DNA from: Chitinophagaceae bacterium | GTDB taxonomy: Bacteria; Bacteroidota; Bacteroidia; Chitinophagales; UBA10324 | Reading direction: 5' to 3' | Assembly: GCA_947474435.1 (NCBI GenBank) | Contig: CANJII010000019.1 | Span: 1-64,000 of the forward strand | Length of the DNA: 64,000 nucleotides | Shown here: positions 1 to 64,000 of the stretch, piece by piece | Position numbering within the stretch: position 1 is the first letter of the stretch | How the letters are laid out: each line of letters starts with the position of its first letter | Notes under the pieces: model-generated | What the model saw: the letters and a program-made list of their open reading frames with translations, nothing else | Told to the model about the DNA's origin: nothing | Database searches by the model: none | Translations under genes and position numbers: made by a program

Positions 1-310
1 CGAAAATGAACTGTTACAGTATGCGATTCAGCAATTGAAAACCATTGATGGAATCAGAATTATAGGTGAAGCAAAACATCATGCAAGTGCAGTTTCATTT
101 CTTCTAGGCAACATTCATCCTTATGATGTCGGCGTGATACTCGATAAAATCGGAATCGCAGTTCGCACAGGTCACCACTGCAATCAACCATTGATGAAGC
201 GATTTAACATTCCCGGAACTGTTCGTGCATCGTTTGCCGTTTACAATACGATGGAAGAAGTTGACAAACTAATAGCAGGAGTGAAGCAGGCAAAAAAAAT
301 GTTAAGCTAA
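1..310 (+). CDS. sufS: SufS-type cysteine desulfurase, C-terminal part (truncated by window edge)
   Basis: Pyridoxal-phosphate enzyme that takes sulfur from L-cysteine as an enzyme persulfide for Fe-S cluster assembly. The frame is already open at the left edge (from base 2, residues ENELLQY...), so most of the protein, including the PLP-binding lysine, lies outside the window. The visible part contains RTGHHCNQP, whose cysteine (codon 179-181) matches the persulfide-forming residue of SufS enzymes, followed by RASFAVYNT, typical of the C-terminal domain. The stop codon directly abuts the sufE start, so the two partners are probably co-translated. The family is clear; SufS rather than CsdA rests on the sufE/sufT context. 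Confidence 0.93.
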   Translation, partial: ENELLQYAIQQLKTIDGIRIIGEAKHHASAVSFLLGNIHPYDVGVILDKIGIAVRTGHHCNQPLMKRFNIPGTVRASFAVYNTMEEVDKLIAGVKQAKKMLS

Positions 311-745
311 ATGAATCAGGTAAAATCTATATCTGAAGTTGAAGAACAAATCATTGAAGAATTTGAATTGTTCGATGATTGGATGGATAAGTACCAGCAC
401 CTGATTGACATGGGAAAATCATTGCCGCTCATTGAGTCGCAATTCAAGAATGATGATTACATCGTGAAAGGTTGTCAGAGTCAGGTATGGTTGAAGGGAG
501 ATTATGCGGATGGAAAAATTCATTTCACCTGCGACAGCGATGCGATTATTACAAAAGGAATGATAGCAGTTTTGCTTCGCGTATTGAACGACAGAACCCC
601 TGAAGAAATCATCAGCGCGAAACTGGAATTCATTGACAAAATAAATCTGAAAGAACACCTGACACCTACACGCGCAAATGGATTAGTGAGCATGCTGAGT
701 AAAATAAAAACTTACGCGCTTGCATTTTCAGGAAACAAAATCTGA
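311..745 (+). CDS. sufE: SufE-family sulfur acceptor protein
   Basis: SufE accepts the persulfide sulfur from SufS and raises its activity, passing sulfur to the cluster scaffold in the cytoplasm. The 144-aa length fits the family. Cys55 lies in the motif VKGCQSQVW, which matches the conserved acceptor-cysteine loop, and the C-terminal half (EEIISAKLEFIDKINLKEHLTPTRANG) fits the family core. The ATG follows the sufS stop codon with no gap, and the TGA is in turn followed at once by the start of sufT. The three genes therefore form a tightly packed operon. Start choice is secure because no earlier start exists outside sufS. Confidence 0.94.
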   Translation: MNQVKSISEVEEQIIEEFELFDDWMDKYQHLIDMGKSLPLIESQFKNDDYIVKGCQSQVWLKGDYADGKIHFTCDSDAIITKGMIAVLLRVLNDRTPEEIISAKLEFIDKINLKEHLTPTRANGLVSMLSKIKTYALAFSGNKI

Positions 746-748
746 GTG

Positions 749-1099
749 ATGACTGAAGAAAAAAACACCGAACCAACTGTTACACCCACAGCTTTCTCTG
801 AGATAAAAAGAGAAGAAGTTATTGCAGCCATTAAAACCTGCTACGACCCGGAGATACCTGTTGATGTGTGGGAACTCGGATTGATTTATGAACTAACCGT
901 TGTGATGAACAATGTGCATGTACGCATGACGCTCACTTCACCGAGTTGCCCCGCTGCCGGAACATTGCCAGGTGATGTAGAAACCAAAATCAAAAATATA
1001 CCAGGAGTAAAAGATGTAACAGTCGAATTGGTTTGGGACCCACCTTATCAAACAAGCATGATGAGTGAAGAAGCGAAATTGGAATTGGGGTTTATGTAG
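749..1099 (+). CDS. sufT: SufT-like MIP18/DUF59 Fe-S assembly protein
   Basis: Small MIP18-family (DUF59) protein; in suf operons this family helps mature or carry Fe-S clusters in the cytoplasm. The protein is 116 aa from the ATG at 749. A GTG at 746 abuts the sufE stop and would add one residue. Residues around 30-50 give the family signature (CYDPEIPVDVWELGLIY), followed by MTLTSPSCPAAGTLP with the conserved cysteine, and the C-terminal VELVWDPPY block. The N-terminal 22 residues are low complexity and Thr/Pro/Glu rich, probably disordered. It is the last gene of the suf unit seen here; the next gene converges on it 18 bases away. The biochemical role is inferred from the family and context. 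Confidence 0.88.
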   Translation: MTEEKNTEPTVTPTAFSEIKREEVIAAIKTCYDPEIPVDVWELGLIYELTVVMNNVHVRMTLTSPSCPAAGTLPGDVETKIKNIPGVKDVTVELVWDPPYQTSMMSEEAKLELGFM

Positions 1100-1117
1100 A
1101 ATCTTAATATTGAATTT

Positions 1118-2770
1118 TTAAAATTTATAAATTGTATAATCTTCATTTTTAATAAACGGTTTTTTATAAACAGTTTTATCCAATCGATTCCAGATAATTA
1201 CATAATCATTTTTTGAAGTCAATGTATCAACACTAAGTAAATTCTTTGGAATATAAGTATAGTGGTAATTCTTTTTTTGGACTGCATTATTAAATAAAAA
1301 ATAAAGATAGAAATCACCATCGTCTATTAAGAATTTCTGTCCATGCGAAATGCTTTTGTAATCCTTTTCGAATTGAATGGAATAAATAAAATAGCCGGAG
1401 TTTTTATTCATAAAATAATAGAAATTAAACAGAAATAAAATTTGTAATGCTACACATGTTTTCAGAATGGTTGAATTTGCTGACTTAAAAAAAATAAATT
1501 TATCTGCTACTACTGCAAAGCAATAAGCCATGATAAATGCCAAATAAATAAATGTTCTTTCAACAGGAATTATGGATTGAATCAGAAAACAAATACATGG
1601 AATAGCAAAAAACGACAATAGAGTCAATACCTGATTAAATTCCTTTGTCCTGATAAAAATGAATAAAGCAAGTGTGATGAAAACTAATACAATAACCTCG
1701 TTCATACCGGCGATATTATAAAGTAATTTCATAATAAATCCCGGCAATTGATTTATAACTTCCTTTCTTCCGATGGATTTAATAATTGTGTTGTTAAATA
1801 GCGCATCTGACCCATTAATAATGATAATCGGCAGATATAAAACAAAAACCGAAACTAAGATTGTCACACCTGATTTCAACTGACTAACAATTGCTTTAGG
1901 TTTAAAAAGTAAAATCAAAAAATTAATCGTTAAAAACTGATAGAGAAAAGAAGGCATAACATAAAATCCGGCAATAGCAGCTATTGAAAAATATACCCAG
2001 TGAATTTTCTTGTTCTGGAGAATAATTTTAATAGCAGCATACGACATTAATATAAAACACAAATTCATGAGGCTATAACCTCTTGCTAAAAATGCATACA
2101 ACAAACAATAATAGAGTACTGCAACTAATGAAATAAAAATCAATGCGATTTTTTTACTTGAATATTCGCGGGCAAGATTGTAAGCAAAAAACAAGGTAAG
2201 CAAATTGAAAACTATTGAAGGAATGCGGATGAGTATTAAATCATTGACCCACGGAATAAATAACATGAAGTAATTGCTCAGAGTATTTAATATATGATTA
2301 TTATATGGGTTGGAATAATAACCAATAACCGCAAAAAACCCTTTGGATGAAAAATACAGATAATTATATGCCTCATCAACAGTTACAGGAAAGGTTATGC
2401 ATAAATATACTGAAAAGGCAAAAGGAATAATCAGGATAAAATATATTTTATCATCTCGTATTATTTTCAATCTGAATTTTAATGAAATGGTAATATGAGA
2501 ATATAATTCTGTTAACAAATTCCAAAGAGAATTTCTGAAATAAAACAAAAGCAGGTTGCAGAAAATCAGTCCGATAAATAAAATTCCGATAAATGAAATT
2601 TTAGTTTCTGTAATAAGTTTTTTAATATCTTTTTCCTGAACCGGATTATTTAAAAAAGACAAAACAAAATTCATGAATTGATCATATCCCCAATTGAAAT
2701 AAAGAAACAGAACAGCAATGATCAATAAAGAAGGAAGAAAAAATAAAAATTTTAGAATATAATTTCTCAT
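1118..2770 (-). CDS. Polytopic GT-C-like glycosyltransferase (putative)
   Basis: A 550-aa integral membrane protein with about 11-12 predicted hydrophobic segments. After the second hydrophobic block it has FPVTVDEAYNYLYF, an acidic DE pair in the first large outer loop. This is the typical location of the catalytic acidic motif in GT-C enzymes of the ArnT/PMT/GT39 type, which move sugars from polyprenyl-phosphate donors to targets outside the membrane. A hydrophilic C-terminal tail of roughly 90 residues follows the last helix. Substrate is unknown. It diverges from the acyltransferase gene at 2961, and together they suggest modification of surface glycans. Identification is by topology and one motif only, so the specific family is uncertain. 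Confidence 0.6.
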   Translation of the reverse strand: MRNYILKFLFFLPSLLIIAVLFLYFNWGYDQFMNFVLSFLNNPVQEKDIKKLITETKISFIGILFIGLIFCNLLLFYFRNSLWNLLTELYSHITISLKFRLKIIRDDKIYFILIIPFAFSVYLCITFPVTVDEAYNYLYFSSKGFFAVIGYYSNPYNNHILNTLSNYFMLFIPWVNDLILIRIPSIVFNLLTLFFAYNLAREYSSKKIALIFISLVAVLYYCLLYAFLARGYSLMNLCFILMSYAAIKIILQNKKIHWVYFSIAAIAGFYVMPSFLYQFLTINFLILLFKPKAIVSQLKSGVTILVSVFVLYLPIIIINGSDALFNNTIIKSIGRKEVINQLPGFIMKLLYNIAGMNEVIVLVFITLALFIFIRTKEFNQVLTLLSFFAIPCICFLIQSIIPVERTFIYLAFIMAYCFAVVADKFIFFKSANSTILKTCVALQILFLFNFYYFMNKNSGYFIYSIQFEKDYKSISHGQKFLIDDGDFYLYFLFNNAVQKKNYHYTYIPKNLLSVDTLTSKNDYVIIWNRLDKTVYKKPFIKNEDYTIYKF

Positions 2771-2862
2771 TACCGGAATGTGTTTATTTTAGGCTGTGAA
2801 AATAGTTTAAGAAAACAAACAGATTGAATAATTATCTGCAGTATGTCTTTAAATCATTTTGA

Positions 2863-2870
2863 TATATTTG
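2863..2870 (+). promoter_or_regulatory. Candidate Bacteroidota -7 element (TATATTTG)
   Basis: Perfect match to the TAnnTTTG -7 consensus, about 90 bases before the acyltransferase ATG at 2961. No TTG was seen at the expected -33 spacing, so this is a weak candidate. Confidence 0.25.
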
Positions 2871-2960
2871 TTTAAATTTTTAATTCAACAGAATTAATAT
2901 TCATGTGCATTCATGAAAAGGATATAACAAAAAGAAAAGAATGCGACTAAAGATTTGTAC

Positions 2961-4088
2961 ATGTTTTCATTGATAAAAAGAGCGTTTAAATTTAATTTTG
3001 ACAGTAGCAATAGAGTAATTGGTCTTGATATTTACAGAAGTGCTGCTATACTTTTTGTATTATTTGCTCATTTTTTACAGGTATTCCCCGGAGATTCACT
3101 GATAATAAATTTTATTTATAATTTTTCCGGATACATAGGTGTTGAATTGTTTTTTGTATTAAGCGGATTTCTTATTGGTGGAATTTTGGTTAACATAAAT
3201 GATCGGTCCGATCATTTTAATTTAATAGTGATTCAGAAATTCTGGATCAGAAGATGGTTCAGGACCTTGCCTGCCTATTACCTGATGATTTTAATCAATA
3301 CAATTCTTTTCTTTTTTGCGAATAATCAGTTCATTTTCGGAGGCATAAATGGATGGTCATATATATTATTCCTTCAGAATTTTTCAAATCAAAAACAAAG
3401 TTTTTTTTCGGAGTCTTGGAGTTTATGCATTGAAGAATGGTTTTATTTACTCATTCCGCTTTTCATTTTCTTTTTCAATTTTTTAAAGAAAAATAAAATG
3501 CAGAAATTTATTATAGCGGTCGTGTTTTTCTATTTATTGATTATGATTTTAAAATTATTGGTTGTTTATAATTTTGAACTCTCGTGGGGTGAAGTAAGAC
3601 GGCTTACACCGGTCAGGTTAAGTAGTATTCTTTATGGAGTAATTGCCGCTTACATGAATTTTTATTATAGAGAAAGTTGGGTCAGTAAAAAAAATATTTT
3701 TTTGGCATGTGGCATTCTGTTTAGTGCTGTAAGTACTTATTTTTTTATCACACAGGTTAATTATGGAATTCCGAATAAGGAGGGTTATCTCATTAAAGTT
3801 TTTTTATTTGATGGATTCAGTATCTCCTTTGCATTTTTGCTTCCGTTTTTCAGTCAAATGAAAAAATTAAAAAGTACCTGGATGGTAACCATATTTGTTT
3901 TTATCAGCACGATCTCTTATTCAATGTATTTAATTCATGTTCCTGTTTTGAAATTGCTTTCCGTTTTTCATCTTCCCTCAGCAATTTATTATATTTTTTG
4001 TTGGGTAATTTCAATCGCATTGTCTGCGGTTATATATAATTTATATGAACATCCGTTTACAGATTTAAGGGATAAGTTTTCAAAATGA
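2961..4088 (+). CDS. Acyltransferase 3 family membrane protein (OafA/YrhL-like)
   Basis: Member of the acyltransferase 3 family, inner-membrane enzymes that typically O-acetylate or otherwise acylate lipopolysaccharide, exopolysaccharide or peptidoglycan sugars. The 375-aa protein has about ten hydrophobic helices. The N-terminal motif GLDIYRSAAILFVLFAHF contains the His seen in the family's first helix; ELFFVLSGFLIGG and SWSLCIEEWFYLLIP are further family signatures, and the C-terminus has SYSMYLIHVPVL. The start is set at the ATG 2961; an in-frame TTG at 2955 adds only two residues. It is divergent from the GT-C-like gene at 1118-2770, which supports a role in surface-glycan decoration. The actual acyl acceptor cannot be told from the sequence. 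Confidence 0.85.
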   Translation: MFSLIKRAFKFNFDSSNRVIGLDIYRSAAILFVLFAHFLQVFPGDSLIINFIYNFSGYIGVELFFVLSGFLIGGILVNINDRSDHFNLIVIQKFWIRRWFRTLPAYYLMILINTILFFFANNQFIFGGINGWSYILFLQNFSNQKQSFFSESWSLCIEEWFYLLIPLFIFFFNFLKKNKMQKFIIAVVFFYLLIMILKLLVVYNFELSWGEVRRLTPVRLSSILYGVIAAYMNFYYRESWVSKKNIFLACGILFSAVSTYFFITQVNYGIPNKEGYLIKVFLFDGFSISFAFLLPFFSQMKKLKSTWMVTIFVFISTISYSMYLIHVPVLKLLSVFHLPSAIYYIFCWVISIALSAVIYNLYEHPFTDLRDKFSK

Positions 4089-4278
4089 AATAATCAATTA
4101 ATCGACTTGCAGTATTTTACGAAATGTAAAATGAGGTCATTAACAGCAGTAATATTGAATGTGTGCTAAAGATTTTATTTTGCACATTTGCATCCCTGAA
4201 AATTTCATTAAAATACCCTAAACAAACTGAGGAAATACTTTTACTTCCTGATTGTTGTGGGTAAAAATTAATTTTAGA

Positions 4279-5427
4279 ATGAGAGTTTATTTCGATAACG
4301 CTGCCACCACACCACTTGCTCCTGAAGTGATAGAAGCCATGCTTCCGTTTATGCAAACGCATTTCGGAAATCCGAGTGCCATTCATTCTTTCGGAAGAGA
4401 AACACGCTCGGCAATTGAGAAAGCGCGCAAGACCATTGCGAAACATTTAAACTGTTCGCCCGGTGAGATATTTTTCACCTCAGGCGGAACAGAGAGCAGC
4501 AACTTCGCCATACGGAAAGGAGTGGAAGCATCGGGTGCAAAACATATTATCACATCACCCATCGAACATCATTGTGTGTTACACACTGTGGAAGAATTAG
4601 AGAAGAGCGGAAAAATAAAAGCGCACTTTGTAAAAGTAGATTCGAAAGGAAGATTCGATCTGACTCATCTCGAAGAAATGTTAAAGACGCTTGAAGCGCC
4701 CGTGTTTGTATCGCTCATGCACGCGAACAACGAAATAGGAACCATGATGGATATTGATGCAGTGGCTGAATTGTGCAATCGTTACAATGCAGTGATGCAC
4801 TCCGATACAGTTCAGAGCATGTGTCATTATCGTTTCGATTTACAGAAAACAAAAGTGAGTATGCTACAAGGCAGTGGTCATAAATTTCATGGACCGAAAG
4901 GCGCCGGATTTATTTACATCAGTAGCAGAATAAAACTGCACCCGTTGCTTTACGGAGGAAGTCAGGAAAGAAACATGAGAGCCGGAACTGAAAATGTTTA
5001 TGGCATCATTGGGTTGGCAAAAGCAATGGATCTTGCTTACGAACATTTCGACGAAAACAAAAACAAGATTGAAGCGCTAAGAAAATATTTCATCGAGCAA
5101 TTGAAAGAAAATTCCTCAGGTGTAACTTTCAATGGCGATTATGACGGTAATTATTTATTCACTGTATTAAATGTTGCTTTCCCGTACACTGATAAATCTG
5201 AATTGCTTTTGTTCAACTTGGATGTAGCAGGCATTGCAGCCAGCAGCGGAAGCGCCTGCAGCAGCGGAAGCGATGTGGGTTCGCATGTACTGAATGCAAT
5301 AGGAGTAGGAACTGATAAAGTCTGTATTCGTTTTTCTTTTTCTGATTATAATACTATAGATGAAGTAGATTATGCAATAAGCAAATTGAAGGAACTCATG
5401 CCTCAAACGGTTTCAGTTCAATCATAA
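4279..5427 (+). CDS. NifS/IscS-type cysteine desulfurase
   Basis: Class V aminotransferase-fold PLP enzyme, 382 aa, of the IscS/NifS group. The start is the ATG at 4279 (MRVYFDNAATTPLAP, the standard N-terminus); an upstream TTG would add nine unlikely residues. Visible motifs: FTSGGTESSNFAIR for cofactor phosphate contacts, HHCVLHTVEEL, GSGHKFHGPKGAGF with the PLP-linked lysine, and the active-site loop SGSACSSGSDVGSHVL with the persulfide cysteine. It is a different type from the SufS at the left edge, so the genome has at least two desulfurases. No iscU or other cluster gene is adjacent, so it may serve tRNA thiolation or a general sulfur supply. Family very firm, precise job inferred. Confidence 0.92.
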   Translation: MRVYFDNAATTPLAPEVIEAMLPFMQTHFGNPSAIHSFGRETRSAIEKARKTIAKHLNCSPGEIFFTSGGTESSNFAIRKGVEASGAKHIITSPIEHHCVLHTVEELEKSGKIKAHFVKVDSKGRFDLTHLEEMLKTLEAPVFVSLMHANNEIGTMMDIDAVAELCNRYNAVMHSDTVQSMCHYRFDLQKTKVSMLQGSGHKFHGPKGAGFIYISSRIKLHPLLYGGSQERNMRAGTENVYGIIGLAKAMDLAYEHFDENKNKIEALRKYFIEQLKENSSGVTFNGDYDGNYLFTVLNVAFPYTDKSELLLFNLDVAGIAASSGSACSSGSDVGSHVLNAIGVGTDKVCIRFSFSDYNTIDEVDYAISKLKELMPQTVSVQS

Positions 5428-5460
5428 TTAAAAAAACAATTATCGAAATATTTTAGAAAA

Positions 5461-7326
5461 TTACTTACACCAGTAATCAATTTTTGTTTGTGCTTCTTTT
5501 ACACCCATTTTTGCTGCAGTATGTAAGTCTTCGCAACCATCATCGGTATTTCCATTAAGACAATAGGATTGTCCCCTGTAAAAATAGCCACCGGCATCGT
5601 TTGGATTCAGTTTTACATAATTTTCAAAATCAAGAAGAGCTTCCTTGAATTGATTTTGATTACCTAACAATACACCCCTTTGAAAATACGCATAAGCATA
5701 TTCCTTATTCAGTAAAATTGTTTTGCCAAAATCTTTTATTGCCGAATCAACCTGGTCGGTCCGCTGCTCAATCAGTGCCCGATAAAAATAAGCATCAGCA
5801 TTATTTGAATTTTTAAACACTGCGGTATTCACATACTTCATGGCGCTGTCGTATTTTTTGTTGTCAGAATAATAAAGCGCAATTAGATAATATCCTTTAG
5901 CATAGGTCGGGTCTTCTTTTATCATTGCACGACATTGTTCAAACATTTTCGGAAAATCTTTCAGCGTGTAATACGAATCACCCAGTTTGGTTCTGATTTC
6001 AGTTTTGTTTTTCACCACCTCAAGCGCACGATAAAACTTTTTAAATGCTTCGGGATAATTATTATTCCGTGCCAGTGATGAACCATAATTTTCCCATGCT
6101 AAACCTGAATTGGGATTGGTGGTGGTTGCATTATCATAAAACGATTTATAGTCGGCATAATTTTGCGTGTTGACAAAGGTGATGAACATTTGAATAGTGA
6201 TGAATGCATATAAATAATTGATAGAAAATTTATGTTGTACCAATGGTATAATCAGCGAATACGCTATTAACAACAAACCAATTCCCGGAAAAAACATCCG
6301 GTGATCGAGGTAATCATAAGCAAACCCGGTGAATGTGGGTTTATAAATGATAGAAGGAAAAACAGGTAAAATAAACAGAACCGCACCCAGCAAAATTATT
6401 TTAAGATTAACTTTTTTGCGTAGCAGGTAGGTTAATAGCGCCAGTAAAATAATAACCGAAACACCAAGCAGGGTCACCACCATACTATAGGCGGGCATCA
6501 CTGAAAAAAACAAAGGCACAAAAAATTTGAATACTTCTTCAGGCAGTACCGGCAGGTTATAAATAAAACCGCTCCAGGTAAAAATATTATTTGTATCGTA
6601 AATGGATTGTGACCGCATCCATAAATAAATTCCCGTGAACACTACTCCAACTGATAACAGTAAATAATTTTTTATTTTTTTTACTTCAAGATCCCACATT
6701 AAAAATGCCGTGATATAAATGACCGGAAGCAGAACCATGGCGCTTTCTTTCGAAAGCAGTGCGCAGAAATAAAACAGCGCTGATAAAAACAAATGAATGA
6801 TTTTATTTTTTTTCAACCATGCATAAAACGACAGCAGGCTCGCAATGGAAAAAGCAAACAGGTATAAATCGCCCCGGGCAGGTATCCAGCTTACAGTATG
6901 CGCAAATAAAAAATGAACCGAATAAACCAGCGACAGCAAAAAAGAAGTTCGCTCTTCCAGTCTGAAACCCAGCAGTAAAAAATACAGCAACTGAATGCCT
7001 AAGCAAAAAATCAATACATTGTGTATGTGGTATGCCGTTGCTTTGGTGCCCGTAAAAAAATAATCAACCGCATAGGTTAAAGTCTGCCACGGCCGGTAGA
7101 GCTCTATTTTTTTATTCATCATCCACGCGTCGGTAAAAAATATTTTCTGCAGATTAAAATGCTGAAGGGTGGTGGCGTTGCTGATCACTATGATATCATC
7201 GTCGTGATAAGTAAAATCGTAACTGAAGGTTTGTACATACAACAGAAACGGAAGAGCGAGCAGCAACAACTGATGACCGGGGTTTAACCGAAAAAGTTTT
7301 TCTGAAATTATGTTTTTCTTTTTCAT
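5461..7326 (-). CDS. TMTC-like membrane protein with C-terminal TPR repeats
   Basis: A 621-aa protein with two halves. Residues about 15-395 form roughly ten hydrophobic segments with an early acidic outer loop (TYHDDDIIVISN), resembling GT-C/TMTC-type glycosyltransferase membrane domains. Residues about 405-621 are five to six TPR units (for example NNADAYFYRALIEQRTDQ and KEYAYAYFQRGVLLGNQN), ending in a cysteine-containing tail, GCEDLHTAAKMG...YWCK. Many Bacteroidota carry such membrane-plus-TPR proteins with unproven function; protein O-glycosylation is one possibility. It converges on the cysteine desulfurase gene and stands alone on its strand. The C-terminal tail resembles that of the TPR protein at 32415-33239. 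The glycosyltransferase assignment is tentative, the TPR half is clear. Confidence 0.65.
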   Translation of the reverse strand: MKKKNIISEKLFRLNPGHQLLLLALPFLLYVQTFSYDFTYHDDDIIVISNATTLQHFNLQKIFFTDAWMMNKKIELYRPWQTLTYAVDYFFTGTKATAYHIHNVLIFCLGIQLLYFLLLGFRLEERTSFLLSLVYSVHFLFAHTVSWIPARGDLYLFAFSIASLLSFYAWLKKNKIIHLFLSALFYFCALLSKESAMVLLPVIYITAFLMWDLEVKKIKNYLLLSVGVVFTGIYLWMRSQSIYDTNNIFTWSGFIYNLPVLPEEVFKFFVPLFFSVMPAYSMVVTLLGVSVIILLALLTYLLRKKVNLKIILLGAVLFILPVFPSIIYKPTFTGFAYDYLDHRMFFPGIGLLLIAYSLIIPLVQHKFSINYLYAFITIQMFITFVNTQNYADYKSFYDNATTTNPNSGLAWENYGSSLARNNNYPEAFKKFYRALEVVKNKTEIRTKLGDSYYTLKDFPKMFEQCRAMIKEDPTYAKGYYLIALYYSDNKKYDSAMKYVNTAVFKNSNNADAYFYRALIEQRTDQVDSAIKDFGKTILLNKEYAYAYFQRGVLLGNQNQFKEALLDFENYVKLNPNDAGGYFYRGQSYCLNGNTDDGCEDLHTAAKMGVKEAQTKIDYWCK

Positions 7327-7668
7327 GCAGTGAAATATTCCGGCGAAATATAAAACAGAATTATTTCCTGCCTTGTCGCTGGAGTAAATTTTGTCAAACC
7401 ATTGTCATTATTGAGTTACAGAACAATAAACCGGAACGCGATCCGTTAATTTTGTAACAACAAGCGCATTTTCATGAACCCTGTTTTTCACCTGCTGCTT
7501 TTTTTTACAACTGAAATTATCACAAGGCCGAAGGGATGCATCTGTTCTGCATTGTTTCCGTTCTGGCAATACGATTTCAAACACCTGTCGCCCATTCAGC
7601 ACGATCATTCTCCGCCCGCACGGTTACGGTGGCGGCAGCGTGTACTGTAACTGCTGCGGTTGAGTTGG

Positions 7669-7691
7669 TGTTTCCGTCGGAAGCGGAAACA
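7669..7691. repeat. Hairpin, 8-bp stem TGTTTCCG/CGGAAACA
   Basis: Perfect 8-bp inverted repeat (7669-7676 with 7684-7691) around a 7-base loop. Same word pair as the longer hairpin at 7816-7838. Confidence 0.7.
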
Positions 7692-7815
7692 GTAACCACG
7701 GTTCCGGAAATGCTTCCGCGGTTTGCGGTAACAGTTACCGGAGTGTTGCGGCGGTTTCCGCATCATGGGTGGCTGTTCCCGGATGTTACGCGTTGCTTTG
7801 AGGCAGTCCGGTGAA

Positions 7816-7838
7816 TGTTTCCGGAAATACCGGAAACA
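7816..7838. repeat. Hairpin, 9-bp stem TGTTTCCGG/CCGGAAACA
   Basis: Perfect 9-bp inverted repeat (7816-7824 with 7830-7838) with loop AAATA. It is the strongest of several hairpins in the GC-rich region; no T-run follows, so it does not look like a terminator. Confidence 0.75.
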
Positions 7839-7845
7839 GAAACAT

Positions 7846-7908
7846 AACTTCCGGAACTGTTTCCGCAACTTCCGGAACGGTTCCCGCAACTTCCGGAACG
7901 GTTTCCGT
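7846..7908. repeat. Three tandem copies of a 21-bp unit
   Basis: Units 7846-7866, 7867-7887 and 7888-7908, each beginning AACTTCCGGAAC and differing at only two or three positions. Each unit contains the palindrome TTCCGGAA. The 21-bp length is a multiple of three, but the frames through it do not resemble a known protein. Confidence 0.8.
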
Positions 7909-8071
7909 TACTTACGGTAACAGCAACGGTTAGTCCGCAACAAACAGCAGTCACCACTGAATCAGTTGAATTTCCCGGCTGCCTTTCAGTCCCGCACACC
8001 CGATCCGCAACCTCATTCATCAGAAGCCGGTTGCCGGAGGGAAAATTTTTTTCACTTTAAATTTCTTAAAA

Positions 8072-8752
8072 ATGACACAGGATATAATCCCCCGCAAAGA
8101 CGGGGAGTTCAACGACATGCAGAACCTGCTCATGGCAGGCATTACTGCAAACGCGGTGTTGTGGGGCATACCTGCCGGCGAAATCACTACCGGCACTGCT
8201 TTGCAATTGCTGTGGATACCGGGGTACAGCGCAGTCATCGATCCCGCCACTAAAACCAAGGCTACAGTGAATACTAAAAATGCGATACGCAAAAAGTATG
8301 AATTGTGGATGCGTCCCTTTGTTCAGCGATACCTGATGCTGAACACCGCCCTGGACGATGGCGAACGGATTGCCATGGGCTTGCGTCCCCGCGAAACCGG
8401 GCGCTCTGTTATTCCGCCTCCCGAAACCACTGTTCAGTTAGATCTGGTGGCCGGGCATGGTAACACGGTAAAGGTAATTTTCCGTCAGGAAGCCGACGGC
8501 GATGGTAACACAAGGCGTGGCAAGCCCGATGGCGTTAACAATTGCGAGTTTGCTTACAAAGTGGATGCACCCGCACCTGTTTCGCCCGACGATTGTGTGG
8601 TTGGCAAAATTGCATCGCGCAGCCCCCTTGTCATCAGTTTTGAACCTGAGCAGGCCGGCAAGCGATTGTATGTTTTTGCCCGCTGGCTCAATGCCAAGGA
8701 CGAGGCAGGGCCCTGGACTCCTGTTCCGGCGTCCATCATTATTCCAGGTTAA
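8072..8752 (+). CDS. Uncharacterised 226-aa protein with C-terminal fibronectin-III-like domain
   Basis: Soluble protein without signal peptide or membrane segment. The N-terminus (IPRKDGEFNDMQNLL, residues 5-19) and the C-terminal half (about 115-226, with KPDGVNNCEFAYKVD and LYVFARWLNAKDEAGPWTPVPASIIIP) resemble, from memory, a family of roughly 200-aa proteins scattered through Bacteroidota and described only as fibronectin-type-III-like or hypothetical. The middle (about 75-110) is helical and basic. Codons are much GC-richer than in neighbouring genes, and the gene is preceded by the palindromic repeat region and followed by a good terminator, so it looks like an independently acquired cassette. 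The ATG at 8072 follows an AT-rich leader. Function is unknown; a structural or surface-binding role would be a guess. Confidence 0.75.
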   Translation: MTQDIIPRKDGEFNDMQNLLMAGITANAVLWGIPAGEITTGTALQLLWIPGYSAVIDPATKTKATVNTKNAIRKKYELWMRPFVQRYLMLNTALDDGERIAMGLRPRETGRSVIPPPETTVQLDLVAGHGNTVKVIFRQEADGDGNTRRGKPDGVNNCEFAYKVDAPAPVSPDDCVVGKIASRSPLVISFEPEQAGKRLYVFARWLNAKDEAGPWTPVPASIIIPG

Positions 8753-8797
8753 GGAATGCTGATGCCCGACCTAACAGCAGGATTACACTGCTGTTTA

Positions 8798-8832
8798 TCC
8801 CCCGATAATTAATTTTACCGGGGGATTTTTAT
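8798..8832 (+). terminator. Rho-independent terminator after the 226-aa gene
   Basis: Stem TCCCCCG (8798-8804) pairs perfectly with CGGGGGA (8819-8825) and is followed by a run of T. It lies 46 bases after the stop codon at 8752. Confidence 0.85.
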
Positions 8833-9493
8833 TGCAGCGGGATGAATAATCTCAATCTGTTCATTAATTAAAACCTGAATCGTTCAATTAAAATTTCTGC
8901 TGAACAGGAATAACAATACGCTGAACCGGATACCCACCCCTGCCTGCCTGGTTGGTTATGCATAATGGAACCGCCTTTATCGAAATTCCTCAAATACATT
9001 TTTGTAATTCAGTTTCAATAATCGTTAAACGGCATAAAATAACCGTCGGTATTTTTTATACAATTCAATAAAACCGTATTTTTCAACCATAAAAGCCAAT
9101 TTATCAACAGCGGCATTTTAACGGATTTTTAACAAAAACTTGCGGGTGAAATATTGTTTATTTATATTCACTTCCTGCTTCTGAAACCGATGCACTGAAT
9201 TTTGCATTTTCAGAGTGAAAACAAATGGTTAACGGATTGGATAAAAACGAGGAAAACGGAATAAATGAAAGTGTTATTTAATACTAATCATCAAGAAACT
9301 GATTTAATAAATAAATAATTTTTTGCACAAAATCAAACATCATTCCAAATTTTTTTAAAACAAAAACCCATAACAAATGCCTATGAAAAAATTGTTTACA
9401 AATTATTCAATGCAGACGAACAAAGTTTCGGCCTTGCTTTTTTCTTCAAAAAATTTTCAAACCAAACATTAAACTAAACCAAACTAAACAAAC
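8833..9493. other. Gene-free AT-rich region upstream of the giant surface-protein unit
   Basis: About 660 bases without a plausible gene. Composition falls back to AT-rich. The last 230 bases are very A-rich (repeated AAAC and ATAAATA tracts) and probably contain the promoter and untranslated leader of the 9494-19543 unit, but no clear -33/-7 pair was identified. A CCTGCCTGCCTGG stretch near 8939 is the only other noticeable word. Confidence 0.5.
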
Positions 9494-10054
9494 ATGAAAA
9501 CCAAATTCTTTAAAACGATTTGCACCATGCTGGCGGTTATGCTATGTGTAGTGCAATTTTCAAGCGCGCAGCAGAAAAGTCCTGTTGAGCAAAAAATTGC
9601 TGATCAAAGCACCATTCGTATTGGTGACTTAGGTGTTTACAAGGTTGTAGAATCAAATTCCACTTCTTCACCCTATAATTACCAGAGTGTACCACAGGTT
9701 TCAAATGAAATTGCAGTACAAAGTCCACAAGTTGAGGTTATTGAATCAGTTGACGAGACTCCTGCTCCGGAAACTCAGATTAATCAGAGATCCAGAACCA
9801 ATGGATTTATGTTTGCTAATCCTGATCAGGAATTGACTTATGTAAATAATGAAACCAAGCAGGTTACAGTAACACCAGCAGGTCTTGATAACTTCACTCA
9901 TGAATTTATTTCATGGATGAATGAAAGTCCAGGCAATTTTGAATTACTTTCTGCTACCCAAAAAAATCTCTATCAAGCAGGTAATTTAAAGGCCTTATAT
10001 CTAAATTATATTTCATTAGCAGTTAAGTTATCAAATTCTCCTCAATCAAAATAA
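9494..10054 (+). CDS. Small exported protein preceding the giant surface protein
   Basis: 186-aa protein not recognised as any family. It has a clear signal peptide (KTKFFKTICTMLAVML... ending FSSAQ, about residues 1-25) without lipobox, so it should be a soluble periplasmic or exported protein. Residues 50-105 are rich in Ser, Pro, Glu and Val and probably disordered; the C-terminal half (NFTHEFISWMNESPGNFELL to the end) looks helical. It has no T9SS sorting tail. Only 15 bases separate its stop from the 3157-aa gene, so the two are likely co-transcribed. It may be an accessory or chaperone-like partner of the giant protein; this is inference from position only. Confidence 0.8.
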   Translation: MKTKFFKTICTMLAVMLCVVQFSSAQQKSPVEQKIADQSTIRIGDLGVYKVVESNSTSSPYNYQSVPQVSNEIAVQSPQVEVIESVDETPAPETQINQRSRTNGFMFANPDQELTYVNNETKQVTVTPAGLDNFTHEFISWMNESPGNFELLSATQKNLYQAGNLKALYLNYISLAVKLSNSPQSK

Positions 10055-10069
10055 AACCAACCAACACTT

Positions 10070-13000
10070 ATGAATAACATTTTTACGAAACTACTAAAGC
10101 AAACCCGGTCCGCTTGGCTCGTGGTACTTGCTATAGTGCTTTGGAGTAGCGCTTCAATGGCACAGGTTAGTGTTACCGCTACGGCAGGTATACTTGGACC
10201 TACTAATTATGCAACCGTTCAGGCTGCTTTTGCTGCAATTAATGCAGGTACCCATAAGGGAACTATTGTTTTGTCAATCACCGCCAACACAACAGAAACG
10301 ACTCCTGCTGTACAGTTGCTTGCTTCCGGAGTTGGCTTATCGAGCTACACTTCAATAAAAATTACTCCAACAGGAGGTGTTAACAGAGTAATTAACTCTG
10401 CTGCAACTCCGACTGCTTCAAGAGCAATTCTTGAATTTGTTGGTGCTGATAATGTAACCATAGATGGTGACGATGCCGGTGTTGGTGGAACCGCACAAAA
10501 TCTGAGCATCATTGTAGCAACTACAGCTAATGCAAGTACTGCTTGTTTGCGCTTTAGCTCAAGTTCTACTACTACAAATGGTTGCACAGGTTGTACAGTT
10601 AAAAATTGTATTATTACAGGAGGTAGAAACCTTTCAACATCTGGTACCGCATCATATGGTATTTTTTGCGGATTGAGTACAGCTGCATCCACAATTACCA
10701 CTCTTTCCGGTTCTGCGGATAATGACAACATGACCATTCAAAACAACCTTATTACTAAATGTTTTTATGGAATCTATTGTTATGGCTTAGCTTCTCCTTA
10801 TTTAATGGATAATCTGATTATTAAAGGAAACACTATTGGCCCTGCTACTGCAACTACAAGCAATGTAATTATTGGAATTACGACTGCGAATACACAAATT
10901 GCAGCGTCAGCGGCCTCAGCTCAAATTGATGGTAATGACATTAGTGTTGGAGAAACAGTTTCTGGATACGGTGGTCTTGTTGCCGGCGTTAATGTACTTT
11001 TATCTAATGCAGGGATAATTATTAAGAATAATAAGATTCATGATATTTATAATCCCAGCGCAGGGGGCTGGCAGGCTCATGGTATATCTATTAGTTCTTC
11101 AGCAACAAATAATGGGGGGATTAGTATTTTTAATAACTTTATTTATAAAGTTGTTGCTTATCACTATATTTCCGGTTTATCGCAGTATACAGCTCATGGG
11201 ATTTATATTAGTGTAGGAGCAACTGGTCTGAAGATTGATCATAACTCAATTAACATGAGTACTCCAAACGCAGGTTCTGGAACTATAAACTCATCATTCT
11301 GTTTACTTTCTAATAGCGCTGCTGCAACTTATACATCGTTTCAGAATAATATTCTGGTAAATACTATGTCGGATAATACCCTTCAGTTTTGTGGCTGTGT
11401 TTACTTCGCTGTAACTACTAATGCAAGCTTACCAGTTACAATGGATAAAAATGATTATTATATTACCGGAGCTTCGGGTTATATTGGTGGATTCAACGGA
11501 TTGGTTTATAATACTTTATCAGCCTGGCAAGGTGTTTCTGCAAGAGATGCAGCATCATATAATGTTAATCCTCCTTTCACTTCTGCTACAGACCTTCATA
11601 TTCCAGCTGCTACTATATCTGGTCTTGAATCAGGTGGAAATACATTGGCAGGTGTAACTGTTGATATTGATAATGATGCTCGTCCCGGTCCTGCTGGTTC
11701 AATTAATGGTGGTGCTTCTGCGTCTGATGTTGGTGCCGATGAATTTGATGGTGCTCTTCCAGTATGCGCCGGAACTCCTACTGCAGGTACCATTTCATGT
11801 GCTCCTGCAAGTGTTTGTTATGGTTTAGCTACAACTATGTCTTTGGGCGGCGGTTCATCGTTCCCCGGTACTGCTATTACCAATCAGTGGCAGTATTCAT
11901 CTAATGGTGGCGCTACCTGGACCAACTGGACCGGACAAACCGGTGTTTCATTGGCTATTTTAGTAGTTTCTTCAACTAATCAATATCGTTGTGTGGTTAC
12001 ATGTACTACCACAGGTTTGTTTGCTGCTACTCCCGGTTTTTCTCCGGGTATGACCAGTCCTCCATCTGTGGCTACCATTCCTTACACACAGGATTTCGAA
12101 TCATGGATCAGTGTATGTACTGCTACCGATGCTCCGGATATTTACTCCCGTACCTGCACTCCGTACCTTACACCATTGGCAAATGCCTTAATCAGAAGAG
12201 ACGATGATGTTGCTTCTGTACCTTGGACCAATCCTGCTTTGGGTGGATACAGTCCTGTATCTTTTACAGGAGCTCACTCTGCCCGCTTTCATAAATACAG
12301 TCTTGCTAATACCAATCAGGGTTTCATTGATTTCTGGGTCGATTTAAGTGCAGGAGGTCCTGCCAACCCAACTACCATCATGCTCGATTATATTTGCACA
12401 TCAGGCTTTGCTTATGGTTTAAATGTATCAACTGATAATGGCTTAACATTTACTTTATTAACAGCCAGCCCTTCGTTGATTACTACACCAATCTGGAGAA
12501 CCATTACTTCATCTACAACTGCAAATTCTGCAACCACTTTGTTCCGTATTGTTTTCCAGGCAACAGGTGCAGCTACAACTGATATCGGATTGGATAATCT
12601 CCGTATTTTCCCTGCATGCTCAGGAGCTCCTGCCATGGCAACTATTACTCCTTCTCAAAACCCTGTTTGTGTTGGTACCAATTACCAATTAACAGCCGGT
12701 GGATTGGGTAATACAGGAAACTTCTTTTACGACTGGCAATCATCATTAGATGGTGGTGCTACCTGGCTTGACCTTGGCGGTGGTTTTAATATTTTCTCGG
12801 GTTCACAAGCGGCTGCCACCACTTACCGTGTGCTGGTTACTTGTGTAACATCGGGCTTAACTACCACATCTAATACTTTGTTAATGACCATGTACAGTCC
12901 TGCTTATGTTCCTTATTTTGGTTATACTCAAAATTTTGAATCATGGGTGAGCGCCTGCTCGGTTACCGATGTTCCTTCAGTAAACTGGAAAACAACTCCG

Positions 13001-16000
13001 GCTATAGGCAACAATGCAAGTCCCGGAATTTGCGGATGGAGAAGAGATGATCAGGGTGCCAGCGGAAACTGGTATACACCAGAACTCGCAAATGGTATGT
13101 ATGCACCTGCATTTACAGTAGGCGCACACTCTGCCCGCTTCCATACTTATTCGGTAGCAGCTGGAAACATTGAAAGCATGGATCTTTACATGAACTGTAC
13201 GGGTTCAGGAGGTGCTTTAACCATGACATTCGATTACATCAATACAGGAGGTACTGATCTTCTCAGAATTTATGTTTCAACCAATGGCGGTGCTACATTT
13301 GTTCAATCAGGCGCCAACCTTGGTGTACAGGCTACCTGGGGTAATAAGAGTTTTGCTATTGCTTCGGCATCTGCAACTACCATTATCCGTTTTCAGGCAA
13401 CCGGTGACTGGGGTTTAGATGACATCGGAGTTGATAACCTTGTAATTGTTGGACCTTGTGCAGGTACACCAACTGCAGGTACAGGCACTGCCGCACCGGC
13501 TTCGGTATGTTCAGGAAGCCCTGTTACTTTAACTTTAACCGGTGCTGCCGCAGGATCAGGAATCACTTATCAGTGGCAATCGTCTCCTGATAATATTACC
13601 TGGACCAATATTGGTGGTGCAACCAATTCTGTTTCAGTAATTACTCAGTTGAGCAATAGCTACTATCGTTGCGCTGTAACCTGCGTGCCAAGTACTTCAA
13701 CAGCTTACACAGTGGCTACCCCACAAATTACCACCACTTCTCCTATTACTTACGCTACACTACCTTACACTCAGAGTTTTGAAACTTGGGTTAATGCATG
13801 TGGTGTACTTGATCGTCCGAACGATAACCACTGGCTCACTAATCCTTCTGCAGGTAACACTTCCTGGAAGAGAGAAGATGACGCATCATTGGGTGGAGCG
13901 TTATCAGGCGGTAACTGGACCACAGGTGCTTACGGCGGACCTTCTGCTGTAGCTACTGTTGGTGTTCATGCTGCTAAATTCTACACTTATCTTGCAACAG
14001 CAGGATTGAGCGGTATAATGGATTTGTATATTGATTGTTCAACTTCCGGTGGAGCTATTGGTGTTTCTTATGATATGATTAATCATAACGACGCTGCCGC
14101 AGGATTCCCCGGATATGATTTAGATATATTGGAAGTTTGGGGTTCAACCGATGGCGGAGGAACATTCTCTTTATTGCAAAGCACACAAGGTGCTCCGGGA
14201 TGGACTTCAAAGAATCTTTCTTATGTTACTTCTTCGGCTACTACTGTTATCAGATTCAAGGCTACTTCAGATTTTGGTTACACCAATATCGGATTGGATA
14301 ATGTAAGTGTTGGACCTACCTGCAGCGGAACACCAGTTGCCGGAACCATCAACACCTCTGCTAATCCGGTTTGCGATGGGGCTACTTCATTCACTTTATC
14401 ATTAACCGGTGCCACCAATGGTGGAGGAATTGTTTTCCAGTGGCAATCTGCTGCTGTGAATGTATCCGGATCGTTTACAGATATTGTTGGTGCTACTAAC
14501 AGTTCTTATACCGGAGTTCAGGCAACTCCAAGCTGGTATCGTTGCGTTGTAACCTGTACCAATGGCGGAGCATCTGCTACACAGGGTGCCGGTGCTACTT
14601 TGAACGAAACAATGGTTGCAGGCGCTTCTTACGCTGCATTGCCATATTCTCAGAGCTTTGAAGCATGGACAACCAATTGTGCAACCACTGACCGACCAGG
14701 AGCAAACTGGTTAAACTCACCTTACACAGGAGACAATTCATGGCGCAGAGACGACCAGGGAGCATCAGCTTCATGGGCGTTTAATGCTGGTGCCTATACT
14801 CCTGCTTCATCAATAGGAGCGCACTCAGCTCGTTTTGATACTTATTCTGCTTCATTTGGCACAACGGGAGATTTGGATTTGTATGTAAATGCAACCGGAT
14901 CAGGCGGTAACATTGGTTTATCATTCGATTTTACCAATGCTGCCGACGGCGATGTTGACTACATGCGTATTGATTATTCAACTGATGGCGGTTCAACCTT
15001 TACTACAGGTCTGGCTACTTTAGGTCAGACAGGTGCATGGGCAGGTTACAATTACCTGATTCCTTCTTCATCGGCTACCACTATTATCCGTTTCCATTGC
15101 TGGTCTGATTTCGGATTGTCTGATATGGGATTGGATAATGTAGCTGTAGCTTTATCATGTTCAGGTACACCTGCTCCGGGAGCCACACTTTCAAGTTCAG
15201 GCATCGGAGTTTGTCCGGCTACACCATTCACTTTATCAACAGCCAATAACATGAGTTCCCCGGGTATTACCTTTCAGTGGCAATCTGCTCCTGTTCCCGG
15301 ATTACCTGCATCTTATACCAACATTGCCGGTGCTACCAATTCAACTTACGCGGGTTCACAACTTGTTGAAACCTACTACAGGTGCTATATTGTTTGTACC
15401 AATGGTGGTGGAAACGCTACTTCAACCGCGCTTGATTTGATCATGAATCCTTTCTACCTGTGTTACGGGGTACCTGGTAACGGAGGAACCTGTTTTGAGG
15501 ATATTACTAATGTTACCTTGAATACAATAAACAACAATACTACTTGTTCGCCAAACAATTATTCACAACAGGCAGCAACTACATCGTTGCAACAAGGAAG
15601 TAATTATGTGGGTTCAATGACTACTGACGGATTTTGGGGTAATGCAATTACCGGTGTTTGGATTGATTACAACCAAAACGGTGTTTTTGATGTTACAGAA
15701 TTCTGTACTCCGCAGCCAATGACCAATGCCACATCAGGTGTAATAACTGTGAATGTGCCTATTACAGCAACAGTTGGTTTAACAGGCATGCGTGTTCGTT
15801 CAAACTGGTCAATTTATACAATGACAGCCTCAGACGCAGGAACTCCTTCTTTTGAAGGCGAAACTGAAGATTATGTGATTACAATTACAGCAGCTCCTCT
15901 TTGTTCAGGAACCCCTGCAGCTTCTACCACAGTATCTTCGGCTAACCCAACTGCGATTGGTGGTTCTTACACATTAAGTTTAACCGGATTAGGTTTATCA

Positions 16001-19000
16001 GGATTATTATTCCAATGGCAATCATCTGGTGATAATGTTACCTGGACTGATGTTAGTGGTGCTACCAATACTACTTATTCAAGTGTTGGAACAGTAAATA
16101 CTTACTACCGTTGTTTGGTAAAATGCTCAGTAAGTGGTTTGTCTACTCCATCAACTTCATTGCTTCAGAAAGTTAATCCTTACTGTACTCCGTTCTATTC
16201 TTCAGGATCAGGTGCTGGCGATTACATTTCGAGAGTGCAGATTGAAGATAATAGCGGTTCAACAGTATTGAATTACGGTACGGCTGGTTCTGGTGTTTCG
16301 CCTTATTACAATGATTATACTGTTTTGGCTCCTAATCCTGATATTCAGGCAGGATCTTTCTTCTGGTTAAAAGCCAATCCCGGAACATGGCTTGGTTATA
16401 TTGTGATGCAGGCTTGGGTTGACTGGAATAATGATGGAGATTTTTATGATGGAGGTGAGTGGGTTACTTATCAGAGCAGTCAGGTTACTACCCAGGCAAT
16501 GGGAACTATAGGAGGAACAGCAAACACAGGTAAAATTTACTGTGAAGTTCCAAGTATCGGTGCTTATCCTGGTGGTGGAGTTGTTGCATTAGGTACTCAC
16601 AGAATGCGTGTTCGTTACCTTGATATCGTTTCTCAGGGAGTGGGTTCGTTCCCAATGGATCCTTGCGGTACTTACATCTGGGGTGAAACAGAAGATTATG
16701 ATTTAAATCTTGTTTCAACATGTACAGTTGCTTCTGCAGCCTCTCAGGTAACAAGTTTCGTTCCCGGTCAAACAACTGTGAATGATAGAATTCAGGTTAC
16801 TTTGTCAAGCCCTTCAGTTGGTGGATTAAAGAAGTTTGAATATTCTTCAAGCCCGACTTTCGCTACTGTTGATGGTCAGTTTATCGAGTATGGAATGACT
16901 ACCTCTACAACTCCATCATTTGTTGACAATGTAAATTTGGGTCAGATTTATGTTCGTGGTGTTTACCAGAATGAAGGATGTGCAGTTGATAATACTCAAA
17001 CCATGTTGATTAAAACTTCCTGTGCTCCTGAGTTGTTCTTCTGGACCAACAGAACTTTAACACCATACCTTCCATCATATGTTCATGATTACATTTCAAA
17101 TGTAAAAATCAGCATTGGTGCTACTAATTACCTGAATAACACATCAGCTTACCAAAACGATGGTTATAATGATTTCACTTACATTTCTGCCAACCTTGAC
17201 AGATCTGTAACCTATACAATCAGTACAACCTGTAACGGTGCCGGAGCTGCTTATTCTGCATCAAGAGCTGCATGGTTAGATTACAATGGTGACGGAGTTT
17301 TGCAAGCATCAGAAAACATTTACCTGTCTCCGGCAACCGGAGGAGTAAATTCAGGAACCTTAACCGGAACCTTTAGCATACCTTGCGGTAATGCGTTTGT
17401 TGGTGATGTTATTTTGAGAATAATGGCGGTGTACGACAATCCGTTTGGTACAGGAGTTTACACTTTCTTGACAGCTAACCCATGTACAGGAGGATTTTAT
17501 TATGGAGAAATTGAAGAATACAGTGTTCACATCAATGAAATTCCTGAGTTGATTGTAAGTCCTGCCGCTTCTGTTTGTGCAGGAACTTCTGCTACCCTGA
17601 AAGTTACAGGACCTACAGCAGGAGCTGTAGTTGCCGGTGCAGGTCCTTATACATGGACATGGTTACCAACAACTTCATCGTTGAGTATTAATCCAACCAA
17701 CCTCAATCAGAATACCGTTGCTAATGCTCCGATAAATACATTCTACACTGTTACAGGTTTGTTAAGCAACTCATGTACAGCAACTACCGTTGTTCCGGTT
17801 ACTACTGTTCCGTTAGCCGGAGCTGTTACACCGCTTGGATCAGTAGTTTGCACTGGTGGATCTCAGGTACTTGTTGCTCTTGGTGCCGCCGGATTGTATC
17901 AGTGGCAGTATTCAGATGACAACACTATCTGGAATAACATTCCAGGTGCTACGAATACTACTTATTCTACCGCTGCATTTGCAACACCAAATAAGAGGTA
18001 TTATCGTTTGATTACCTTGTCGCCAAACTGTTATGATCTTGCATCAAATACAGTTACAGTAGAATTATTCACAACACCTGTAGTTACAATCTCAAGTGTA
18101 ACTTCAACCAGTTTTATTGTGGATTGGACACCAGCAGGAGGTGGTAATTTCTCTGTTACAATTCCAGGGGCTCCGGGATCGCCATACCTACTTGCTATGC
18201 CTCCATTATCAGTTAGCGGGTTGGCACCAAATACCAACTATGCTGCAACTGTAACCAAAACATCTTTACCTGCATGTCTTCCAAACACACCTGGAACCGC
18301 AACGGCTAAAACTTTGTGTGCAACTGCTCCAGCTCCAACATTTGGTGCAACCACAAATGGAACTACTGTTGTAAACATTCCAAGTGGAGGTCCTTCGTAC
18401 AAGGTGTTCTACAAATTTATTACCTTGTATAATAACTATTTGTCATCACCAACTTGTTTGGCTCCCGGTTCAACCTACACCATTACTTCACAATGGTCAG
18501 GTGTACCGATTTCAGTGTACTTACAGGCATGCGATTGCCCAACAGTAGGATTGATGGGTCAGGCAGGACCAGCGGTAATTAAATACTTGTTGCCAGGGTC
18601 AAGCACATGCGCTTCACCAACAGGTCCTCTTGGTGTTGGTTTGTTTACAACAGGTAATGTTGTTTCTGATTGCCCTAACCGCATAAAAGTTGAATTAGGC
18701 GGAAGTCCAACCAATAACTACCGTGTAACCTTCCAGCGATTGTTGCCAACATTTGCAGCAGCAAATACTTACCCTGTTTCATATAGCGGAATAATGAGCT
18801 ATACAGTAATGAACACACCATTGCCACAAGTTTGGCAGGTATGGGTAGTATCAGCATGCGGAATTGGAGGAACACCTCCATATTCAGTAATGTCAGAAGT
18901 AGTTCAGGTGACAGTAAAATCAGGATGTAACAAGATTCAGAATCTTGTATTGAGTCATCCAACCTGTCATGGATTTACAGCTACATGGAATGCAGGAGAT

Positions 19001-19543
19001 TGCGGATTACCAACAACCAATCTATTGGGTTATTCAGCCTTCGTTAAGGTTGGAGCATCAAACTGGAATGGCTATGCAGCACCAACCAATGTTAAAACCG
19101 GAGCAATCTGGGGATCAGGAGTAACCATTCAGGTTTATGTAAGAGCAAACTCTTGCAACAACTCGTTTGGTCCTGCATCAGATATTCAAACCATTACTAC
19201 ACTTTCAGGTGCAGGTTGCCGCGAGGAAGACCAGCAGGTTGAAGAGAGTTTGAATCATGATGGCATTACCAATGAATTCGGAACACTGAGTGTATATCCA
19301 AACCCAAATCAGGGCCAGTTTGTAATGGACCTTCAAATGGGAGATTTAACTTCTCAGGATGTACGGATTGATGTGATGAACATGTTGGGACAAGTAGTTT
19401 ATACACAAATCACCAACATCAGCGATGGACATATTACTGAAGGTATAGCATTATCGGAATCAATTGCTTCCGGTAACTATATGGTTCGTGTAATGGCAGG
19501 CGACAAAGCTGTCTTTAACACACGGATTAACATCAGCAAGTAA
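10070..19543 (+). CDS. Giant modular T9SS-secreted surface protein (3157 aa)
   Basis: Very large secreted, adhesin-like protein. Signal peptide 1-32 (ends SSASMAQ). Residues about 33-555 read as a right-handed beta-helix-like region. From about 566 to 1700 an Ig-like unit (C.GTP.AGT ... QWQSS ... YYRC.VTC) alternates with a jelly-roll unit that begins YTQSFE.W and ends IGLDN; four pairs are visible. Three GEVED-type domains follow (about 1804-1940, 2037-2213, 2317-2490; each with a D-rich WIDYNQNGVFD-like loop and GETEDY end), separated by Ig/fibronectin-like segments. Residues about 3075-3157 are a type A sorting domain (VYPNPNQGQFVMDL, then MNMLGQVVY). It is the second gene of a two-gene unit ended by a strong terminator. 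The ligand is unknown; adhesion or surface-layer function is inferred. Confidence 0.9.
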   Translation: MNNIFTKLLKQTRSAWLVVLAIVLWSSASMAQVSVTATAGILGPTNYATVQAAFAAINAGTHKGTIVLSITANTTETTPAVQLLASGVGLSSYTSIKITPTGGVNRVINSAATPTASRAILEFVGADNVTIDGDDAGVGGTAQNLSIIVATTANASTACLRFSSSSTTTNGCTGCTVKNCIITGGRNLSTSGTASYGIFCGLSTAASTITTLSGSADNDNMTIQNNLITKCFYGIYCYGLASPYLMDNLIIKGNTIGPATATTSNVIIGITTANTQIAASAASAQIDGNDISVGETVSGYGGLVAGVNVLLSNAGIIIKNNKIHDIYNPSAGGWQAHGISISSSATNNGGISIFNNFIYKVVAYHYISGLSQYTAHGIYISVGATGLKIDHNSINMSTPNAGSGTINSSFCLLSNSAAATYTSFQNNILVNTMSDNTLQFCGCVYFAVTTNASLPVTMDKNDYYITGASGYIGGFNGLVYNTLSAWQGVSARDAASYNVNPPFTSATDLHIPAATISGLESGGNTLAGVTVDIDNDARPGPAGSINGGASASDVGADEFDGALPVCAGTPTAGTISCAPASVCYGLATTMSLGGGSSFPGTAITNQWQYSSNGGATWTNWTGQTGVSLAILVVSSTNQYRCVVTCTTTGLFAATPGFSPGMTSPPSVATIPYTQDFESWISVCTATDAPDIYSRTCTPYLTPLANALIRRDDDVASVPWTNPALGGYSPVSFTGAHSARFHKYSLANTNQGFIDFWVDLSAGGPANPTTIMLDYICTSGFAYGLNVSTDNGLTFTLLTASPSLITTPIWRTITSSTTANSATTLFRIVFQATGAATTDIGLDNLRIFPACSGAPAMATITPSQNPVCVGTNYQLTAGGLGNTGNFFYDWQSSLDGGATWLDLGGGFNIFSGSQAAATTYRVLVTCVTSGLTTTSNTLLMTMYSPAYVPYFGYTQNFESWVSACSVTDVPSVNWKTTPAIGNNASPGICGWRRDDQGASGNWYTPELANGMYAPAFTVGAHSARFHTYSVAAGNIESMDLYMNCTGSGGALTMTFDYINTGGTDLLRIYVSTNGGATFVQSGANLGVQATWGNKSFAIASASATTIIRFQATGDWGLDDIGVDNLVIVGPCAGTPTAGTGTAAPASVCSGSPVTLTLTGAAAGSGITYQWQSSPDNITWTNIGGATNSVSVITQLSNSYYRCAVTCVPSTSTAYTVATPQITTTSPITYATLPYTQSFETWVNACGVLDRPNDNHWLTNPSAGNTSWKREDDASLGGALSGGNWTTGAYGGPSAVATVGVHAAKFYTYLATAGLSGIMDLYIDCSTSGGAIGVSYDMINHNDAAAGFPGYDLDILEVWGSTDGGGTFSLLQSTQGAPGWTSKNLSYVTSSATTVIRFKATSDFGYTNIGLDNVSVGPTCSGTPVAGTINTSANPVCDGATSFTLSLTGATNGGGIVFQWQSAAVNVSGSFTDIVGATNSSYTGVQATPSWYRCVVTCTNGGASATQGAGATLNETMVAGASYAALPYSQSFEAWTTNCATTDRPGANWLNSPYTGDNSWRRDDQGASASWAFNAGAYTPASSIGAHSARFDTYSASFGTTGDLDLYVNATGSGGNIGLSFDFTNAADGDVDYMRIDYSTDGGSTFTTGLATLGQTGAWAGYNYLIPSSSATTIIRFHCWSDFGLSDMGLDNVAVALSCSGTPAPGATLSSSGIGVCPATPFTLSTANNMSSPGITFQWQSAPVPGLPASYTNIAGATNSTYAGSQLVETYYRCYIVCTNGGGNATSTALDLIMNPFYLCYGVPGNGGTCFEDITNVTLNTINNNTTCSPNNYSQQAATTSLQQGSNYVGSMTTDGFWGNAITGVWIDYNQNGVFDVTEFCTPQPMTNATSGVITVNVPITATVGLTGMRVRSNWSIYTMTASDAGTPSFEGETEDYVITITAAPLCSGTPAASTTVSSANPTAIGGSYTLSLTGLGLSGLLFQWQSSGDNVTWTDVSGATNTTYSSVGTVNTYYRCLVKCSVSGLSTPSTSLLQKVNPYCTPFYSSGSGAGDYISRVQIEDNSGSTVLNYGTAGSGVSPYYNDYTVLAPNPDIQAGSFFWLKANPGTWLGYIVMQAWVDWNNDGDFYDGGEWVTYQSSQVTTQAMGTIGGTANTGKIYCEVPSIGAYPGGGVVALGTHRMRVRYLDIVSQGVGSFPMDPCGTYIWGETEDYDLNLVSTCTVASAASQVTSFVPGQTTVNDRIQVTLSSPSVGGLKKFEYSSSPTFATVDGQFIEYGMTTSTTPSFVDNVNLGQIYVRGVYQNEGCAVDNTQTMLIKTSCAPELFFWTNRTLTPYLPSYVHDYISNVKISIGATNYLNNTSAYQNDGYNDFTYISANLDRSVTYTISTTCNGAGAAYSASRAAWLDYNGDGVLQASENIYLSPATGGVNSGTLTGTFSIPCGNAFVGDVILRIMAVYDNPFGTGVYTFLTANPCTGGFYYGEIEEYSVHINEIPELIVSPAASVCAGTSATLKVTGPTAGAVVAGAGPYTWTWLPTTSSLSINPTNLNQNTVANAPINTFYTVTGLLSNSCTATTVVPVTTVPLAGAVTPLGSVVCTGGSQVLVALGAAGLYQWQYSDDNTIWNNIPGATNTTYSTAAFATPNKRYYRLITLSPNCYDLASNTVTVELFTTPVVTISSVTSTSFIVDWTPAGGGNFSVTIPGAPGSPYLLAMPPLSVSGLAPNTNYAATVTKTSLPACLPNTPGTATAKTLCATAPAPTFGATTNGTTVVNIPSGGPSYKVFYKFITLYNNYLSSPTCLAPGSTYTITSQWSGVPISVYLQACDCPTVGLMGQAGPAVIKYLLPGSSTCASPTGPLGVGLFTTGNVVSDCPNRIKVELGGSPTNNYRVTFQRLLPTFAAANTYPVSYSGIMSYTVMNTPLPQVWQVWVVSACGIGGTPPYSVMSEVVQVTVKSGCNKIQNLVLSHPTCHGFTATWNAGDCGLPTTNLLGYSAFVKVGASNWNGYAAPTNVKTGAIWGSGVTIQVYVRANSCNNSFGPASDIQTITTLSGAGCREEDQQVEESLNHDGITNEFGTLSVYPNPNQGQFVMDLQMGDLTSQDVRIDVMNMLGQVVYTQITNISDGHITEGIALSESIASGNYMVRVMAGDKAVFNTRINISK

Positions 19544-19573
19544 TTCAGAACTGAAGTTAGTTAGTTAATTAAT

Positions 19574-19616
19574 AAAAATCCCTCCGGCATCATTGTCGGG
19601 GGGATTTTTATTTTAT
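19574..19616 (+). terminator. Strong terminator after the giant gene
   Basis: A 13-bp stem, AAAAATCCCTCCG (19574-19586) with CGGGGGGATTTTT (19597-19609), with one G-T wobble and a 10-base loop, followed by further T-rich sequence. The A and T flanks make it potentially bidirectional. Confidence 0.9.
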
Positions 19617-19810
19617 ACTATCCCGGCTGAATTTTATAGTGTCTTTCCGAACCAGATATATCAATACAGCATTGTCGTATTTCGCTCTTCGATATGCACT
19701 AAATAAAAATTGTTGCGCGTTCTTATACTGAATAATGTAATTCATTTCAAATCGAAATGAATTTTAATTTTTAAAGAAGTAATTGAGAATGATGATATTT
19801 GAAACCTCTT

Positions 19811-20557
19811 ATGCAAAAACAACTCACGCTCATTTATGGCATTCATCCGGTTGAAGAAGCAATTAGTGCCAACCGAAGTATTGAAAAAATTTTTATTCAA
19901 AAAGGTTTTCGAAACGATTCGTTCAAAGAAATTTTAGCAACTGCAAAAACACGCAACATTCCGGTAGCAAGTGTACCGTTGGAAATGTTAGATAGAATTA
20001 CACATGGCGTTCATCAAGGCATTGCAGCCAAAGTTTCGCCAATAGATTTTGTTGACTGGCGTGATATTGTTGCGCATACATTTGAACAAGGTGAAACTCC
20101 TTTGCTCATGGTGTGCGATAGTATTACCGATGTGCGCAATGTGGGAGCCATTGCACGAACCGCATACGCAGTTGGTGTACATGCTCTGATAATTCCTTCG
20201 CAAGGATTTGCTTCATTTACTGCAGATGCAGTAAAAGCATCGGCTGGCGCATTGCAAAAAATTCATGTATCGCGTGAAAGTGATTTGGTAAAAGCAGTGA
20301 AAGAAATGATGGGATATGGAATTCAGACCATTGTGGCCGATGCAACCGGAAAAGAATTTCCGTACGAGATTGATATGAAATTACCAACTGCAATTATCAT
20401 GGGCTCGGAAGATGAAGGAGCGGCAAAAAATATTCTTCGTTTCTCAACACATATTGTAAAACTACCAATGCCGGGTGCCATTGACAGTTACAATGTATCT
20501 GTTGCAGCGGGCATGATGTTGTACGAAGCAATCAGGCAACGAACATTTAACCAGTAA
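19811..20557 (+). CDS. rlmB: 23S rRNA 2'-O-methyltransferase, RlmB/TrmH (SpoU) family
   Basis: SPOUT-class methyltransferase that uses S-adenosylmethionine to methylate a ribose 2'-OH; the closest described member is RlmB, acting on 23S rRNA. The protein is 248 aa from the ATG at 19811; a TTG at 19799 would add four residues. The N-terminal substrate-binding domain starts with LIYGIHPVEEAI. The three SpoU motifs are present: DVRNVGAIARTAYAVG with the catalytic Asn/Arg, IIMGSEDEGAAKNIL, and LPMPGAIDSYNVSVAAGMMLYE, which forms the knot. It is preceded by the giant-gene terminator, so it begins its own transcript. Family certain; the exact target nucleotide is inferred. Confidence 0.9.
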   Translation: MQKQLTLIYGIHPVEEAISANRSIEKIFIQKGFRNDSFKEILATAKTRNIPVASVPLEMLDRITHGVHQGIAAKVSPIDFVDWRDIVAHTFEQGETPLLMVCDSITDVRNVGAIARTAYAVGVHALIIPSQGFASFTADAVKASAGALQKIHVSRESDLVKAVKEMMGYGIQTIVADATGKEFPYEIDMKLPTAIIMGSEDEGAAKNILRFSTHIVKLPMPGAIDSYNVSVAAGMMLYEAIRQRTFNQ

Positions 20558-20591
20558 ATTAATTTCCATCAATATTCATTAGTCGTAAATC

Positions 20592-20625
20592 AATATTCCC
20601 CGCCTGCTTTTCGGACAGGGATATT
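20592..20625. repeat. Imperfect palindrome downstream of rlmB
   Basis: AATATTCCC (20592-20600) pairs, with one bulge, with GGGATATT (20618-20625); an inner CCTG/CAGG pairing competes. No T-run follows. It may be a degraded dispersed repeat or processing site. Confidence 0.3.
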
Positions 20626-20719
20626 CAAAAAAATCGAAGAAAGGATTAAGGAAAAACCAGAAAAAAATTTCAAATCTTTTTTAATCGCACCTTCTATATT
20701 CGCACTCCGCAAAAACAGG

Positions 20720-21622
20720 ATGCTTCAGGTCGAAAAATTATTTCAGGTAGCTGCACATTCAGGCAGCATTTATTCAATCATCAGTGACAGTGATGAGTTC
20801 GTGTACACCGGCGGAAGCGATGGAGTTGTTTTAAAATGGAATATTCATTCAACTGATTCAGCCACTGCCGTTGCAAAGGTTTCCGGGCAAATATTTTCAC
20901 TTTATTTATTTCAACCACTCAATCAATTGTGGGTGGGCACCATGTCGGGAGCAGTTCATGTGCTGGATTTAAATTTGAAAAAGGAAATTCATCATTTCGT
21001 TAATCACACGGCTTCAGTTTTTGATATTCAGTTAAATCCTGATGGAAAAATTTTTATTGCGTCAAAAGACGGAACCATTTCCATTTGGGATGCTGCTACT
21101 TCTCAATTCATTCAATCCATTCACATTGCTGATGGCGGCTTGCGAAAAATTGTTTTTCATCCAACCAGAAATGAAATGGCAATAGGTTCGAGTGATAACA
21201 GCATATATATTTTCTCAGGTGATACTTATGAATTGATAACTTCGATTGATGCTCATACGAATTCAATTTTCTCGTTGTGTTATTCTATGGATGGAACTGA
21301 ATTGTTCAGCGGTGGAAGAGATGCCATGCTTTATTCATGGGATGTTTTAAATAATTATCACGAACTGAAAAAATTACCTGCACACCTTTACACCATCAAC
21401 GATATTGTTTTGTTAGATGGGAATTTAATGGCAACAGCAGGTCGCGATAAGCATGTGAAAATCTGGAACGCAGATAATTTAGAATTGATAAAAGTGTTGG
21501 ACAAAGAAAAATTCGAAGGACATAAAAACAGCGTAAATAAATTGTGCTGGCTAAACGAACAGAAAATTTTACTCTCAGTAAGCGATGACCGAAGCATGAT
21601 TGCATGGAAAATTGAGGGTTGA
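20720..21622 (+). CDS. Seven-bladed WD40 repeat protein
   Basis: 300-aa cytoplasmic protein built entirely of WD40 repeats, with no signal peptide. Seven blades can be read. Examples are HSGSIYSIISDSDEFVYTGG...LKWNI near the start, NHTASVFDIQLNPDGKIFIA...ISIWD in the middle, and GHKNSVNKLCWLNE...MIAWKI at the end, enough to close one propeller. WD40 propellers act as protein-interaction platforms; no catalytic domain is attached. It lies 163 bases after rlmB and about 100 bases before dcd, all on the same strand, and could form a loose operon with them. The partner is unknown. Confidence 0.87.
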   Translation: MLQVEKLFQVAAHSGSIYSIISDSDEFVYTGGSDGVVLKWNIHSTDSATAVAKVSGQIFSLYLFQPLNQLWVGTMSGAVHVLDLNLKKEIHHFVNHTASVFDIQLNPDGKIFIASKDGTISIWDAATSQFIQSIHIADGGLRKIVFHPTRNEMAIGSSDNSIYIFSGDTYELITSIDAHTNSIFSLCYSMDGTELFSGGRDAMLYSWDVLNNYHELKKLPAHLYTINDIVLLDGNLMATAGRDKHVKIWNADNLELIKVLDKEKFEGHKNSVNKLCWLNEQKILLSVSDDRSMIAWKIEG

Positions 21623-21723
21623 AAAATGAGAAGATTGACAGATTTAAAGATTGAAAAAATTTCAGAATCGAAAATTGTATTTACAAATAACAAATAATCA
21701 ATAACAAATAACTTTTACTTACG

Positions 21724-22260
21724 ATGATACTAAGCGACAAAGCAATTCTCGAATCAATTGACAAAGGCGATATTTTAATTGAACCATTCCGGTTGGATTG
21801 TTTGGGTTCAAACTCTTATGATGTTCACCTCGGAAAATACTTGGCCACTTACAATGACCGTGTGCTCGATGCAAAGCAACACAACAAGATTGAAGAGTTC
21901 ACCATTCCGAAAGATGGCTTTGTGTTACAGCCCGGAAATTTGTATCTCGGTGTAACAGAAGAATATACCGAAACACACGCGCATGTTCCGTTCCTCGAAG
22001 GCAAATCGAGTGTGGGCAGATTAGGGATTGACATACACGCTACAGCAGGAAAGGGAGATGTGGGTTACTGTAACACCTGGACTCTGGAGATTTCAGTTAC
22101 CATGCCCGTGCGCATATATGCCGGAATGCCAATTGGGCAACTGATTTATTTTAAAGTGGATGGCGATGTAAAAAATTTATACAACAAAAAATCAAACGCC
22201 AAATACAACAAGCGAACGATCAAGCCCCTTGAATCAATGATGTACAAGAATAAATTCTGA
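21724..22260 (+). CDS. dcd: dCTP deaminase
   Basis: Trimeric dUTPase-fold enzyme converting dCTP to dUTP for thymidylate synthesis. Length 178 aa, usual for the shorter Dcd group. It begins MILSDKAILESIDKG, the family's standard N-terminus, and carries FLEGKSSVGRLGI with the conserved Ser/Arg and the catalytic-region residues, then GKGDVGYCNTWTLEI and RIYAGMPIGQLIYF. The C-terminal lysine-rich tail (NKKSNAKYNKR) closes the active site in relatives. It is followed 63 bases later by the DUF5686 gene on the same strand. The sequence cannot distinguish a simple deaminase from a bifunctional dCTP deaminase/dUTPase with certainty. Confidence 0.93.
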   Translation: MILSDKAILESIDKGDILIEPFRLDCLGSNSYDVHLGKYLATYNDRVLDAKQHNKIEEFTIPKDGFVLQPGNLYLGVTEEYTETHAHVPFLEGKSSVGRLGIDIHATAGKGDVGYCNTWTLEISVTMPVRIYAGMPIGQLIYFKVDGDVKNLYNKKSNAKYNKRTIKPLESMMYKNKF

Positions 22261-22323
22261 TTGTAGTTGAGTGAAAAAAATAAAATGACAACCCGCAGAT
22301 TTTTATTTCAAGAAAATAAATTA

Positions 22324-24768
22324 ATGAAATTTATTTTCAGGTCAGCAGCATTTTTCTTTTTCATTTTTCATATTTCATTTATTTGTTCCGCGCAATATAC
22401 CTGGAGCGGAAAGGTGATGGACTCCACGAGTTTTGAACCACTGCCGTTTGTTACAATCGTATTAAATCATTCCACCACTATCGGAACACGAACCGATATG
22501 GATGGAAAATTTTCGTTCACTACTGCTGAATCCAAAATTCATTTAACTATCAGTTATGTTGGTTACAAAGTGCAGGAGATTGATTTTGATTCGAAAGGAA
22601 AACAAACACAACTGAATATTTTACTGCAGACAGAAGAACAGCAATTGCAGGATGTAACTGTTTTTGCAGGTGAAAATCCGGCGCACCGGATTATTCGCGA
22701 AGCTGTAAAACATGGTGATGAAAATGATCCGGAGAAACTGAATTCCTATTCGTTCAACGCCTATAACAAGTATGTTTTTACTGCCGATGCTGATAATGCG
22801 AAATTGGGAAAGGACCGTAAAAATGATTCAGCCAAACAAATGTTTGAATACCTGAAGGGAAATTACTTGATGATTATGGAATCAATGATTGAAACTGATT
22901 TTCGTGCGCCGGGTTTGAAAAAAGAATTTGTTAAAGCAACAAAAGTGAGCGGACTAAAAGATCCATCATTCACACTGGCTTCATCGCAATTGCAGCCGTT
23001 TGCTTTTTACACTAACTACATTACACTCGTTGATCTTGATTACCTGAACCCAATCAGTAAGGGCAGTTCCAATTTTTATTTCTTCGGAATAGAAGACACT
23101 TCATACCAGGGAACCGATACCATTTATCACATCAGCTTCCGGCCGAAGAAGGGAAAAAATTTCAGGTCGCTGAAAGGAATGTTGTTTATTAATACCGATG
23201 GTTATGCCATTCAGCACATCACTGCCGAACCCTTTGATACTTTAGGAATGGCCATGATTGTGAAAATTGAACAGGACTATACCAAGCCCGATGGCATTCA
23301 TTGGTTTCCGGTTCGTTACAACACCGATATTCATTACAATAATTTTATGAAGCCGGGATTGAAAGTTTTTATGCAGGGTCGTTCGTACATTGATAGTGTA
23401 AAAATAAATCCTGTTATTTCACTCAATCAATTTGATGGAATCACACAGCAGATTGATCCGCTTGCAGGAAATAAAAAAGAAGATTTCTGGAACAGTGTGC
23501 GCGCCGATTCACTTACTGCTAAAGAAATAAAAACATACCAGCACATGGATAGTCTCGGTCGCGAGCGGCACATGGATGCGAAACTCAATGTTATAAATGG
23601 CTTGCTCGGAAATGAATTGCCAGTTGGATTTATCAGCATTGATATCACCAACATTATTAAAATAAATGTGAAAGAAAATTATCGTTTCGGATTGGGGTTA
23701 ACCACCAACGAAAAAGTATCGAGCTTTTTTAAACTCGGTGGTTATGCAGGTTATGGCATTGCGGATATGCAATGGAAGTACGGAGGAAATTTAAAATTTG
23801 ACCTGAACAAAAAATATAATTATGCACTCATTTTTAAATACGCACACGATTATGAAGAAGCGGGTGGAGTTAGTTTTTACAAAGACAATACATCGGGCAA
23901 CACACAAAAAGTCCGCAATACTTTAATCGACCGGTTCGATTTTACTGACCGCTATGAAGTATCATTAACCGGAAGAAGTTTTCGTTTTCTGAATTTTAAA
24001 ATCACCGCTTTTGAGGCGCAAAAAAATCCGGTGTTTGATTATTACTATGTGAGTGATAAAACGATGGAAAATATTTCAGCACCATTTATTTTTTCAGGAA
24101 TAAAATTTTCGGGTCGATATGCTTACAAAGAAAAAACGATAGAAACATTCGGGCAGAAAGTTCCGGTGTTCAATCCGTGGCCCATTGTGTGGTTCAATGT
24201 AACCAAGGGACTGAAAATTTCTAACGGACAGTTTGATTATTGGAAACTGGATTTGAAATTAAAATTTGAATTTCCAAGCAAGCGCTTCGGATATACTTAT
24301 TTGCAGGCATTTGCCGGATATGCAACTTCCACTTTGCCGCTTGCTGAATTATTCAGTTGCAAAGGAAATTACACGCGGTATGGTTTGTATTCGTATAGTA
24401 ATTTTCAAACCATGCGCGCCAATGAATTTGTGTATGATCAGTATGCCGCCATTTTCTGGGAGCAGGATTTCGGCTCATTGATTTTTAAAGCCGGAAAATT
24501 TCGACCGAAAGTTTTGTTGTCGAACAGCGTTGGAATTGGAAAAATAAATCATCCGGAATTACATGTGGTGGATGGAATTGTTTTAACGAACCGTGAAAAA
24601 CCATACACTGAATCCGGTTTGATTATTAATAATATTATCAGTAAAAAATTCTTCGGTGCCTTGCGCTTGGGTTTGGGGGTTGGTGGTTATTACCGGTGGG
24701 GATTTTACACCTTGCCGAACTGGAAAGATAATGTTGCATTGAAACTTGCTTTTTATATAGCGGGATAA
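22324..24768 (+). CDS. DUF5686 outer-membrane protein with carboxypeptidase-regulatory-like domain
   Basis: 814-aa outer-membrane-type protein. Start chosen at the ATG 22324, which gives a compact signal peptide (KFIFRSAAFFFFIFH... ending FICSAQ). In-frame ATG 22285 and TTG 22267 would place a charged 13-19 residue extension before it. Residues about 25-105 are a CarboxypepD_reg-like beta-sandwich (GKVMDSTSFEPLPFVTIVL, ISYVGYKVQEI), as at the N-terminus of SusC-like receptors. The remainder matches the DUF5686 group, whose C-terminal part reads as repeated amphipathic strands of a barrel (for example FRFLNFKITAF, ALRLGLGVGGYYRWGFYT). No TonB plug domain was seen. Common in Bacteroidota, function unproven; transport or envelope biogenesis is a guess. 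Confidence 0.82.
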   Translation: MKFIFRSAAFFFFIFHISFICSAQYTWSGKVMDSTSFEPLPFVTIVLNHSTTIGTRTDMDGKFSFTTAESKIHLTISYVGYKVQEIDFDSKGKQTQLNILLQTEEQQLQDVTVFAGENPAHRIIREAVKHGDENDPEKLNSYSFNAYNKYVFTADADNAKLGKDRKNDSAKQMFEYLKGNYLMIMESMIETDFRAPGLKKEFVKATKVSGLKDPSFTLASSQLQPFAFYTNYITLVDLDYLNPISKGSSNFYFFGIEDTSYQGTDTIYHISFRPKKGKNFRSLKGMLFINTDGYAIQHITAEPFDTLGMAMIVKIEQDYTKPDGIHWFPVRYNTDIHYNNFMKPGLKVFMQGRSYIDSVKINPVISLNQFDGITQQIDPLAGNKKEDFWNSVRADSLTAKEIKTYQHMDSLGRERHMDAKLNVINGLLGNELPVGFISIDITNIIKINVKENYRFGLGLTTNEKVSSFFKLGGYAGYGIADMQWKYGGNLKFDLNKKYNYALIFKYAHDYEEAGGVSFYKDNTSGNTQKVRNTLIDRFDFTDRYEVSLTGRSFRFLNFKITAFEAQKNPVFDYYYVSDKTMENISAPFIFSGIKFSGRYAYKEKTIETFGQKVPVFNPWPIVWFNVTKGLKISNGQFDYWKLDLKLKFEFPSKRFGYTYLQAFAGYATSTLPLAELFSCKGNYTRYGLYSYSNFQTMRANEFVYDQYAAIFWEQDFGSLIFKAGKFRPKVLLSNSVGIGKINHPELHVVDGIVLTNREKPYTESGLIINNIISKKFFGALRLGLGVGGYYRWGFYTLPNWKDNVALKLAFYIAG

Positions 24769-24853
24769 GTTTGTGAATTGTCAAAGGTTAATTGTGAAAA
24801 GTGAAATGAAAAAAATATTTTTCTCCATTAAAATATTAATGCGGTAGAGCATG

Positions 24854-24861
24854 TAGTTTTG
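24854..24861 (+). promoter_or_regulatory. Candidate -7 element (TAGTTTTG)
   Basis: Matches TAnnTTTG and ends only 8 bases before the ATG at 24870, which would give a very short or absent leader. No -33 TTG is in place, so confidence is low. Confidence 0.3.
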
Positions 24862-24869
24862 TTTACCTT

Positions 24870-25235
24870 ATGGAAGAATCAGAAAAATATTTATCGCCGC
24901 TTGAAAAGAAGATTGTTAAAATCTGCAATCAGTTAATTGCTGAAGTGGCGCGGAAAGAAAAAGAAGGAATTTTTATTTCGCTTGATGAAGAAAAATCGTG
25001 CAACGGATGGAAGAGTACAAAAGCAAATCTGCTTAAACTCGCTCAGTTAAAATTTCTGAATAACCAAAAACTGAAAGACAAAAAAACAACTGAACAGGAA
25101 CGAACAGCGATAAAAGAATTTTTTATAAAAGCAGATTTATATACCGAAAAAGAAGAACAGATATTTGAATGGCTTCAATTTGTACTTGCAGAATATGAAG
25201 GGAAAAAATTGAAGGAGAAAAGGAAGAAATATTAA
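24870..25235 (+). CDS. Small charged cytoplasmic protein of unknown function
   Basis: 121-aa protein, not recognised. It is rich in Lys and Glu, predicted almost wholly helical, without signal peptide or membrane segment. Blocks worth noting are LSPLEKKIVKICNQLIAEVARKEK near the N-terminus, a central SCNGWKSTKANLLKLAQ stretch that could be a small helical binding motif, and a basic C-terminal tail (KKLKEKRKKY). Codon use is like that of neighbours, supporting a real gene. It stands about 100 bases after the DUF5686 gene and before a stretch with two inverted repeats. The basic tail would suit nucleic-acid contact, but nothing in the sequence proves it. Confidence 0.7.
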   Translation: MEESEKYLSPLEKKIVKICNQLIAEVARKEKEGIFISLDEEKSCNGWKSTKANLLKLAQLKFLNNQKLKDKKTTEQERTAIKEFFIKADLYTEKEEQIFEWLQFVLAEYEGKKLKEKRKKY

Positions 25236-25256
25236 ATCAACTTTATTATCCATTCT

Positions 25257-25279
25257 CCTAAACAGCCAGACCGTTTAGG
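25257..25279. repeat. Perfect 7-bp inverted repeat CCTAAAC/GTTTAGG
   Basis: CCTAAAC (25257-25263) and GTTTAGG (25273-25279) around a 9-base loop, 21 bases after the stop at 25235. No T-run follows, so it is a poor terminator. Confidence 0.55.
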
Positions 25280-25365
25280 CAAGCCGAAAATGTGTGTTTG
25301 CTTAGGGTAGTAAATATATTTTGCTAACGAAGAAGGGAAGGAGTGGTATTGTAGCTCCAAGAAGT

Positions 25366-25465
25366 AAAAAAAAAGAAGGTTTTAGAATCATAACTGTTCG
25401 TTTACCTACACTGTTTGTTAAAAGGACAACTCTTTGTTTACCTCTCAAAGCCCTTCTTTTTTTTT
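25366..25465. repeat. 100-bp element bounded by 14-bp inverted repeats
   Basis: A9-GAAGG (25366-25379) is the exact reverse complement of CCTTC-T9 (25452-25465). The 72 bases between contain two related words, GTTTACCTAC and GTTTACCTCT. It may be a long-loop bidirectional terminator between the converging genes at 25235 and 25525, or the remnant of a miniature element; no flanking target duplication was found. A 60-aa open frame across it is not convincing. Confidence 0.5.
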
Positions 25466-25524
25466 ATTTCTTTAATCTTATACTATCGTTGCGCATTGAA
25501 TAAATTAATTAAGTAAACCTCATG

Positions 25525-26465
25525 TTATCGGCTGGCATTTTGTGTTTTCAAATTTTCAATGAGAATTCTTATGCCATCTTTAGGTGCTGTTGCTGCAATT
25601 CCAAATCGTTTCTCAAATTTTGTACTATCGAAAATATAATCTTGATCATATTGGTAAATCATTTCCGGAAACTCTTTCATTATCGGTATAAACAATCCAA
25701 GAATATTTATCATCCAAACAGGTATTGTTTGAATCTTAGCTTCCACCTTGATTTCATTTGCAATCAACTGAATCCATTGGAGATTAGTTAATTGTTCTTT
25801 TGTTGTAGGAACATGCCATACTTGATTATAAGCATCAATAGTATTTCCAAGTAACGCTGTTGCCTTAGCAGCATCTGGTGTATATGTGTAAGTATGTATT
25901 TTGTTGATTTTGCCAAATGCCTGTGCTTTTTTTCCTTTCATAAGATTATCAGCAACCATCATATTCAAAGCACTACTTTTATTGTCAGGTCCATAAAAAT
26001 CAGCCGAACGGGCAATAAGGGCTGTTAGGGTTTTCTTCTCCACTTCTTTCATAATCATTTCGTGAAGCTGTTGTCTTACCTCTCCTTTTTTGCTGCAAGC
26101 TTGAATAGGCGAAGATTCGGTCATGTGTGGTATGGCAGATTTTGAATACATATATACATTATCAAAAAAAACAAGTTTGGCATTATGCGTTTTACATGCA
26201 TTAATTACTGTTTTCAGAAATGCAGGCCAGACTTTTTGCCAAACACTTAGTTTATATTCAAAACCAATAACAACATAGACTACTTCGCTTCCCACAATTG
26301 CTTTGTCAATTTGGGATAAATCGTTTAAATCAATCGGCAAAGCTCATCTGTTTCATTTACCTTTTTTGGATTTCTACTTACCAGCCGTATCTGATTAGTA
26401 TAATTCATTAATTCTTTGGCTAATGATATGCCAATTGCACCACCTGATCCTAGTATTGTTTGCAT
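25525..26465 (-). pseudogene. NAD(P)-binding epimerase/NmrA-like gene split by a one-base frameshift
   Basis: The 5' part (from the ATG with first base 26465) reads MQTILGSGGAIGISLAKEL, a Rossmann-type nucleotide-binding motif of the extended SDR/NmrA group, and continues to about RNPKKVNETDEL. It then runs into a stop. The rest of the protein (AIVGSEVVYVVIGFEY, KLVFFDNVYMYS with the family Tyr region, ALIARSADFYGPDN, HTYTYTPDAAKA) continues in another frame from 26340 to 25525. Adding one T to the T run at 26339-26341 (minus strand) joins them as ...DELLPIDLND..., as in an intact oxidoreductase of about 310 aa. It is either a recently inactivated gene or a sequencing error in a short homopolymer. 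The rest shows no other damage. Confidence 0.8.
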
Positions 26466-26667
26466 ATTGATTGTTTAATTGTTTGAAGTATTTTTTTATT
26501 GATAGATGTTGTCAGGGTATGCATGCACATAACATGTTTTTATGCGAAACGAAACTAACCCGAACTTTCGATTTTCTTACATGAGTATGATGTAAAAGCA
26601 AAAGATTTTATTCAAAACAACCACGATTTATTTTTACCTTAAGGTGTTTACTACCGCATTTAAAACT

Positions 26668-27477
26668 TCAAATCTTCCCGACAATTAAATCTGAAATCAG
26701 TTTTGCGGTTTCTTCTTTCGATAAATTTTGCTTCAGTTTTCCATCGCGCGCGAAACTGATGTGTCCGCTTTCTTCTGAAACAATTACTGATATTGCATCA
26801 GAATTTTCAGTGATACCAACTGCGGAACGGTGGCGCAATCCAATTCGCTCCGGTAATTCCATGCTTTCTGAAACCGGTAAAACACTTCCCGCATAAATTA
26901 TTCGCTGGTTGGCAATAATTACAGCGCCATCGTGTAGTGGACTGTTCTTGTTAAAAATACTTTCCAATAATTTTTCTGAAATATGCGATTGCAATTGCAC
27001 CCCCGGATTGGGTAAGTCCTGCAAGCGGAAATGATCGGTAAAAACAATGAGCGCTCCGGTTTTTGTGGACGATAAATTTTCAAGAGCACGAATAATTTCC
27101 TTGATAGTTGTTTCCTGTTGCCGGGTCCGTTGCTTTTTATTGAATGGCAGATTGCGGAAAAATTTATATCGCTCCAGCACATTCACATTACCAAGACTCA
27201 ATAAAAATTTTCTGATTTCGGGTTGAAAAACAATGATGATAACAATTACTCCTGCGCTAACAAAATGCCCCAGCACATCAGTTAAAATATCCAGTTTGAA
27301 ATATCGAACCAATCGGTATCCGCCATAAATCACCAGCATGCCGAGAAACATATTGATGCCAAGTGTTCCGCGTATCCGTTTGTAAAACCAATAAATAAGA
27401 ATCAAAACCAGTATTAAATCAATCGAATCAGCAATTGAATAATCAAATTTTTGCCCGAAGATTTTAATCAGCAGCAT
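26668..27477 (-). CDS. cdaA: Diadenylate cyclase CdaA (c-di-AMP synthase)
   Basis: Membrane-anchored DisA_N/DAC-domain enzyme that joins two ATP into cyclic di-AMP. From the ATG at 27477 it is 269 aa (MLLIKIFGQKFDYSIADSI). The first about 85 residues give three transmembrane helices (LILVLILIYWFYKRI, LGMLVIYGGYRLV, VSAGVIVIIIVFQPEI). The catalytic domain shows SPLHDGAVIIA, with the DGA motif, and IGLRHRSAVGITE, with the RHR motif. Its first 14 bases overlap the end of folP, so the two are translationally coupled. An upstream in-frame start at 27513 would lie fully inside folP and is less likely. No CdaR regulator is adjacent; the phosphodiesterase is not in the window. Confidence 0.92.
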   Translation of the reverse strand: MLLIKIFGQKFDYSIADSIDLILVLILIYWFYKRIRGTLGINMFLGMLVIYGGYRLVRYFKLDILTDVLGHFVSAGVIVIIIVFQPEIRKFLLSLGNVNVLERYKFFRNLPFNKKQRTRQQETTIKEIIRALENLSSTKTGALIVFTDHFRLQDLPNPGVQLQSHISEKLLESIFNKNSPLHDGAVIIANQRIIYAGSVLPVSESMELPERIGLRHRSAVGITENSDAISVIVSEESGHISFARDGKLKQNLSKEETAKLISDLIVGKI

Positions 27478-28300
27478 GGTATTGTTTAAAAAGTATGATT
27501 GCCTGCATTGCATCTTTTACATCGTGAACGCGCAATATCGAAGCACCATTCATCAGTGCAATGGTATTTAAAACAGTGGTTCCGTTCAATGCATCTTCCG
27601 GTTTCGTTTTCAACACGCGGTTAATCATTGACTTTCGTGAAAAACCAACCAGCAATGGCAATTCAAAAATGTTGAAGTCGCTTAAATGTTTGAGCAATGA
27701 ATAATTGTGTTCGGTATTTTTTCCAAAACCAAAACCAACATCCATAATAATATCATTCACTCTTGCATCGCGAAGCATTGGAATTTTTTGTTTGAAAAAC
27801 TCTTTTACTTCTTTCACCACATTTTTATAATCAGGGTTTTGCTGCATGGTTTCCGGATCGCCCTGCATGTGCATTAATATATATGGTACATGCAATTTCC
27901 CAGCAACTGAAAACATTTTTTCATCAATGCTTCCTGCTGAAACATCATTGATAATAGAAGCACCGGCTTCAACAGCTTTTACAGCAACTTCAGAATAAAA
28001 AGTATCAATGGAAATCAGTTGCTCAGGAAATTTTTTATGAATTAATTCAATTACCGGAATCACTCTTTTCAATTCTTCGTCCACCGGAATAAGTTCCGCT
28101 TTCGGGCGCGTGCTTTGTCCGCCAATGTCAATGATGGCGGCTCCATCAACAATCATCTTTTCTGCCTGCGATAAAATTTCATTTTCAGTTGAAAACTTTC
28201 CTCCATCAAAAAAAGAATCAGGAGTGGTGTTCAGTATTCCCATAACTATGGGTTCTTCCAGCACAAATAATTTTCCGTTGCAATTGAGTGTTCGCTTCAC
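27464..28300 (-). CDS. folP: Dihydropteroate synthase
   Basis: TIM-barrel enzyme joining p-aminobenzoate with dihydropterin pyrophosphate in folate synthesis; the sulfonamide target. 278 aa with a GTG start at 28300 (an ATG two bases earlier is out of frame). Family motifs are complete: GILNTTPDSFFDGGKF, DIGGQSTRPKA (Q at the usual E position, a variant I believe occurs in this phylum), ASIINDVSAG, MHMQGDPETMQ, DVGFGFGKNTEHN, LVGFSRKSM and RVHDVKDA. The gene is divergent from the DUF1599 gene with about 50 bases between, so their promoters share a very short region. It overlaps cdaA by 14 bases; the FolP-CdaA neighbourhood recurs in Bacteroidota as I recall. Confidence 0.94.
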   Translation of the reverse strand: MKRTLNCNGKLFVLEEPIVMGILNTTPDSFFDGGKFSTENEILSQAEKMIVDGAAIIDIGGQSTRPKAELIPVDEELKRVIPVIELIHKKFPEQLISIDTFYSEVAVKAVEAGASIINDVSAGSIDEKMFSVAGKLHVPYILMHMQGDPETMQQNPDYKNVVKEVKEFFKQKIPMLRDARVNDIIMDVGFGFGKNTEHNYSLLKHLSDFNIFELPLLVGFSRKSMINRVLKTKPEDALNGTTVLNTIALMNGASILRVHDVKDAMQAIILFKQYHAAD

Positions 28301-28352
28301 ATTTAATCTTTTAATTTGCGGTCCATAAATACACTGTAAAATTCAGAATAAC

Positions 28353-28904
28353 TTGTCAGAAAAAACAATCAGCCAGTATAACGAAGTCATCAACCATTGC
28401 CGTAAAGTTTTTGAAGCTAAAACTAAAGATTACGGAACAAGTTGGAGGGTGATGCGATTGCCATCCATCACCGACCAGATTTTTATTAAGGCCAATCGCA
28501 TTCGCACCATTGACCTGAAAGGAAACATGAAAGTGAATGAGGAGATGGATAGTGAATTCATCGGCATTGTAAATTACAGTGTGATAGCGCTCATACAATT
28601 GGAACTGAATGATGATAGCGGAAAAGAAATAAGTGTAGAAGCAGCACTCGATTTGTTTAACAAAAAAGTGGAAGCCGCAAAAAATTTAATGCTCGATAAA
28701 AATCACGATTATGGCGAAGCGTGGCGCGACATGCGCATTTCCTCTTTTACTGATTTAATTCTTATGCGCATTATGCGCATCCGGCAAATTGAAGATAATC
28801 TTGGCAAAACCATAATGAGCGAGGGTATTGACGCCAATCTGTTTGATACAATCAACTATGCTGTTTTCGCTTTAATAAAAATTGCAGAGGCAAAAGAAAA
28901 ATAA
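28353..28904 (+). CDS. DUF1599 (nucleotide-modification-associated domain 1) protein, duplicated domain
   Basis: 183-aa protein with two copies of the DUF1599 domain. The first half (residues about 10-85) has TKDYGTSWRVMRLPSITDQIFIKANRI; the second (about 95-175) has NHDYGEAWRDMRISSFTDLILMRIMRI. The aligned DYG..WR.MR...TD.I core is plainly duplicated. The domain is annotated in databases as associated with nucleotide modification, but its biochemistry is not established. The start is a TTG at 28353: no ATG occurs before residue 33, and that later start would cut into the first domain. It is divergent from folP and followed 64 bases on by the DoxX-type gene. Confidence 0.83.
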   Translation: MSEKTISQYNEVINHCRKVFEAKTKDYGTSWRVMRLPSITDQIFIKANRIRTIDLKGNMKVNEEMDSEFIGIVNYSVIALIQLELNDDSGKEISVEAALDLFNKKVEAAKNLMLDKNHDYGEAWRDMRISSFTDLILMRIMRIRQIEDNLGKTIMSEGIDANLFDTINYAVFALIKIAEAKEK

Positions 28905-28968
28905 GTTTTGAAATCAGGTTTGATTTTTGTTTAATCGCAGTCCGTAAAAAAAAGGGCACTCAACCATT

Positions 28969-30108
28969 ATGAAAGTACTAATACAATTTTCGAGATTTTT
29001 TGTTGGCTTGTTATTTATTCTTTCAGGGTTTATAAAAGCAAATGACCCGATTGGTTTTTCATACAAGCTCGAAGAGTATTTTGAATTGTTTCATATGCCT
29101 TTTCTTATTCCGCTTACTGTTTATATGGCAATGGGAATTTGTGTTTTGGAAATAGCGCTTGGTGTAATGTTGTTGTTAGGTGAGTTTCTTTTACTCACTT
29201 CCTGGTTGCTGTTAGGATTAATAATATTTTTCACACTACTCACTGGCTACAGTGCCATTACAGGTGCGGTGAGCGATTGCGGTTGCTTTGGCGATGCTTT
29301 AAAACTGACACCCTTCCAATCATTTCTGAAAGATTTGGTTTTACTTGTTTTTATTCTGGTGATTTTTATATATCAGAAACGAATTTCTCCAATCATGAGT
29401 TTCAAGTGGAGTAAGTATCATAAAATAGTTGCGATAATTGTTCCCACTGTTTTTACTGTGTATTGTTATAACTATTTACCCATCATTGATTTTCGTGCAT
29501 ACAAAGTCGGAAATAATTTACGCGAGCAAATGACTTTAGCACCGGGTGCTAAACGCGACAGCATGGTTTTGAAATTGGTTTATAAAGACAAAACTACCAG
29601 CAAAGAAAAAGGATACCTGATGAGCGAACTGCCATACACCGATTCAGTATGGATGGCTAATCATGAATTTGTGAAACAGGATAAACAAATTATAGTTGAA
29701 GGCGACAAACCAAAAATTACTGACTTCAAAATCTGGAGCGAGGATAGTCCTGATATTACTGCCGAAATTTTAGATGATCCAGCTTATCGTTTATGGATTA
29801 TTTGTTATGATTTAACGAAATCGGAAAAAGATGCTTTTACCGGCATTGTAAAACTGGCTAATGATTGTGAAAAAAATGGTGTAAAAACTATTGCACTTAC
29901 TTCAACTGATTATGAAATTACAGATCCTTTCCGTCATGAAGTGAATGCCGCTTTTCCATTTTACTACTGCGATCAGGTTGTGTTGAAAACCATGATTCGG
30001 AGCAACCCGGGCATTATGCTCATGAAGGGTTCAACAGTTGTGGGCATGTGGCATAACAATGCAATTCCTTCGTTTGAAAAGCTGAATAGGAAATATTTTT
30101 CTAAATAA
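28969..30108 (+). CDS. DoxX/MauE-like membrane protein with C-terminal extracytoplasmic domain (BT_3928-like)
   Basis: 379-aa protein. Residues 1-135 contain four hydrophobic helices with the DoxX-type start (FSRFFVGLLFILSGFIKANDPIGFSYKLEEY) and a CGCFG pair after helix 3 (SDCGCFGDALKLTPFQSFLKD), a cysteine pair found in MauE/DoxX relatives linked to thiol chemistry. A fifth helix near 147-165 precedes an extracytoplasmic domain of about 210 residues that resembles a thioredoxin-like fold but has no CxxC. The group is conserved in Bacteroidota (BT_3928-like) with unknown role; redox handling at the membrane is the best guess. It is followed by bioY after 36 bases on the same strand. Confidence 0.78.
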   Translation: MKVLIQFSRFFVGLLFILSGFIKANDPIGFSYKLEEYFELFHMPFLIPLTVYMAMGICVLEIALGVMLLLGEFLLLTSWLLLGLIIFFTLLTGYSAITGAVSDCGCFGDALKLTPFQSFLKDLVLLVFILVIFIYQKRISPIMSFKWSKYHKIVAIIVPTVFTVYCYNYLPIIDFRAYKVGNNLREQMTLAPGAKRDSMVLKLVYKDKTTSKEKGYLMSELPYTDSVWMANHEFVKQDKQIIVEGDKPKITDFKIWSEDSPDITAEILDDPAYRLWIICYDLTKSEKDAFTGIVKLANDCEKNGVKTIALTSTDYEITDPFRHEVNAAFPFYYCDQVVLKTMIRSNPGIMLMKGSTVVGMWHNNAIPSFEKLNRKYFSK

Positions 30109-30144
30109 TTTTTATCGGTTGACGGTTGTCAGCTTATTTATTAA

Positions 30145-30699
30145 ATGTTTAATCAATCCATTCGGTTTTCTGCCAACAGTTGCTATGATGCAATAATTAA
30201 ACTAATGTTTTCAGTTTTAATGCTGTGTCTTATCTGTCCTTTAAAGTTTAATATTCAAAGTAGTATTCCGGTTACCCCGCAGTCGCTTGTGATTTTGATT
30301 GTTGCTACTTGGTTTGGTTGGCGAATTGGTGTTGCAGCCATATGCATTTATATTTTTTCAGGAGCTATTGGTGTTCCGGTTTTTGCCGGATATGATTCAG
30401 GAGTTGAAAAATTAGTAGGACCAACAGGCGGGTTTTTTATCGGGTTCTTATTTTCCGGATTTGTTGCTGGAATACTTGCCGATAAAAAATATTTTCAAAA
30501 ACCGAATGGAAATTTACTGCTCTGGTTCATTGGACATTTTATTATTTTATTGATTGGGGCATGTTGGTTTTCATTCTATAACGATGAATGGTTACGCATG
30601 ATAAAAATGATTTTTCCGGGAGCTATTATTAAAATTTTAATCGGTTGGTTTTTGACTCTATTACTGTTTCAAATTGTCAAAATAAAAAAAGATCGTTGA
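30145..30699 (+). CDS. bioY: Biotin transporter BioY
   Basis: S-component of an energy-coupling-factor type biotin uptake system in the inner membrane. 184 aa with six hydrophobic segments. Typical features: IPVTPQSLVILIVATWFGW early, GAIGVPVFAGYDSGVEKLVGPTGGF in the centre, with the GPTGGF signature, then IGFLFSGFVAGILAD, and a last segment ending in KIKKDR. No energy-coupling genes (ecfA/ecfT, i.e. bioM/bioN) lie beside it, so it either works alone or uses a shared module elsewhere. No biotin-operon regulator site was recognised. It follows the DoxX-like gene closely and precedes an OppB-like permease gene. Confidence 0.9.
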   Translation: MFNQSIRFSANSCYDAIIKLMFSVLMLCLICPLKFNIQSSIPVTPQSLVILIVATWFGWRIGVAAICIYIFSGAIGVPVFAGYDSGVEKLVGPTGGFFIGFLFSGFVAGILADKKYFQKPNGNLLLWFIGHFIILLIGACWFSFYNDEWLRMIKMIFPGAIIKILIGWFLTLLLFQIVKIKKDR

Positions 30700-30785
30700 T
30701 AAAATATTTTCAGCACCTGATAAGTTGTGTTGATTTTTGATGAAGAAAATTTAAGTACAATTTATCATTTCAATTAATAAACAAC

Positions 30786-31841
30786 TTGCTCCGGTTCATT
30801 CTACGCAAACTCGCTTATGGTTTTTTAGTATTACTCGGAGTAGTATGCGCTGTGTTTTTTTTATTCATGGCATTGCCCGGCGATCCTGCTATGCTCACTA
30901 TGGGGCAGCGAACAGATTTAGGTTCGCTGGATGCTGTAAACAAAGAGCTGGGATTAGATAAACCAAAACCGTTTCAGTTCGTTTTATACCTCAATGATAT
31001 TTCTCCAATCTCAATACATTACAATTCAAATCAAAATCAGGAAAAATATAATTACTCATCTTTAATGAGTTTCGGCGAAAGGGTTTTAGTATTCAAATTT
31101 CCTTACCTGCGAAAATCATATCAGACACAAAAATCAGTTACTGCAATTATTGCAGGAGCATTACCGAATACAATTGTGCTTGCCTTTGCTGCCATCATCT
31201 TCGCCATCATCATCGGAATTTTTTTAGGAACAGTTGCGGCGGTTTCTCATCAAACATGGATAGATAGTTCGGTATTGTTTGTTTCGGTTTTAGGAATTTC
31301 AGTTCCATCCTTTTTCTCCGCCATACTTTTTCAATGGATGTTTGCATTTGTGCTTTCATCATTTACTGGATTGAGTATGACAGGTTCTTTTTTTATGCCC
31401 GATATTTTTGGTGAAACGCATTTGATGTGGGGCAATCTGGTTTTACCTGCAATTACTTTGGGGTTACGACCGGTTGCAATCATCACACAACTTACACGAA
31501 GCAGTATGCTGGATGTGTTGTCTCAAGATTATGTGCGGACAGCGAGAGCAAAAGGGTTAGGATATACAAAAGTTGTATTCAAGCACGCATTACGCAATGC
31601 CTTAAATCCGGTACTTACTGCGGTATCGGGTTGGTTTGCTGAAATGTTAGCCGGAGCTTTTTTTATTGAAATGATTTTTGGCTGGAATGGAATAGGAAAA
31701 CTAACAGTGGAAGCATTAAATAAAAATGATTTTCCGGTGCTCATGGGTTCTGTATTATTTGCCGCATCAGTATTTGTAGCAATCAATATTCTGGTTGATA
31801 TTTTATATGGCGTTTTTGATCCTCGCATTGCACGCAAATGA
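30786..31841 (+). CDS. OppB/DppB-type ABC transporter permease
   Basis: Inner-membrane permease subunit of a peptide/nickel-type ABC importer. 351 aa with TTG start at 30786 (MLRFILRKLAYGFLVLLGVV, the normal N-terminus of OppB homologues). After the first helix, GDPAMLTMGQRTDLGS..NKELGLDKP fits the family. A periplasmic loop of about 55 residues follows, then five more helices, with the ATPase-contacting EAA loop at DYVRTARAKGLGYTKVVFKHALRNA. The end, ILVDILYGVFDPRIARK, is also family-typical. Neither an OppC-like second permease, nor ATPases nor a binding protein is adjacent, so the partners must be elsewhere. The substrate is therefore open. Confidence 0.88.
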   Translation: MLRFILRKLAYGFLVLLGVVCAVFFLFMALPGDPAMLTMGQRTDLGSLDAVNKELGLDKPKPFQFVLYLNDISPISIHYNSNQNQEKYNYSSLMSFGERVLVFKFPYLRKSYQTQKSVTAIIAGALPNTIVLAFAAIIFAIIIGIFLGTVAAVSHQTWIDSSVLFVSVLGISVPSFFSAILFQWMFAFVLSSFTGLSMTGSFFMPDIFGETHLMWGNLVLPAITLGLRPVAIITQLTRSSMLDVLSQDYVRTARAKGLGYTKVVFKHALRNALNPVLTAVSGWFAEMLAGAFFIEMIFGWNGIGKLTVEALNKNDFPVLMGSVLFAASVFVAINILVDILYGVFDPRIARK

Positions 31842-31890
31842 TGAAAACAAAAAACTATTCTCCATTCACCATTCACCATTCATATTCAAA

Positions 31891-32397
31891 ATGAGTGTTG
31901 TTTTCATCATTGGATTTATGACTGCCGGAAAAACCAGCGAAGGAAAGCGATTGGCAAAACTGATGAACAGAAAATTCATTGACCTCGACCGGTTGATTGA
32001 AGAGAAAGAAAAAAAAACAGTCGCTGAACTGTTTTCTGAAAAAGGAGAGGAGTACTTCCGTGAAATTGAAAGCAAGACATTGCAATCAATAAATATCAAA
32101 GATAACTGCATTGTAAGTTGCGGTGGCGGAAGTCCTTGTTATCACAACAACATTAATTGGATAAAGGAAAACGGAATTGCAGTGTGGTTGAAAATTTCTG
32201 TTGATACCGTTTTGAAAAGATTATCAGAAACAAAGAAAGTACGACCACTTTTAAAAAACCTGACAGGAGAGGAGTTGAAAAATTTCATTAATAAAAAAAT
32301 GAAAGAGCGCGAACCGTTTTATTCGCAAGCGCAAATTCAGGTTGATACTGAAAATATTTCTATTGAAAAACTGATGCTGAAATTATTGGTGCGTTAA
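31891..32397 (+). CDS. aroK: Shikimate kinase
   Basis: P-loop kinase that phosphorylates shikimate in aromatic amino acid synthesis. 168 aa from the ATG at 31891 (MSVVFIIGFMTAGKTSEG). An earlier in-frame start at 31795 lies within the permease gene and adds no recognisable sequence. Motifs: Walker A GFMTAGKTSEGKRLA, FIDLDRLIE with the shikimate/Mg-binding Asp, EEYFREIE with the Arg, and SCGGGSPCY, the GGG loop that binds shikimate; the lid has KKVRPLL. A stretch of CCATTCA repeats lies just before the start. It converges on the TPR gene, ending 18 bases from it. Confidence 0.92.
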   Translation: MSVVFIIGFMTAGKTSEGKRLAKLMNRKFIDLDRLIEEKEKKTVAELFSEKGEEYFREIESKTLQSINIKDNCIVSCGGGSPCYHNNINWIKENGIAVWLKISVDTVLKRLSETKKVRPLLKNLTGEELKNFINKKMKEREPFYSQAQIQVDTENISIEKLMLKLLVR

Positions 32398-32414
32398 AGA
32401 TAAAAGTGTAAAAA

Positions 32415-33239
32415 TCAACGACAATATTTCAACAGGTAAGCAATGGATTCCTTATGGTTATATTTAGCTGCCTCTTTCCAATCTCTGCATGCAAGAACTT
32501 GTTCTTTTAAATTATTATAAACTACGCCCCTGTTAAACCAGGCATCAGCATCATCAGGGTTAAGTTGAATTGCTTTTGAAAAATCGTCAATTGCTTCTTT
32601 ATACAATTCCATATCAGCGTATAACGAACCCCTGTTAATGTATGCTGCTTGCCAATCAGGTTTTAGCTCTATTACTTTATTGTAATCGGTAATTGCTTCT
32701 GTTAATCTGCCTAATCGTTTATAAGTGTTTGCTCTGTTATAAAATCCTTTTTCACTTTCGGGCTTTACAGAAAGATACCAGTTGAAATCTTTCAGAGCTG
32801 AATCAAAGTTTCCAATGTCATAATAAATATTTCCGCGTTTAATTATAGCCAGAGTATAATACGGATCAATGGTGGTTACTTTATTTAAATCTTCAATGGC
32901 TTTGGTAAGTTCCTGAATATTTTTCCAGCACATGGCTCGGTTAAAATAGCCATTTTCATCTTCAGGTTTATAGGATAAGTAAATATTGAAATCGTCAAGT
33001 GCTTTATCAAAATTCATGGTTAAATAATAGGCACTTCCTCTTTTAAAATATACAATTGCAAAATCAGGTTTTTGCTTAATAGCATAAGAAAAATCAGAAA
33101 TGGCACCTGAATAATCTTTTGAATTGAACTTGCTCTTTCCCGATTCAAAATAATCCTCTGCTGAAGGACCTGCAAATGAAAAGGCTGTAAGCAATGTACT
33201 TATCAATCCCACCAGTAATGAGTTTAAAATTATTTTCAT
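32415..33239 (-). CDS. Secreted TPR-repeat protein
   Basis: 274-aa protein with signal peptide (1-23, ends TAFSFA) followed by six or seven TPR units of 34 residues that fill the whole chain (for example PDFAIVYFKRGSAYYLTMN and PDWQAAYINRGSLYADME). The tail ACRDWKEAAKYNHKESI...YLLKYCR has two cysteines placed like those of the membrane-TPR protein at 5461-7326, so both probably share a C-terminal cap. The protein should act outside the cytoplasm as an interaction scaffold; the partner is unknown. It is preceded by about 200 bases with the terminator of the 68-aa gene. No operon partner is visible. Confidence 0.85.
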   Translation of the reverse strand: MKIILNSLLVGLISTLLTAFSFAGPSAEDYFESGKSKFNSKDYSGAISDFSYAIKQKPDFAIVYFKRGSAYYLTMNFDKALDDFNIYLSYKPEDENGYFNRAMCWKNIQELTKAIEDLNKVTTIDPYYTLAIIKRGNIYYDIGNFDSALKDFNWYLSVKPESEKGFYNRANTYKRLGRLTEAITDYNKVIELKPDWQAAYINRGSLYADMELYKEAIDDFSKAIQLNPDDADAWFNRGVVYNNLKEQVLACRDWKEAAKYNHKESIAYLLKYCR

Positions 33240-33397
33240 TTGGCGTTTTATTTAAATCGCATTACGAGAAAAATTTAATTTTTGTTGCAATTCAATCACT
33301 GAATGAACTATAAAATTTAGGTGATTCCAATTTAATACAATAATTAGGTTCTTGGTTCAAATGCAAATGCACTATTTTATTAAGGGCTGATGTAAAT

Positions 33398-33424
33398 AAA
33401 AAAAGCCCCTCAAAAATGAGAGGC
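33398..33424 (-). terminator. Rho-independent terminator of the 68-aa gene
   Basis: On the minus strand GCCTCTCA pairs with TGAGGGGC (one G-T pair) around a 4-base loop, followed by seven T. In plus coordinates the stem arms are 33417-33424 and 33405-33412, about 25 bases after the stop at 33449. Confidence 0.85.
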
Positions 33425-33448
33425 TTATGTAAAAATCAGTTAACAGGA

Positions 33449-33655
33449 TTACCAGGCACCGCCATAACCCGGAATCGGATCAATATCAAAATCTTCATCC
33501 TTTTTAGTGCCATCATCGTTTGCCTGAGGAATTTTCTTGCTGCGCATTTTTATTAATGCTTCTAAAGTTAACAGGTTTTGTTTTGCTTCCTGCAAATCAT
33601 GCTGAGTATTTTCGTTATCGTTATTATACGAGTTGTTTAATTTATTTTCAGTCAT
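33449..33655 (-). CDS. 68-aa acidic peptide ending in PIPGYGGAW, unknown function
   Basis: Short gene with its own terminator. The product has no signal peptide, no cysteine and no membrane segment. Residues 1-20 are Asn/Asp/Glu-rich; 21-42 form a probable helix (LQEAKQNLLTLEALIKMRSKK); 43-60 are acidic (NDDGTKKDEDFDID); the end is PIPGYGGAW. The leader-like helix plus short Gly/Pro/aromatic tail recalls precursors of modified peptides, but no maturation enzyme lies nearby, so that idea is weak. A TAAATTTG word upstream (33676-33683, minus strand) is a possible -7 element. The neighbour upstream on the same strand is the 167-aa conserved protein. Codon use and the tidy terminator make a real gene likely. 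Confidence 0.65.
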   Translation of the reverse strand: MTENKLNNSYNNDNENTQHDLQEAKQNLLTLEALIKMRSKKIPQANDDGTKKDEDFDIDPIPGYGGAW

Positions 33656-33759
33656 GGTATTATTTTTTAGTAGTTCAAATTTATTCTTAATAATTGCTGT
33701 CTCTAATTTATAAACTAAGTGCTTTTAAACAATAAAATGTTTGCCAGCGAAAATTATGG

Positions 33760-34263
33760 TCAATCAATTAAAGCTTTAAACTTTGAGCGCATCCAGGAAT
33801 TTTTTACAGGTATTTGCCAGTTTTTTTTCATTTCAAAAAGTGAAGTTACAGTATTGTTGAAATAAACAGAATCGAATGTTATTGTGCCATTTGATATATA
33901 TTTTTCCAATTCATTTATTGAAACTTCATGCATCTTACCTGCTATTTCAAATAACAAAACAGTGCGGTCAAGCAGCGATATTCCAAAATGATTTTCAATT
34001 GAACGAATAAATTTTACCGATGAATCGATACTGCAACCGCCAACAGAATTTAAAGATTCATCAGCTAACAATACAATGAATCGATTTAATAAAACTACAC
34101 CTGAGGCTTTTAATTCCTGTTTATGCGAGGTCCATTCTTTCGAAAATAATAGCAGTGCAGAATCTATTTCACTTGCTTCAGCTGCAGTGAGTTCACGGTT
34201 GCATTGATAGATCCATACTTTAGATGCAGGGTGAAAATCATTGGCGAATTCCCAATTTATCAT
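33760..34263 (-). CDS. Conserved Bacteroidota hypothetical protein (often mislabelled ABC transporter ATPase)
   Basis: 167-aa cytoplasmic protein. FHPASKVWIYQCNRELTAAE near the N-terminus, then FSKEWTSHKQELKASGVVLLNRFIVLLADE, and GGCSIDSSVKFIRSIENHFGI in the middle form a pattern I recognise from a conserved single-copy family in this phylum. Public entries often call it an ABC transporter ATPase, but there is no Walker motif here, so that name is unsupported. The conserved Cys-Ser-Ile-Asp-Ser-Ser stretch around residues 82-87 is the most striking feature and may be functional. It sits between the sulfatase gene and the 68-aa gene on the same strand. Function unknown. Confidence 0.82.
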   Translation of the reverse strand: MINWEFANDFHPASKVWIYQCNRELTAAEASEIDSALLLFSKEWTSHKQELKASGVVLLNRFIVLLADESLNSVGGCSIDSSVKFIRSIENHFGISLLDRTVLLFEIAGKMHEVSINELEKYISNGTITFDSVYFNNTVTSLFEMKKNWQIPVKNSWMRSKFKALID

Positions 34264-34302
34264 ATTAGTTCGTTTTGAATTACAAAAATAGGTTCAATAA
34301 TT

Positions 34303-36624
34303 TTATTTCAGTACAGTCAATTTCATATTAAATAATTCTCCTTTTTCATTTTTAATGACTAAGAAGTATAAACTGTTTGTAAAGTTATTTAATGAAATTA
34401 TTTTACTGTTATTTGATTGTTCTAATTGTATTTCATTTTCTTTTTGCCCGAGCAAATTATATATAGTGCAAATACAATCATCTGATAATTTATATTGTAT
34501 ATGTAAAATTTCAGACGAAGGGTTTGGATAAATTAATATTGAATTAAAATAAGTTGATTCATTTATTCCAGTGATAAATGGAATACATTCTGAAGTATCA
34601 ACGCAATTATCGGTGCTGATAATGACTGCATAAATGCCGGAAACAGAAGGCACGAAATAATGGTCGGTAGCTCCTGATATAAGTTGATTTGAATTACAAT
34701 CGTACCACTGCATTATACCGCTATCATATGAAAAAAGTGTATCGTTATATTGTTGAATGGTTGTGTTTATTGAATCAACTGTTAATTCCAAAGAAAGAAT
34801 GGAATCGCAATTATTTGATATTAAAAGAGTGTCGTAATAAATGCCGGATTCAAAAAGATTCATATCATTAAAATAAAAGATGTCGCCCTTGCATATTGTT
34901 TCAACTTGTGAATTTATAATTGGCAAAACTACAGTTAAAGAAAGATTAATAATTGAATCGCACCCGTATGTTGAAATCAGTGTGTCGGAATAAATTCCTG
35001 TTGAAGTAAGTTGTTGTCCATTAAAATAATAATTGTTGCCGGCGCATGTAAACTCAACTTGTGAATTAATAATTGAAGGGAGTACGGTTAAAGAAAGATT
35101 AACAATTGAATCGCATCCGTATATTGAATTAAGTGTATCAGAATAAATTCCGGTTGATGTAAGCGGTTGACCTGTAAAATAATAGCTGCTGCCAGAGCAA
35201 ATATATTCAGTTAATAAAGTTGGTGCTGCTTCATTTATGAAAAGAGGATTTTTAAGATAACAGGAACAGATAGGAATTGAAATGGTATCATTCAATACTG
35301 ATCGAATGCTATCTAATTTAAATCGATATTGTTGCAAAACATTTTGATAACAATAAACAGTTACAAGATTTTTCATTTGCAATGAGTCAGTCTGCATGTC
35401 AAATAATTCTTCAGTTGTATCGGTGCAGAAATATTTGTTGTATTGAAAAAACTGATCGCGAAAGGTTCTTACTGCCGGAATACTATCCATCGGGTAAGCA
35501 GCCATTTGCTCATATAGAAATTCTTTCCGTTTACACTGACCATTCAATACTGCACGCAGTGAAACTCCATCCATATTAAAAGAATCTGCAATGCCGGCAA
35601 CATCCAAAATGGTGGGAGCGAGATCAATGTTCATGGAAAAACTACTGTCAACAATAGTTCCAGCATTGAACCATGGCGGATACCGGATGAGCAACGGAAT
35701 TCGCATGCATTCATCATACGGAAATGATTTTCCATATAATTTATGTTCGCCAAAAAGGTTGCAATTATCAGATGTGAAAATGACCATTGTGTTTTCAAGA
35801 AGCCCGAGATGATCAAGTGAATCGATAATTTTATTTATGCTTTCATCTACTCCTGCCATCATTTCCATATACGATCTCAGTCGATTCTCATATGCATTTA
35901 CTGATAAAAAATAATTTCGAAAATCAAGAGATGAAGGATAATTTACAGTGTATTTTTCAAATGAAGCAGGAACTGGAAAAATTGTGGTGTCAAAAATCCC
36001 TGCAAATTGTTGTTGTGGAATAAGTGGAATATGCGGAGCGTTGTGATTGATTGTTAGATAAAACGGAGTGTCAATTCGCGAAATCAAAGCAAGTGCGCTG
36101 TCGGTTATAAAATCAGTCATGTGGCCGTTAACAATAACAGGATTATTAAAATACCAGCAGGTATCGTTGTAATAGCTTGATTGATTTGGCGACCAGAGCC
36201 AGTAATCAAAATTTGGCTCAGGGTTATGTTGCGCCAACATCCATTTACCAATTAAACCAACAAAATATCCGTTTTGATGTAAAATTTCAGGGAGCAATTT
36301 TACACTGTCATCCGGATAAGTATAATTATCCATTGGTCCGGTTCGATGACCATACATACCTGAATTTATTGCTGTACGAGCAGGCATACATAATGCATTT
36401 GTTGCATAACATTTAAACCGGGCGCCTTCAATTCCAATGCGATCAATGCCGGGAGTTTGTAAAATATTAGTTGAATTTAAAATACTGATGGAGTTCCATG
36501 TCATATCATCAGCAACAATTAAAAGAATATTTGGTCTTGAACTTTGCTGTGCGTTAACTGAATTTACAAACAGCAATAACAATAGCGATATAAATATTGT
36601 TTTTTGTTTAGAAGTTATTTTCAT
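34303..36624 (-). CDS. T9SS-secreted sulfatase
   Basis: 773-aa exported enzyme of the alkaline-phosphatase/sulfatase superfamily that removes sulfate esters from polysaccharides or related substrates. Signal peptide 1-25. The catalytic domain (about 28-450) starts SRPNILLIVADDMTW with metal-binding Asp39/Asp40, has the formylglycine motif at Cys79 (CMPAR, a Cys-x-Pro-x-Arg type), LIGKWML, NHNAPHIPL and FTSDNCNLFGEHKLYGKSFPYDECMRIPLLIRYP. From about 460 come two to three repeats ending GCDSI(V/I)NLSLTV, then an Ig-like segment, and a type A sorting domain (ILIYPNPSSEILHIQY). Activation needs a sulfatase-maturing enzyme, not present in the window. The tail module resembles that of the subtilase at 43913. 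Confidence 0.9.
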   Translation of the reverse strand: MKITSKQKTIFISLLLLLFVNSVNAQQSSRPNILLIVADDMTWNSISILNSTNILQTPGIDRIGIEGARFKCYATNALCMPARTAINSGMYGHRTGPMDNYTYPDDSVKLLPEILHQNGYFVGLIGKWMLAQHNPEPNFDYWLWSPNQSSYYNDTCWYFNNPVIVNGHMTDFITDSALALISRIDTPFYLTINHNAPHIPLIPQQQFAGIFDTTIFPVPASFEKYTVNYPSSLDFRNYFLSVNAYENRLRSYMEMMAGVDESINKIIDSLDHLGLLENTMVIFTSDNCNLFGEHKLYGKSFPYDECMRIPLLIRYPPWFNAGTIVDSSFSMNIDLAPTILDVAGIADSFNMDGVSLRAVLNGQCKRKEFLYEQMAAYPMDSIPAVRTFRDQFFQYNKYFCTDTTEELFDMQTDSLQMKNLVTVYCYQNVLQQYRFKLDSIRSVLNDTISIPICSCYLKNPLFINEAAPTLLTEYICSGSSYYFTGQPLTSTGIYSDTLNSIYGCDSIVNLSLTVLPSIINSQVEFTCAGNNYYFNGQQLTSTGIYSDTLISTYGCDSIINLSLTVVLPIINSQVETICKGDIFYFNDMNLFESGIYYDTLLISNNCDSILSLELTVDSINTTIQQYNDTLFSYDSGIMQWYDCNSNQLISGATDHYFVPSVSGIYAVIISTDNCVDTSECIPFITGINESTYFNSILIYPNPSSEILHIQYKLSDDCICTIYNLLGQKENEIQLEQSNNSKIISLNNFTNSLYFLVIKNEKGELFNMKLTVLK

Positions 36625-36811
36625 ACCAAATACAATTATACTGAAAATAACATTAGTTACTAAGTTCCTGATTTCTTGAATTTCAAATCAGAATTAAATT
36701 TATACAATATTTTTTATTTAGGCCTCAGTAAAAGATGTTCTGATAATTTTATTAAGGTAAACTTTTTTGAAATGAATAAGTATCAATAGTTCATTATTTA
36801 AAAAAACCAAA

Positions 36812-39721
36812 ATGTTTTTTCTTGTAACGAAACAAATAACGGTAAAACGAGGGGTGTTTATTCATCCATTCTTATTTAACTTTTTATTTTTTCTTTTTTG
36901 GGTTGTTCCCGGTTATTCAATCAACAATAACCCGGGATTTGAAAATGCATTAACCGGATGGACAACCGTGGGAACGGGATGGTCTGCTACCACAATTTCA
37001 ACTAAATTAAGAACTGGATTATATGGTGCAAAACTCACTACTTCGGGTGTTACATTAAAAGAATTGTATAATGTTAACACCACGGTTACCGTTAATGATT
37101 TAATAAGCAAGTTCGTGACATTTGATATTTATGTGAAAGCAAGTTTGAATAATTCAATAATTAAACTTGGTTTTTACGATGTAACGGATGGTGTTGAAAT
37201 TCTACAAACAGGAAATTCAAGTGCAGGAACTTCGTCGTTTACAAAAATCTCATTTACTACTGTTGGACAAGTCGGGCATGTATATTATCCGGTAATTTAT
37301 GGTTCAAATAGTGTGGCAGGATCCATTTCAATTTATTTTGATGATGCTTCCATTTATTTATCAACTAATTTAGGTAACGATAACATTGAACCTGAAATAA
37401 CAACAGGGTTATTTGCAAATTGTACCGGAACAGTAATTAACTTAAATTTTAACCAGGGAACAGATGCGGAATCAGGGATTGATGGGGTATTAATTTTAAG
37501 AAAAAGCGGTATCATAACAGATACTCCGGCAGTTGTAAACCGGGTATATTATTCATCTACGAGTTCTATAGATGGGCCTACTACAGTTTCTGGTTGGACA
37601 GTAGTATATAATGATACACCACTGACTACATTTAATAACGATCCCGGAATAAATGGAAAATTCACTTACCTTATTTTTATGCGCGATGCTGCCATGAATT
37701 ATTCATTAAGTGAAAGCACCGGGAGAATTTTTGTAATTAATAATACATCTGCAAATTATATCTTGAGTCTAAATGCAATTATTGATGGATTGTATTTACC
37801 GTCAGGTTGTAATTTATTTATTAAACAAGGTGTTACATTAGAAATAAAGGATAATGCTGATATACATATTTACGGAGCCATTAACGACAGTGGTTCGCTT
37901 GTTAATTCACTGGGGGGGAGCGTTTCATTTGAAGATGGAAGCACTTATAAATATTGCAGAGATGGAAGTGTTTTAAGCCAGATTGTTAATGCAAATTGGA
38001 GTTCAAATTCAACCTGCATTATCTCTGGAATTATCAATACAACGCCAGCGGGCACAGGACAAACCTTTGGAAATTTTCAATGGTATTGCAATTCACAAAT
38101 AACAGATGTTGATCTTGATAACAATTTTTCTGTCAATGGTAATTTTACAATTACTCATTCAGGCACTGCAAATGTCTGGCTTAATGGCAATACTTATTTA
38201 AAAGGAAATTTAACAAGAACGGCAGGCACTTTAAATTACAGAAGTAATTCCAATGTTTTTTTTACAGGAACTTCACAACAAAATATTTCCATTGCAACTA
38301 CCTTTCATAAATTAACGATTCAAAATGCTGCCGGAGTGAAAATGACCAAAACCATTACTGTTGATTCAGTTCTTTATTTAAGCAATGGAATTCTCGATCA
38401 GAACGGATATACATTAAAAATAGCTGCTGGGGCCACGATTTCAAGAAGTGATGGAAGCCTCACCGCTAATCCAAATTTTCTTGGAATTTATAATCTTATT
38501 TATAATTCGGCTGTTACCACAAGTTATGAATTAACTGTTGCACAAACAAAATTGAATAACCTGACAATTAATTGCTCGGGTACTGTTGTTTTAGCAAAGC
38601 ATGCAAATGTTAACGGAACACTTTCTCTTTTAAGTGGAGTTATTTCAACCGGAATTTATGAGGTAAGAACTTTTAATTCCAATACCACAGCCATATCAGG
38701 ATACAGTGCAAGTTCATTTATTAATGGAACATTAAACAGAAATGTAACCACATCCGGCATTTATGATTTTCCTGTTGGTTCATCCGCCTTTTATGAATTA
38801 ATCAGTTTGCATTTGAATGGAACTTCGGGAATCAGTTCGGTACGCGGGCTTTTTTCTCAAACTAATCCCGGATCAGTCCCGGCAAATTTGGAAGTTAATT
38901 CTACACCGATTTTAGATTTATTGAATTATGGATATTGGACACTTACACCTAACGCAACTCTCACAGGCGGAACTTACGATGTTGTATGCAACATGAATGG
39001 GCAGTCAAACGGTCCGTCAACTGCATCGGATTACTGTGTGTTGAAAAGAGAAGACAATACTATGCCCTGGCAATCCTTGGGAACACACAATAACGGCACT
39101 CAGTCTATTTCAAACGGAACTGTTACAGCTGAGCGAGCATCGCTCAATACTTTTTCTGATTATGTTATTGGATTTGGAGGCGTATCACTTCCGGTTGAGT
39201 TGAGTTATTTCAAAGCTGAAAAAATAACTGAAAGTAAAGTTGCCTTAAAATGGAAAACAGAATCGGAAATAAACTGTGAATCATTTTCAGTTGAAAGAAG
39301 TACTGATGGAAAAAAATTCGAAGAAATAAATTCTATAGATGGCAATGGAACTACAACAATAAGTCATGCTTATTTCGTTTATGACAATGAACCATCACCT
39401 GGCGAAAACTATTACCGGTTGCATCAGAAAAATATGAATGGTACAGGCAGTTTCTCGCAACTGTGCATGGTAACTATTAATAAATCTGATTTAATTTTTT
39501 ATCCAAATCCTGTTAAAAGTGAAATGAATCTTAAACTTTCAGCACCAGGCAATACTGAAATTAAAATTTATAACCTTGAAGGTGCATTGATTTACTCAGA
39601 AATAATTTATGCTGAAACACCATCAGTTAAAGTAAACCTTTCAAATATTTTATCAGGCGATTATTTAATGAGTATAAAGCAAAAGGATTTCGTTAAGACA
39701 TTAAAATTCAGAAAGGAATAA
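36812..39721 (+). CDS. T9SS-secreted protein with CBM-like N-terminus
   Basis: 969-aa exported protein without recognised catalytic motif. After the signal peptide (about 1-36, ends VVPGYS) the sequence INNNPGFENALTGWTTVG starts a domain like the carbohydrate-binding CBM4/9 sandwich (residues about 38-190). Residues 195-320 resemble a fibronectin/Ig segment (FTYLIFMRDAAMN), and 330-720 are repetitive beta-rich sequence with DGS-type turns (VSFEDGSTYKYCRDGS), likely a beta-helix. About 800-885 is a common pre-sorting domain (ELSYFKAEKI, VALKWKTESEINCESF) and 895-969 a type A sorting domain (FYPNPVKSEMNLKL). It is divergent from the sulfatase with 187 bases between, suggesting shared regulation. 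Binding target is inferred only from fold resemblance. Confidence 0.8.
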   Translation: MFFLVTKQITVKRGVFIHPFLFNFLFFLFWVVPGYSINNNPGFENALTGWTTVGTGWSATTISTKLRTGLYGAKLTTSGVTLKELYNVNTTVTVNDLISKFVTFDIYVKASLNNSIIKLGFYDVTDGVEILQTGNSSAGTSSFTKISFTTVGQVGHVYYPVIYGSNSVAGSISIYFDDASIYLSTNLGNDNIEPEITTGLFANCTGTVINLNFNQGTDAESGIDGVLILRKSGIITDTPAVVNRVYYSSTSSIDGPTTVSGWTVVYNDTPLTTFNNDPGINGKFTYLIFMRDAAMNYSLSESTGRIFVINNTSANYILSLNAIIDGLYLPSGCNLFIKQGVTLEIKDNADIHIYGAINDSGSLVNSLGGSVSFEDGSTYKYCRDGSVLSQIVNANWSSNSTCIISGIINTTPAGTGQTFGNFQWYCNSQITDVDLDNNFSVNGNFTITHSGTANVWLNGNTYLKGNLTRTAGTLNYRSNSNVFFTGTSQQNISIATTFHKLTIQNAAGVKMTKTITVDSVLYLSNGILDQNGYTLKIAAGATISRSDGSLTANPNFLGIYNLIYNSAVTTSYELTVAQTKLNNLTINCSGTVVLAKHANVNGTLSLLSGVISTGIYEVRTFNSNTTAISGYSASSFINGTLNRNVTTSGIYDFPVGSSAFYELISLHLNGTSGISSVRGLFSQTNPGSVPANLEVNSTPILDLLNYGYWTLTPNATLTGGTYDVVCNMNGQSNGPSTASDYCVLKREDNTMPWQSLGTHNNGTQSISNGTVTAERASLNTFSDYVIGFGGVSLPVELSYFKAEKITESKVALKWKTESEINCESFSVERSTDGKKFEEINSIDGNGTTTISHAYFVYDNEPSPGENYYRLHQKNMNGTGSFSQLCMVTINKSDLIFYPNPVKSEMNLKLSAPGNTEIKIYNLEGALIYSEIIYAETPSVKVNLSNILSGDYLMSIKQKDFVKTLKFRKE

Positions 39722-39768
39722 ATAAATTATTCAAAAAAATATACTGAAGGATAAGTTTTAATCAGGTC

Positions 39769-41529
39769 TTATTTCTGCACCACCAATTTCTGCTGTACCA
39801 TTTTCCCATCTTCTGTTTTTAACACACAGAAATAAATGCCGGATGGAATATTGGTGATTGAAATATTTTTTGTTGAAGTGTTTTTCTCTAAAATTATTTC
39901 TTCTTCCATCTGACCTAAGAGATTATAAATGAAAAATGAAACGGCATTCTTATAATTCAGAATTAGTTCGTTGGAAGCCGGGTTGGGATAAACCTGAAAA
40001 TCACTATCCCCTTTATTTACATTAACAATACCAGAGCAGGGAGTATTAGTAACCACAATCGTATCGGCGCTTGTGCATCCATTTGCATCTGTTACAGTCA
40101 CAAAAAAATTGTTGGCGGTTAGCGGTAGTGTGTCACCATTTACTTGCAGGGATTGTGAGGTGTTTCCGTTATTCCATAAATAACCAGTGTAACCGCTACC
40201 GGCATCGAGTATTAAAAATTTATTATCGCAAATGGTAGTATCGTTTCCAAGATCAACCGGAATGATTATATGAAAATTAACAGTAACATCATCGATGTCC
40301 GAACAACCGTTTGCATCTGTAACAGTTACGGTGTAAGTAGTGGAAATAGTTGGAGTCGCAACAGGGTTTGCAGTGGTTGCAACATCCAACCCTGTAGTTG
40401 GCGACCAGGAGTACACTGTTCCGCCCGAAGCGAGCAACCCGACAGATGAACCATCGCAAATAGCAGTATCACTTCCGGCATTAGCATTCGGCAAATTAAA
40501 AACTGTTACAGTTTGTGAAGAGGAATTACTTCCCGAAGCATTCGACACATTAAGTGTTATCGTGTAAATTCCGGGAGCACTGTAACAAATACTACCTGGA
40601 TTTTGAGAAGAAGAAGTTGCAGGATTTCCTCCCGTAAAAGTCCAGTCAAATGCAGTGGGTGTATTGGTGCTCTGATCAGTAAAGGTGATGCAACTACCGG
40701 GACAAATTGAATTATCAGATATAGTGAATTGCGAAAGAGGAGCACTGCCTGCACCAACCGGCGACCAAATGTATGTTGTTCCTGAAACAGGATAATCTGT
40801 ACCTGCTACAAAGGGAAAAGGATTGACATTAAGGTAAGGCATTGCTTGTGCATTGGTGGTTGCAGGAATAGAACCATCCCATGTTCCACCCTTTCGTGCA
40901 TTGTAATCAGTGCTGTTGGTTCCGCGCAATCCAACCTGCGGAGTGGTGGAAGTAGAAATTAAACTGGTGAAAGAACCATACACCGCCTGAATGATATTGG
41001 AAGTTTCATGCAATCTTAACTGAAAATTTATCAGTTGTGTGGGCGAGGTTTGAGAATACTCGGTAAAGTTCTCCCATTGAATAATAAAAACGCGGTTGGG
41101 TGCAGTACCCGTTGTAGTATATTGAACATTGGAGGTGCTTGTGCCACTCAAGTCGGCGCTGAATGGTGCAATGACACAAGTAGAAACCGGACCGAATGGA
41201 TTAAAATCAAATGCAAGTGGCGCGGCTCCTTGGTTAGTGGAGGTTCCACTGCATATCCAGCCGTTTGGCGAAATGGAAATGGCGGCAGTTGAGATATTTA
41301 TGGAGGCAGATGTTCCGTAATAATTAAAAGGAAACGGAATACTGTTAGCAGCAATCTGTCCCGGGTTATCATCCACCCCAGCACCTGCTAATGCAGGAAC
41401 AGAAGTTCCGGTTATAGCAGTATAAGTTCCTGGAGTTTGTGAAAACAAATAGTTTGTACTCACCTGGGCGAATGCATTATTGTTTGTGAGAATCAAAAAA
41501 ATAATTGCAGAAAGAAAAAATTTATTCAT
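39769..41529 (-). CDS. T9SS-secreted protein with PKD-like domains
   Basis: 586-aa exported protein. Signal peptide 1-21 (ends NNAFA). Residues about 22-255 form a beta-rich module (PFPFNYYGTSASINIS, SPNGWICSG, APNRVFIIQWENF, LHETSNIIQAVYG, QVGLRGTNSTDY), which resembles the N-terminal module of the type B protein at 51176-54967. Residues 265-345 are a PKD domain (ITFTDQSTNTPTAFDWTFTGG, YTITLNVSNASG), followed by two short Ig-like units (residues about 345-500). The type A sorting domain begins near 510 (FQVYPNPASNELILNY) and ends KLVVQK. No catalytic residues were recognised; adhesion or surface display is the likeliest role. Confidence 0.82.
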   Translation of the reverse strand: MNKFFLSAIIFLILTNNNAFAQVSTNYLFSQTPGTYTAITGTSVPALAGAGVDDNPGQIAANSIPFPFNYYGTSASINISTAAISISPNGWICSGTSTNQGAAPLAFDFNPFGPVSTCVIAPFSADLSGTSTSNVQYTTTGTAPNRVFIIQWENFTEYSQTSPTQLINFQLRLHETSNIIQAVYGSFTSLISTSTTPQVGLRGTNSTDYNARKGGTWDGSIPATTNAQAMPYLNVNPFPFVAGTDYPVSGTTYIWSPVGAGSAPLSQFTISDNSICPGSCITFTDQSTNTPTAFDWTFTGGNPATSSSQNPGSICYSAPGIYTITLNVSNASGSNSSSQTVTVFNLPNANAGSDTAICDGSSVGLLASGGTVYSWSPTTGLDVATTANPVATPTISTTYTVTVTDANGCSDIDDVTVNFHIIIPVDLGNDTTICDNKFLILDAGSGYTGYLWNNGNTSQSLQVNGDTLPLTANNFFVTVTDANGCTSADTIVVTNTPCSGIVNVNKGDSDFQVYPNPASNELILNYKNAVSFFIYNLLGQMEEEIILEKNTSTKNISITNIPSGIYFCVLKTEDGKMVQQKLVVQK

Positions 41530-41595
41530 AGAATAATTTTTTGTTGTATGGTTTTAAAAATAAGAAACTAAAATACTATCAACACAATGAGGAAA

Positions 41596-43680
41596 TTAAA
41601 GTCCATTCGCTTCCGCAATCAGCTCAGCAATATCCTTCACTTTAATTTTCTCTTCCTGATTTTTTTGTTTCAATCCATCATCAATCATAGTCATGCAGAA
41701 CGGGCACCCCACTGCAACTACACTTGCACCTGTTTCCATAATCTGTTCGGCGCGTTCGGTGCTTATTCTTTTTGTTCCGTTTTCTTCTTCTTTAAAAACC
41801 TGCGCTCCTCCGCCACCGCAACACAAACCATTGGTCTTGCATTTTTTCATTTCGCGCAATTCCACTTTCAACGATTCAATTACCACACGCGGTGCTTCAT
41901 ACACATCATTCGCACGACCGAGATAACAAGAGTCGTGGTAGGTAATTGCAGTTCCAATAAGAGAATTATTTTCCTTCATCACCAATCTTCCGTCTTCTAA
42001 TAATTTTTGTAAGAATGCGGAATGATGCAACACTTCATAATTGCCACCAAGCGCCGGATATTCATTTTTAATATTATTGAAACAATGCGGACAAGCGGTC
42101 ACAATATTTTTTACCGAATAATTATTTAATGTAGTAATGTTCTGCATGGCCTGCATCTGCGCCAGAAACTCATTGCCCGCACGCTTAGCCGGATCACCGG
42201 TACATGTTTCTTCTAAACCAAGTACTGCAAATTTCACTTTCGCTTCATTCAGAATTTTTGCGAACGATCGAACAACACTTTTATATCTATCGTCAAAACT
42301 TCCTGCGCAACCAATCCAGAAAACAACTTCGGGTTGTTCGCCACGCGCAACTAAATCAGCCATTACCGGAATATCCAAACCATCAGCCCAATTGAATCTG
42401 TCGGATGGAGAAAATTTCCAAGGCGCACCGTTGTTTTCGATGTTGCTCATCATATCTGTGAGTTCACTAGGCAATTTTGATTCTTCCATTACTAAGTTGC
42501 GGCGCAAGTCAGTGATGATGCTTAATGGGTCAATCAATACCGGGCATTCTTCCACACATGCATTGCAACTGGTACATGCCCACAGTTCTTCTTCGGTAAT
42601 ATAATTTCCGAGTAAAGATTTTCCATCTGTAAAATCAATTCCGTGCTTGTCATTGTTTCTTCCAACCTCTTCTAACCGGTCGCGTGTGTCCATCATAATT
42701 TTTCGCGGCGATAAAAGTTTTCCGGTGATGTTCGCAGGGCATGCAGATGTGCATCGTCCACATTCGGTACACGAATAAGCATCCATCAATTGCTTCCAGT
42801 TCAAATCCATTACATCCTTTGCTCCAAACTTTCCTGGATTATTTTCAGGTGTTACAACAGCATTCGGATCCAACATCAGTTTAACTTCATTGGTTACAGA
42901 TGAAAGTGAAGTGAATTCGCCCTTCGCGGTAAGTTTTGCATACCACACATTCGGAAAAGCGAGCAGTATGTGAAAATGTTTTGACCAGATGATGTAGTTC
43001 AGAAAAAAGAAAACACCAATAATGTGCCCCCACCAGCAGAAGCGCTCAATTATTACTAATGTACTATCGGAAAATCCATTCAGGTATGAAAATAAAAACT
43101 CACTCACCGGAAACAAGCCTGCTGAAAAATAATGTTCGCTTCCGCGTGATTGCAAAATGCTGTCAGCAGCATTCATCTTCAGAAACAAACTCATCAAAAT
43201 AATTTCGGTACAAAGAATAATGGTTGCATCGGTGCGTGGCCACTTGGTCATCTCCTTATTCCAGAATCTTGGTATGCGGGCAATGTATCTTCTTCCTAAA
43301 AAAATAACACAACCAACTAAAACTAAAATAGCCAGCACTTCAAACGATGCAATAATAAAATTGTAGAAAGCGGCCGGAACATATTGGGCGAGTATGCGGT
43401 GTGTGCCGAAAATTCCATCGCTTACAATTTCTAATAATTCAATATTGATGATGATGAATCCTGCATACACCACAAAGTGCAACAGCGCAGGTAACGGGCG
43501 TTTAAACATTTTCTTTTGCCCGAATGCAACTAATATCATTTGCTTCCACCGATCGCCTTTGCGGTCGTTTATTTTTATATCTCTTCCTAACTTTATGTTG
43601 CGAATTACTTTGCGCACATTGATGGTGAACATGGTCACAGCAGCAATGAATAGGAGAGCGAATATCAGTTGTGAAATCAT
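41596..43680 (-). CDS. Membrane-anchored Fe-S oxidoreductase (HdrD/GlpC-like, two CCG domains)
   Basis: 694-aa electron-transfer protein. Residues 1-240 hold five or six hydrophobic helices, similar to the cytochrome b-type (NarI-like) anchor of this group. Two [4Fe-4S] ferredoxin motifs follow, CTECGRCTSACPAN (around 303) and CTSCNACVEECPV (around 372). Then come two CCG domains, with IGCAGSFDDRY...ACPHCFNN and HDSCYLGRAN...CCGGGGAQ...GCPFCMTM, which in heterodisulfide reductase bind an unusual cluster. Such proteins pass electrons between the quinone pool and a soluble dehydrogenase. No partner subunit is adjacent, so the electron donor is unknown. The start is the ATG at 43680. The following 230 bases upstream are a gene-free divergent promoter region. 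Confidence 0.88.
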   Translation of the reverse strand: MISQLIFALLFIAAVTMFTINVRKVIRNIKLGRDIKINDRKGDRWKQMILVAFGQKKMFKRPLPALLHFVVYAGFIIINIELLEIVSDGIFGTHRILAQYVPAAFYNFIIASFEVLAILVLVGCVIFLGRRYIARIPRFWNKEMTKWPRTDATIILCTEIILMSLFLKMNAADSILQSRGSEHYFSAGLFPVSEFLFSYLNGFSDSTLVIIERFCWWGHIIGVFFFLNYIIWSKHFHILLAFPNVWYAKLTAKGEFTSLSSVTNEVKLMLDPNAVVTPENNPGKFGAKDVMDLNWKQLMDAYSCTECGRCTSACPANITGKLLSPRKIMMDTRDRLEEVGRNNDKHGIDFTDGKSLLGNYITEEELWACTSCNACVEECPVLIDPLSIITDLRRNLVMEESKLPSELTDMMSNIENNGAPWKFSPSDRFNWADGLDIPVMADLVARGEQPEVVFWIGCAGSFDDRYKSVVRSFAKILNEAKVKFAVLGLEETCTGDPAKRAGNEFLAQMQAMQNITTLNNYSVKNIVTACPHCFNNIKNEYPALGGNYEVLHHSAFLQKLLEDGRLVMKENNSLIGTAITYHDSCYLGRANDVYEAPRVVIESLKVELREMKKCKTNGLCCGGGGAQVFKEEENGTKRISTERAEQIMETGASVVAVGCPFCMTMIDDGLKQKNQEEKIKVKDIAELIAEANGL

Positions 43681-43912
43681 TCAGGAAAAATTTACCGTGC
43701 GAAACTAAAAGGAGAATGGAATAGTATAGCGAAAATTTTAACGGAAGGAAATTTATTTTTTCTATTTGAAAATTCTATAATGTTCTTACAGGTTTAAAAT
43801 CGATTCTGTTATATTCAATTAGTCATTTAAATAAGTTTCTGTTTGCAACTATTGTAAATTGCATCGTAAGGAAACCTAATTTTATTTCAGAAAAATTTTC
43901 AAATCAAAACAA

Positions 43913-46477
43913 ATGGTAAAAAGATTTTTACGCTCCAGTGGTTTAATCTTTGTTGTCACACTGAGCTTGTCGAAGTGCTTTGCGCAGGAAACGGCAACAA
44001 TGAATCTAACTCTTCGCGCTTATGTGAATGAAAATTCAAACAGTACCGAACAATTACAACTTTTGGTGAAGGGAAATGAAACTGCAATTCAAACAGCGGT
44101 AAAAAATTTAGGAGGCCAATTCAAATATGCTGTTCAAAATATTTCGGCTGTAACACTGTCGGTTAATAAAATTTATCAATTGGCTCAAACATCTGGAATA
44201 ATAAGAATAGAAGGCCGGCATGGTATCGGAAATATATTAGATGATCAAACAGATATTCATGCAAACATTAACCCTGTAAAACTGGGGCAGGCACCGCTGC
44301 CGCAGGCGTATGACGGTAGTGGAATTGTGATTGGCATTATTGATTCTGAAATTGATATTACTCATCCTGATTTTATTGATGCAGGTGGAAACTCACGGAT
44401 AAAATACTTATGGTCTCAAATTGATACCAGCGGAGGAATAACACCGAGTTACGGTTATGGACAAGAATGGGATTCTGTTGCTATTAATGCGGGTGCAGGT
44501 TACATTCCAACAACTGCTTACTTTGGTCATGGGTCAATAGTAACCGGTGTGGCATGCGGCAACCCGGTAACACAACATCAATATGAAGGCGTGGCACCAA
44601 AAGCCGATATTGTTTTTGTAGCCATTGACATGGGTGCAGATTTTTTAAATAACATGGTTGATGCAACAGAATATATTTATGCTAAAGCTGCTCTGCTTGG
44701 AAAACCTTGTGTTATAAATGCAAGTGTTGGAACCTACAATGGCTCACATGATGGATTGGATTTACCCGCACAAACAATAAATAATTTAATTGCTCAAACA
44801 AATGGCAGAAGTTTTATTGCTGCCGCAGGTAACACCGGAAACAGAACATTTCATTTGCAATATGCTGCAGAAACAGATTCAGCTTTCACCTGGTTTAAAG
44901 TTGATCCCGCCACACAAACGGTAGTTTATGAATTATGGGCTTTTAAAAGTCAATTTGATAATCTGCAATTCGCACTTGGAGCCGATTTAGTTAGTCCATA
45001 CACATACATTGGTCGAACAAACTATTACAACATTCTTACTGATTTCAATTTTGTTGCAAACTATGCACAACTGATAGATACTTTAAAAACATGGTCGGGC
45101 CAAGTAATATCAACCATAAATATTCAAGCTGAAATTCTGGATACCACTTATCATTTATTAATTGAAATAAATACTAACAACACTGCAAATTATTATAGGT
45201 TAATATCAAAAGGTGTTGGACAGTTTGATATATGGAGCCAGTACAACATTACAGGAACAAGTGACATGTTAAAACCTGTACAGCTGCCACCTGTTTCTTC
45301 TTATCCCGATGTTGCACGCTATCGCGCACCTGATCAATTGCAAACCATAGTCAGTAGTTTTCAATGCAGTGATAATGTAATTACTGTTGCCAATTTCAAT
45401 AACAGAAATACATGGACTGATGTTAATGGAAACACTCAAACCACCACTGATACAGTTGGGGGAAGAGGAATAACAAGCAGCATTGGCCCTACTCGAGACG
45501 GAAGAATGAAACCTGATATTTCAGCTCCTGGAAATAATACTTTTGGAGCAGGATTGCTTTCTGTTATGCCTTCGTTCATAGCTAACAACCCTCAAAAAGT
45601 TGGCGTTGGCGGCCAGCATTTATTAGATGGTGGAACAAGCATGGCATCTCCGGTTGTGGCCGGAATAGTTGCTCTTTACTTGCAACGATATCCATTACTC
45701 TCTTGCACCGAAATAAAAACTGCAGTAATTGCTTCTGCTATTACCGATTCGTTTACAACAGCAATTGTTCCGAATATTAAATGGGGTTTTGGAAAAATTG
45801 ATGCTTTTAAATTATTAGACACGCTCATTAATTCATCGAATTGTCAACCAACTTCTAGTAATTTATCTCAGCAGATTTGTGAAGGCGACACTGTGAATTT
45901 TGGTGGTGCATCATTAACCGGTTCAGGAATTTATGTGGACACTTTGCAAAATGTTGGTGGTTGTGATTCCGTTCTGATATTAACGCTTGATGTTGATTCG
46001 ATAGATGTCTCTGTAGCAGTTACAACCGGATCTTCATCAATCGGGGCCACTTCAACAGAGCCAAATATTACTTATCAATGGTTCAACTGCGATAGCAGTT
46101 CAATTATTTCAGGGGCTACTAATTCTTCTTACACACCTTCAGTTTCCGGTAATTACGCTGTGATTATCACTGATTCTACAGGATGTAGTAAAATGTCGAT
46201 CTGTATTTTTGCAACACCCGATGGAATTGAAGGGATAAATAATTTTAGCTGGATAATTTATCCAAATCCAGTGAGCAATAACCTGATAATTGAAAGTTTG
46301 CAGTTGACTGGGAATGTAATTTCAGTAACAGATGTTCTTGGGAAAGAATTATTACATGAAACAATTGATCAGAACTCAGAACTGATAAACCTGAAATCAT
46401 TCGCCTCTGGAATTTACTATTGCATACTTAAGAACGGAAAAACTATTTTGGCGGTCAGAAAGTTTGTGAAATTATAA
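43913..46477 (+). CDS. T9SS-secreted subtilisin-like serine protease (S8)
   Basis: 854-aa exported protease. Signal peptide 1-25 (about MVKRFLRSS...CFAQ), part of which is encoded by a palindromic repeat (see 43955-43978). Residues about 30-120 look like a propeptide. The catalytic triad can be read as Asp144 (VIGIIDSEIDITHPD), His206 (FGHGSIVTGVA, where GHG replaces the usual HGTHVAG) and Ser576 (GGTSMASPVVAG). The oxyanion Asn is likely in AAAGNTGNRT. The long interval between His and Ser suggests inserted domains. From about 650 a CEGDTVNFGG...GCDSVLILTLDVD module and an Ig-like segment precede a type A sorting domain (IYPNPVSNNLIIE). The stop directly abuts the phosphoribosyltransferase start. 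Confidence 0.9.
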   Translation: MVKRFLRSSGLIFVVTLSLSKCFAQETATMNLTLRAYVNENSNSTEQLQLLVKGNETAIQTAVKNLGGQFKYAVQNISAVTLSVNKIYQLAQTSGIIRIEGRHGIGNILDDQTDIHANINPVKLGQAPLPQAYDGSGIVIGIIDSEIDITHPDFIDAGGNSRIKYLWSQIDTSGGITPSYGYGQEWDSVAINAGAGYIPTTAYFGHGSIVTGVACGNPVTQHQYEGVAPKADIVFVAIDMGADFLNNMVDATEYIYAKAALLGKPCVINASVGTYNGSHDGLDLPAQTINNLIAQTNGRSFIAAAGNTGNRTFHLQYAAETDSAFTWFKVDPATQTVVYELWAFKSQFDNLQFALGADLVSPYTYIGRTNYYNILTDFNFVANYAQLIDTLKTWSGQVISTINIQAEILDTTYHLLIEINTNNTANYYRLISKGVGQFDIWSQYNITGTSDMLKPVQLPPVSSYPDVARYRAPDQLQTIVSSFQCSDNVITVANFNNRNTWTDVNGNTQTTTDTVGGRGITSSIGPTRDGRMKPDISAPGNNTFGAGLLSVMPSFIANNPQKVGVGGQHLLDGGTSMASPVVAGIVALYLQRYPLLSCTEIKTAVIASAITDSFTTAIVPNIKWGFGKIDAFKLLDTLINSSNCQPTSSNLSQQICEGDTVNFGGASLTGSGIYVDTLQNVGGCDSVLILTLDVDSIDVSVAVTTGSSSIGATSTEPNITYQWFNCDSSSIISGATNSSYTPSVSGNYAVIITDSTGCSKMSICIFATPDGIEGINNFSWIIYPNPVSNNLIIESLQLTGNVISVTDVLGKELLHETIDQNSELINLKSFASGIYYCILKNGKTILAVRKFVKL
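43955..43978 (+). repeat. Palindromic dispersed repeat inside the subtilase signal peptide
   Basis: 24 bases beginning GTCACACTGAGC and ending CGAAGTGC with CACT/AGTG arms, matching a short dispersed repeat I know from many Bacteroidota genomes. Here it is read in frame as VTLSLSKC, residues 15-22 of the protease. Confidence 0.65.
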
Positions 46478-46981
46478 ATGGATAAAAACCGCACGCTACT
46501 GCTCTCTGCTTCTGATATTAAGAAAAAGATTGAGCGAATCAGTTACGAGATTTTAGAAAACTGCGACGAACAGGATGGAATTATTCTTGCCGGAATAAAA
46601 GAAAGCGGATATAAACTCGCCGAGAAATTATCAAAGCAGTTGAAAAAATTTTCAGTCATTGCAGTTCGTCTGTGTTCCATTTCTATTGACAAATCAAACC
46701 CCACCCAAAGCAAAATTGTCTGTAGTATTCCTGTTGAAGAATTCAGAAATAAAACTGTGATTATTGTGGATGATGTAGCGCACACTGGCCGAACTTTATT
46801 TTATGCCATGAAACCATTGATGGATGTTGAACCAAAACAAGTACAAGTGATGGTGCTCATTGATCGCAAGCACAAGCAATTTCCGATAGTTGCAGATTAT
46901 GTTGGCTTGTTACTTTCAACTAATATGCAGGAGCATGTAACTGTTGAATTGGAAGAAGTGGAAGCAGTTTATGTCAGCTAA
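46478..46981 (+). CDS. PyrR-like phosphoribosyltransferase
   Basis: 167-aa cytoplasmic type I phosphoribosyltransferase fold. The PRPP-binding motif is VIIVDDVAHTGRTLFYAM, and the later VMVLIDRKHKQFPIVADYVGLLLST closely resembles the PyrR signature (DRxHRxFPxxADYVG). PyrR senses UMP and regulates pyrimidine genes in Gram-positive bacteria and has weak uracil phosphoribosyltransferase activity; in Bacteroidota its role is uncertain. The ATG lies immediately after the subtilase stop, so the two share a transcript even though they have unrelated functions. No pyrimidine gene or attenuator-like structure was seen nearby. An uracil/hypoxanthine phosphoribosyltransferase is an alternative. Confidence 0.8.
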   Translation: MDKNRTLLLSASDIKKKIERISYEILENCDEQDGIILAGIKESGYKLAEKLSKQLKKFSVIAVRLCSISIDKSNPTQSKIVCSIPVEEFRNKTVIIVDDVAHTGRTLFYAMKPLMDVEPKQVQVMVLIDRKHKQFPIVADYVGLLLSTNMQEHVTVELEEVEAVYVS

Positions 46982-47062
46982 GAAAACGAAAGTAGTTATC
47001 GGTTATCTGGTAATTGATACTACTTATAACATTTAACTTTTAACAAATAACTAAAAACAGCA

Positions 47063-47404
47063 ATGAACATCGAAACAGTTCGTGAATATTGTTTGTCGAA
47101 ACCGAATGTTGAAGAAACACTTCCGTTTGGGCCTGATGTAATTGTGTTTAAAGTTTCAGGTAAAATGTTTTTGCTATTGCCTTTGAATTCTGAACACTTA
47201 CAGTTCAATGTAAAGTGCAATCCTGATTTAGCTATTGAATTGCGAGAACAATATGAATGCGTGATTCCCGGTTACCACATGAACAAGCAACACTGGAATA
47301 CGGTTATTGTGGATGGAACTGTTTCTACAAAAATTTTGAAAAAGTGGATTGATGATTCGTATAATTTGATTGTTCAATCAATACCACACCAAAAAATTAA
47401 ATAA
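47063..47404 (+). CDS. MmcQ/YjbR family protein
   Basis: 113-aa protein with the MmcQ/YjbR (CyaY-like) fold pattern: MNIETVREYCLSKPNVEETLPFGPDVIVFKVSGKMF at the start, then NVKCNPDLAIELREQYECVIPGYHMNKQHWNTVIVDG, and a C-terminal helix KKWIDDSYNLIV. Members are annotated as DNA-binding proteins because of their double-wing fold, but the biological role is not established. Full length compares well with the family (about 115 aa). It lies 80 bases after the PyrR-like gene on the same strand. The 285 bases that follow are gene-free; they contain a GAATTCAAT direct repeat near 47404 and a TAGGTTTG element. Confidence 0.85.
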   Translation: MNIETVREYCLSKPNVEETLPFGPDVIVFKVSGKMFLLLPLNSEHLQFNVKCNPDLAIELREQYECVIPGYHMNKQHWNTVIVDGTVSTKILKKWIDDSYNLIVQSIPHQKIK

Positions 47405-47653
47405 TGAATTCAATCGAATTCAATTTCAGTTAGAACTTCAAGGGCAGTCTTTTAACTTGAAAGAATAAACAAAAAATTTATTTTTATCTGAAACCGTAAA
47501 TATTTCTAAGAGATAAAGTTTTTATTTTTAAACATGAGGATTGAAAGCAATTTAAAATAAATTTTTGTTGAATTGCCGGATTCACTCACCCTTTTCCACA
47601 TTCAGTTAGATTAAACTAATTGGTGTATTATTTCAGTTTTAATTGTAATCGTT

Positions 47654-47661
47654 TAGGTTTG
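47654..47661 (+). promoter_or_regulatory. Candidate -7 element (TAGGTTTG) of the cyanophycinase gene
   Basis: Exact TAnnTTTG match 28 bases before the ATG at 47690, giving a plausible leader. No TTG at the usual -33 distance was found. Confidence 0.35.
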
Positions 47662-47689
47662 GCGCGCTTAACAATAGCATAACATCGGA

Positions 47690-48562
47690 ATGGAAATACC
47701 AAAAGGAAAGTTAATTGCAATTGGGGGGGCTGAGGATAAAGGAACCGATTTGGAAACCGGTGTAATTCATCGTAACAATTTGATTTTTTTTGAAAACGGA
47801 ATCATCCGCCGAATTGTAAACGAAGTTGGTGGTTTTGAAAAAAGAATTGAAGTGATCACAACGGCCAGCAGCATACCGAAAGAAGTTGGTCAGAATTATT
47901 TGGATGCTTTTGGTAAATTAGGTTGCAACAATATCGGACACATAAATATTCGTGACCGTAGTGATACACAAAACGAAGAATTTATTGAACGGATAAAAAA
48001 TGCGGAAGGTGTTTTATTCAGTGGTGGAAATCAATTGCGTTTGACATCAATATTTGGCGGAACAGAAATTTTTTCAATAATTCAAAACCGGTACTTAACC
48101 GAAAATTTTGTAATTGCAGGAACCAGTGCTGGGGCCATGGCCATGAGTAATACCATGATTTATGAAGGAAGCAGTACACGCGCACATTTAAAAGGAGAGG
48201 TAAAACTTACTACCGGTTTAGCATTTATAAAGGATGTGATTTTCGATTCGCATTTTGATAAGCGCGGTCGATTCGGACGACTTGCACAGGCAGTAGGTGC
48301 AAACCCATCGTGCATTGGAATTGGTTTGGGTGAAGATACAGGAATGTTAATCACCAATGGCAATGAGATGGAGGCTATTGGCAGCGGAATGGTTGTGGTT
48401 GTTGATGGGCATAATATAAAGCACAGTAACATTGCTGATATCTCAGAAGGCAGTCCGATTAGCATTAATAATCTGATTGTTCATTTTATGTCGAAAGGCG
48501 ATAAGTATAATCTGCATTCCAGAAAGCTTGATGCTGTTGTTCATGCAACAACGGAAGAATAA
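47690..48562 (+). CDS. cphB: Cyanophycinase (CphB-like)
   Basis: Peptidase of family S51 that cuts the storage polymer cyanophycin into beta-Asp-Arg dipeptides. 290 aa, cytoplasmic, slightly longer than the bacterial average. Motifs: KLIAIGGAEDKGTD near the start, VEGVLFSGG-type segment (AEGVLFSGGNQLRL), and the nucleophile elbow VIAGTSAGAMAMS with catalytic Ser146. A family-typical FIKDVIFDSHFDKRGRFGRL follows, with the basic residues that hold the substrate, then GIGLGEDTGMLI. No cyanophycin synthetase (cphA) or isoaspartyl dipeptidase is adjacent; the next gene is on the other strand. Arginase lies 13.5 kb away. Function on cyanophycin itself is inferred from motif match. Confidence 0.88.
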   Translation: MEIPKGKLIAIGGAEDKGTDLETGVIHRNNLIFFENGIIRRIVNEVGGFEKRIEVITTASSIPKEVGQNYLDAFGKLGCNNIGHINIRDRSDTQNEEFIERIKNAEGVLFSGGNQLRLTSIFGGTEIFSIIQNRYLTENFVIAGTSAGAMAMSNTMIYEGSSTRAHLKGEVKLTTGLAFIKDVIFDSHFDKRGRFGRLAQAVGANPSCIGIGLGEDTGMLITNGNEMEAIGSGMVVVVDGHNIKHSNIADISEGSPISINNLIVHFMSKGDKYNLHSRKLDAVVHATTEE

Positions 48563-48627
48563 TTTTTTTATATTGCTTTAAGCAAAAGGTTAATTGCGAT
48601 ACAGAAAAATTAAGGCAATAAAAAGTG

Positions 48628-49740
48628 TTATAACGAAGCGTATGTCTTCATTAATTCATCTGCTAATCTTTTCGTATTAAAATTTGCTGCATGTGCAATT
48701 GCCATTGCAGATAGTTGTTTGTGCAGCATTGAATCATTCATTAATTTTTCTATCGCCAATGCAGTTTCGTTTACACTTTTTGAATCAATCGTTATTGCTC
48801 CACCACCTGCTGCTTCTTCCATGCACGAATCTTTTGTTGTAATAGAGGGTACGCTATGCGCTGCAGCCTCAATCAACGGAATACCAAATCCTTCATGAAG
48901 TGAAGTGTAAATAAAAATATGAGCCTGAGAATAAATAACATTCAGGTCTTCGTTATCAGCATTATGTATAAATGATACTTTGAGATCAGGGGCTGATGAG
49001 GTTAAGTATTTTTTTATTTCGTTCAGATAATCAGTTGCTTTACCAACAGCCATTAAGGCAGGAGCGTTTTCGCCCATTTTATGCAACGCTTTTATTACAG
49101 TCAATAAATTTTTACGCCTTTCAATTGTTCCGGTATATAAAATAAATTTTTCGGGCAGGTTGTATTTTGCTTTTACCTCTTCTGTTTTATTTATTGAAAT
49201 CATTCGGTTAATGTGATCGGGCAATGATGGATGAATAACCTTTATTTTATTTTCTGCTACCTTGTAATACCGAATCACCTCTTGCCTGGTTTGTTCGCTT
49301 ATGCAAATGATTTTATCAGCATTCAGGCAGGCATGCTTTGTTTTATAATCATAAATGGTACGGTCAACAACCGAATAATATTCAGGGGATTTTTTATAAA
49401 TAACATCATGAATGGTTACAATTTTTTTTGCCTTTGTTCTGCTTAATCCAAAGGGTAATTCACTGCTCAGTCCATGATAAATATCAAGATTCAGTTTATT
49501 CCATTCATTCATCTGAGAAAAACTTCTCCAGTAAAATTTTGAAAAAGAATTGGACTTAATCAGTTCAATATTTTTCCTGATTAAAATCCGGTCGAATAAT
49601 TTCAGGTTTTCATCGGGGGTGAACAAAAAATAATTTTCATCAGAATAATATTGAGCGAGTGATTCAATTACACTGCGACTATAATTTCCCAGCCCGGAAT
49701 AATTCATAAAAGCCCGCTTGGCGTCGAAACCTATTCTCAT
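48628..49740 (-). CDS. Glycosyltransferase family 4 protein
   Basis: 370-aa GT-B fold enzyme that transfers a sugar from a nucleotide donor, probably during capsule, lipopolysaccharide or exopolysaccharide synthesis. The N-terminal domain starts MRIGFDAKRAFMNYSGLGNYSRS with a GLGNYSR acceptor-side motif. DIYHGLSSELPFGL and IVTIHDVIYKK are common to this group. The C-terminal domain has the FILYTGTIERRKNL donor-binding loop and the EX7E motif in SLHEGFGIPLIEAAAHSVPSITT. No signal peptide; cytoplasmic side. It is followed on the same strand, 3 bases away, by the secreted esterase gene reading into it, so they may share a transcript. The sugars cannot be predicted. Confidence 0.9.
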   Translation of the reverse strand: MRIGFDAKRAFMNYSGLGNYSRSVIESLAQYYSDENYFLFTPDENLKLFDRILIRKNIELIKSNSFSKFYWRSFSQMNEWNKLNLDIYHGLSSELPFGLSRTKAKKIVTIHDVIYKKSPEYYSVVDRTIYDYKTKHACLNADKIICISEQTRQEVIRYYKVAENKIKVIHPSLPDHINRMISINKTEEVKAKYNLPEKFILYTGTIERRKNLLTVIKALHKMGENAPALMAVGKATDYLNEIKKYLTSSAPDLKVSFIHNADNEDLNVIYSQAHIFIYTSLHEGFGIPLIEAAAHSVPSITTKDSCMEEAAGGGAITIDSKSVNETALAIEKLMNDSMLHKQLSAMAIAHAANFNTKRLADELMKTYASL

Positions 49741-49743
49741 ATT

Positions 49744-50937
49744 TTATTGAGTAATAATTTTGTAAACCTGCTGATTATATCCTGAAGTCAATCGTAATAA
49801 ATAATTTCCGGTTAAAAGAAGTTTGATATTTAATTCAATGGTTTCATTCACATTAATTGTATTCAAATAACTTTCATAAATTTTTATTCCGGTCAAATCA
49901 TAGATTTCATATTTTGAAAATGGAATTGAAAAATCGTTTTCGTTTTTTAAATACAAATGAGTGAGAGCGGGAACAGGAAAAAGACTGAAGTTCAAATCAC
50001 CGGAACAAACAAGGGTTCCGTTTTTATCATTAATATAATTATAAAGAAAATTTGAGCCCCAGCTTATAATGGTATCCATATAGGGCGAATCAAAACTTGC
50101 ACCGTGCCCTGTTTTATAAAATGCTTTTAGTTGGTGTGGAATATTATTTACAGCAGCTAATGAATCAATTACCTGACTGCCATAAATGAGCACCAGATTT
50201 TTATATAGCCCTGAATTAAAATAAACAATCTCATCCAGTGTATTGTGAAAACTAATAATGGGTTCGGTTTCGTTCTCCATTATTTTCAGGTCAAGTATTG
50301 CTCCCCAGTTATTTAATACTGCAGTTATATCAGATGAAATTGAAGGAAAGATTTCATCGGAATCCAGTAATCCTTCTTCAGAAGTATCAATGCTGTCGTT
50401 CACTTCATTCTGTTCATAATAAGCTGCATGTAATGCAACAACAGATCCTGCTGATGTACCGCTCACAAAAACAGATGAGGTATCAATGCAATAATTTTTC
50501 GCAATGGATTTTAAATACCGGATAGCCACTTTTGCATCCTGCGTGCCTCTGTAAATTGCTTTTTCATAACTCAATGTTGTTTCCGGAGAATCCAGTCCAA
50601 CTCTGTATTCCACCGTGGCAGCCACATATCCATAAGTAGCAAAAGTGTAAGCGAGGCCGGCAATATTCTGGTTAAGAATATCACATGCATAAAATCCACC
50701 GGCCGGAAAAAAAAGAATCAATGGTTTTTTATAATTATAATTTTCATCGGAATAATAAATACTTAACTTCAACGGAACAGAAACACCTTCATAATTAATC
50801 GCATTACGATAAATAATGTTTCTGTCAATATTCAATGTTGAAAAAACAGGTTGCGTATAAATACCATCAGGCAATTTTTTTTGTGCTGATGATTGGAGTG
50901 CCAAAAGAACAAATAAGAATGCGAAATTGCTTTTCAT
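49744..50937 (-). CDS. T9SS-secreted alpha/beta-hydrolase (esterase-like)
   Basis: 397-aa exported carboxylesterase-type enzyme. The ATG at 50937 (MKSNFAFLFVLLALQSSAQ) is preferred: an earlier frame extension to 51057 would run through the tRNA-Leu gene. After the signal peptide come the oxyanion region LFFPAGGFYACD (in place of HGGG), the nucleophile elbow VSGTSAGSVVALHAAY, and TGHGASFDSPY with the likely catalytic His. ISFHNTLDEIVYF probably supplies the acid. A short type A sorting domain (LFPVPALTHLYLK...YEIYDLTGIKIYES) ends the protein. It lies 22 bases downstream of tRNA-Leu, which may share its promoter. The substrate could be an acetylated polysaccharide, by analogy only. Confidence 0.87.
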   Translation of the reverse strand: MKSNFAFLFVLLALQSSAQKKLPDGIYTQPVFSTLNIDRNIIYRNAINYEGVSVPLKLSIYYSDENYNYKKPLILFFPAGGFYACDILNQNIAGLAYTFATYGYVAATVEYRVGLDSPETTLSYEKAIYRGTQDAKVAIRYLKSIAKNYCIDTSSVFVSGTSAGSVVALHAAYYEQNEVNDSIDTSEEGLLDSDEIFPSISSDITAVLNNWGAILDLKIMENETEPIISFHNTLDEIVYFNSGLYKNLVLIYGSQVIDSLAAVNNIPHQLKAFYKTGHGASFDSPYMDTIISWGSNFLYNYINDKNGTLVCSGDLNFSLFPVPALTHLYLKNENDFSIPFSKYEIYDLTGIKIYESYLNTINVNETIELNIKLLLTGNYLLRLTSGYNQQVYKIITQ

Positions 50938-50958
50938 GTTCTTTTTTACTTTGTATAG

Positions 50959-51042
50959 TGCCGGCGGAGAGATTCGAACTCTCATGCCCTTGCAGGCGCT
51001 GCGTTCTGAGCACAGTATGTCTACCAGTTTCACCACGCCGAC
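50959..51042 (-). tRNA. tRNA-Leu, anticodon CAG
   Basis: 84-nt tRNA gene on the minus strand. The acceptor arm GTCGGCG pairs with CGCCGGC (one G-T wobble) plus discriminator A73; there is no encoded CCA. The D arm contains TGGTAGAC, the anticodon stem CTGTG/CGCAG encloses loop CTCAGAA, giving anticodon CAG (plus positions 51006-51008, complementary), which reads CUG codons. A long variable arm (class II, as expected for tRNA-Leu) and the T loop GTTCGAATC are clear. A TAAATTTG -7 element lies 13 bases upstream of the 5' end. It is followed after 22 bases by the esterase gene, so the two could be co-transcribed. Confidence 0.95.
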
Positions 51043-51054
51043 TTTTAAGTGCGG

Positions 51055-51062
51055 CAAATTTA
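51055..51062 (-). promoter_or_regulatory. Candidate -7 element (TAAATTTG) of tRNA-Leu
   Basis: Exact TAnnTTTG match on the minus strand, ending 13 bases from the tRNA 5' end, a fitting distance for a start site. A TTG (51074-51076 complement) is closer than the usual -33 spacing. Confidence 0.45.
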
Positions 51063-51175
51063 ACGGGAACTTTCAATTGGAGAAATCACACTTGATGGAA
51101 TTTCTTATAAAGCAAAATCAGTTTTATAATGTTGAATTATAAATATTGACTCCTTATTTCATTCAGAATAAATTT

Positions 51176-54100
51176 TTATCTGATAAGCGTTACATCACCG
51201 GAATTGGTTCGGTTAACTGAAACGCTTCGGCCATCTCGGTCTTTCCCTCTGAACATCCAGACAAAAACTCCGGTGCTGAATGGTTTGCCGTTGAAGGTTC
51301 CATCCCATCCCACATTCTGATCATGTGATTGAAACACCATTTGACCCCAGCGATCAAAAACCATTAATGTAAAATCGGTCATCGGTAAACTATAAACTTT
51401 AAATACCGGATTAAAAATATCGCCATTGGGTGTGAATGCTGATGGAACAAATACATCGGGGCATTTAATATTTACTAAAACTGTGGCAGTACCGGAGCAA
51501 CTACCTGATGTTCCTGTTACTGTATAAACTGTGGTATCAGATGGATCAGCTAATGGATTAGCACAATCCAAACAACTCAAATGCAAATCAGGCGACCACG
51601 AATAAGTATCGGCGCCGCTTGCATTTAATGAAACCGGAGTTGTCCAGCAAGTGGTGAGTGTATCCGGATCAACAGTAACTACTAAGGTTGGATTTACAGT
51701 TATGAAAATTGTATTTGATGTTGCAGGATTATTGTTTATACAATTTGCGTTGGAGAGTAACACGCAGGTAATATTATCTCCATCATTAAAAACGCTGGTA
51801 TATGATGAGCCGGTATTCGAAATGATTGTGCCATTTACCAACCAGGTATAAACCGGGGCTGTTCCACCATTTAAACCTGTGGCAGTGATTGTGGCAGTCA
51901 TGCCTTCGCAGATAGTTGTGTTATCAGCTGATAAAGTAATTGAAGCATCGGTTTGTGGTGTTACTGATATAGTGATTGTATTTGAAGTAGCAGGATTATT
52001 TGAAACACAATTTGCATTGGAAGTCATGATGCAGGTGACTATATCATTATCAGCCAAAGTAGTTGAACTGAAAGTAGCTGAGTTGGTTCCGATATTCACT
52101 CCATTCACCTGCCATTGATAGGTTGGGGCTGCTCCCCCGTTAGTTGGTGTAGCTGTAAACACCACTATATCACCTGAACAGATGGAAGTGGAAGTTGCTG
52201 AAATTAAAACTGATGCCGGCGCTCCGTTTGTAACTGTCATTGCAATTGCATTTGATGTGGCCGGCGAACCTGATACACAACTTAAACTTGAAGTCATAAT
52301 ACAGGTAACTACATCGCCATTATTCAGAGTAGTGGAACTGAATGCTGATGAATTTGTACCAGCATTTATTCCGTTAACCTGCCATTGAAAAGATGAAGCG
52401 CCTCCTCCGTTTACTGCTGTTGCAATAAAATTTACCAAATCGCCAAAACAAATAGTAGTGCTGTCAGCAGTAATAGTTACTGATGCAACCAATCCGGTTG
52501 TAACAGTAACTGAAATTGAATTGGAAACATCAGGTGAATTGGTAACACAGTTTGCATTGGAAGTGAGAATACATGTAACAACATCTCCGTTATTTAAAGT
52601 TGATGAAGCAAAAATGGTTGAATTGCTTCCCACATTTGAGCCATTTACCTGCCATTGATAAGTTGGGCTTGAACCACCATTCGTTGCCACAGAAGTAAAA
52701 ATTACAGGATCACCCGAACAAATAACAACAGGATTTGGAACAGATGTTATGGTATCAGATGCAACTACCGATGGTGTTACAATTATGGGAATTGAATTTG
52801 ATGTTGCCGGATTTCCGGTAGAACATAAATTACTCGAAGTCATGATACAGGTAATCACATCACCGTTGTTAAATGTGGTGGAACTGAAAGTTGTGCTGTT
52901 TGCTCCTGCATTTGCACCATTCACCTGCCACTGATAGGTTGGTGTTGCTCCGCCATTAATTGCTGTGGCTGTAAAATCAACCTGATCTCCTGAACAAATA
53001 GTTGTGGGTGTAGTAGCAACAATATTTACTCCCGCTGGTGCAATTGGATTTACTGTTATTGCAACCGAATTTGAAGTTGCCGGTGAACCAGTGGCGCAAG
53101 CCAGATTCGAAGTCATGATACAGGTTACCACATCACCGTTATTCAATGTAGTTGAACTGAAAGTGTTCACGAGACTATTGGCTCCAACATTAATTCCATT
53201 CACTTGCCATTGATACAAGGGTGCAGCACCGCCATTGGCTGGTGTAGCAGTAAAATCAACCTGGCCTCCGGTGCAAATAGTTGTGATGTTTGCAAAAACG
53301 CTTACTGAGGCCATCACACTTGCGCTAACAGTTATTACCTCGGTGTTTGAAAGAGCTGGAGAACCTGAAACACAATTTGCATTCGAGGTCATTGTACAGG
53401 TAACCTGATCTCCGTTACTTAAAGTGGCACTGCTGTAAGATGGGCTATTGCCTCCAACATTTCCTCCATTCACCTGCCACTGATAAGTTGGTGCAAGTCC
53501 ACCATTAACTTGTAGCGCATTAAAAGTAACCGACTGTCCGGCGCAAATAATATTTTGAGAGGCTGAAATTGTAATTGAAGCTGTTACCGCCGAATCAACC
53601 TGTAAGTCAATTCCGTTATCGGTTCCGATAGTTACCGGGTTATCACTTGTAACTCTAATTCTGTAATTCGCACCAGCAATTGTGTTACATGGAATTGTTG
53701 CTGCTATTGTTCCAAGATTAGCTGTGCTTGGAAATATTCCGATTGAAATTGGAGCAGCAAAACTTCCTGCTGCATCTGAAAGTTCTGCAGAATAAATATT
53801 ACCGGCATTAAAAGTTCCAGTACTTGTGAAAGGAATATTTACTGCACCACATTGACAAAACGGGCTTCCGATTATTACTCCTGTAGTTATTGTATTTGCT
53901 GCACAATTAGTTACGACAACAGTACTTGTAAAACTTACAGTACATCCACTTGCGTCAGTAACTACAATTGCATAAGTACAATTACCTGTTCCGGTTGGGG
54001 TGAAAATTACATTGTATGGAAACGATGCGTTTACCACATTACCACTTGCGGGAGCAGGTGCAGCTCCAACAGCAGTCCAATCCAGGTCATAAGGAGGATA

Positions 54101-54967
54101 GCCACCGGTGGCTGTTATTGAAACTGTAATTGTTGAGTTCTGACAATAAGGCCCGTTTGAATTTCCATTGATAAATAAAGGTGGGGCAGTGGGAGTGAAT
54201 GTATAAACACATGGATTTCCTCCTATAGTCCCCGGATAACATGAGTTCAGTTGACAAGTTACATTATTGGTTCCTCCGGCATTTGAATTTAACCAGTTAA
54301 CTCCCGCCACACATGTAACTTCACGATTATTAAAATCGGCATTATTAATTCCACGCAAGCCTACTTCTCCGGTTGTAGTTCCTGTCCAAGGATATTGATT
54401 TGCGCTGATTGCTGTTTTGATAATGTTACTGCACTCTTCGAGCACAATCCACATATCCATTCGGTTTTGATTTCCATTAAGAATTGCTGAAGCAACAAAC
54501 CTGTTCCAGTTGATTGTACAGGTTCTGTTTGGAGCCACACCTTGTGTTTGAATTCTTATTTCAGAAGTTGCGGTAATCCCAACCATGTCGTTACCAAAAA
54601 CTGAAACAACACCATCTATATTGGTTGTCATTGCAGCTGCTGCCGACGAAATCGGATTGTATTCTGTAGCAGGAGGTGTACCGGTTCCAAACCAGATAAA
54701 TCCATTGGTGCTTACCCCAATCTGAGTATAATTTGTTCCATTGAAACGAAAAGTGAAGCCAATATTCTGATTTGAAAAAACATTGTCATCAGTAGTGGAA
54801 CCTATCCCTCCACCCATTGCAAGCTGAGTTCCGCCAACAAGATTGCCTCCGATATTTGTATTTGCCGCTGCAAATGTAAATGTTGATGCTACCTGTGAAT
54901 AAGCTTCGTTATTTTGAAAAAAGAATATTGAAATAAGAAAGATGGAGTGAATTAGTTTTTTTGTCAT
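51176..54967 (-). CDS. T9SS type B secreted adhesin-like protein with seven Ig-like repeats
   Basis: 1263-aa exported protein. The ATG at 54967 gives the signal peptide (MTKKLIHSIFLISIFFF...NEAYSQ); a TTG nine codons earlier is less likely. Residues about 25-260 form an N-terminal beta-rich module (STNGFIWFGTG, APNRTCTINWNRF, CSNIIKTAISANQ, EVGLRGINNADF) related to that of the protein at 39769. About 265-460 are Ig/PKD-like. Residues about 460-1070 hold seven tandem repeats of about 85 residues, each with ICSGD.V.FTA, YQWQVNG, LNNGD.VTCIMTSN and ATSN.I.ITV; the seventh is the most diverged (YTWLVNG). The end carries a type B sorting domain (VPSAFTPNGDIFNPVF...LMVFDRWGQMVFQS...GVFVWMFRGKDRDG). 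Adhesion or gliding is likely but unproven. Confidence 0.9.
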   Translation of the reverse strand: MTKKLIHSIFLISIFFFQNNEAYSQVASTFTFAAANTNIGGNLVGGTQLAMGGGIGSTTDDNVFSNQNIGFTFRFNGTNYTQIGVSTNGFIWFGTGTPPATEYNPISSAAAAMTTNIDGVVSVFGNDMVGITATSEIRIQTQGVAPNRTCTINWNRFVASAILNGNQNRMDMWIVLEECSNIIKTAISANQYPWTGTTTGEVGLRGINNADFNNREVTCVAGVNWLNSNAGGTNNVTCQLNSCYPGTIGGNPCVYTFTPTAPPLFINGNSNGPYCQNSTITVSITATGGYPPYDLDWTAVGAAPAPASGNVVNASFPYNVIFTPTGTGNCTYAIVVTDASGCTVSFTSTVVVTNCAANTITTGVIIGSPFCQCGAVNIPFTSTGTFNAGNIYSAELSDAAGSFAAPISIGIFPSTANLGTIAATIPCNTIAGANYRIRVTSDNPVTIGTDNGIDLQVDSAVTASITISASQNIICAGQSVTFNALQVNGGLAPTYQWQVNGGNVGGNSPSYSSATLSNGDQVTCTMTSNANCVSGSPALSNTEVITVSASVMASVSVFANITTICTGGQVDFTATPANGGAAPLYQWQVNGINVGANSLVNTFSSTTLNNGDVVTCIMTSNLACATGSPATSNSVAITVNPIAPAGVNIVATTPTTICSGDQVDFTATAINGGATPTYQWQVNGANAGANSTTFSSTTFNNGDVITCIMTSSNLCSTGNPATSNSIPIIVTPSVVASDTITSVPNPVVICSGDPVIFTSVATNGGSSPTYQWQVNGSNVGSNSTIFASSTLNNGDVVTCILTSNANCVTNSPDVSNSISVTVTTGLVASVTITADSTTICFGDLVNFIATAVNGGGASSFQWQVNGINAGTNSSAFSSTTLNNGDVVTCIMTSSLSCVSGSPATSNAIAMTVTNGAPASVLISATSTSICSGDIVVFTATPTNGGAAPTYQWQVNGVNIGTNSATFSSTTLADNDIVTCIMTSNANCVSNNPATSNTITISVTPQTDASITLSADNTTICEGMTATITATGLNGGTAPVYTWLVNGTIISNTGSSYTSVFNDGDNITCVLLSNANCINNNPATSNTIFITVNPTLVVTVDPDTLTTCWTTPVSLNASGADTYSWSPDLHLSCLDCANPLADPSDTTVYTVTGTSGSCSGTATVLVNIKCPDVFVPSAFTPNGDIFNPVFKVYSLPMTDFTLMVFDRWGQMVFQSHDQNVGWDGTFNGKPFSTGVFVWMFRGKDRDGRSVSVNRTNSGDVTLIR

Positions 54968-55105
54968 TGCTCGTTTATTACTGTTATCGTTCAATCAGAA
55001 ATTGATTTTTCAAACCTACTTTATTCATTGGTTTCAGGCAGAAAAATATTTCTGCTAAATTACTTGTTCAGGATAAGATTCATTCAAAAAAGAAAGCAAA
55101 AAATA

Positions 55106-55903
55106 CTAACGGCCTGATAATAAATTTTTAAGTGATATATCTGATTCGTGAACGACAATAAAATTCGGGCCAATGAAATCTTCGTGTTTGAATTTATAGT
55201 TTCTGAATTCAACCGTCTTTGGATAAATTTTTCCAAGTAAGTAATTGTATTTTTTAAAGAAGTCGTAATAATCAACTAATAAATTTTTTGAAGTGATGTT
55301 GATGTATCCATATTCAAACTGAATCATTCTTATTTTATTTTCTGATAAAGATTTTTCAAATCCCTGCAATGCATTCAACTCTGCACCTTCAATATCGAGT
55401 TTCAGAAAATCAATTTTTTCAATTTTATTTTCTTTCATGAAAGAATCACCTGTAACCAGTTCAATCAGTTCTTTTTTTTGTACTGAATAATCTATCCCTT
55501 TTATTTCATACAACGATGAATGGGTATGCGAATCGTAAATTTTAATTTCCTTCTTCACCTGTTCATTATACAATCCGGCGTTTATGGGAATTATGTTTTG
55601 ATGAGCGGAAACTTTTTTCTTCAATAATTCAAAAGTGGAAGCCACCGGTTCGAAAGCATAAATTTTTGAATAAGTGCAAAACTCAGCTGCAAGCAAACTG
55701 TATTTTCCAACATTGGCACCTCCATCAAAAATTATTTTTGGTTGAAATGATTTTAATTTTTTCAGAATGGTTGCTTCGCCATTGCTGTCCGAATCATAAT
55801 TGCGGTTTTCGTACAGGCGGTTCATGGCGCGCCCTAATCCGGCAAGGCCTTTCAGAAAAGCATTGTGGGTGTTTCGTTTATAAAATTGTTTAAGTGTACC
55901 CAT
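55106..55903 (-). CDS. FkbM family methyltransferase
   Basis: 265-aa S-adenosylmethionine-dependent O-methyltransferase of the FkbM family. The cofactor motif is KIIFDGGANVGKYSLLAAEF (about residues 51-70), followed by IYAFEPVASTFELLKK and the DFLKLDIEGAELNALQGF segment that is diagnostic for the group. No signal peptide or membrane segment. FkbM-type enzymes commonly methylate sugar hydroxyls of surface polysaccharides or natural products. It sits 30 bases before the heparinase-like gene on the same strand. Together with the nearby GT4 gene this suggests a glycan-modification role, but the acceptor is unknown. Confidence 0.88.
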   Translation of the reverse strand: MGTLKQFYKRNTHNAFLKGLAGLGRAMNRLYENRNYDSDSNGEATILKKLKSFQPKIIFDGGANVGKYSLLAAEFCTYSKIYAFEPVASTFELLKKKVSAHQNIIPINAGLYNEQVKKEIKIYDSHTHSSLYEIKGIDYSVQKKELIELVTGDSFMKENKIEKIDFLKLDIEGAELNALQGFEKSLSENKIRMIQFEYGYINITSKNLLVDYYDFFKKYNYLLGKIYPKTVEFRNYKFKHEDFIGPNFIVVHESDISLKNLLSGR

Positions 55904-55933
55904 TGTTTGATTTTAAAAAACAGTTTATTCAAT

Positions 55934-58510
55934 TTACGACTTCACAAACCGGATTAACTGTTTTCCTGAATTAGATTCCGCGTCCATAAAATAAGTTCCG
56001 GCAGGAAATTTTTTAACATCAAGTTGAATATCGGAAGAAATAGTTTTTTCCAAAACAAGAATTCCTTTTTCATCCGTAATTTTTAAATGAATTTTTTCTT
56101 TCCGTTCAATCATCGAAACGAAAATATAATCGTGCGCAGGATTGGGTGATACAGCAATCATTTGAATAACATTTTTTATTGTAGCCACTGTTGAAGTATG
56201 CAAAACAATTTCAACCGAATGATTTCCGGCAGTGAGTGTGATGGTTGTTTCTAAAATTCCGTTTGAGTCTGATAATGCAATAGCTGTTTGTATGTTATCA
56301 ATCAACACATCAAATTGCGTGAGTGGTTTTAAATCAGCAGCTACAATTTTTATGGTTCTTCCTCCCTGAATATTTTCTGCAAGATGATGAACCACTCCTG
56401 TGTCGCCTTGTGCACTGAAATAAAATAATTCCGTATTCCAGTCAACTGCAATGCTTGTTGTATTCTGATGAAGAATTCCGCCCGGTACTGATACAATTGC
56501 TGTATCGCCAATACTTATCGTATGAAGAAAAATCAGTGAGTCTGTAACCGTTGTTGGCGAAACTTCTATCCTCCATTTTCCGGGAGTTGTGTGAATGGTA
56601 TCCATAGCAGAAATACATGGATAATTTACACCATCAACAAAAAATTCATACCCGCTTCCTCCGATCCGGGTAGTGGTTGTATTGATCGGAAGCAATGTTC
56701 TGATGGAAACATTTCCGGCGCCGTTGGTTTGTGAAATATCTTTTCCGTCAAACGATTCAATATGATTCGGAACAGTTGTGCTAACTGAATTTCCATTGAT
56801 GCTTGGTTCATTCTGAAAATGCAAAATCCATTTTGCATCTCGCTGATTTGTTGCAGTATTTTTCAAATGAACAAAGTCAAGCACAATTACCTTATCTGGT
56901 TTGTAAAAAAATAATCGTCGCGTGAACCGATCTAGTTTGGTTGAATCGTAACTCTGCGCCGCATCAGAAATGTTGTAACAATAATCAGCACCGCTTCCGC
57001 ACAAAATCCACTTGCCTTTTTGATATTGCGGTTCTGAAATATTGGTAAAGTTCATTAATGTAGGCGATTCATTTTGTCCGCCATCGTTGCTCACATTCAC
57101 TCCCCAGTTAGTGTATTGCTCAGTTGAATCATACACGCAAATGCTGTTGTTAGCAATGGTGCGCATGTAATAATTTACATAATGACTGTTTCCATACGAA
57201 TCATAATATCCGGAGTTAATTATTTGCGGAGCGTTTTTATAAATACAAAATGAATTGTTGTCGCGATGTTCGTGTGCAGCTTTTTTACTCGGCGAATTAA
57301 ACAGCCAGACTAATGCTGCACTGCTGTCCCAGCTTGTTCGGCTCACACTCAATCCTGTTTTATCACTGAACCAATCGTGTGCAAGGTCGGGCTTGGTAAC
57401 AGTGGGCATATAAAAATCTTTGTACATCAGCTTCTGATAAATGGGCCAGGTCCAGGTTATGTTTTGTGGCAATGAATAATACTGCGCCAACCACTGACTT
57501 CGAACATCATTAAAATATCTTGCATGTAAATATGTAACACGATCACCCTGAAGATTTGAAAATCCATCACCCAGGTTTATGGTCCATCCATCAGGCTGAA
57601 TAAAATACCAGTACTGATTAATTGAATTTTTTACCCACGAAAGTTCATTGTAAAAATCATTGCCGGTTGCAATGCGCATGTTTTCAAATAACTGAAACTG
57701 ATCAACCAGACTCCACATGGAATAAGCAGCGCCCCAATTCCATCCGCCATCATCATCACGATAATGAGCATAGCAGGGATTGAAACCATTCATCCATTTA
57801 TCGTAAGTAATTTCATACCACTGCTGTGCTGTATCTTGTTGCAATGCGGTTAATCCATCAGCATGCGCGAGTACCAGTGCATATTGATTGGCATAAAAAG
57901 TATTCCACGCATTGTGACTGCTTACATAACTGTTGCCCGATGAAGAGGTGATATATGTATTCATAAAGTACCGTGCAACCTTGAAATAATTTTGTGCGAG
58001 ATGCTGTCGCATTAATTGCGGAATATCATTGTAACACCAGTCGAGCAGCATACCACCGGCATCACTGAAATCGCGTATGTTATCTTCGTTTGTGTACCAA
58101 TCGTAATTTGCAAAATCAAGTGTATCGAAACGATTATTTAATTGCGTGATCAGAAAACGGCAACGCTTCAACTCTGATATGTCGCCATTGATTTTAAAAA
58201 GTGATGGAACAAATTTTATCTGGTAGGGCTCCCAGTTCGAATTGAAATCCCATGTCCATAAAGTTGAATCGCTGCCAAGTAAGTACAGTTGCGGATCGTT
58301 GTACCAATTACCATAAACCGCATTGTGAAATGAATTGTAAGTGGTTTGACAATCGCCTGAAGTAATGTTTGCACTCAGCCAGGCGAATCGTGCCGAGTCG
58401 ATATAAATTCTTGGTCTCGATTGATGAATGACCGGATAGGTTTGCGCTTGAGAGAAATGAAAAACTAAAAATGAAAAATTAAAAATGAGAGTGAGTGATT
58501 TTAATTTCAT
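55934..58510 (-). CDS. Heparinase II/III-like polysaccharide lyase, T9SS-secreted
   Basis: 858-aa exported protein. Signal peptide 1-22 (ends HFSQA). Residues about 30-370 are an alpha/alpha barrel with many Trp/Tyr residues (WYTNEDNIRDFSDAGGMLLDW, YRDDDGGWNWGAAYSMW, PDGWTINLGDGFSNLQGDR), as in heparinase II/III and related lyases. The segment HEHRDNNSFCIYKN, about residue 420, and the following GYYDSYGNSHYV fit the catalytic His/Tyr region of the heparinase II/III C-terminal beta-sandwich. A type A sorting domain closes the protein (AVSPNPAHDYIFVSMIE). It should cleave acidic polysaccharides outside the cell; the exact substrate cannot be told. The sulfatase at 34303 would be a natural partner for sulfated glycans, though not adjacent. 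Confidence 0.75.
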   Translation of the reverse strand: MKLKSLTLIFNFSFLVFHFSQAQTYPVIHQSRPRIYIDSARFAWLSANITSGDCQTTYNSFHNAVYGNWYNDPQLYLLGSDSTLWTWDFNSNWEPYQIKFVPSLFKINGDISELKRCRFLITQLNNRFDTLDFANYDWYTNEDNIRDFSDAGGMLLDWCYNDIPQLMRQHLAQNYFKVARYFMNTYITSSSGNSYVSSHNAWNTFYANQYALVLAHADGLTALQQDTAQQWYEITYDKWMNGFNPCYAHYRDDDGGWNWGAAYSMWSLVDQFQLFENMRIATGNDFYNELSWVKNSINQYWYFIQPDGWTINLGDGFSNLQGDRVTYLHARYFNDVRSQWLAQYYSLPQNITWTWPIYQKLMYKDFYMPTVTKPDLAHDWFSDKTGLSVSRTSWDSSAALVWLFNSPSKKAAHEHRDNNSFCIYKNAPQIINSGYYDSYGNSHYVNYYMRTIANNSICVYDSTEQYTNWGVNVSNDGGQNESPTLMNFTNISEPQYQKGKWILCGSGADYCYNISDAAQSYDSTKLDRFTRRLFFYKPDKVIVLDFVHLKNTATNQRDAKWILHFQNEPSINGNSVSTTVPNHIESFDGKDISQTNGAGNVSIRTLLPINTTTTRIGGSGYEFFVDGVNYPCISAMDTIHTTPGKWRIEVSPTTVTDSLIFLHTISIGDTAIVSVPGGILHQNTTSIAVDWNTELFYFSAQGDTGVVHHLAENIQGGRTIKIVAADLKPLTQFDVLIDNIQTAIALSDSNGILETTITLTAGNHSVEIVLHTSTVATIKNVIQMIAVSPNPAHDYIFVSMIERKEKIHLKITDEKGILVLEKTISSDIQLDVKKFPAGTYFMDAESNSGKQLIRFVKS

Positions 58511-58575
58511 GAATATTTATTATATAATTTTAGCTTAAAGTGAAGAACATTTTTGAATTCATAAAAAAATTTTTT

Positions 58576-59391
58576 TCAAACCGCCACATCAAACGCACGC
58601 AATGTTTGGTTGAGTGAAGTTTTTTTATCAGTGCTTTCTTTTCTTTTACCAATGATGAGTGCGCAACTCACATTGTAATCACCTGCAGGAAATTTTTTAG
58701 TGTAAGAACCGGGTATCACCACAGAGTTGGCAGGCACTCGTCCTTTAAATGTAACAGGCATGTCGCCACTCACATCAATAATGCGGGTGCTTTGTGTGAG
58801 CACTACATTGGCGCCGAGCACAGCGCCTTCTTCCACTAACACACCTTCTACCACAATGCATCGCGAACCGATGAAACAATTGTCTTCAATAATTACAGGC
58901 GCGGCTTGCACAGGTTCCAGTACACCGCCAATGCCGACACCGCCACTCAGATGAACATGCTTGCCGATTTGTGCGCATGAACCAACGGTTGCCCATGTAT
59001 CTATCATTGTTCCTTCATCCACATACGCACCAATGTTTACATACGAAGGCATGAGAATCACACCTTTTGCCAAGTAGGCTCCATGGCGGGCAATGGCATG
59101 TGGCACTACCCGAACGCCAATGTCTTTGTAATTTTTCTTTAATGGAATCTTATCATAAAATTCCATCGGGCCTGCTTCCATTGTTTCCATTTGTCGTATG
59201 GGGAAGTATAGCAGCACAGCTTTTTTCAGCCAGTCATTTACATGCCAGCCCTTTGCTTTTTTTTCAGCAATGCGCAGTTCACCTTTATCCAGATGTTCAA
59301 TAACTTTTTCTATTGCTTGAATGGTTGCTGTTTCTTTTAGCAACTCACGATTATCCCATGCGTGTTCAATTTGTTTTTTCAGATTTATCAT
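58576..59391 (-). CDS. dapD: Tetrahydrodipicolinate N-succinyltransferase
   Basis: Enzyme of the succinylase branch of lysine and diaminopimelate synthesis, which also feeds peptidoglycan. 271 aa, the usual length. The N-terminal helical domain (MINLKKQIEHAWDNRELL) is followed by the left-handed beta-helix with hexapeptide repeats: YVNIGAYVDEGTMIDTWATVGSCAQIGKHVHLSGGVGIGG and NCFIGSRCIVVEGVLVEEGAVLGANVVL, a nearly invariant DapD segment. The C-terminus, CALIIGKRKESTDKKTSLN, is also typical. Its neighbours are the secreted heparinase-like gene and a divergent lipoprotein gene, so it is not in a lysine operon here. A possible promoter lies directly before the start, implying a very short leader. 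Confidence 0.95.
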   Translation of the reverse strand: MINLKKQIEHAWDNRELLKETATIQAIEKVIEHLDKGELRIAEKKAKGWHVNDWLKKAVLLYFPIRQMETMEAGPMEFYDKIPLKKNYKDIGVRVVPHAIARHGAYLAKGVILMPSYVNIGAYVDEGTMIDTWATVGSCAQIGKHVHLSGGVGIGGVLEPVQAAPVIIEDNCFIGSRCIVVEGVLVEEGAVLGANVVLTQSTRIIDVSGDMPVTFKGRVPANSVVIPGSYTKKFPAGDYNVSCALIIGKRKESTDKKTSLNQTLRAFDVAV

Positions 59392-59395
59392 TATT

Positions 59396-59430
59396 CAAAA
59401 ATAATTTCAACAAAGAAAGCAAGAAGCAAA
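59396..59430 (-). promoter_or_regulatory. Candidate dapD promoter (TTTG ... TATTTTTG)
   Basis: On the minus strand TTTG (complement of 59427-59430) is followed after 23 bases by TATTTTTG (59396-59403), a match to TTTG/TAnnTTTG. The -7 box ends only 5 bases before the ATG, implying a leaderless transcript if used. Confidence 0.35.
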
Positions 59431-59516
59431 TTGTTTTGGTCAGGAATTTTTATTTTGAAACACCTGCACAATAAACGGGCTGTTTTTTCATTTTACATTT
59501 ACCAAAAAAAACACTC

Positions 59517-60182
59517 ATGCAAAATAAACTGCTCGTTGCTTTACTTTTTTCAGTGCTGTTGTATTCGTGCAAACAAGAAAACACACAGGTTAAATCGTTT
59601 TATGATCACGAAGGAAAAATATTGAAAGAAGAATATATGGTGCTGACTGACAGTCCAGCCATCAGAAACGGCGCATATACATTGTACAATCAATCAGGAA
59701 AAAGAATTGAAACACGCAACTACAACCACAACCAATTGAGTGATACCCTACGACGATTTTATGATTCAGAAAAACTGAGCGAAGAATGCATTTATAAAAA
59801 CAATGAACTGAACGGTTACCGGAAATTATTTTATGAAAGCGGAAAAGTGATGAACGAAGAAACTTATGTGAATGGAAAATTTGAAGGCCCGTATCATTCT
59901 TATTTTGACAATGGCAATAAAAAAGAAGAAGGTCAGTATGTGATGGAAGCCATGAAGGGATTATGGAAATATTATTATGAGAGCGGCGAACTGCAACAGG
60001 AAGTTGAGTTTGCCGATAACATGGAGAACGGCGGTTATAAATATTATTTCAAGAACGGAAAAGTAAAACAGGAAGGAAATTATTTAAACGGAAAGAACGA
60101 CGGCGACTGGAAGTACTATGATGAAACCGGAATTCAAATTGCCGACACTACCTGGTTTGAAGGGTACGCTTTGAAAAAATAA
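59517..60182 (+). CDS. MORN/YwqK-type repeat lipoprotein
   Basis: 221-aa lipoprotein: QNKLLVALLFSVLLYSCKQ gives a lipobox with Cys at residue 18. The mature part consists of short repeats of the MORN_2 type found in YwqK-like proteins, with the YYESGE/YFKNGK pattern and an E.G.Y spacing (for example FYESGKVMNEETYVNGKFEGPYHS, YYESGELQQEVEF, YFKNGKVKQEGNYLNGKNDGDWKYY). Seven or eight units fill the chain. Some family members are annotated as antitoxins of a YwqJ/YwqK pair in Firmicutes, but no toxin gene is adjacent, so that name is not supported here. It is divergent from dapD and converges on argS 11 bases downstream. Surface or periplasmic location is inferred. Confidence 0.82.
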   Translation: MQNKLLVALLFSVLLYSCKQENTQVKSFYDHEGKILKEEYMVLTDSPAIRNGAYTLYNQSGKRIETRNYNHNQLSDTLRRFYDSEKLSEECIYKNNELNGYRKLFYESGKVMNEETYVNGKFEGPYHSYFDNGNKKEEGQYVMEAMKGLWKYYYESGELQQEVEFADNMENGGYKYYFKNGKVKQEGNYLNGKNDGDWKYYDETGIQIADTTWFEGYALKK

Positions 60183-60193
60183 ATGCATTTTAA

Positions 60194-61963
60194 TTACATT
60201 CTTTCAGGCACTTCAATACCTAATAACTTCATTCCTTTTTTTATAACTGTGGCTGTTAAATCAGAAAGGAGCAAACGGTAGTTTTTTAATTCTTCAGTTT
60301 CGGCTTGTGTTATTGAGTTCTCAGCATAAAATGAATTGAAACTTTTTGCAATAAAATAAATATGATTGGCAAGCAAAGCAGGATCTAAATTGCTTGCAGC
60401 TTCTTTAATGATATTCGGATATAAATAAAGTTGCAGGAGCAATTGCAATTCCGAATCATTTGCTTTTATAACAGGAGTGGAATTAATATAGCTATTTCCA
60501 GCCTTGCGTTTTACTGATTGTATGCGCGCATAAGTGTATTGGATAAACGGCCCGGTGAAACCATGAAAATCAATTGACTCTTCCGGATTAAATATCATTC
60601 GTTTGCGTGGATCAACTTTCAGAATAAAAAATTTCAAAGCCCCCATTCCTAATTCGTAATATAATTTTTCGGCTTCTGATTCAGAGAAATTTTCCGTCTT
60701 TCCTAATGCCAATGTTTGTTCTTTGGCAGTACGAATCATTTCTTCCATTAAATCATCGGCATCCACCACAGTGCCTTCGCGAGATTTCATTCTTCCGGTT
60801 GGTAAATCGACCATGCCGTATGAGAGATGATTAATTCCGGCGGCATATTTTTTTTCTAATTTTTGGGTAACGAGTTTCAACACTTTGAAATGATAATCCT
60901 GTTCATTGGCTACAGTATAAATCATTTGATCGGGTTCAAAATCTTTGTAACGCAAATCAGCAGTTCCTAAATCCTGCGTGATGTAAACCGAAGTTCCATC
61001 GGAGCGCATTAAAATTTTTTCATCCAACCCATCAGCAGTTAAATCAACGCAGACCGCACCATCCGGTCTTTTATAAAAAACATTTTTACTCAATCCTTCT
61101 TCCACAATATTTTTTCCGAGTAAGTAGGTGTCAGATTCTTTGTAGTGTTTATTAAAGTCGCAGCCAATGAGATTATAGGTTTCTTCAAAACCATCATACA
61201 CCCAGCCATTCATCATTTCCCATAGTGCACGAACTTCAGCATCACCAGCTTCCCATTTCAATAACATTTCTTTCACCTCAATATTGAGTGGTGCATTTTT
61301 TTTTGCCTCCTCTTCAGTTTGCCCCTGAGTCATTAATCCGGCAATCTGAATTTTTAACTCCTGATCAAATTTCACATAGTAATCGCCAACCAGGTGGTCG
61401 CCTTTTATTGCTTTTGATTTTGGAGTTTCATGGTTACCAAATTTTTGGTATGCAAGCATTGATTTACAAATGTGAATTCCACGATCGTTGTAAATATTCA
61501 CTTTAACTACTTCATTACCGGCTGCTTTCAATATTTCAGAAGCAGAATATCCGATAAAAATATTTCGGATGTGACCGAGGTGCAGAGGTTTGTTAGTGTT
61601 TGGTCCTGCATATTCCACCATAATTTTTTTATGAGTGGAAGGCAACGAAAAATAATTTTCATCAGCAGCCGCTTTCAATAAAAAGTTGTTCCAGAATTCA
61701 TTCTTCAATTTAAAATTCACAAAACCTTTCACCACATTGTATGAATCAATTTCCGGAATTTCTTTTTGCAAGGCATCACCAATCTCTTTCCCGATTTCTT
61801 CCGGTTTCTTTCTTGCAATTTTTACAAATGGAAAAATGACCACCGTAAAATCGCCAACAAATTCTTTCGCGGTTTGATTGACAGTAATATCCTGATCGGA
61901 AAAATTTATTCCATATAATTTATTTACAATAGTTGCTGTTTTCTCTCTAAGTAATTGTTCCAT
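60194..61963 (-). CDS. argS: Arginyl-tRNA synthetase
   Basis: Class I aminoacyl-tRNA synthetase charging tRNA-Arg. 589 aa, normal length. The N-terminal additional domain (about 1-110) precedes the catalytic core with HIGH-type motif GPNTNKPLHLGHIRN, the VVKVNIYNDRGIHICKSM segment and the KMSK-like loop GRMKSREGTVVDADDLM (KMSK degenerated to MKSR, as in most ArgS). The C-terminal anticodon-binding domain is DALR type (FTGPFIQYTYARIQSVKRKA and following helices). Start ATG at 61963. It is followed downstream by the MORN gene in the opposite direction, and the arginase gene lies 119 bases upstream on the same strand. Identification is secure. Confidence 0.96.
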   Translation of the reverse strand: MEQLLREKTATIVNKLYGINFSDQDITVNQTAKEFVGDFTVVIFPFVKIARKKPEEIGKEIGDALQKEIPEIDSYNVVKGFVNFKLKNEFWNNFLLKAAADENYFSLPSTHKKIMVEYAGPNTNKPLHLGHIRNIFIGYSASEILKAAGNEVVKVNIYNDRGIHICKSMLAYQKFGNHETPKSKAIKGDHLVGDYYVKFDQELKIQIAGLMTQGQTEEEAKKNAPLNIEVKEMLLKWEAGDAEVRALWEMMNGWVYDGFEETYNLIGCDFNKHYKESDTYLLGKNIVEEGLSKNVFYKRPDGAVCVDLTADGLDEKILMRSDGTSVYITQDLGTADLRYKDFEPDQMIYTVANEQDYHFKVLKLVTQKLEKKYAAGINHLSYGMVDLPTGRMKSREGTVVDADDLMEEMIRTAKEQTLALGKTENFSESEAEKLYYELGMGALKFFILKVDPRKRMIFNPEESIDFHGFTGPFIQYTYARIQSVKRKAGNSYINSTPVIKANDSELQLLLQLYLYPNIIKEAASNLDPALLANHIYFIAKSFNSFYAENSITQAETEELKNYRLLLSDLTATVIKKGMKLLGIEVPERM

Positions 61964-62081
61964 TGTGGAAGTTCATTTGATCACATGTAAATTGTGAAAA
62001 GTGAATTGTGAATATTGCGAAGCACTTTATGAATTGTTATAACCGCTTATTGTCAACTGCCTAATGAATACTGTTTAATGC

Positions 62082-63041
62082 CTACTCTTCTGCCCAATCG
62101 TTATACAATTGATTCGTTACTTTCTGTAAAATCTCAAATGCATTTTCAGCCATCAGGTTTTCTTTATCCAATGTTGGATTCACTTCTGTTACCTCGAAAC
62201 AACAAACTTTTTCGTCCTGCATTAATCGCAGAATTAAACTCGCTGCTTGTTTTTCAGTAATGCCGTTTGGTACCGGAGTTCCGGTTCCCTTGCTGATGGT
62301 TGAATCCATGCAATCCACATCAAACGAAATGTATATGTAATCGCAGGGCTCCACTGCGTACAACACTTCGCGCGCGGCTTTATCAATTCCGTAGTTTACA
62401 ATTTCGTCAGTGGTAATAACGCGAACGCGATGTTGCTTCAATAAAAAATCTTCCTGCTGTTCAAAATCACGAAGGCACACATAAACTAAATTATCATACC
62501 GGATTTTCGGCGACATGCCACCAATTTTTTTATACCGTTCCCAATAATCGCGAATAGTGTCATCTACATTATTCACTTTCATGGTCATGTTATCTTCCCC
62601 CAAAGCAGCGGAGAGCGGCATGCCGTGCATGTTTCCACTCGGTGTTGTGTATGGCGAATGCAAGTCAGCATGTGCATCAATCCAAACAACTGCTATCCGT
62701 GCTTCGGGATGCGCCATTTTTATTCCGGCAATGGTTCCGGCTGAAGTGCTGTGATCGCCACTCAACACAATCGGAAAATTTCCTTCTTCAATAATTCCTT
62801 TTACTGATTCGGCTACACGCTCACTTACACTTACTACTCCTTTTATTCTTCGTGCATAACTTGATCGAGAAGGTTCGTACAGCATTTGATTTTCAGTTTG
62901 AATATCCTGACTTTGATAGCGCTTAAAAAAATCGCTGCCGAAATCAAATGCCGCAATTTTTATTGCTTCAATACCCAAACTTGCGCCCCTTGTGCCTGCA
63001 CCGATTTCAGATTTTACTTCTATTAGTTTTATGTTTTTCAT
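62082..63041 (-). CDS. Arginase (ureohydrolase family)
   Basis: 319-aa binuclear manganese enzyme converting arginine to ornithine and urea. Metal-ligand motifs are complete: VLSGDHSTSAG (His), VVWIDAHADLH (Asp, His, Asp) and ISFDVDCMD (Asp x Asp). The SGNMHGMPLSAALGE loop binds substrate and is arginase-typical, in contrast to agmatinase or formimidoylglutamase, which usually differ at this point. ATG start at 63041. Same strand and just upstream of argS, which uses arginine too, although the pair is probably positional rather than regulatory. Arginase versus another ureohydrolase should be treated as likely but not proven. Confidence 0.85.
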   Translation of the reverse strand: MKNIKLIEVKSEIGAGTRGASLGIEAIKIAAFDFGSDFFKRYQSQDIQTENQMLYEPSRSSYARRIKGVVSVSERVAESVKGIIEEGNFPIVLSGDHSTSAGTIAGIKMAHPEARIAVVWIDAHADLHSPYTTPSGNMHGMPLSAALGEDNMTMKVNNVDDTIRDYWERYKKIGGMSPKIRYDNLVYVCLRDFEQQEDFLLKQHRVRVITTDEIVNYGIDKAAREVLYAVEPCDYIYISFDVDCMDSTISKGTGTPVPNGITEKQAASLILRLMQDEKVCCFEVTEVNPTLDKENLMAENAFEILQKVTNQLYNDWAEE

Positions 63042-63138
63042 TCGTTATTGTTCAGCCGGTTGTATAATTAATTGTGTAAATAGCATTCACCATTTACGAT
63101 TATTGATTTGCAAAAGAAATACTCTAAGGCGAATATTT

Positions 63139-63588
63139 TCAGAATGATTTAACAACCCTTCCTTTTCCATCCCATTCCAACCAAAGCTTCACAATATTGT
63201 TAGGTAAAAAAGGTTCTGCTAATTCTGGCCATTCAATAAAACAAATTGCACCATCGGCTAAATACTCTTCAAAACCGATGTCTAATAATTCTTCTGCACT
63301 CTTCAGTCGGTATAAATCAAAATGAAAAATCTTATCGCTGTATTCAAGTCCCTCTCCTTGGGAGAGGGATTTAGGGTGAGGCTGAATTTTGTATTCATTC
63401 ACCAATGAAAAAGTAGGGCTGACTGCTTCTTCCTTTACACCCAGTGCTTTGCAAAAACTTTTTACCAAAGTGGTTTTGCCAACTCCCATTTCGCCGTACA
63501 GCGCAAATATTTTTTGTTCTGAAAAATGTTTTAATATTTCAGCAGCAACACTATTCCAGTCTTCTAACTTTTCTACTTTCCAAAACAT
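63139..63588 (-). CDS. tsaE: TsaE, tRNA threonylcarbamoyladenosine ATPase
   Basis: P-loop ATPase needed with TsaB and TsaD for the t6A37 modification of tRNA. 149 aa. Walker A: LYGEMGVGKTTLVKSF; then EEAVSPTFSLVNEY and, after an insert, FHFDLYRLKSAEELLDIGFEEYL and CFIEWPELAE (conserved aromatic Trp). In ordinary TsaE the SPTF..VNEY block is followed almost directly by ..FHFDLYR. Here about 15 extra residues (QPHPKSLSQGEGLEYSDK) intervene, encoded largely by the dispersed repeat at 63347-63384. The frame stays intact, so the protein may tolerate it in a surface loop. Arginase lies about 100 bases downstream on the same strand. Confidence 0.92.
   Translation of the reverse strand: MFWKVEKLEDWNSVAAEILKHFSEQKIFALYGEMGVGKTTLVKSFCKALGVKEEAVSPTFSLVNEYKIQPHPKSLSQGEGLEYSDKIFHFDLYRLKSAEELLDIGFEEYLADGAICFIEWPELAEPFLPNNIVKLWLEWDGKGRVVKSF
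63347..63384. repeat. Palindromic dispersed repeat, copy A, inside tsaE
   Basis: CCCTCTCC (63350-63357) and GGAGAGGG (63361-63368) form a perfect 8-bp stem with loop TTG, followed by the TTAGGGTGAGGCTG arm. Aligns with copy B at 63725-63764. It is read in tsaE as PHPKSLSQGEGL. Confidence 0.85.
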
Positions 63589-63603
63589 ATTTTATTGCTA
63601 AGA

Positions 63604-63700
63604 AATTTCCGCACGGAGGCTTGGAGTTAAATTATTTGATTCAAAAAAAATTTCGCACGGGGTTCACATAGAAAAAAACAACAGAGAAAAAGGAGATAAT
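63604..63700. repeat. Degenerate CACGGAG-type dispersed sequence
   Basis: Intergenic stretch with TTTCCGCACGGAGGC near 63606 and TTTCGCACGGGGTTCAC about 40 bases on, then AACAGAGAAAAAGG. It looks like a decayed copy of a cacggag/cacagag element I recall from many genomes of this phylum. Confidence 0.4.
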
Positions 63701-63724
63701 TAATTGTGTCAAATCCATCATGTC

Positions 63725-63764
63725 AGTTCCCATCTCATTAGGAGAGGGGTTAGGGGTGGGGCTG
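63725..63764. repeat. Palindromic dispersed repeat, copy B, at the end of the OmpA-type gene
   Basis: AGTTCCCATCTCATTAGGAG, then AGGGGTTAGGGGTGGGGCTG: same layout as copy A with a few substitutions and a weaker stem. Same orientation. It contains the stop codon of the OmpA-type frame on the minus strand (63750-63752). Confidence 0.8.
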
Positions 63765-64000
63765 TTTGGGTCCTGTATTAATTTTCTCCGGCTCCTTCGA
63801 ATCAATGGTCATGGTTTCTCCGGTTACTTTAAAAGTGGTGCGTCGGTTTTTCTGATGCTCTTCTTCAGTGCATTGAACACCACTCACACATTTATTCAGA
63901 ATCATTGTTTCACCATAACCTTTAGCAGTCAGTCGGGTTTTATCAATTCCGTGTGCAGCTAAATAATCCACGCAACTTTGAGCGCGCTTCTGCGAAAGAT
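63750..64000 (-). CDS. OmpA-family C-terminal domain protein (truncated by window edge)
   Basis: The last 83 residues of an outer-membrane protein with an OmpA/MotB peptidoglycan-binding domain; the gene continues beyond the right edge. Readable are LSQKRAQSCVDYLAAHGIDKTRLTAKGYGETM and, after a Cys-containing insert, EEEHQKNRRTTFKVTG with the conserved Asn-Arg-Arg. Together these are the closing helix and strand of the domain. The frame ends in TGPKQPHP with the stop codon inside repeat copy B, so the last residues are repeat-derived. OmpA-type anchors like this are common in T9SS-associated and gliding proteins, but the N-terminal part is missing so the specific type is not known. Confidence 0.85.
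   Translation of the reverse strand, partial: LSQKRAQSCVDYLAAHGIDKTRLTAKGYGETMILNKCVSGVQCTEEEHQKNRRTTFKVTGETMTIDSKEPEKINTGPKQPHP

Follow-up and report, generated by a model that had tools for sequence, protein, structure and literature searches.

Near the start of the window, a 64,000-nt stretch of a Chitinophagaceae contig that was analysed as a whole, a dense run of TTCCGG words lies ahead of a lone gene for a 226-aa protein. The original prediction took the repeats and the gene for a transferred, self-contained unit. This raises the question of whether the two belong together and, if so, what the repeats might be for.

The locus in the window

The predicted complete gene is present as a single copy in its own 3.5-Mb genome, and it is followed by the strong terminator that had been noticed in the sequence. 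The terminator has an 8-bp GC-rich stem and a T-run (−17.9 kcal/mol, z −3.8) and was overlooked by a simple scanner because the loop limit of the scanner is 8 nt. The predicted shift in composition and codon use is also evident. The GC content of the array is 0.543 against 0.32–0.41 in the flanks, and the coding sequence has a GC of 0.540 and a GC3 of 0.581, whereas the window ORFs of at least 200 aa (n = 31) average 0.376 (sd 0.047) and 0.334 (sd 0.064), respectively. The neighbours are unrelated chromosomal genes encoding a cysteine-desulfurase-like aminotransferase, a TPR membrane protein, a secreted hypothetical protein and a 3157-aa protein. The latter (10070–19543) contains repeated segments and, judged by eye, its C-terminus resembles a type IX secretion sorting signal. 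A tandem duplication of 153 bp (83% match) is found further along the window at 34901–35184. The features of the locus are listed in Table 1.

Table 1. Positions of the locus features in the window
Feature	Position	Strand	Evidence or remark
Intergenic DNA from the divergent TPR-protein gene to the array; expected start of promoter/leader	7327..7621	+	boxA-like motif here in 12/35 same-order relatives
Array of 21-bp units in one register, partly decayed	7622..7936	+	TRF, 21-bp rows, lag self-match
Three best-preserved 21-bp array units	7853..7915	+	
Leader from array end to start codon	7937..8071	+	Median array-ATG distance 85 bp (74 arrays)
Gene for the 226-aa protein, predicted three-helix N-terminal domain and C-terminal fibronectin-III domain	8072..8752	+	ORF, profiles, model
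Intrinsic terminator	8797..8830	+	Stem and T-run, folding z

When written in 21-bp rows, the TTCCGG words fall into one register of about 15 units, several of which are degenerate. TRF reports three units of 21 bp with 92% match at 7846–7907, and the self-match of the locus (L069) at lag 21 is 12 sd above dinucleotide shuffles, which confirms that the repeats ahead of the gene are real. The best units read GGAA-CNGT-TTCC followed by the 9-nt spacer GCAACTTCC. A search of the 3.5-Mb genome with a two-unit pattern returned four places within the array and two scattered places elsewhere, the latter at chance level. The folding energy of the array as RNA lies 4.6 sd below that of dinucleotide shuffles; across the family both strands behave alike. 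Neither the window array nor those of ten loci matched Rfam.

A gene family with 21-bp arrays

A search with the single protein recovered a full-length relative (38% identity) and a truncated relic in the genus, and a scan of genome contigs gave no match. Profiles built from the 226-aa protein and its first relatives extended the reach beyond the genus. They matched 14 of 248 genomes of the order, 5 of 395 in a sample of the phylum, 12 of 245 in the class of G397 and 7 of 30 in the family of G144. Pooling yielded 86 distinct full-length members, mostly from Bacteroidota-type genomes; the named loci belong to Candidatus Kapaibacterium, Ignavibacteria, Chloroherpeton, other Bacteroidetes MAGs and one “Armatimonadetes” MAG. 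The number of copies per genome ranges from zero to about 15, and from none to eight among the related genomes of one genus. Eighteen members make up a second, more distant subfamily. In-frame stops occur in several members (L106, L028 and L112), so broken copies are not rare. DNA-methyltransferase-like genes were noticed by eye near two members (L148, 7438–9036; L151, 9428–10897) and are not a conserved context among the loci inspected.

For 84 of the 86 members there was enough upstream DNA to determine the best self-match at lags of 10–100 in the 500 bp ahead of the gene. This lag was 21, 42, 63 or 84 bp in 75 members (about 4% expected by chance), and a multiple of 21 bp was obtained for 10 of 79 downstream controls of 500 bp. 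The arrays have a median length of 183 bp, or about nine units, and arrays with this period were otherwise rare in the 477 kb searched. In 76 of 83 members, as at the window locus, the coding sequence exceeds its flanks in GC. Together with the patchy and often multi-copy distribution, and with a segment shared by within-genome copies that runs from a point ahead of the array or leader to about the stop codon, these results support the predicted self-contained unit. The expectation that homologues always carry a TTCCGG-like array held in part: nine of the 84 members lack a clear array ahead of the gene, which makes “always” an overstatement, and the word itself differs among loci.

In the second subfamily, several members have the array about 250–340 bp upstream. 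Two members of this subfamily, L092 (1641–1840) and L094 (632–920), which are among the ten positive downstream controls, have a strong 21-bp array downstream of the gene instead. In L092 this array is followed by tRNA-like sequences, and in L094 the units read ACGG-ACTC-CCGT, with the same 4-4-4 geometry as described below. A 12-copy tandem array of 21 bp that is 99% perfect (GTGATGTCCCTAAATCAAAAA) was seen at L063 (5089–5346), about 0.65–0.9 kb upstream of an interrupted family member. At L072 part of the upstream stretch appears as N in the genome sequence and the array is not analysable.

The 226-aa protein has no sequence relative in Pfam, NCBIfam, PADLOC or PDB, and the family gave nothing beyond scattered weak matches in Pfam, NCBIfam, PHROGs and PADLOC. 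A structural model based on an alignment of 48 sequences (pLDDT 93.4, pTM 0.67) predicts three long helices (residues 10–31, 35–56 and 63–89) followed by a sandwich that resembles a fibronectin type III (FN3) domain. Foldseek returned many FN3 beta-sandwich matches (E 2.5e-5), and one of 21 members reached the Pfam fn3 profile (E 0.008). The family thus has its C-terminal fold in common with FN3 domain proteins, the definition of which includes neither an N-terminal three-helix domain nor a linked array. As modelled, the combination of three helices and FN3 is no known RNA- or DNA-binding fold.

Constrained geometry and private words

To separate the arrangement of the units from their repetitiveness, we compared the arrays with controls made by permuting their 21 columns, which retains repetitiveness, composition and the relatedness of the units. 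The best four-pair dyad score was 0.773 against 0.669 ± 0.008 in the column-shuffled arrays, a difference of about 13 sd. Pairing peaks at spans 5–11 around an even dyad (z 13.3, against 2.8 for odd palindromes), whereas spans 1 and 3 show no significant excess. Thus, the conserved unit consists of a 4-bp arm, a non-complementary 4-nt centre that is free to vary, a complementary 4-bp arm and a 9-nt spacer. Relative to the control, information is higher in both arms (p 4e-5 each), not in the centre, and lower in the spacer. The spacing between sites is strict (21 in 132 cases, 20 in 6).

The arms differ from locus to locus. Arm pairing is at least 0.7 in 28 of 63 arrays, most of which have a word of their own, such as GGGC..GCCC, GAAT..ATTC, TTAC..GTAA, TCGG..CCGA, GAGG..CCTT, AGCG..CGCT and ACAG..CTGT; about half of the arrays are weakly palindromic. 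Even paralogues within one genome can have unrelated units. The units of L074 and L083 (arms TCGG..CCGA and TTAC..GTAA), with 83% identical coding DNA, agree at 9 of 21 positions and those of L123 and L127, with 74% identical coding DNA, at 8 of 21, and random unit pairs average 9.5 of 21. Among the syntenic orthologues L052, L054 and L073 the arms TTTC..GAAA are largely kept. We therefore reject TTCCGG as a conserved word of the family; what the loci have in common is the geometry alone. Covariation of the arms within arrays appeared significant at first (z 6.4) and disappeared once selection and relatedness were matched in the control.

Taken together, we conclude that a non-coding array with a constrained dyad geometry is tied to one gene family across the phylum and that, in most cases, each locus has its private word.

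Possible roles of the array and related systems

One suggestion of the original prediction was that the array may belong to the leader of the gene. Several arrays end 17–45 bp from the ATG, which leaves little room for a separate promoter in between. In addition, the motif GTTC[AT]TT[GTA], which resembles a boxA of the GTTCTTTGA type, was found between −90 and +10 of the array start in 12 of 35 same-order members and in 3 of 101 control windows (p 4e-6). Two same-order genomes have the same motif in their 16S rRNA leaders, and in one of the two it closely follows a TACCTTTG-type promoter element; the boxA published for a Legionella CRISPR array reads GTTCTTTAAAA (PMC7862264). No boxA is recognisable at the window locus or in two thirds of the relatives. 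Array position and upstream motifs support the view that the array would be transcribed as part of the leader. One member (C4:99366–100100 of contig C4 in G103, locus L139) has a 16S rRNA gene (C4:105357–106881) about 5 kb away.

We propose that the window locus belongs to a previously undescribed kind of array-plus-protein module, in which the array would act as a platform bound by a partner with two-fold symmetry, most probably a dimer or multimer of the encoded protein. We put the probability of this reading at roughly one in three (0.35). A promoter, followed in some relatives by an rRNA-type boxA antitermination site, would give rise to one transcript with about 3–16 array units of 21 nt ahead of the coding sequence of the helical-bundle/FN3 protein. 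As each unit is a palindrome with two 4-bp arms, a 4-nt centre and a 9-nt linker, such a transcript would present a row of small tetraloop hairpins. The RNA may be the active form, the protein would bind its own array, and the outcome could be autoregulation or the assembly of an RNA-protein particle. The private arm word of each locus may, we suggest, keep paralogous modules in one cell from cross-reacting. That these loci represent a new prokaryotic nucleic-acid/protein module, with a hypervariable but geometrically fixed array of 21-nt palindromes, transcription with antitermination, a dedicated helical/FN3 protein and a private word per locus, is a claim we would hold at not far short of even odds. 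Several observations count against the module: the downstream arrays of L092 and L094, the weak palindromes in about half of the arrays and the protein fold, which is not a known nucleic-acid-binding one. Action at the RNA level is further weakened by the missing boxA in two thirds of the relatives, the lack of covariation above control and the lack of a strand preference.

Folding is better than in column-shuffled controls in about 55% of the arrays, equally on both strands (p 0.76). Selection specific to RNA was sought through G.U pairs and left no signal, as arm mismatches of the G.T type (38) are not above those of the A.C type (42). This symmetry fits dyads in DNA, and four-pair RNA hairpins are compatible with it too. 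The array could accordingly consist of double-stranded operator sites for a dimeric protein, either the encoded one or a host regulator, with the sites on one face of the helix and dimers polymerising along the DNA to control the gene. The strict spacing of 21 bp corresponds to two turns of B-DNA. Even-length dyads with an unconstrained centre, as present here, are typical of dimer operators. We consider operators only slightly less probable than the module proposed above. The arrays appear to lie within the transcribed leader, behind a boxA in a third of the same-order cases, which is an odd place for up to 16 operators. Nor was a DNA-binding fold recognised in the protein, and no regulator gene was seen to be common to the neighbours of 13 loci, read as ORFs only.

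A second alternative is that the whole is a mobile or selfish minisatellite cassette, in which the array is a hot spot of recombination or replication slippage that spreads or reshapes the cassette, with the protein as cargo. The behaviour of the copies supports a cassette-like spread. Besides the patchy multi-copy distribution, copies within one genome appear to have array and gene alone in common: the shared segment begins ahead of the array or leader and reaches the stop codon or slightly beyond it (−366 to +659 in L047/L049; −259 to stop in L037/L040). Arrays seem to have been exchanged or rebuilt between paralogues that are 74–83% identical, and L061 lacks the array of its relative L057 in spite of flanks that are 84–88% identical. 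The sister genome G015 contains the neighbouring desulfurase and TPR genes and lacks the cassette; in the stretch compared, synteny does not extend to the other side and the exact empty site is unreadable. All the same, we regard a selfish cassette as improbable. The arms are specifically conserved and are largely kept between the orthologues L052, L054 and L073, and no homologue was found in the viral contigs, phages and plasmids searched. No target-site duplication, terminal repeat or transposon end was seen by eye at the copy borders examined. The guess that the repeats form a recombination site found no support, nor did a known transposon. The geometry of the array does not suggest the attC site of an integron cassette.

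Two further explanations have very little left in their favour. An array coding for a heptad-repeat peptide (21 bp being seven codons) would account for open frames that cross many arrays, in L031 in frame with the gene, and for the excess of open sense frames (60, where column shuffles predict 35), but antisense frames are nearly as numerous (57), the columns vary with a 3-base periodicity (p ≤ 0.05) in 3 of 63 arrays only, the arrays have no sequence in common and the palindromic geometry is left unexplained; we therefore reject a coding minisatellite. Tandem repeats arise by slippage and the window copy is partly decayed, but an ordinary non-functional repeat beside a horizontally acquired gene is contradicted by the survey, in which the same period and geometry recur with unrelated words at 75 of 84 loci across classes and rarely elsewhere in the 477 kb searched.

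The family thus consists of “hypothetical proteins”, up to about 15 per genome, that are physically tied to a DNA feature fixed in geometry and almost free in sequence. A fixed geometry with a private word at each locus is what is expected of orthogonal recognition systems, so each member would come with a predicted ligand and its function would become testable. If the proposed module acts at the RNA level, it would represent a new RNP; if it acts at the DNA level, the loci would be a naturally diversified set of orthogonal pairs of binder and site.

In open-access papers we found no described system with the features of this module, and no described 21-bp array in Bacteroidota, which does not prove its absence. 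CRISPR arrays that follow a boxA leader (Stringer et al., 2020, cited in PMC7862264) likewise combine a tandem array beside a gene, a boxA-like motif ahead of it and a sequence that differs among loci. However, CRISPR-Cas systems have direct repeats with unique spacers, whereas here the whole 21-bp unit is repeated, with arms, centre and linker or spacer columns together. The family members had no match in PADLOC, the neighbours being read only as ORFs. TIGR-Tas (PMC12045711) similarly has short palindromic or stem-loop units beside one protein gene, with a repeat sequence that is constant within a locus and variable between loci. Its guide units are 36 nt long with two variable spacers and its protein has a Nop domain; the present units have a period of 21 nt and no variable spacers, and the Pfam Nop domain is absent from 21 members and from 18 of the second subfamily, in agreement with the three helices and FN3 domain of the model. 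The TAACTGA direct repeats (PMC4679880) are also intergenic, ahead of start codons and patchily distributed, Bacteroidetes included, but they consist of one fixed heptamer with a period of 7 and have no link to a single gene family. Intergenic arrays of short imperfect palindromes are also known from REP/BIME elements with RAYT transposases. In contrast to these dispersed palindromes, each locus here has its word, which is not scattered in the genome of the window, and a Y1-type transposase gene was noticed at one locus only. At this locus (L003, 844–1371 on the minus strand and 1492–1821 on the plus strand), a truncated C-terminal relic of the family adjoins an IS200/REP-associated transposase gene, judged by eye to be of the Y1 type, and the transposase gene is flanked by inverted repeats.
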